IMG/VR virus record: IMGVR_UViG_3300024346_000527
Location: 1-23,502 of that record
Origin: a virus
Direction: 5' to 3' (one strand)
Length of the DNA: 23,502 bases
Part shown: piece after piece, positions 1-23,502 of the stretch
Layout of the letters: each line of letters begins with the position of its first letter
How positions within the stretch are numbered: the stretch's first letter is position 1
Program-made: the position numbers and the translations under genes
Notes under the pieces: model-generated
The model's input: the letters and a program-made list of their open reading frames with translations, nothing else
What the model was told of the DNA's origin: nothing
The model's database searches: none

Positions 1-940
1 TATCAGTTATAACTCTACCACCTTCAACATCATACCTTTCATTTTCCCCATATAAAGTTTTTCTTAGCATTTGAATAGAACCCTCACCTTCTCCCATCTC
101 ACAAACTTTACCCATTTTTTTTCTAGGTCTACAGTTTTTATTTACACTATTTTTTTCGTTATCACCGAATATTGAGCCAATGAAAATTGCATTGGGTGTT
201 ATATTATAATTTAAATCAACATCAATTCTAGATATACCTACTTCACTAGCGTTATTCTCACCCCAAAATGGGATGACATTAACACCAACTTGTCTATTTT
301 TTACTTGTGTAAGATTATTTAGATTTGTGTTGGTTTTAAATTTAGTTGGAGATTCAAATAATTTTTTTGGATTACCTTGTTCTATAAAATCATACGGTCT
401 TTGTGAGAAAATACCAATGTCAGATAAATCAACGTCAATGTTTAATGTGTGATTACCAACTGGCACACCAAATAACATAAAATCACCAGCACCGTTTGTA
501 GTTGTTGTATATTTATAGTATTTTTCAAAAACTTCTAAAAGAGATTCGTTATCCACTAACTCTCTTTTGGTTGGGAAAGTACCTATTGGTGCATGACAAA
601 CACCTTGGGCATCTTTAGGTAATGTATTATACCTTACACCATCTGAGTTTAAATCTTGTAAATCTTGGTATGGGTAAACACTTTTAAGTTCAGAGTTTTC
701 AGCATCTTCATCAGTTAAGGGTATAAAAACAGAAACCCTAGCGTTGGGAACTCCAACACCACTATTCATTATAACTCTACCAACGACAACACCATAATCT
801 GAATAAAAACTACGATATACATCCTCTTGCGATATCTTTAAAGATAAAATTTCAAGAAAATCAAAATCTTGATTTAATTGAACTTTTAAATGGGTATCAC
901 CACCGTTAGGGTTAGTACGTATTCTTATATTATTTGACAT
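1..940 (-). CDS. Partial phage structural protein with a carboxypeptidase-regulatory-like (beta-sandwich) domain; C-terminus beyond the window
   Basis: The frame is open from an ATG at 940 to the left edge, giving 313 residues without a stop. It begins MSNNIRIRTNPNG. Residues about 49-74 (GRVIMNSGVGVPNARVSVF) and 145-170 (TNGAGDFMLFGVPVGNHTL) match the two halves of a carboxypeptidase-D regulatory-like domain: the G.V....G.P..A.V.V strand pair, then the DG.F.L.GVP.G.Y strands. About 70 residues separate the halves, longer than the usual hairpin. The rest is not recognised. The start overlaps the stop of the upstream gene by one base (TAATG), so translation is probably coupled. As the last gene of the gp25-gp6 run, it is likely a baseplate or fibre-associated structural protein. 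The fold call is moderately sure; the role is inferred from position only. Confidence 0.8.
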   Translation of the reverse strand, partial: MSNNIRIRTNPNGGDTHLKVQLNQDFDFLEILSLKISQEDVYRSFYSDYGVVVGRVIMNSGVGVPNARVSVFIPLTDEDAENSELKSVYPYQDLQDLNSDGVRYNTLPKDAQGVCHAPIGTFPTKRELVDNESLLEVFEKYYKYTTTTNGAGDFMLFGVPVGNHTLNIDVDLSDIGIFSQRPYDFIEQGNPKKLFESPTKFKTNTNLNNLTQVKNRQVGVNVIPFWGENNASEVGISRIDVDLNYNITPNAIFIGSIFGDNEKNSVNKNCRPRKKMGKVCEMGEGEGSIQMLRKTLYGENERYDVEGGRVITD

Positions 941-1266
941 TATTTTATTATATCTACACCTACGATTTCATAATCGTCTTCATTAAAATCAAGTTCTTCT
1001 ATATTTGGTTCATTATTTTTATCAACGACCATTTTTTTCTTAAAGTTACTTAAAACTAAATTAACTATATCTGAATTGCTACCAAAGATTGATTTGATTG
1101 CTATCCACCACACTAATACCACCAAAAATGGTGATAAAATAATCATTAATAAAGTCAAAGCGAATGCCATAGGTATTTTAAGTAATTTACCTTTTATGTT
1201 TAATTCACCAGTTTCTTCGTTTACTAAATTTGGTGATTTTTTATCACCTTTACACCCACAACCCAT
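940..1266 (-). CDS. Small single-pass membrane protein with an N-terminal MGCGC motif, unknown function
   Basis: 108 residues. The N-terminus MGCGCKGDKK has two closely spaced cysteines but no lipobox or signal sequence. One strongly hydrophobic segment lies at about residues 32-57, ending in VWWIAIKSIFG. The C-terminal third is acidic (NIEELDFNEDDYE). It starts 5 bases after the gp6-type gene and its stop overlaps the next start by one base, so it is co-transcribed with baseplate genes. The membrane segment and location would suit a late membrane-associated factor, but no family is recognised and no function is assigned. The cysteine pair could bind metal; nothing else supports that. Confidence 0.8.
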   Translation of the reverse strand: MGCGCKGDKKSPNLVNEETGELNIKGKLLKIPMAFALTLLMIILSPFLVVLVWWIAIKSIFGSNSDIVNLVLSNFKKKMVVDKNNEPNIEELDFNEDDYEIVGVDIIK

Positions 1267-1271
1267 ATTTT

Positions 1272-3089
1272 TTATTTTACTCTTACTGTAATATCTTTAT
1301 CGGCATATTTAACTTCAAACATACTCTTAGGATTTCCGAATAAAGTATATTCATCTGAAATTCTAATTTGTTTTGTTGCTTCATCTTCATAAGGTTGTTC
1401 AACCTCATTCATCGAATATTTACCTTCACCGACTTTATTAAAAACTCTAATATCAATTACGTTAGTTACACCACCAACATTATTTACATTTTCTATTAAT
1501 TGGCCCAAATATATATTTTCACCCATATGACGCTTATTAATGTCTACGAATTCTTTAACTCTTGATATCACATTAGATATAATTTGAGATTGTGGGTAAT
1601 CTTTTTCCACCAACAAATCAAATTCAAAAGCTAAATTTACTATTTGACCATCAGCAATTACCACGTAATCATTTAACATTCTATAATCAGCTAAATAATT
1701 AGATATATTAGTTTTTAATGTACTTGTTGATGAGTTAGTTAACCTACTATTAGAGTCCAACCCTAATATATAAATTAATATTTTATTTTGTTCTTCAAAC
1801 ACACCACTTCTAAATGGAACCCCAAATTCACCTGGCATTAGACTAATTCTAGCTTGATAATCTTTAATTGTAACAGCTCTATTTTGTGATGCAAAATTAT
1901 ACCTCACTAAATTTCTAACTTCTTCTATTGAAGGTTCATCCCTACCACCTAAAGCTGGTACTGGGTTATTTACCGCCAGTGATTGTCTAACTGATTTATT
2001 ATTTGAGTCAACAGGGCCATTAACAAACATATTAATCAAACTAGTTGTATTAATAGTGTTAGAACCTAAATTTGTGTTAGCACCACCACCAACTCTATAT
2101 TGTATGAATAGGGTTGTATTAGATTTAAGTGTTTCCCCTAAAGATAGGTTATTTATAAAATCACCAATTCTATCAGTTAATGAATTATCAACGTTAAATT
2201 CTTCTAATGAAGTTACATCGTTAGTTCCACCACCAAAAATTAGTTTAATAAACCCATTATCAGTATATTCTTTAATAAACTTCCTTGATATTCTAACCCA
2301 TTTACCTGGGTTTACACCTGAATTATCTGAAACTGCGTTAACATCTTCAATAAATTTTGTATCTTCAGCTAAAGCGTCAACTTCAAACCATCTATTATCA
2401 AAATTAAGAAATTCATCGATAGTTGGTTCAGTTGTATAATTAGTACCATTTTTAGTAATGATTGAACTAATAGATAGAACATCATTATCTGGTAACACTA
2501 TTTCATAAAATGGAATTACATCAGCGGATGATATTGTTTTTTTAAATGTTTTAGTTACACCGTTTAAAACTATTTCCCTTTTAGTTAAAGTATAATTGAT
2601 TATATTATTATTGCTGTCTAAATTTGGTATTATAAGTCTATTAGGTAAACCTCCAGTTGTAAATGGACTAGAGAAGTCAACGTCATCTACTGTTTCAAAA
2701 ACCTTTCCACCGCCACCTACTTGTGCACCAACTCTAATAATTGGAGCGTATCGAATATCGAATGAGTCACCAAAAACTGGCACTGTAACTGAAAAGTCTA
2801 CAATACTAATTGAAGGTCTTTTAGCTGGTATTTTAAGTCCAAATGTCCTAGCCATTGATAATATAGAACTTCTTTGTTGAGCGTAGTCAATTTGCGTTTC
2901 TTGAAACATTCTATCGGTATTTACCGAAAGCATATCACTTACCGCAGCATTTAACTCAATTAATAACATACCAATAGAGGCATCATTAAAATCCGATAAG
3001 ATATCTGGATAATATTGTTTTACGAAATCTATTAATTCCGTTCTTACATCAGCAAAGTTTCTACTTGAATATGCAATACCTTTTCCCAT
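1272..3089 (-). CDS. 6: Baseplate wedge subunit, gp6 / baseplate J-like family
   Basis: 605 residues; T4 gp6 is about 660. The N-terminal region (residues about 15-60, with TELIDFVKQYYPDILSDF and SIGMLLIELNAAVSDML) is the typical start of gp6-type wedge proteins. Residues about 380-425 contain GGRDEPSIEEVRNLV, then SQNRAVTIKDY, the signature of the baseplate-J fold. In T4, gp6 dimers join neighbouring wedges into the continuous inner ring of the baseplate and couple baseplate opening to sheath contraction. The gene follows the gp25-type gene after 56 bases. That gap holds a 14-base late-promoter-like motif 11 bases before the ATG. No Shine-Dalgarno sequence is present (upstream AAAAAGATTTATACA). 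Confidence 0.93.
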   Translation of the reverse strand: MGKGIAYSSRNFADVRTELIDFVKQYYPDILSDFNDASIGMLLIELNAAVSDMLSVNTDRMFQETQIDYAQQRSSILSMARTFGLKIPAKRPSISIVDFSVTVPVFGDSFDIRYAPIIRVGAQVGGGGKVFETVDDVDFSSPFTTGGLPNRLIIPNLDSNNNIINYTLTKREIVLNGVTKTFKKTISSADVIPFYEIVLPDNDVLSISSIITKNGTNYTTEPTIDEFLNFDNRWFEVDALAEDTKFIEDVNAVSDNSGVNPGKWVRISRKFIKEYTDNGFIKLIFGGGTNDVTSLEEFNVDNSLTDRIGDFINNLSLGETLKSNTTLFIQYRVGGGANTNLGSNTINTTSLINMFVNGPVDSNNKSVRQSLAVNNPVPALGGRDEPSIEEVRNLVRYNFASQNRAVTIKDYQARISLMPGEFGVPFRSGVFEEQNKILIYILGLDSNSRLTNSSTSTLKTNISNYLADYRMLNDYVVIADGQIVNLAFEFDLLVEKDYPQSQIISNVISRVKEFVDINKRHMGENIYLGQLIENVNNVGGVTNVIDIRVFNKVGEGKYSMNEVEQPYEDEATKQIRISDEYTLFGNPKSMFEVKYADKDITVRVK

Positions 3090-3100
3090 TGTATAAATCT

Positions 3101-3114
3101 TTTTATTATAAATA
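3101..3114 (-). promoter_or_regulatory. Late-promoter-like motif TATTTATAATAAAA before gp6 gene
   Basis: Read on the minus strand, the 14-mer TATTTATAATAAAA ends 11 bases before the gp6 start. The identical 14-mer precedes the gene starting at 23373. A 13/14 copy lies before the 58-residue gene and a 12/14 copy before the gp25 gene. It contains a TATAAT core, while its complement contains TATAAATA, the T4 late promoter consensus, in the opposite direction. Promoter function is inferred from recurrence and position. Confidence 0.5.
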
Positions 3115-3145
3115 TAAGATAATAAAAAAGTTAGGAAAATAAAGT

Positions 3146-3529
3146 TTAAAGGTTTATTATTATAAAATCTTTAGTTTCGAAGACATCTTCAGTGATAGTA
3201 TAGTCTAATCTAACAACTACACCGTATTGACTTTGAGGTGCTTCATCAAAAGTAATCGAATTTACCTTTAAATTTGGAATATATTTTTTAATAGCATCGG
3301 ATATTTCACTTTTTATCTCATTTTCTGTAATCCCATCATAAGGGTCAAATAAGTATTTTCTAAGGTTCGTACCAAAATCTGGTAAATATAAACGTTCACC
3401 TTTATTGGTTAAAATTAAGTGTAATAAGTCAGCTTTTATTGCTTTACTATCAACCGTATTTAAATCTAAGAAAAAACCTTTAGGGCTATCTCTAAATGGG
3501 AAATTTATGTTAATACTCTTATTAGCCAT
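3146..3529 (-). CDS. 25: Baseplate wedge subunit, gp25 (GPW_gp25 / lysozyme-like) family
   Basis: 127 residues, close to T4 gp25 (132). The family core is clear: FPFRDSPKGFF at the N-terminus, then NKGERLYLPDFGTNLRKYLF, matching the conserved GxRxxxPxFGxxLxxxLF block, then an amphipathic helix and a terminal beta region. gp25 sits at the inner tip of each wedge and starts the sheath; it is among the most conserved contractile-tail proteins. I chose the ATG at 3529 (MANKSININFPF). An in-frame upstream ATG at 3592 would add 21 residues, but that stretch overlaps the terminator hairpin at 3578-3608 and the promoter-like motif, so it is unlikely to be translated. Confidence 0.93.
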   Translation of the reverse strand: MANKSININFPFRDSPKGFFLDLNTVDSKAIKADLLHLILTNKGERLYLPDFGTNLRKYLFDPYDGITENEIKSEISDAIKKYIPNLKVNSITFDEAPQSQYGVVVRLDYTITEDVFETKDFIIINL

Positions 3530-3536
3530 GTTATTA

Positions 3537-3550
3537 TTTAATAATAAATA
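3537..3550 (-). promoter_or_regulatory. Late-promoter-like motif (variant) before gp25 gene
   Basis: Minus-strand TATTTATTATTAAA matches 12 of 14 positions of the motif at 3101-3114 and 23381-23394, and ends 7 bases before the chosen gp25 start. It lies just downstream of the terminator that closes the nrdA operon, where a new promoter is needed. It lacks the TATAAT core, so it is the weakest of the four copies. Confidence 0.4.
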
Positions 3551-3571
3551 TCTTAAAGTAAAGTTTTGAAC

Positions 3572-3608
3572 AAAAAAAAGAGGTATAAGCACGAATGCTC
3601 AACCTCTT
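3572..3608 (-). terminator. Rho-independent terminator of the replication/nrd operon
   Basis: On the minus strand, AAGAGGT and ACCTCTT form a 7-bp outer stem (3602-3608 with 3578-3584). An inner AGCA/TGCT stem closes on a TTCG loop, and a run of eight T follows (3572-3579). The hairpin begins about 30 bases after the nrdA stop and ends before the gp25 motif and start. A stable UUCG-type loop with a U-tract is a textbook intrinsic terminator. Confidence 0.88.
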
Positions 3609-3637
3609 AATCTTAACATGAAGTAATAAGTAGTATG

Positions 3638-5824
3638 TTATGCTGAACAACCAAAACAGTCAAATTCTGAATCATCTGGTTTACTCGGTGCTATAACTTC
3701 TTTTCTCTTAAACAAATCTGCTGTTGTTTCAGCATCTTTTTTCTTAATTCTTGTATAATAAGAACCAGTTTTATTACCAATTGTCCAACCATATATTAAA
3801 GCTGAAGACATTTTAGTGAAATCACCATCAGGGTAATATAAATTCAATGAAGTTGATTGGTCAATATAAGGGAATGCTCTATTAATCATAGTTATTCTCT
3901 CTTTTTGAGATACTTCAAAAGCTGTTTTATATTTATCTCTATATTTTTCTGGGATTTCATAAATCCCTTGAATTGTACCACCAGCTGTGACTATTTTCTC
4001 AGCCATAACATCATTCCAAAGACCTAATTCTTCTAAATCCTCAACTAAATTACGTTGAACTACTATGAATTCACCTTTATCTAATTTTCTTCTATACACC
4101 ATTCCAGTTGGAACTTCAAACATTTCCGTACAACTTAAAAGGTTAGATGATGATGCTGTTGGCATTAATGCTGTAAATAAACTATTTGCAACTGGTCTAC
4201 TCATATCAATTTCAGATTCATGAATCCCCCATTTCTGTGGGTTAAACACACCTTTAGCATATAATGAATTATTATAATCCCTGAAAGTTACATTATGTAC
4301 CTCGTAATAATCTTGTGAACCTTCAACGGCACCCAAGTAAATTTCTCTCATAACATGTTTAAACGCTTCCTTACCTTCTTCACACTCAAAATTTAATCCT
4401 CTTGAGTATAAGTACTCCGCTAACCCAGCAACACCAATACCGATAGTTCTTTGCCCTAAACCACCTCTTTCAGCTCTTTCTGTAGAGTAAACATTCGTAT
4501 CAATAACTTTATTAATTGCATATGATAATGTTTTAGCCGCAAGTCTAATGTTAGTACAAGTTTTTAATGGTATCGAACCTAAAGCACATTGACCAACCTC
4601 ATCTTTATCAGCATATAGTATAGTTTCAGCGCATAAATTAGAACTTTTAATAGGACCAAAATGCTCTTGCATGTTTTTTCTATTAATATTATCATTAAAT
4701 ATGATATATGGTGTTCCCGTAGACGCACAAGATAATAAAATTTTATTCCAAATCGCTCTTGGGTCAATTTTTTCACCTATACCTAAATCAATTGCTTTCT
4801 GATATTCTACCTTAAATTCATCTGGAGAACAGTCATGGAATGGTTTTAAACCAGCTTTAAGTATATCATTAGGGCAGAACAAGTAATAATCTTTATCCTT
4901 CGTTAGAGCCTCCATAAATACATCATCTACACATACCCCAGTAAAAATATCTCTAGTTCTTAACCTTTCATCACCTTCATTCAATCTCAACTCTAAATGT
5001 GAGATAATATCTTTGTGCCATGTTGGTGCGTATAAAGCGAATGCACCGTTTCTCCTACCCCTTTGATTGAAGAATCTAGCGATACCTTGTGCTAAATCTG
5101 AAAACCTTGGTATTCCAGCTGCATTACCATTGAAATCCCCTACTCTACTTTTAGAACTTCTAAGATTCCCAATGTAAACTCCAATGCCCGAACCATCTTT
5201 AGATGATTTAGCTAATTCTCCTAACGTATCAATAATCCCTTCAAGACTATCTTCAATAAGAAAATTAATATCACATGAAATAAAACGATTGTTTTTAGCA
5301 CCAGTACCAGCTGTTAAATTAATTGGTGTGGCGAAGTTCATTTGTTTAGTAGAAAGCATTTCATACATAAACTTATCAGTTGTATAACTAGGGGCTATAT
5401 TTATTTTATCTTCCGATAATGAAGTAGCAATTCTAGCATACATTTCTTGAGGTAATTCATCACCATTTCTGTATGATTTTTTAAATGTGGCCCAAGCTAA
5501 ATAGTCAAAGGTATAATCACGGCTATAATCCAATTCAAAATCAAAATCTCTATAATTATGATTTTTTTGTGTAATGTCTATCTCAATAGCTGACGCTAAC
5601 ATTGAATAATCTGGATGTAATGAAACTGAACCTAACGATTCGATAACAACTAAGTTATCGATATCGTCAGTACTCATACCATCTTGAATTTGAGGGATTA
5701 CCTTTTGGGATAATCTATCGCTATCAATTTTTAGGTTTGAACTCTTTGCAGTTCTTTTAATTCTAGTTAATACCTTGTTAGGGTTAAAATTCTGGCTAGA
5801 GCCATCTTTTTTGATAATCTTCAT
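3638..5824 (-). CDS. nrdA: Class Ia ribonucleoside-diphosphate reductase, large (alpha) subunit
   Basis: 728 residues. It reduces NDPs to dNDPs together with NrdB. An ATP-cone (allosteric activity site) lies at about residues 2-90. Active-site residues by family comparison: redox Cys184 (FISCDINFL), the N396-C398-E400 triad (SSNLCAE), the partner redox Cys413 (GQCALGSIPL), the radical-transfer Tyr pair Y689-Y690 (KTGSYYTRI), and the C-terminal CFGC pair (C723, C726) that is re-reduced by thioredoxin or glutaredoxin. The C-terminal third (PTASSSNLL, FPYIDQSTSLNL) resembles the eukaryote-like branch of NrdA more than the E. coli/T4 type. It lies 11 bases after nrdB and is the last gene before a terminator. 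No thioredoxin or glutaredoxin gene is present here. All catalytic residues seem intact. Confidence 0.97.
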   Translation of the reverse strand: MKIIKKDGSSQNFNPNKVLTRIKRTAKSSNLKIDSDRLSQKVIPQIQDGMSTDDIDNLVVIESLGSVSLHPDYSMLASAIEIDITQKNHNYRDFDFELDYSRDYTFDYLAWATFKKSYRNGDELPQEMYARIATSLSEDKINIAPSYTTDKFMYEMLSTKQMNFATPINLTAGTGAKNNRFISCDINFLIEDSLEGIIDTLGELAKSSKDGSGIGVYIGNLRSSKSRVGDFNGNAAGIPRFSDLAQGIARFFNQRGRRNGAFALYAPTWHKDIISHLELRLNEGDERLRTRDIFTGVCVDDVFMEALTKDKDYYLFCPNDILKAGLKPFHDCSPDEFKVEYQKAIDLGIGEKIDPRAIWNKILLSCASTGTPYIIFNDNINRKNMQEHFGPIKSSNLCAETILYADKDEVGQCALGSIPLKTCTNIRLAAKTLSYAINKVIDTNVYSTERAERGGLGQRTIGIGVAGLAEYLYSRGLNFECEEGKEAFKHVMREIYLGAVEGSQDYYEVHNVTFRDYNNSLYAKGVFNPQKWGIHESEIDMSRPVANSLFTALMPTASSSNLLSCTEMFEVPTGMVYRRKLDKGEFIVVQRNLVEDLEELGLWNDVMAEKIVTAGGTIQGIYEIPEKYRDKYKTAFEVSQKERITMINRAFPYIDQSTSLNLYYPDGDFTKMSSALIYGWTIGNKTGSYYTRIKKKDAETTADLFKRKEVIAPSKPDDSEFDCFGCSA

Positions 5825-5835
5825 TTAATTTTTTT

Positions 5836-6795
5836 TTAAAAGTCATCAGTGGTTAATGAACCACCAATATTGGTTAATCTATTATATTCACCACCTTTAG
5901 TTTCGAAAAAGTTTTGTCTTTCAACAATTGAAAATGAAGCCATGAAATCGAATGGTTGCTCTACTTTAAAGACGCTTTCAATGTTATAATACATTAATAA
6001 GCTATCAGTAACGTATTGTATGTATTGAATTAACCCATCCTTAGGTAAACCTAATACATAACTACCGCCATAAATTGACTCAACGAAAAGTTTCTCAGTT
6101 TCGTAACAATCTAAAATCATTTCTTTAATTTCAGATGATGGTAACCTATATTCTTTTTTGATATAATCATTATGCATCTTTATCCCAAAATGCATATGTA
6201 ATACCTCATCTGATAAAATCAGTTCATTTGCTTGACCTAATCCAGCTAATTGAGGGTATTGTAATCTAAAGAACATAAGAACTGCAAAAGTACTGGAAAA
6301 CCCCATACCCTCTAATAATGAAAATGCGACAACTCTATGTATTATAGAACCATTTTCTAACCATTTTTTGGCCCACTTAACCTTTGCGGTTACAATTGGA
6401 TTAGTTTGAATAGCTTTAAACATAGCTTGTTTCTCTTCTTCGTTATTAATCAATTGCTCAATCAATAATGAATAAGTCTCACTATGCACATCTTCAATAT
6501 ATGCTTGGTAAACATAATTAGATTTAATTTCTTCAATAGAAGAAAATTCTGAAACTATTTCATCAGCTAAATTATCTTGCACTAATGTATCTGATACACC
6601 AAAAAATGCTAATAAATTCTTTAATATAACAACTTCACCTTCTGGAATACCTTCTAACGTGTCTTTAGATAAATCTAATTCGTCAGCCGTCCATATTTTA
6701 CTTTGTTGTTTTTTATAAAACGCCCAAAGCTCTGAGTGAATTATTGGAAATTTAGTGTCTCTATCACCATTATCTATATTTAAATACTTGCTCAT
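5836..6795 (-). CDS. nrdB: Class Ia ribonucleoside-diphosphate reductase, small (beta) radical subunit
   Basis: 319 residues. It houses the diiron-tyrosyl radical that starts catalysis in NrdA. By comparison with mouse R2, the iron ligands are Asp41 (ELDLSKD), Glu101 and His104 (IEDVHSETYSLL), Glu162 (LEGMGFSSTF), and Glu197 and His200 (LSDEVLH). The radical Tyr is Y108 in the same HSETY motif. The C-terminal tail (residues about 310-319, ending TTDDF) is the short acidic peptide that docks into NrdA. All ligands and the tyrosine are present, so this is a conventional class Ia subunit rather than a tyrosine-lacking class Ic form. The order nrdB before nrdA differs from the usual bacterial nrdAB order. 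No Shine-Dalgarno sequence is visible (upstream is AATAGATATTATATT). Confidence 0.97.
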   Translation of the reverse strand: MSKYLNIDNGDRDTKFPIIHSELWAFYKKQQSKIWTADELDLSKDTLEGIPEGEVVILKNLLAFFGVSDTLVQDNLADEIVSEFSSIEEIKSNYVYQAYIEDVHSETYSLLIEQLINNEEEKQAMFKAIQTNPIVTAKVKWAKKWLENGSIIHRVVAFSLLEGMGFSSTFAVLMFFRLQYPQLAGLGQANELILSDEVLHMHFGIKMHNDYIKKEYRLPSSEIKEMILDCYETEKLFVESIYGGSYVLGLPKDGLIQYIQYVTDSLLMYYNIESVFKVEQPFDFMASFSIVERQNFFETKGGEYNRLTNIGGSLTTDDF

Positions 6796-6825
6796 AATAT
6801 AATATCTATTTTTATTTTGTTAATT

Positions 6826-8259
6826 TTATTTTTTATTTTCTAAATCGATTATTTCATTCTTTAATTTAGCATTGTTTTCATTTTCAAGACTTTTAAATAA
6901 ATCACTAACTCTTTCAGTACTTTTAGCTTGTTTATAATCATCCATTTCAGACGCTTTCATAACGTTACCATTATCAATTGAAATTTGAATTCTAGCGTTA
7001 TCAAATTCAATATCACTGAAAATGATACCATCAACACCAAACCTAGATTTTAATATAGCCATATTAGCCCTACCAGTCTCTTTTTGGTCTAAATCTTTTG
7101 CTATTGACACTATAAAATGCCCTATTTGACCTTTTTTAATTGACCCACCAATCATTGTTGAATCAACAGTATCAGCACCTATAGAACTTCTATTACCTTG
7201 TATTGCTGTCCAACCAACCATATCAAATTCCGATAATAACGACTCAAATTGTCTCATTATTGGACCTTCAGCTTCATATGAAGCGTTAAATGTTTTGGTA
7301 GAAGTAACACAATCAATGTAATCAAGTAATATAATATCAGGTTTTCTACCAGAAGCTGCTAATTTTCTAACATAATTCTTAATCATTGATATTGTTGTAC
7401 CATCACTAGAAAACTTCTTTAATTCCAAATATCCCTTACCATCATTATGTTTAATCATAGCCGCATCAATCATTGGTCGATTAACATCAATTGATAAATC
7501 ATTTAATGGGATTTTAGTCCAACATGATAAATGTTTTCGTTGAATTACTTTAGGTATGTCCTCGAAAAATATTTGTAATACGTTATGCCCCTCTTTATAA
7601 GCTTCGTTAGCTAATTTAGTTATCATAGTTGTTTTACCAACCCCAAATGGTGCTAATATAACCCCTAATTCACCCTTAGATAAACCACCACCCATCTTAT
7701 CGTCTAAACCACTTATACCCGTTGGTATTGGATTTCTAAAATTTTCACTTAACACATCTTCAATATCATGAAACACATCAATACCAGCATCTTTATTACT
7801 ACCAATTTCCAACGCTTTTTTTAGTATTTCCTCACATTCATCATAACTATCTAAATCACCCTTATCGATTATATTTTGAATATCAGCCACTGATTTTTTT
7901 AACTCTTGTTGCTTACAAAACTTCATTGCCATATTTTGGACAAAATCAGAATCGTTTAAATCACCATCAGTTATTTTTTCTAATGTGGCTTTTAAAAATA
8001 ATTTAATAGTGTCATTATCTTCTCTAGCATTTAACCTAAACATAAGGCTGTCCTTATCTGGTACAACCTCATCAACTTCATATGCGTCAACAATTACTTT
8101 TGCAATCATTCTCAAATACATATCAGTAAAGTAGTTTGGGTCTACTATACTTAAAATATTTGAAGCAAATTTATGGTCATTAATTAACTGAGCTAACAAT
8201 CTTTGTTGATATGGAATCCCCAAAAATCCGAATCCAGAACTATCTTTATCTTCACTCAT
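6826..8259 (-). CDS. 41: Replicative DNA helicase, DnaB / T4 gp41 family
   Basis: 477 residues, the same size as T4 gp41 (475). It is a hexameric 5'-3' helicase that unwinds the fork and works with a primase. An N-terminal helical domain (about 1-150) is joined by a linker to a RecA-like ATPase core. Walker A is APFGVGKTT (K209), the catalytic glutamate is E233 (FFED), Walker B is IILLDY (D313), the sensor glutamine is in TAIQGNR (Q354), and the likely arginine finger is in KSRFG (R406). The charged C-terminus (ENENNAKLKNEIIDLENKK) is helical. It lies in the replication operon, 7 bases after the unknown gene at 8267-8827 and 30 bases before nrdB. No separate primase (gp61) or loader (gp59) is recognised in the window. 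Confidence 0.93.
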   Translation of the reverse strand: MSEDKDSSGFGFLGIPYQQRLLAQLINDHKFASNILSIVDPNYFTDMYLRMIAKVIVDAYEVDEVVPDKDSLMFRLNAREDNDTIKLFLKATLEKITDGDLNDSDFVQNMAMKFCKQQELKKSVADIQNIIDKGDLDSYDECEEILKKALEIGSNKDAGIDVFHDIEDVLSENFRNPIPTGISGLDDKMGGGLSKGELGVILAPFGVGKTTMITKLANEAYKEGHNVLQIFFEDIPKVIQRKHLSCWTKIPLNDLSIDVNRPMIDAAMIKHNDGKGYLELKKFSSDGTTISMIKNYVRKLAASGRKPDIILLDYIDCVTSTKTFNASYEAEGPIMRQFESLLSEFDMVGWTAIQGNRSSIGADTVDSTMIGGSIKKGQIGHFIVSIAKDLDQKETGRANMAILKSRFGVDGIIFSDIEFDNARIQISIDNGNVMKASEMDDYKQAKSTERVSDLFKSLENENNAKLKNEIIDLENKK

Positions 8260-8266
8260 ATTATTA

Positions 8267-8827
8267 TTAATTTTGGTATGTTTTCACTAATTCATCTTGG
8301 GTTAACTTATTTAACCTAGTCAATTTAACGTCACCAAATGTATTGGTGTTGTTTTTAAAACTCATATATTTTGATATCACTTTAATTATATCTGGTATAA
8401 TACTTCTAATATCCACATCATACCTCACATTAGGGTGAAATAAGTTACCATCGAAGCTACCAACACAAATAACCTCTTTTTCTAAATCTTCGATATTAAA
8501 GTTGTTACCCCCTTCTCTTAATTTATTAACGTTATTTTTAGATATTTCTAAACTAAAAATAGCCTTTTTATCAGACAAAGTATTATTTTGTAAGTGATAA
8601 GGTTTGTGTGAATTTGCAACACATCTGTATTTGAAGTACTCAGGTATTAACCCCAACTTTAATTGTTGGTTAGTACCCATAATATCATCAAGCATTTCTT
8701 TTAACTCATACGATTCTCTACAATCATTGTTATAATTTTTAATATTAAAAAATCTTTGACAAATGATGTGATTGTTAATTCTCAATGAAAACTCAAATGG
8801 TCTTACGTTTTCGGTTTTTCTAATCAT
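8267..8827 (-). CDS. Unknown protein of the replication operon
   Basis: 186 residues, not recognised. The sequence is mixed alpha/beta, with no membrane segment and no obvious nucleotide-binding loop. It is slightly basic and asparagine-rich, with scattered cysteines (C23, C35, C69) that do not form a clear zinc knuckle. It lies between RNase H (4-base gap) and the gp41-type helicase (7-base gap), so it is co-transcribed and probably co-translated with replisome genes. By position it could be a helicase-loading or primase-accessory factor. It shows no resemblance I can see to T4 gp59 or gp61, so no function is assigned. Confidence 0.85.
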   Translation of the reverse strand: MIRKTENVRPFEFSLRINNHIICQRFFNIKNYNNDCRESYELKEMLDDIMGTNQQLKLGLIPEYFKYRCVANSHKPYHLQNNTLSDKKAIFSLEISKNNVNKLREGGNNFNIEDLEKEVICVGSFDGNLFHPNVRYDVDIRSIIPDIIKVISKYMSFKNNTNTFGDVKLTRLNKLTQDELVKTYQN

Positions 8828-8831
8828 AATT

Positions 8832-9908
8832 TTAACTGTTTATTAAATTTGTTTGCTTACGTTCTCTTTCTATTAATTTTTTGAACGGTAATAAGTAATT
8901 TGTGCTAAAAGATTCAATTTGTTTATCCATACCATCTCGTTTCATATATGCATAAGCATTCTTGATGCCCCTTTCTTCAATATCACCCATTGGCTTTTTA
9001 TTATATTCGAGTAACAATCTATTTTTTTTATCGATAAGTGGATTACTTAAATCAATTATTATCTCATTTATTTTGTAAATTTCTTTACCTTGTACTCCAT
9101 CAGTGTTAGACTCAACAATATTAGTCAGTGACTTGAGAGGTTTCTTCTTAGCTTTAAGCCGTTCCTCTTGTTGTTCTTTAGCTGATTCAAGTATTTCTTT
9201 TAATGTTACCGACCTTTTAGTTAAGTCTGGAAACAATTTAAGTAAAGTCGGTTCTTTAACACCAGCAATACCTTTTATACAATCACTACCATCACCACCT
9301 ATAATTTTTATCAATTTACTATTTGATTGATGATGCTTAAAGAAAGTTTGGTAATTTTCTAATGTGACATAATCTCTTATTTTTTTATCACAAAAGTAAA
9401 TCCTAACATCTTTAGCTATTAATTGAGCTAAATCCCTATCTGTGGTACAAATAGTAATTTTTTCATCACTATCTTTAGTTTTACAATAATAAGCGATAAA
9501 GTCATCAGCTTCTACCCCAGAGTTGGTATTATCAATCATTTGTCGCACACATAATTCTTCTAAGTACTGTCTAATTAAGAATTTTTCAGTAACTTCTTGT
9601 ACATCGACTGGGTGTGTACCATTAATGTAGTCTTTATTACGGTCAGATTTGTAGTCAGAATAAAGTTCCCACCTCATTTTTCCACTAAATTGACCATCCC
9701 AAAATACAAACACTCTATGGTATAGGTTTTCTTGTAATAGTTTTCTAAGGATGGTAATGAAAACAAATAGCCCACCAATGTGGTCACCATCCCTAGTAAA
9801 CATATCTTTTGCACCGTAAAGCCCCATTTTAAATAGTGCGTTACCATCAACAAGTAAGGTGTTTTTAGTTTCCTTCGAAACACCATATTTTCTTGGCTTT
9901 TTAGCCAT
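8832..9908 (-). CDS. rnh: RNase H-type 5'-3' exonuclease / flap nuclease (FEN family, T4 Rnh-like)
   Basis: 358 residues; T4 RNase H is 305. These enzymes remove RNA primers and 5' flaps from lagging-strand fragments. The metal-binding acidic residues are all visible: D21 (LLVDGNAL), D71 (VFVFWDG), E133/D135/D136 (GVEADDF), D157/D159 (TTDRDL) and D206 (GGDGSDCIKGI). A helix-hairpin-helix-type motif follows at about residues 203-225, and YKSDR (86-90) fits the arch. An N-terminal MAKKPRKYG and a basic helical segment (about 235-265) add length relative to T4. The start lies 28 bases after uvsX, and an 18-base inverted repeat sits directly before the ATG. AAGGAT is near the ATG but only about 2 bases away, too close to be a normal ribosome-binding site. 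Confidence 0.93.
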   Translation of the reverse strand: MAKKPRKYGVSKETKNTLLVDGNALFKMGLYGAKDMFTRDGDHIGGLFVFITILRKLLQENLYHRVFVFWDGQFSGKMRWELYSDYKSDRNKDYINGTHPVDVQEVTEKFLIRQYLEELCVRQMIDNTNSGVEADDFIAYYCKTKDSDEKITICTTDRDLAQLIAKDVRIYFCDKKIRDYVTLENYQTFFKHHQSNSKLIKIIGGDGSDCIKGIAGVKEPTLLKLFPDLTKRSVTLKEILESAKEQQEERLKAKKKPLKSLTNIVESNTDGVQGKEIYKINEIIIDLSNPLIDKKNRLLLEYNKKPMGDIEERGIKNAYAYMKRDGMDKQIESFSTNYLLPFKKLIERERKQTNLINS

Positions 9909-9910
9909 AT

Positions 9911-9928
9911 CCTTTATTTATTTAAAGG
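9911..9928 (-). promoter_or_regulatory. Inverted repeat abutting the rnh start codon
   Basis: CCTTTA-AATAAA-TAAAGG on the minus strand is a perfect 6-bp hairpin with a 6-base loop, ending 2 bases before the rnh ATG at 9908. It is the main structure in the 28-base uvsX-rnh gap. With no U-tract it is not a terminator. If it forms, it would cover the initiation region; the stem is short and AT-rich, so the effect may be slight. Confidence 0.4.
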
Positions 9929-9936
9929 GTTAATAT

Positions 9937-11034
9937 TTAGGCCTCAAAGTCTTCACCAGACTTTTCACCTTCTTCAGTAGAATACGATATATCAGCACCA
10001 TATTCAACATTTAAATTCTCATGTATAAAATCTCTATGCTCTTTTTTGTAATCATCTAACTCATCAGGATTCCAATAACCATGTGGTGTTGAAGCTATTT
10101 TACCTTTCTTCTCAATACCATTAACGTGGTTTTTCTCACAATTAATTTTACATTCAGTTCCATATTGAAATTCATTACCTAAAGCCGTAGCTTTTAATTT
10201 AGCAGTACCATGTGAAATAATACCACCTAAATGCACTATTAACCTAGAGTTAAAGAACATGAATTCACCACAACTGTGTTTGATTTTCATATTCATACTA
10301 TCATACCAAATTTTTTGTACACAAATAAATGTGTTAGTAAATTCACTATCTTCTCTTCTAGATGTTGGAATTCTAAAATTAACAATCGCTTGAAATACTT
10401 TCATTGAGCCAGCATTCCACATATTATTAGTTGTTTTAGATATTGCGGATTTAAAACCATTTAAAGTTCCGATTGAATCCCATAAGAAACATAAATTCTC
10501 TTTTAATAAACCTTCAGATTGCATATCTAATAATTCAGTCATGTACAATGCAATATCTTCTAAAACAGGTTCAAACCTCATTGGTTTTGAAACTTTTTTA
10601 CTATGTTGGTGGTCATATAATTGATACCTTTCTAATAAATCTTTATTACCCATGAATATAAATCTACCACCATGTGTAATCTCACCAGTACTCTCATCTA
10701 CATCTTCATGGAACTCAACACCACACATTTTAGCGTGTTTCCAATTAAAGTTACCTTCTGTTTCAAATATAACTGGTAAATCACCAATTCTTTGTGCGCC
10801 AGCAATTGCTTCATAAAACGCAGTTGATTTTCCAGTATTTGAATAACCCCTCACTGAGTTAACAAATCCTCTAGCAAAGCCAGGTAATTTAATAGCATCA
10901 TGCCACGCTTTTGATAATGGTATCCATGATAAGTCTTTATCTTTTATTGTTTTTTGAATGCCTTGAGATTTTTTAAAATCTTCTAAATTGTAACTACTCT
11001 TTGCTACCGTCGTTTTACTTGGTTTTTTTGCCAT
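9937..11034 (-). CDS. uvsX: RecA-like recombinase, UvsX-type
   Basis: 365 residues; T4 UvsX is about 390. It is a RecA-fold ATPase expected to form filaments on gp32-coated single strands and drive strand exchange and recombination-dependent replication. Walker A is GYSNTGKST (63-71, K69). The RecA-type catalytic glutamate region is IFETEGN (E91/E93). Walker B is LCFLWDS (D186). The acidic tail (GEKSGEDFEA) resembles UvsX/RecA C-termini. It is the first gene of the operon, following the gene 32 terminator. The start MAKKPSKTTV has an A-only stretch upstream and no Shine-Dalgarno sequence. The RecA-family call is firm. The UvsX label rests on length and on the neighbours gp32, rnh and 41; a host-like RecA is less likely. 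Confidence 0.88.
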   Translation of the reverse strand: MAKKPSKTTVAKSSYNLEDFKKSQGIQKTIKDKDLSWIPLSKAWHDAIKLPGFARGFVNSVRGYSNTGKSTAFYEAIAGAQRIGDLPVIFETEGNFNWKHAKMCGVEFHEDVDESTGEITHGGRFIFMGNKDLLERYQLYDHQHSKKVSKPMRFEPVLEDIALYMTELLDMQSEGLLKENLCFLWDSIGTLNGFKSAISKTTNNMWNAGSMKVFQAIVNFRIPTSRREDSEFTNTFICVQKIWYDSMNMKIKHSCGEFMFFNSRLIVHLGGIISHGTAKLKATALGNEFQYGTECKINCEKNHVNGIEKKGKIASTPHGYWNPDELDDYKKEHRDFIHENLNVEYGADISYSTEEGEKSGEDFEA

Positions 11035-11084
11035 TTTTTTTTTAATAGGGAATCATAAAGTTATTTTATTTCTAACAATTAGTT

Positions 11085-11123
11085 AAAAAAAGGTTTGATA
11101 GCACCTTCCCTCGCTATCAAACC
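11085..11123 (-). terminator. Rho-independent terminator of gene 32
   Basis: The minus strand reads GGTTTGATAGC, a 10-base loop (GAGGGAAGGT), then GCTATCAAACC, a perfect 11-bp stem (11113-11123 with 11092-11102), followed by TTTTTTT (11085-11091). It lies 22 bases past the gene 32 stop and before uvsX, making gene 32 a single-gene transcription unit or a strongly attenuated boundary. Confidence 0.93.
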
Positions 11124-11144
11124 CTTTATTTTGATTTACTTTTT

Positions 11145-12062
11145 TTAGAAGGGTAAATCGTCTTCTTCTTCTTCTTTAATATCAACTTCAGCTGTATAAG
11201 AAGTTTCAGGAACTTCTTCAGTCTTAACTTCAACTTCAACTTTTGGTGCGTTAGCACCCATAACTACTTTTGAATCTAATTCATCTGTAGTAACTTCACT
11301 ATCTTCAGGTGTTAATGAAGATTTAGGAACAAACTTTTCAAGTTTTTTACTCCACGCTGGAATTTCACCCATAACTATAATTTTTAAATAATTATAATCT
11401 TTTACTGAATAAACATCTTTCCATGTTTTTTCATTGGATAACCAATTTTTAGCTAACTCACCATCTTTACTTAACGGACTTTTGTCAAGTGCTTGAACTG
11501 AATTCACAGCTGGATAAGTACCACCTCTTGGGTTCTTAACCCTAACAATGCTAAGTGCTAAATCTCTACCTACTTCTGGGTTAGTGACATCCTCATTGAC
11601 TAACCTTACAGTTGCCATGATTTTATCCATAATACCATCTTTTTTGTAGTTGATTGGGAATCTCCAAAATTTTGGACCATCAGCCTCATTATCTCTATCG
11701 ATAACTTTAACGATGTACATTTTTCTAGCTCTGTAACTTTTAGCTAATTCTTCATCACTTTTTTCTCCAGTGGAAAGCAAGGTTTCCCTAGCTTCACAAA
11801 ATGGACACACCTCATCATTTAAATGTTGAATACATGTAAATTTACGGTTTTTACCATCTACTTTAGCACTGTGAATATGCACTTCCTCAAAAGGAGAGCC
11901 ATTCGCAGGTAAAATTCTGATTGCGGTCATTTTGCTGTTTACACCTTCAGGTAAGAAGGTTGAGAAATAATTTTTTTTGTCAAATGAATTTTCATTTGAG
12001 AATGTTGTTGCAGTTTCGTACTGCGTTAACATTGCGGCTAATGTTGAATTTTCTTCACTCAT
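11145..12062 (-). CDS. 32: Single-stranded DNA-binding protein, T4 gp32-like, with an SSB-type C-terminal tip
   Basis: 305 residues; T4 gp32 is 301. It coats single strands and coordinates replication, recombination and repair proteins. The zinc-binding cluster matches the gp32 spacing: H62/H64, C77, C86 and C89 (HIHSAKVDG, FTCIQHL, VCPFCEAR), near the T4 H64-C77-C87-C90. The OB-type core spans about residues 30-240. The C-terminal 60 residues are acidic and disordered, ending EEEEDDLPF. That ending resembles the DDDIPF tip of bacterial SSB rather than the T4 gp32 tail. The gene stands alone between a host-type promoter with a leader of about 120 bases and its own terminator, suggesting strong, separate expression. 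Confidence 0.92.
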   Translation of the reverse strand: MSEENSTLAAMLTQYETATTFSNENSFDKKNYFSTFLPEGVNSKMTAIRILPANGSPFEEVHIHSAKVDGKNRKFTCIQHLNDEVCPFCEARETLLSTGEKSDEELAKSYRARKMYIVKVIDRDNEADGPKFWRFPINYKKDGIMDKIMATVRLVNEDVTNPEVGRDLALSIVRVKNPRGGTYPAVNSVQALDKSPLSKDGELAKNWLSNEKTWKDVYSVKDYNYLKIIVMGEIPAWSKKLEKFVPKSSLTPEDSEVTTDELDSKVVMGANAPKVEVEVKTEEVPETSYTAEVDIKEEEEDDLPF

Positions 12063-12190
12063 AATAAATAATTGTTTTTAAGTTGCCCGACTTCGTTTTT
12101 TAATATCGGGGGCTTTATTTGTATTACCACCAGTTATAATTCATCAGTGGCAATCTTTAGTTAAACAAATCTGTAACTTGAATAACGTTT
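12063..12190 (-). promoter_or_regulatory. Long 5' leader of gene 32 with a GC-rich hairpin
   Basis: This stretch between the presumed transcription start (near 12185) and the gene 32 ATG has no open frame worth calling. Its main structure is CCCGA / TCGGG (12106-12110 with 12086-12090), a 5-bp GC-rich stem with a 15-base A-rich loop, flanked by extra G/C (GCCCCCGA...TCGGGC). It is conspicuous in otherwise AT-rich surroundings. An unstructured A/U stretch of about 22 bases then runs into the ATG. In T4, gp32 represses its own mRNA by nucleating on a 5' pseudoknot and spreading over an A/U-rich initiation site. The layout here is similar, but a pseudoknot cannot be shown by eye. Confidence 0.5.
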
Positions 12191-12191
12191 T

Positions 12192-12223
12192 GCAATTATA
12201 CTACATAAAAACTCTTATGACAA
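12192..12223 (-). promoter_or_regulatory. Host-type (Bacteroidota-like) promoter for gene 32
   Basis: On the minus strand TTG (12221-12223), a 20-base spacer, then TATAATTGC (12192-12200). This fits the TTG - about 20 bases - TAnnTTTG promoter pattern known from Bacteroides and Flavobacterium with one mismatch. The stretch TAGTATAWTTGCAA is shared with the promoter at 14275-14306, at the same 20-base spacing. It lies right after the terminator at 12242-12280. Confidence 0.65.
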
Positions 12224-12241
12224 GTATAATTGAACCTTTTT

Positions 12242-12280
12242 TAAAAAAAAAGTGTGATATTTTTAATATCACACTTTAAA
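12242..12280 (-). terminator. Rho-independent terminator after the acidic-protein gene
   Basis: The minus strand has AGTGTGATAT - TAAAA - ATATCACACT, a perfect 10-bp stem (12266-12275 with 12251-12260), extended by further A-T pairs, followed by eight to nine T (12243-12251). It starts about 25 bases beyond the stop of the 244-residue gene and separates it from the gene 32 promoter. This is the strongest terminator in the window. Confidence 0.94.
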
Positions 12281-12305
12281 TCTCTTGTTTACAGTATTTT
12301 AATTT

Positions 12306-13040
12306 TTAGAATTTTTTATATTCTTCTTCTGTATTTGTGTCACTGAACGAATCTTTAATTTCAATAGGGTTATAATCACTATCAACCTCATCTTGTGTTA
12401 AAACATATTCTTCATCAGCTTTTTCAGTTTTATCATTACCCATCGCATCATAATTACCCTCTTTTTCAGACCAATAATCAGTTAATTTAAGACTATACGG
12501 AAATGAATCTAATGAACGCATCTCTAATTTTTCTTCAGGAGTTGGATTTCTTTTTTCAACTTCGTTTTCTAAATTATCTATTTTGTCATTAATCGCAGAC
12601 ATTCTTTCTAATGATGCATTTAAATTATCAAACTTAGTCATTAATGTTGTAATTTGTTGATTTGCTCTGTCAGCGGATAATTTAGCTTCTTCAGTTCCTT
12701 GTACTAATTCAGTAACATCTAATTCAACTTCATCTTCCATTGGTTCTGGTTCTGCTAATGGTTCGTCCATTTCTGGTTCTGCCATTTCTTCACCACCAAA
12801 CCCATCTGGTTCTTCATCACCCATTGGTTCTTCATCACCCATTGGCTCTTCATCACCCCCAAGTTCATCACCAGCTAAATCTTCATCACCAGCATCTAAT
12901 TCATCTTGTGGTGGTTCTTCAAGAACTAATTCACCTTTTGGTTCAACATTATCTTCTTCTTCACCAACATAAAAATCGTATTCTAAAAGTAAGTTAAACC
13001 TATTTTTATCTTTGTTGTTATCTTCGTTTGTGTATCTCAT
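12306..13040 (-). CDS. Highly acidic, repeat-containing protein of unknown function
   Basis: 244 residues in three parts. After a short N-terminus, residues about 25-108 are extremely rich in Asp, Glu, Pro, Gly and Met, with GDEEPM repeated almost exactly (about residues 62-78). Residues about 115-165 are heptad-like and probably a coiled coil (TLMTKFDNLNASLERM). The C-terminal 75 residues (FPYSLKLTDYWSEKEGNY onward) look more ordered. No family is recognised. An acidic disordered part plus a coiled coil would suit a scaffold, decoration or DNA-mimic protein; that is only inference. The start overlaps the stop of the 58-residue gene by one base. A late-type motif precedes the pair and a strong terminator follows. 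Confidence 0.85.
   Translation of the reverse strand: MRYTNEDNNKDKNRFNLLLEYDFYVGEEEDNVEPKGELVLEEPPQDELDAGDEDLAGDELGGDEEPMGDEEPMGDEEPDGFGGEEMAEPEMDEPLAEPEPMEDEVELDVTELVQGTEEAKLSADRANQQITTLMTKFDNLNASLERMSAINDKIDNLENEVEKRNPTPEEKLEMRSLDSFPYSLKLTDYWSEKEGNYDAMGNDKTEKADEEYVLTQDEVDSDYNPIEIKDSFSDTNTEEEYKKF
12808..12861 (-). repeat. Tandem 18-bp coding repeat (about three copies)
   Basis: On the plus strand, GGTTCTTCATCACCCATT occurs at 12808-12825 and again identically at 12826-12843. A third copy at 12844-12861 has two or three changes. The unit is six codons long, so copy changes keep the frame and alter the number of GDEEPM-like repeats in the acidic protein. Similar shorter units continue on both sides. 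Confidence 0.85.
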
Positions 13041-13216
13041 TACATTAAAAGTTGTCTACCGTCTTCAATTATTATTTTTTTGTTGACTCTCTCAACAATA
13101 CTTTTATCTTGTTTAATATGTTTTGGTTCGCAGTTACCATCTAAGTCACATACAGTGCCCTCATCTTCACTACCCTCTAAAAACATATTTAGTCTATCTA
13201 TTTTATTATTTTTCAT
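13040..13216 (-). CDS. Small acidic protein of 58 residues, unknown
   Basis: Frame from ATG at 13216 to TAA at 13042-13040, 58 codons. The protein begins MKNNKIDRLNMFLEGSEDEG and ends IIIEDGRQLLM. A CDLDGNCEP segment contains two cysteines six residues apart (C23 and C29). No family is recognised. Support for it being real: it fills the space between the motif at 13241-13254 and the acidic-protein gene, its stop overlaps the next ATG (TAATG) exactly as for the gene pair at 940, and its composition is protein-like rather than random AT-rich. Translational coupling to the 244-residue gene is likely, and both may act together. Confidence 0.72.
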   Translation of the reverse strand: MKNNKIDRLNMFLEGSEDEGTVCDLDGNCEPKHIKQDKSIVERVNKKIIIEDGRQLLM

Positions 13217-13240
13217 AAGATTAAATTTATTAACTATTGT

Positions 13241-13254
13241 ATTTATTATAAATA
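13241..13254 (-). promoter_or_regulatory. Late-promoter-like motif before the 58-residue gene
   Basis: Minus-strand TATTTATAATAAAT matches 13 of 14 positions of the motif at 3101-3114 and 23381-23394. It lies in the 46-base gap between the 134-residue gene (stop at 13263) and the 58-residue gene, 24 bases before its ATG. The longer distance to the start codon makes a promoter more likely than a ribosome-binding element here. Confidence 0.5.
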
Positions 13255-13262
13255 GTTTAAAA

Positions 13263-13667
13263 TTAGTAAAAAACTCGTATTAAGTCCATTAATACTAATT
13301 TATTGTTACTATTTATTATTAATTGGTCCTCATGGTTATTCCAATCGATTTTCCAATCTTTATAAACAATATTACCTTTTTCTAAGTTATGTTCACGTTC
13401 AATTAGTGAATTTAAGGCGTTTATAGTATAAAATGTTTTTCTTTTTTTATGTATGATAAGTGCGTGATTAAAGTAATCTCGTAAATTTATCCTTTCATCA
13501 ATACCTATTTCAATATAGAAAGTGTAGATGTGTTTAGATTCATGATTAAGACTTTCAAAAATGAAAACCTTATTATGTTCAATATCAAACTCTTCATATA
13601 GATATTCAAGAAACCACTTTTGTTTGTTTTTATAAACAAAGGCAGCAATCATTATTTTTTTAGTCAT
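13263..13667 (-). CDS. Unknown protein, second gene of a two-gene unit
   Basis: 134 residues, unrecognised. It starts MTKKIMIAAFVYKNKQKW and has alternating charged and aromatic stretches (many Tyr, Phe, Lys, Ile, Asn) and no clear membrane segment. It ends in a short hydrophobic tail (KLVLMDLIRVFY). Its first 8 bases overlap the end of the upstream 203-residue gene, so translation is coupled. The hydrophobic/acidic C-terminal tip loosely recalls the clamp-binding tails of phage late transcription factors, but the similarity is too short to assign. The unit is driven by the host-type promoter at 14275-14306, so it may be expressed early. Confidence 0.8.
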   Translation of the reverse strand: MTKKIMIAAFVYKNKQKWFLEYLYEEFDIEHNKVFIFESLNHESKHIYTFYIEIGIDERINLRDYFNHALIIHKKRKTFYTINALNSLIEREHNLEKGNIVYKDWKIDWNNHEDQLIINSNNKLVLMDLIRVFY

Positions 13668-14271
13668 GGGGATTTATAGAATATAGAAAAGGAAGATATT
13701 TGTAATCGTAGTTTAATCTTTCCAAATGATTGTTATATTCTATAAGTATCTCGCTACCCTCAAGAAACACGAGACTTTTTTTAATTATTTTATTTTCTAT
13801 TTTTTCAACGTCAACCCCAGCAAACCTCAATAAATTTAAATCCACCCCAAATATTAAATTATTTGAATATATGTAAATTACGTTATTTATTGATTTATAG
13901 GATATTGGGTCTTTTAATTTAAGAATTTCTTTAGTTATCTTATATAACTTACGATAGTTAAATTGAATAACATCTAAGTCAACGTAGCTTATATTTTCAA
14001 CCGCTTTTTTATAAGAATACCTCATAAAATCTTCTAAATCTCTCTGATAAACACTTCGTTCAACATTTCTTTTGAAGGTCCAAAAGGTTTTTTTATTGAT
14101 GTTACGCTTTAAAATATTAATATTTTCAGAGCCACACATCGCTACAATTGCTTCATAACCAATTATTAATGTAGGTAGGTTTGTGTATATAATATAACTC
14201 GAAGATTCAACAACATTGAATTCTGGCCCGACATTAATTGCGTCACTACAAACTATATTAGCTATTTCCAT
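13660..14271 (-). CDS. Unknown protein, first gene of a two-gene unit, possibly on a leaderless transcript
   Basis: 203 residues, unrecognised. An N-terminal beta-rich part (about 1-50, with YIIYTNLPTLIIGYEAIVAMCG) is followed by a basic, aromatic helical section (about 55-100, KKTFWTFKRNVERSVYQRDL) and a mixed C-terminal half rich in Ile, Asn and Tyr. No catalytic motif or membrane segment stands out. The gene begins 36 bases after the 1771-residue gene. The gap is almost filled by a host-type promoter whose TATATTTGC element ends 3 bases before the ATG, so the start codon would be at or very near the 5' end of the mRNA. It overlaps the next gene by 8 bases. Confidence 0.8.
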   Translation of the reverse strand: MEIANIVCSDAINVGPEFNVVESSSYIIYTNLPTLIIGYEAIVAMCGSENINILKRNINKKTFWTFKRNVERSVYQRDLEDFMRYSYKKAVENISYVDLDVIQFNYRKLYKITKEILKLKDPISYKSINNVIYIYSNNLIFGVDLNLLRFAGVDVEKIENKIIKKSLVFLEGSEILIEYNNHLERLNYDYKYLPFLYSINPHD

Positions 14272-14274
14272 ATT

Positions 14275-14306
14275 GCAAATATACTAAATAATAAAACTAT
14301 AAACAA
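14275..14306 (-). promoter_or_regulatory. Host-type (Bacteroidota-like) promoter for the 203/134-residue gene pair
   Basis: The minus strand reads TTG (14304-14306), 20 bases, then TATATTTGC (14275-14283), an exact match to the Bacteroidota -33/-7 consensus TTG / TAnnTTTG. The surrounding TAGTATATTTGCAA matches the promoter at 12192-12223 (TAGTATAATTGCAA) at identical spacing. It lies wholly in the short gap after the late hub gene. Confidence 0.75.
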
Positions 14307-14307
14307 A

Positions 14308-17300
14308 TTATCCTATTGAATCTTCGTCAAGTCTTTCCTGATTTTTATTAAATTTCCAATCTTTTTTATCAAAAAAATGTTGCATTTGCTTAAAGGGTGC
14401 ATACCCATCAATACTTATAACATTTCTAATATCCATATGTAGGTGTGCGTCGTTAGTACCTGATTTACCAGATTTAGCAAATATAGTATTTTTTTCAATT
14501 ACTTTACCGATTGGGCCACCTTGATTTATATCCATACCAATAGTTATTTCAATATTATCAAAAAACGAATGTGTTAACTCTGATAAATGCATGTATCTGA
14601 CATAAATTTCTTGGTCTTTAACTTTAAAGTCTACATATAACCCACCTGATTTAATTTCTGGTTGCCATCTAATTCTTCTAATAATTAAATCATTGATTGT
14701 TAGCACATCAGTACCTATTTCAGCCCTGAAATCCATACCCTTATGGAATTTACCACCACTTCTAGGACCAAAATCACTTGTGACTACCATATTTTTTAAC
14801 GGGTTTGCGTAAGTGCCTTTAATTTCATCTTTTATACCTTCACTAGCATTAGCTACTAAAATTTTGTCAGAAGCACTAACATAATTTTCTAAGTTAGTTA
14901 AATTAGCATCTTCGTTATCAACTTCATTTAAATTTGCAAGTAAATGTGCGTAAATTGTTTCATTACCCACCATTTTAGTTTTAATACTCCTAATTCTAAC
15001 ACCCTTAAAGGTTGTTGTCATGTGATTTGGTTTAATATGATGTCTAGTGTTTATAATGGTATAAGCACCATCAAAAATTGGTACATTATTAATTTGAAAG
15101 AACATAAACGGTTGTATTTGCGCACAACCTAACATCTCAACTTCAGCTGAATAAGCTCTATTATTATAAACATCAAACAAATTTTGCCCAATAGAATTGT
15201 TTCGATTCAACTTAGAAAGACTATCAATTATTTCAAGACTTTCATTTGTTTCTGTAAATTCAGATTGGTTTAAATTTATTTTTTTAAATAATGATTGATT
15301 TTGGTCAGCATAATTAACTAAGAAATATGGTATACTCCTATTACCTGATTTGAAATCTGTGGGTAAATCAGTTAAAGCACCAATATTTAGTTTACCATCT
15401 TTATCATATTTAGTTGGAATGCTAAAACTGTCATCCTTTTTCTTTTTACTTTTTTTATCAATATTTAATTGACTAGATTTTTCACCAAAATACATACAAA
15501 TGAATTGTGGACCTTTAGTTTTTACTTTTTCGCTAAACCTACTTGGTTCAAATATACTTTTAACATCATCTTTATTTGAATAATCAACAAAAGTTGGTAA
15601 TGCAATAAAATCGAAATTATTAGCACTAAGTATGTCAGCAATGAAATGATAAAAACTTTTATTTGCGTTTGTTGATAATTGTTGTACGAACCCCGTTGGT
15701 GAAACTTTAAATTTGTCTCTAATATCTATGTGCGCTCTATCTAAGAAATTAAAACTATCATATAAATTTGTTGTAAGTGCTGAATCTAAATCTGGCCCTA
15801 CACCAAGAACCCATTTATTGTAAATTGATTTTACATTTTTATAAAGCCCTAATTTAATATCATCAACATTATCGGTATCAAATAAAAATTTATTTAGTTC
15901 AGTATCTGGGTCGGTTTTAGATTTGTTATTTAAATCCTTAAATGTATTTAAAAATGTTTTTAAATACTCATCAACATGTTCGGTTTTCATAACAAAATTT
16001 GTAATTCTTTTATCACTACCACCCCAAATCCTATAAGTTCCGTTAATAATTATTTTTTTCTCATTAAAAAAACTATGTAAAGCGTTAGCCGCATCACTAT
16101 CAGCTTTAATTGTTAAATCAAAAACCCCATCATTTTTATTTTTCTCAAATATTTCATAATTGTTATTACCACTTAATAAAGAATCGTTTTGGTTTGTGGT
16201 GCCAAAATTATCCCAAAATATTTGTATTGCATCGGGTGTGGTGTTAGGGTTAAAAATTTCTAAAGTACCTTTAATTTCATTCCAATCTGAGTTAACCCAA
16301 TTAATAAATTCATCAATGAATATTTTTTTAACTGAATTTGGTAATTTATCAATTACCTTTTCAAATACTGAGTTATAATTATTATTTTTAGTGAATTCAA
16401 AATTAGTCGATTTAACTTCTGTTATCACTTTAAAATTACCCACACTACTAGACCCAATTAATAATTTATCTTTACTAATATTAGGAATTTCATCTAAATT
16501 AGGTACCAATATTTCAACACCTTCATTATATTTTATTTCCCCATTGTCAAATGACTCTCGGTATAATAACCCACCTAAAAATAATATCCAAGATTTTGGA
16601 GTTGAAATAAATCCAGCTCTTTGATTGAAAAACTTTAAGTTTTTATTACCAATAATATTTTTATTAAGAATATCTTCAGAAGTTCCAGCAAATGGTATTG
16701 TGTGTAAAAATAATAAAGCTTTGGCTATATTACTTTGTGAATAATAAAATTTAGTACCAAATAATTGAAACTCTTTAGTGTTACTTTTAAATGACGGTTG
16801 AAATGTAAAATCTTTTACATTCTTTTGATTCCCACCTGTTCTAATATTTCTATTAATTAAATCAATTTTTAATTTTTCACCATAAAATTCATACGATAAT
16901 GGTATTTCTAATCCACTTACACTTTTGTACCTTGTAAACTCGTGAGTTTTGTGTAACCCACCTAATAAATCGTTATTTACTCTAATTAAACCATCACTAC
17001 TTTTAGTTACATTGGTGGTTTTATCTGGTATATACGAATTAAATTTTAAATTATTAGATTTATAAACACCCTCATCAATAATTTTAATAAATTTTTCATT
17101 TTCATCTTCTAAATCTTGAACCCCATTTGTTGTTTCATTAGAAATAACGTTACTAACAAAAATACTATTTGTGTTACTTCTAGTGTCTAGTGAATTTAAA
17201 AGATTACTTTTATCATTTATATTTATTAACCCCTTATTATTATCTATTTCATTATTACTCTGTGTGATTGGTATATATTCGTATTTATCTATAAATGCAT

Positions 17301-19623
17301 CCTCAAAATCATTAAAACCCCCTTCAGGTGCAGGTGAGTCATGATGATAAGTTTTAGTTCCATCACCATCACCAAAAAAATCATTATTGAAATACATGCG
17401 TAGTCCATGATAATCACCTATATCACCAAAATTAGTTGTTGAATTTCCTATAAATTTTGTGAATTTCGCAGCCCATTCCGTATCACTAGCACCTTCAGAC
17501 ATTATACCGTCTTTAGTTTGTTTATTAATTAACACTTCATAAGCTTGGTTAGCTTCAATCTTTGCCATGTTATTAACTTCATCTAACTCTAAATCACTAT
17601 AGCTATAGTTTAAAAATAAAGTCATTCTTTGTAACATTAATTTAATTACAGGCTCTACATTAGAATTATTTACAATTTCCCATGGGTTTTTATTATTATT
17701 ATCAAATGCTAACGTTTCTAATGGGTTTACTGGGTACCAACCTTTTCTTTTTTCAAATAAATTTTCAACATTTTCCCTATCTTTTTTAGCGGATTTTTTT
17801 ATTGACGCATATAAATCATTTATGAATATCACCTCTTGGTAATTATCAAATTTAGAGTTACTACCCATCCATTTATCTACAATAGCTCTATCATCATCGT
17901 CAATATCATTAGTTTCATCTTCTTTAGTGACATAATCTGGGAAAGCCCTAACTGAGATTTCGTTAGAACCATTTATGTGATTATATTCAGTTATATTATC
18001 TTTATTTATTATTGGTAAATTTCTATTACCACCATCAATATCTACTTTTATTTTTTTTTCTACATTCTTAAGAACCTTAACAAATAGGTCAACGTGAGAA
18101 CATAATATTTTAAATAAAGACCCTATAGATGCATCAAAACCACCCTCTTTTTTTAAATATTCGTCAATAGTTGTTGAGAATTCGTTAGTTACTTCTTTTT
18201 TGTTTTTATTAAAATCATTTTTAATTTCACTTTTTAATTGGTTAATTTTACCCAATGCAAAATTAATATTTAACATACTATACTCAACTGTTATATTGGT
18301 TGGTATCCGTCTGTTTTTAGTGAAAAATTTAGCTTCTATTATATTAATTAAATCATTATATAAATTTTCTTTAATAATATTTTCACCTTCATCTGAAACA
18401 GCTTTTAAATTTTTATATTTATTTAAAATATTATTTTCATTTTCTTGAAATTCTTGAAAACTTCTAGTTCTATTAATTCTGGAGTTAAATGTACCATCAC
18501 TATTTCGTGTCCTTGGAGCTGAATCAAGTATGAAAAAATCTGATGGTCTAAAATTATTATAATAAACCCCTTCACTATTTAATTCGAAATCATCTAAATT
18601 AATGATATAATTATCACTACCCACAATTTTGTTAAAAGATATGAATTCCTCAACTAAAGATAATGTATTTTTTTTGTAATATTCAAAATTTTTATCCGTT
18701 ATACTATCTTTTCCCAAAATTAATGAAATGAATTTACCGCTATTAACATTAAAATCATTTAAAATTGTTGAGTTATTCATTAAATTATTTAAATTACCTA
18801 ATAATGAATTTTCAATATTCTCTAACTTCGTATTTAAATCATCAAAGATAGTTAAAGCTTTTAATTTCTTATTATCATTTCTATATGCAGTAACCTTTTC
18901 TTCTAATTTCTGAACCGATAAGGTTAAGTCAGAAAAAGTTATAAAGTCAGATTGTTTATCTATAATTCCCACACCTTCTTGAGTATATGGAATTCCTTTT
19001 AAAACACCCATAAGTAAATCACTTAAAAAAGCATAAGTATATCCAATGAAATCACATGTTATTATAAAACTACCAGTATCATTATCTAACTCACCGTTGA
19101 ATTTGGTTAGGTGTAAAGCGTATTGAACTGGCTTACCATAATAACCCTTAACTGTTAAATAAAATATTGGATAAGGCATTCTAAATAAAAAACTATAAGG
19201 GGATTCGTCACCTAATTCAAATAACTTTGCCCTAATATCCTTAAATCTAATTTTTACTATTGGTGTATATGACGTATTAAAACTAATATCTATTGATTCA
19301 ATCCCTAGAACACCAACGTTTTTATTATCACTACTAAATTTAGTGTTTAATTCTGTATAGTGAGTGGTAAGGTACTTTTCTTCATCACCTGAACCATCAA
19401 TAAAACTAATTCTAGTAGCCTCTTGAGGGACTTCATTAGTTGTTACACTATTATTGTTATTATCAGAAAAAATTATTGGCTCGTCACCTCTTTCATAAAC
19501 TTCCAATTCAACTGAAATGCTTAAATCTTCCGTATTAACACTGTTAGAACCATCACCATTTGGGTCTATAACTAAAAGATTTTTAACTTGTTCAACTTGA
19601 ACATTTGAGTTTAAATTAACCAT
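14308..19623 (-). CDS. Giant baseplate hub-like protein with C-terminal M23 peptidoglycan endopeptidase domain
   Basis: 1771 residues. The N-terminal part (about 85-215, with VKIRFKDIRAKLFEL and YPIFYLTVKGYYGKP) looks like a beta-rich baseplate domain. A region at about 1480-1550 (PFMFFQINNVPIFDGAYTI, then HHIKPNHMTTTFKGVRI) resembles the hub/late-control fold of gp27- or D-type tail proteins. Residues about 1605-1745 are an M23 (LytM-type) metallopeptidase: SDFGPR, then HKGMD (zinc ligands H1627 and D1631), YMHL (H1679) and HLHMD (H1727, H1729), so the zinc site is complete. M23 enzymes cut peptide cross-links in peptidoglycan. The chain would thus serve as tail-tip hub and wall-cutting enzyme, work done in T4 by gp27 and the muramidase gp5. 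About 1200 central residues are unassigned. It overlaps the gp53-type gene by 8 bases. Confidence 0.88.
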   Translation of the reverse strand: MVNLNSNVQVEQVKNLLVIDPNGDGSNSVNTEDLSISVELEVYERGDEPIIFSDNNNNSVTTNEVPQEATRISFIDGSGDEEKYLTTHYTELNTKFSSDNKNVGVLGIESIDISFNTSYTPIVKIRFKDIRAKLFELGDESPYSFLFRMPYPIFYLTVKGYYGKPVQYALHLTKFNGELDNDTGSFIITCDFIGYTYAFLSDLLMGVLKGIPYTQEGVGIIDKQSDFITFSDLTLSVQKLEEKVTAYRNDNKKLKALTIFDDLNTKLENIENSLLGNLNNLMNNSTILNDFNVNSGKFISLILGKDSITDKNFEYYKKNTLSLVEEFISFNKIVGSDNYIINLDDFELNSEGVYYNNFRPSDFFILDSAPRTRNSDGTFNSRINRTRSFQEFQENENNILNKYKNLKAVSDEGENIIKENLYNDLINIIEAKFFTKNRRIPTNITVEYSMLNINFALGKINQLKSEIKNDFNKNKKEVTNEFSTTIDEYLKKEGGFDASIGSLFKILCSHVDLFVKVLKNVEKKIKVDIDGGNRNLPIINKDNITEYNHINGSNEISVRAFPDYVTKEDETNDIDDDDRAIVDKWMGSNSKFDNYQEVIFINDLYASIKKSAKKDRENVENLFEKRKGWYPVNPLETLAFDNNNKNPWEIVNNSNVEPVIKLMLQRMTLFLNYSYSDLELDEVNNMAKIEANQAYEVLINKQTKDGIMSEGASDTEWAAKFTKFIGNSTTNFGDIGDYHGLRMYFNNDFFGDGDGTKTYHHDSPAPEGGFNDFEDAFIDKYEYIPITQSNNEIDNNKGLININDKSNLLNSLDTRSNTNSIFVSNVISNETTNGVQDLEDENEKFIKIIDEGVYKSNNLKFNSYIPDKTTNVTKSSDGLIRVNNDLLGGLHKTHEFTRYKSVSGLEIPLSYEFYGEKLKIDLINRNIRTGGNQKNVKDFTFQPSFKSNTKEFQLFGTKFYYSQSNIAKALLFLHTIPFAGTSEDILNKNIIGNKNLKFFNQRAGFISTPKSWILFLGGLLYRESFDNGEIKYNEGVEILVPNLDEIPNISKDKLLIGSSSVGNFKVITEVKSTNFEFTKNNNYNSVFEKVIDKLPNSVKKIFIDEFINWVNSDWNEIKGTLEIFNPNTTPDAIQIFWDNFGTTNQNDSLLSGNNNYEIFEKNKNDGVFDLTIKADSDAANALHSFFNEKKIIINGTYRIWGGSDKRITNFVMKTEHVDEYLKTFLNTFKDLNNKSKTDPDTELNKFLFDTDNVDDIKLGLYKNVKSIYNKWVLGVGPDLDSALTTNLYDSFNFLDRAHIDIRDKFKVSPTGFVQQLSTNANKSFYHFIADILSANNFDFIALPTFVDYSNKDDVKSIFEPSRFSEKVKTKGPQFICMYFGEKSSQLNIDKKSKKKKDDSFSIPTKYDKDGKLNIGALTDLPTDFKSGNRSIPYFLVNYADQNQSLFKKINLNQSEFTETNESLEIIDSLSKLNRNNSIGQNLFDVYNNRAYSAEVEMLGCAQIQPFMFFQINNVPIFDGAYTIINTRHHIKPNHMTTTFKGVRIRSIKTKMVGNETIYAHLLANLNEVDNEDANLTNLENYVSASDKILVANASEGIKDEIKGTYANPLKNMVVTSDFGPRSGGKFHKGMDFRAEIGTDVLTINDLIIRRIRWQPEIKSGGLYVDFKVKDQEIYVRYMHLSELTHSFFDNIEITIGMDINQGGPIGKVIEKNTIFAKSGKSGTNDAHLHMDIRNVISIDGYAPFKQMQHFFDKKDWKFNKNQERLDEDSIG

Positions 19624-19936
19624 ATAATTTAAAATATTTATCTACACCTTCTAAATAATCATTAACTGATGTTACAAAAGGGAAAGGCACTCGTATTATT
19701 TTATTATTTGGTATGTTAAATTCTAAACCACCAAATTCAGGATTAGCCAACATGATTAACCACCCATAGTATGGGGTGTCATAATATTTTTGACTTAATA
19801 TATCAAATCTAGTGCTACCACCTTTATAAGTCAAGTACTTATCTGTGTTTTTTTCAGGTATATTAATACCTGGTACTGGTTTATAATCACTATCACTTTT
19901 AAACCTATCGTATCTATCTAAATATTTTTGTGCCAT
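19616..19936 (-). CDS. 53: Small baseplate wedge protein, gp53 / LysM-like
   Basis: 106 residues. The core (about 36-85: YKGGSTRFDILSQKYYDTPYYGWLIMLANPEF, in short YKGG..R.D.L..KYY....Y.WLI..ANP) is the signature of gp53-type baseplate proteins, related to the LysM fold. It is shorter than T4 gp53 (196), keeping mainly the LysM-like region. In T4, gp53 clamps the wedge inner ring to the hub. It lies 11 bases after the 1141-residue gene and overlaps the hub gene by 8 bases, consistent with coupled expression of interacting parts. A plain LysM tail protein (gpX-like) is the alternative reading. Confidence 0.82.
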   Translation of the reverse strand: MAQKYLDRYDRFKSDSDYKPVPGINIPEKNTDKYLTYKGGSTRFDILSQKYYDTPYYGWLIMLANPEFGGLEFNIPNNKIIRVPFPFVTSVNDYLEGVDKYFKLYG

Positions 19937-19947
19937 AATTTATCTTT

Positions 19948-22900
19948 TTAAACCCAATCACCATAATCGGTAATTTTGGAAATATCCCCACCTTTTATCG
20001 TTAATTTAAAATTACCTGAACTATAATCAGCATAAGGTGATTCGTCCCAAACATCTGGTGCTAAAATTACACCACCAGTTGTTGATGAATTAACTTTAAA
20101 GGATAAAACACTTTTATATGATAATCCATTATTTGAATCAGCGTCTATAACTTCTAGAATAACAGTATATTCATCAGTTAAATTTAACATTTCAGCTTCA
20201 ATAACACTATAAGTAAATATAAATGTATTATTAACGGCTGAATCAAAAGTTACAATCCAACCAATAAATGATTCGATTAAAATTTGCCTATCATTTTTTG
20301 TATCAATTGTAAGTTCAGTTCCTTTTTTAGCTTCAATTTCACTAACAACACTTTGTTTAGGTCGTATACCTGTTTTAGGTTTTTCTTTAGGGTATTGATT
20401 GTCATCAACAATTTCCTTTAAATTAGTTTCACCGTTTTTAAAGTCAAATAATAAACCGTTTTTAGGGTCAATTTCATCTTTCCTTACAAACCTATCAGCT
20501 CTAGGGTCATAAACACCTGAATTAGCAAAATAATTAAATGAAACTGCGTTTTGTAATTTATTAATTGGACCATTCAATGAACTACCACCAATAAATTTAA
20601 AACCTATTGACACATTTGCTATCATTGGTTGAACACCCACACCTTCTGGATTTAAATCCCAAACTAATGGGTCGTAAGTAATCGCTAAAGAATTCATTAT
20701 TATTTTAGTGTTATAAAAATCACCAATTCTTAAAATACATACTGGTGGTGAACCAAAAGCTAAATTATTACTTTTATTCCCTTTATCGGTTGGCCCTTGT
20801 CTAGTACATTGTTGTAAAAACGTTAATCTAGAGTTAAAACCTTCTGGTGTTGTTGAATGAAATGCTGGGTGAAAAAATTTAATTTTCTCTTTAATTGTAT
20901 CATAAATTATTCCATCACTTTCAACATCACTATTTTTTAATTTTTCAAAATATTCATCTTCACGATGAAATCTTCTTTTTATTTTTTCTAATAATTCATT
21001 TGTAGTGTTAACTTTTTCTTTTTTAACATCAGTAATATTATATATTTGGTCATCATCCTTTGCTTGATATTCGAATTCCACAGTTACTATTCTTTCAGAT
21101 TTAACCCCAATAGAGTCAACCGTTCCATCAGATTTACTGTCTTTATCCCCATTTGATTCCGCTTTTAAAAATTTAATATCACTATTAATATTAGTTTTAA
21201 ACCAATCTTCAATAGCCGTTATCCTAGCATCTGACAATGCTTTATTATCGTCGGGGTTACCAGCAAGACTAGCATAACCTTTTAGTTTTACTCTTATCCC
21301 AGTATTTTCCGACATCTCATCTTTTAAAATATCAGTAAACCCAGCATAATCCCAATCATCGTTTAATCCATAATTAGTAGTATTAGATGAAGGTGTGCCA
21401 ACAGCAGATGTATAACCCTCAGATAAAGTTGGATTGGTTAACACCCCATTAGTTTGTTCATAACCCACTACACCTAATGAAGCGACATCATTAGGGAAAT
21501 AAAAATTAAAGTTATCTGGTAAATTAATTGGTGACACTGGCATTTCATCATCGGACTCAACATTAGCATTAATTTCTTCATTTAAAATCCTAGATTCTTC
21601 AGTTGAAAAATATTTATTATAATCTAAACACCCCGAAGCTAAACTAGCCATTAATTCATCTGTAGTAATTTTTGAATCATTCATGTAATCTGGATAATCA
21701 ATTATTACTTTGAAATCTAAGTTACCACTTCTTTCAGTGTTATTGTAGGTATAAATCGGTTCACCTCTACCAACAAAGTTTGTGGAATCCCAATTAACAG
21801 TAGTTGTGTCAGTGAATTTAATATCATATGGTGGGAACCACATAACTCTACCTTTAGTCCCAGTTTTGGGGTCACCATTACCAATTTCAAATTTAGGTAA
21901 ATTTTCTCTTTTGTCATTCCAAGCAAGATTTTCAATTGAAAACATGAATTTCTTAGCATCGTAAGCATTTTCTGATTCACCTTGAGGGACATTGTATGGG
22001 GATATTTTAACAAACCCATTATCACCTAACACAGAATCTTCTATATCATTTCTGATTTTATTTTTGTAATTATATAATCCCTTATTTTTTTGTAAATCAG
22101 CAACATTACTATAACTTTTACTTTCAGTCCATGTTCTACAAAATACATTATCTTTATCCCCTTGTTTTAAAAAACCCTCAGAGAGCACACCAGAGCCTTT
22201 TGATAATCTACCACCTGATGGAGTGTTTATTTGTGAAATGTCAAGAGAAGGTGTTCCTTGTGCGTCAAACATAGCTTTAGTGTATGCTGGTTGCGCCTCA
22301 AATAATCTTTTGGTTTTACCTATGATTGATTTATCTTCATTGGTAGTTGTTACAAAATCCATTTCCCAAACATTACCTAAAAGTTTAGTGTCTAATGGTC
22401 TAATATATTTGGTAATATCAGTTAAATCACTACCCTTATCTGGGTAACTATCGGGGTCAACAATACCAACTTTACTACCATTATCTGTTTCATAATCAGG
22501 TTTATACCTAAATGTTGGAACATCACCAAGATTATTTGTTTTAACTATTTTAGATTGATTTGCATTAATTCCATCGAATAAACGCATTACTTGACCTTTA
22601 CCAGTGTTTTTTATTAATGATTCATTTCTTAATTTACTACTTTGGTTAAAACCTGAATCACTTTCAAATATTGAACCACCTTCATCAATTGTAGATAATG
22701 GTAAATTAAAACCAGATAAATCTAAAACAGTATCAAATACTCTACCACCACTAGTACTACTAACAGTAATATCATAATTTGGATTTAAAAAATCAGCACC
22801 TCTTAATAAACTAAATGGTTGGAGATTTACCTTACCTAATAATTCTCTTTGTGCATTAAAGGCCGCTTTTTGACCAAAAGCCAATAAAAGTTGTTGACCA

Positions 22901-23373
22901 CCAATAATTCCTAAAGGTGTGTCATTAATACCACCAGTTGAACCTAAAACCCTACCAGCTAAACTACTTCTAATATCACCATTGCTAAGAACACCACCAG
23001 TTGCTAAACCATCAATCACATCATAAGCTTGAGTTGATGCTCCACCAATATTTAATTCTTTATTTTCATCAATATAACCACCATTTGTTTGAGCATAACT
23101 AAAGCTATTATCAATTATTGTAGCTGAAACCATATCATCAGTTGAAATATATCTATTCCTACCAATTACTGATTTTCTATATTCAATTGCACTTAATTCT
23201 AAATTTTCAGAAGCTATAATTGAATTTTCATTTGAAGATATATTAGCTTGTGAACCTAAACCAACGGCAACACTACTTAAACCATTATCAGAAATACTAT
23301 CTGATACAATTAAGTTTCTATTTAATAAAAAATCCCTAATATCAGGTGATAAATCATTTATTCCGTTACTCAT
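19948..23373 (-). CDS. Large baseplate/tail structural protein with an embedded OmpA-like domain
   Basis: 1141 residues. The N-terminal 470 residues are Ser/Asn/Gly-rich and unassigned. Residues about 475-575 (MFSIENLAW, GRVMWFPPYDIKF, GRGEPIYTYNNTERSG) and about 830-930 (FNSRLTFLQQCTRQG, ILRIGDFYNTKIIM, GVGVQPMIANVSIGFKFIGG) look like two parts of a tail-tube/baseplate beta domain. Between them, residues about 620-770 form an OmpA-like domain: strand FNFYFPND, then KLKGYASLAG and NKALSDARITAIEDWF, the G.AS..G / N..LS..R pattern. OmpA-like domains bind peptidoglycan. The C-terminal region (about 1020-1110) resembles an immunoglobulin-like module. It is the first gene of the late operon with gp53 and the M23 hub. 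The exact T4 counterpart is unclear (gp48/gp54-type is possible). Confidence 0.85.
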   Translation of the reverse strand: MSNGINDLSPDIRDFLLNRNLIVSDSISDNGLSSVAVGLGSQANISSNENSIIASENLELSAIEYRKSVIGRNRYISTDDMVSATIIDNSFSYAQTNGGYIDENKELNIGGASTQAYDVIDGLATGGVLSNGDIRSSLAGRVLGSTGGINDTPLGIIGGQQLLLAFGQKAAFNAQRELLGKVNLQPFSLLRGADFLNPNYDITVSSTSGGRVFDTVLDLSGFNLPLSTIDEGGSIFESDSGFNQSSKLRNESLIKNTGKGQVMRLFDGINANQSKIVKTNNLGDVPTFRYKPDYETDNGSKVGIVDPDSYPDKGSDLTDITKYIRPLDTKLLGNVWEMDFVTTTNEDKSIIGKTKRLFEAQPAYTKAMFDAQGTPSLDISQINTPSGGRLSKGSGVLSEGFLKQGDKDNVFCRTWTESKSYSNVADLQKNKGLYNYKNKIRNDIEDSVLGDNGFVKISPYNVPQGESENAYDAKKFMFSIENLAWNDKRENLPKFEIGNGDPKTGTKGRVMWFPPYDIKFTDTTTVNWDSTNFVGRGEPIYTYNNTERSGNLDFKVIIDYPDYMNDSKITTDELMASLASGCLDYNKYFSTEESRILNEEINANVESDDEMPVSPINLPDNFNFYFPNDVASLGVVGYEQTNGVLTNPTLSEGYTSAVGTPSSNTTNYGLNDDWDYAGFTDILKDEMSENTGIRVKLKGYASLAGNPDDNKALSDARITAIEDWFKTNINSDIKFLKAESNGDKDSKSDGTVDSIGVKSERIVTVEFEYQAKDDDQIYNITDVKKEKVNTTNELLEKIKRRFHREDEYFEKLKNSDVESDGIIYDTIKEKIKFFHPAFHSTTPEGFNSRLTFLQQCTRQGPTDKGNKSNNLAFGSPPVCILRIGDFYNTKIIMNSLAITYDPLVWDLNPEGVGVQPMIANVSIGFKFIGGSSLNGPINKLQNAVSFNYFANSGVYDPRADRFVRKDEIDPKNGLLFDFKNGETNLKEIVDDNQYPKEKPKTGIRPKQSVVSEIEAKKGTELTIDTKNDRQILIESFIGWIVTFDSAVNNTFIFTYSVIEAEMLNLTDEYTVILEVIDADSNNGLSYKSVLSFKVNSSTTGGVILAPDVWDESPYADYSSGNFKLTIKGGDISKITDYGDWV

Positions 23374-23380
23374 AGTTTTC

Positions 23381-23394
23381 TTTTATTATAAATA
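23381..23394 (-). promoter_or_regulatory. Late-promoter-like motif TATTTATAATAAAA before the 1141-residue gene
   Basis: The 14-mer is identical to that before the gp6 gene (3101-3114) and ends 7 bases before the ATG at 23373. It is followed by AGAAAACT and has no Shine-Dalgarno sequence. Confidence 0.5.
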
Positions 23395-23502
23395 TTGATT
23401 TTTACTTTTCTTTTCTTAAAACGCTATATTAGTATTATAATTATATTATAATAATATATATAAAGATTATATTAATCTATTAATATATAAAAAAAAACAA
23501 AA
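23395..23502. other. AT-only intergenic stretch with a palindrome
   Basis: Beyond the motif the remaining bases are nearly pure A/T, with no open frame of note on either strand. TATATTAAT-CT-ATTAATATA at 23468-23487 is a perfect inverted repeat with 9-base arms. A run of A at the right edge would be a T run before the repeat on the minus strand, the wrong side for a minus-strand terminator. The stretch may hold upstream promoter elements or the end of the preceding operon; nothing more can be said. Confidence 0.4.

Follow-up and report, generated by a model that had tools for sequence, protein, structure and literature searches.

A probable baseplate hub with an exchangeable cell-wall enzyme at its C-terminal end in a T4-type phage

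The window, by which we mean the whole 23.5-kb virus record analysed here, carries on its minus strand a gene cluster that includes an open reading frame of 1771 amino acids (14308-19623) ending in an M23 peptidase domain. Taken together, the data make it likely that this protein is the central hub of a T4-type contractile phage, with an exchangeable enzyme slot at its end, probable docking of a separately encoded amidase where the hub ends in a short tail, and a spike of the OB type that is free of enzyme. Relatives of the protein have repeatedly swapped the hub end for other wall enzymes, or for a short tail plus a separate enzyme gene. For brevity the protein and its homologues are called hubs, and the compared loci are cited by their L numbers.

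Results

Gene content of the window

The minus-strand genes of the window include matches to, or readings as, gp25, gp6, NrdA/B, a gp41-type helicase, RNase H, UvsX, a gp32-like SSB and a gp53-like wedge protein, the names of the replication genes being partly assigned by reading the sequence. The parts of the giant ORF and its two immediate neighbours, all on the minus strand, are as follows.

19616-19936, minus strand: gp53-like baseplate wedge protein, 106 aa (phrog_7145, E 0.0028)
14308-19623, minus strand: giant hub ORF, 1771 aa, with M23 at the C-terminus (single open frame, homologues)
18979-19623, minus strand: residues 1-215, N-terminal tail-tube/hub-like domain (conserved in all hubs; AF2 strand/helix pattern at 106-194)
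15892-18978, minus strand: residues 216-1244, long variable insertion, partly helical and poorly predicted (conservation profile, AF2)
14938-15891, minus strand: residues 1245-1562, second conserved hub-like domain (conservation; the model of 1100-1771 matches hub proteins)
14800-14937, minus strand: residues 1563-1608, linker, the slot beginning near residue 1575 (end of homology between enzyme types)
14311-14799, minus strand: residues 1609-1771, M23 peptidase domain and C-terminal extension (Pfam match at 14422-14751, AlphaFold, alignment)
14743-14745, minus strand: His1627 of HxxxD, predicted zinc ligand (alignment)
14731-14733, minus strand: Asp1631 of HxxxD, predicted zinc ligand (alignment)
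14587-14589, minus strand: His1679 of YMH, predicted catalytic His (alignment)
14437-14445, minus strand: HLH 1727-1729, predicted catalytic His and zinc ligand (alignment)
14308-14310, minus strand: stop codon, 3' end of the slot (DNA comparison of the window with L002)
13660-14271, minus strand: conserved 203-aa gene, marker on the 3' side of the slot (seen in the compared loci)

The model phrog_7145 is also matched by T4 gp53. The gp53-like gene overlaps the start of the hub ORF by 8 bp; in T4, gene 53 overlaps gene 5, which follows it. By its overlap and its place behind the gp53-like gene, like T4 gene 5 after 53, the position of the hub in the window agrees with the T4 order.

Upstream of the gp53-like gene lies a gene of 1141 aa (19948-23373) with an OmpA/Pal-like peptidoglycan-binding domain, matched by Pfam OmpA with an E-value of 5e-4 (below cut-off, in the L003 homologue) and by the Pal profile with 0.004. 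On the 3' side of the slot two small genes of about 200 and 134 aa (13660-14271 and 13263-13667 in the window) are found in the loci read, neither with a family match. The helicase gene of L003 (L003:21336-23786) encodes 816 aa, as opposed to 477 aa in the window, and so probably carries an insert, e.g. an intein.

As for the host, the closest relatives of the window NrdB (5836-6795) are those of Tenacibaculum phages, at 36-39% identity, a similarity that may be taken as a hint of a Bacteroidota host. The Bacteroidota-type promoter TTTG-N-TAnnTTTG was rejected as host evidence, with 3 matches found where 2.4 are expected; one of them falls exactly between the hub and the next gene. A scan of GTDB genomes for the host gave no relative.

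The M23 peptidase domain

Pfam PF01551 covers residues 1625-1734 (window 14422-14751) with an E-value of 3.2e-7 and 30.9 bits against a cut-off of 28.7, and a six-frame search of the window gave M23 35.9 bits. The residues H1627-x3-D1631, H1679 (YMH) and H1727-x-H1729 are all kept and align with those of 23 other hub-borne M23 domains. The AlphaFold pLDDT of the domain is mostly 80-95, and the 40 best PDB matches of the M23 part (Foldseek, model of residues 1100-1771) are M23/LytM peptidases or LytM-fold domains. With zinc site, middle His and LytM fold all found, the domain belongs to peptidase family M23. The sequence-only reading, which had an M23 domain with a full zinc site end the 1771-residue protein at residues ~1605-1745, placed it rightly: Pfam, the HxxxD/YxH/HxH motifs and AlphaFold agree. 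A contig of 197 kb (L015) has the same M23 ending, 61% identical to that of the window. Independent contigs carry homologues over the full length of the ORF, and so the fusion of hub and M23 is not an assembly artefact.

In a clade of hubs of about 2100 aa (L030, L038, L041, L043, L062, L063, L076-L092 and others) the M23 zinc ligands are kept and the middle catalytic His (YxH) is replaced in almost all by Phe, Tyr or Asn. These domains may be inactive or altered enzymes, to judge by their alignment. The middle His is intact in the window, L015, L028, L068, L036, L032, L033, L064 and L085.

The hub family

Direct search yielded 12 loci with hub relatives, profile search 14, and search by way of the conserved gp53-like neighbour 80. 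In all 57 distinct complete loci compared, the ORF behind the gp53-like gene is a homologue of the window hub. Homologues range from 1560 to 2490 aa. All unsplit hubs share two conserved stretches, residues ~15-215 and ~1180-1562, separated by a variable part; in L053 the second of these matches weakly. Residues 1245-1562 of the window hub contain the motifs IQPFMFFQ...FDGAYTI...HMTTTFKGVR. No phage in INPHARED matches the hub outside the M23 domain, and the gp53-like protein had no match there either; the lineage is therefore uncultivated, as far as that collection goes. In BFVD two long structural homologues of the hub were found (E ~1e-22), one of them named only 'Lysozyme'.

Some hub genes are interrupted or divided. 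In L053 (L053:14905-15768) the end of the hub resembles an intein/Hint domain (PF14890, E 2e-8, narrowly missing the cut-off), so that the gene there seems interrupted. In L093 (3925-13929) and L094 (5635-15639) two ORFs of ~950 and ~1650 aa take the place of a single hub frame, and a third frame behind them holds M23 and lysozyme2 in L093 and DUF2272 in L094; this arrangement is a split form of the same hub-enzyme device.

Enzyme types in the C-terminal slot

Homology among the closest hubs ends near residue ~1575, relatives being conserved to ~1580-1590. An M23 match inside the hub frame is present in 29 of 50 records, and the slots of the window and L015, both M23, are those 61% identical to each other. 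The slot holds Phage_lysozyme2 (PF18013) in the L003 group and L014, DUF2272 with lysozyme2 in L034, DUF2272 in L054, and a VanY-type peptidase in L048 (E 2e-10) and, below cut-off, in L050. L014 has a glucosaminidase gene in addition to its fused lysozyme. The hubs of L002 and L004 end ~52 residues past the slot start, where an Amidase_2 gene begins with a 1-nt TAATG overlap; the L070 hub likewise ends early, with a CHAP-like gene behind it (weak match, E 0.0015).

Eight hub tails are unassigned (L029, L031, L035, L060, L073, L074, L086 and L087); seven of them gave no convincing family in Pfam, and that of L086 was put with L074 by eye. The tails of L029, L035, L060 and L061, for which Pfam gave nothing convincing, share RxRGYLxVxxR/F-like stretches that by eye resemble chitinase-type (GH19) endolysins. 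Those of L073 and L087, without a Pfam match, end in a GDS-L-like stretch (LLGDSGV...VGxNxxY) and may be SGNH/GDSL esterases.

Exchange between phages

The window and L002 are 99.2% identical in DNA over 3083 bp starting exactly at the slot stop codon (window 14310 down to 11228, L002 5643-8725), whereas the DNA of their hubs agrees at only 66-86% and their enzymes differ, M23 in the window and amidase in L002. In a tree built from the two conserved hub stretches, the hub closest to that of the window carries lysozyme and the second closest goes with an amidase, and in the clade of six hubs to which the window belongs M23, lysozyme and amidase are interleaved. Over the whole tree the enzyme labels need 13 changes, the least possible being 7; taken singly, lysozyme and amidase need two changes each and M23 at least seven.

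Separately encoded amidases and the hub tail

An amidase scan found four further lineages with the order hub then amidase (L115, L116, L118 and L119). The last residues of the six hubs that go with a separate amidase gene are LIQGIVIED, LLQGIVIEE, VIEGIIIED, QESSGGIII, DQTQIIINK and SDNGVIYIS, and the linkers preceding these Ile/Val-rich tails differ. Three successive residues I, V or Y within the last nine are found in all six, compared with 1 of 53 other hubs, and such runs occur in 1-3% of the nine-residue stretches of the same hub proteins. Between L002 and L004 the codons of GIVIE differ at third positions only. We infer from these tails that the Ile/Val-rich end holds the amidase, a hypothesis with good support; it is not a proof, because the motif was picked with the sequences already in view and the six lineages are relatives of one another. 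The amidases of L002, L004, L115 and L116 have a conserved sequence near their C-termini, YSxxxLSxxVxDISFxSDL, with which the hub tail may pair.

Evidence for a hub fold

Two AF2 models were made, of residues 1-1190 (mean pLDDT 61, pTM 0.38) and 1100-1771 (mean pLDDT 67, pTM 0.39), and both were searched against the PDB with Foldseek, matches being assigned to each model as a whole. Among the 50 best matches of the N-terminal model, roughly four in five are chains of phage tails, CIS or VgrG; VgrG1, VgrS and T4 gp27 (1k28_D, probability 0.95) are among them. Behind the block of M23 matches, those of the C-terminal model are mostly hub or tail-tip proteins: the HFTV1 tail (E 1.3e-3), the Pam3 baseplate, the Chi tail tip and the P1 baseplate, as well as the Anabaena CIS baseplate, the pyocin R2 hub, 3d37 and the MuSo2 tail protein 3cdd. 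The E-values of the hub matches are weak (0.001-0.7) and the models of modest confidence. The tail-tube fold is common to tube, terminator and distal-tail proteins.

Profile comparisons were less favourable. Neither hhalign of the giant ORF against T4 gp27 nor a PHROGs search for hub families gave a significant hit, and kinship with gp27 by sequence profile was dropped as an argument. The weak values, the shared tail-tube fold and the negative gp27 comparison leave the assignment of the giant ORF as a hub, which these models favour, supported but not proven. Of the hub-like region proposed in the sequence-only reading, the structural side is supported, models of both ends matching hub, VgrG and gp27 proteins, and the hhalign comparison with gp27 is negative. 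The needle which that reading allowed for in the ~1000 middle residues found no support: in the AF2 model this part is a mix of alpha and beta structure, in places predicted with very low confidence, and contains no beta-helix. Nor did Pfam and PHROGs find in the giant ORF a T4 gp5-type combination of OB fold, GH24 lysozyme and beta-helix needle.

A spike-like chain in relatives

A separate gp27/gp5 pair elsewhere in the genome would have spoken against hub and enzyme on one chain. In nine large related contigs the gp27 family model phrog_1135 found nothing, with the T4 positive control matched, and a gp5-OB-like chain without lysozyme is present in two. In these the PHROG model of the gp5 family matches a 313-aa protein of the 197-kb L015 contig and a 363-aa protein of the 318-kb L048 contig, weakly (E 1e-5 to 3e-3) and over only the first ~94 positions of the model. 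The two proteins are 35% identical and have neighbouring genes in common, and no lysozyme family was found in either; hhalign of the OB-like chain against T4 gp5 gave P 5e-4 across the start of the OB region. The Pfam family Gp5_OB gave no match, the control being likewise silent, so that this search carries no weight; a PAAR tip protein was found in none of 20 related records. The window is too short to hold the gene. The genomes of L015 and L048 thus have their enzyme on the hub and none on the OB-like chain, which is the reverse of T4.

Proposed mechanism and alternative readings

The 1771-aa protein would sit at the centre of the baseplate of a T4-type phage with a contractile tail and serve as its hub. 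A trimeric ring at the end of the tail tube is probably made by residues 1-215 and 1245-1562, the variable insertion of ~1000 residues lying between these two domains, and the short linker past residue ~1575 would suspend the M23 endopeptidase beneath the hub. Contraction of the tail would push three copies across the envelope, where they would cut peptide cross-links and so clear the way for the tube. When phages recombine, the stretch between residue ~1575 and the stop codon would be exchanged for a different wall-cutting enzyme, or for a short tail rich in Ile and Val, to which an amidase encoded by its own gene probably docks. As for the OB-fold spike, at least two related genomes would encode it as a chain of its own that bears no enzyme.

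Since the tail-tube fold is common to many tail proteins and the gp27 profile comparison fails, the giant protein might instead be another tube-fold protein of the tail tip, such as a gp48/gp54-like cap or a wedge, and the true hub a small one, e.g. the 399-406-aa product that occupies the place of T4 gene 27 between gp26-like and tape-measure genes. We regard this as unlikely. The 406-aa family has no Pfam or PHROGs hub-family match and no PDB match by profile, whereas the giant ORF follows the gp53-like gene with an overlap, has structural matches to gp27, VgrG and other hub proteins, and has its wall enzyme at the end of a single central chain, following the hub/Tal pattern. Slightly more improbable still is an assembly chimera of two co-occurring phages behind the apparent swap between the window and L002. 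A junction this sharp, falling on the stop codon itself and with 99.2% identity to one side of it, could be the mark of one, and L002 is only 8.7 kb long, but the M23 hub (L015) and the amidase hub (L004-L006, L115-L119) recur in independent contigs with flanks of their own, so that exchangeability does not hang on this pair.

It is least probable, in our judgement, that the M23 end, or the slot enzymes generally, are lysis-phase enzymes or structural remnants and have no part in injection. The amidase, being a separate gene, could be an ordinary endolysin, and the loss of the middle His in the ~2100-aa clade means that some hub M23 domains may be inactive. Against this, the enzyme of the window is covalently part of a tail protein and has a complete site, the assigned slot occupants are wall hydrolases, and in the L015 genome a distant, weakly amidase-like gene could serve lysis.

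Comparison with known systems

The sequence-only reading had implied that joining a hub and an M23 enzyme in one chain was new. This was too strong, as the Tal proteins of the siphophages Tuc2009 (M23) and TP901-1 are established cases of a gp27-fold hub with C-terminal hydrolases on one chain (PMC6115969, PMC11409707), and enterococcal Tal proteins end in M23, CHAP, lysozyme or amidase (PMC10194240). The likeness to Tal lies in a C-terminal peptidoglycan hydrolase varying by phage and, to judge by structural matches, probably in an N-terminal hub of gp27 fold. The cited papers concern phages of Gram-positive hosts, mainly siphophages, whereas here the genome is of the T4 type with gp25, gp6 and gp53-like baseplate genes. 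Tal follows the TMP and Dit genes of the siphophage, and the window hub a gp53-like gene in a T4-type cluster. The present hubs are also of 1560-2490 aa, with an insertion of ~1000 residues between two conserved ends and sometimes a separate enzyme plus a C-terminal hub tail, and Tal has no detectable sequence similarity to the window hub outside M23.

In T4 the lysozyme lies within gp5, between the OB fold and the beta-helix, and gp27 is separate. The present device resembles gp27-gp5 in having the hub beside gp53, a wall enzyme probably delivered by the tail tip and, in relatives, a gp5-OB-like chain; it differs in that an enzyme of another class is on the hub chain and the OB-like chain has none. 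VgrG hubs of the T6SS bear a C-terminal effector domain in some members and a non-covalent effector in others. The choice between a fused and a non-covalent payload on the hub is thus shared with evolved and cargo VgrG, but VgrG includes the gp5 OB fold and the needle, which here are off the hub chain, and the payload here is a wall hydrolase for phage entry. Fused or cargo effectors of VgrG are treated in PMC4067218. By these Tal and VgrG precedents, the principle of a hub with a swappable hydrolase is known. As far as could be found, there is no description of the T4-type setting, the size, the redistribution of T4 modules or the slot that is either fused or docked.

Biological meaning

More tentatively, and with somewhat less than even confidence, we propose a widespread uncultivated T4-type lineage with a modular tip, in which the hub has a recombination slot, enzymes are fused or docked by Ile/Val-rich tails, and the spike is enzyme-free. 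The T4-type puncturing device would in this lineage be rearranged, with the enzyme on the hub chain instead of the spike chain and in an exchangeable position. Uncharacterised phage proteins of 1500-2500 residues would gain a concrete structural role. The natural series of hubs with different warheads offers a probe of how entry enzymes are matched to host walls, and the Ile/Val hub tail with its amidase a simple docking peptide open to experiment. If true, the modular tip would be the phage counterpart of evolved and cargo VgrG, and would allow adaptation to wall chemistry with the injection machine left untouched.
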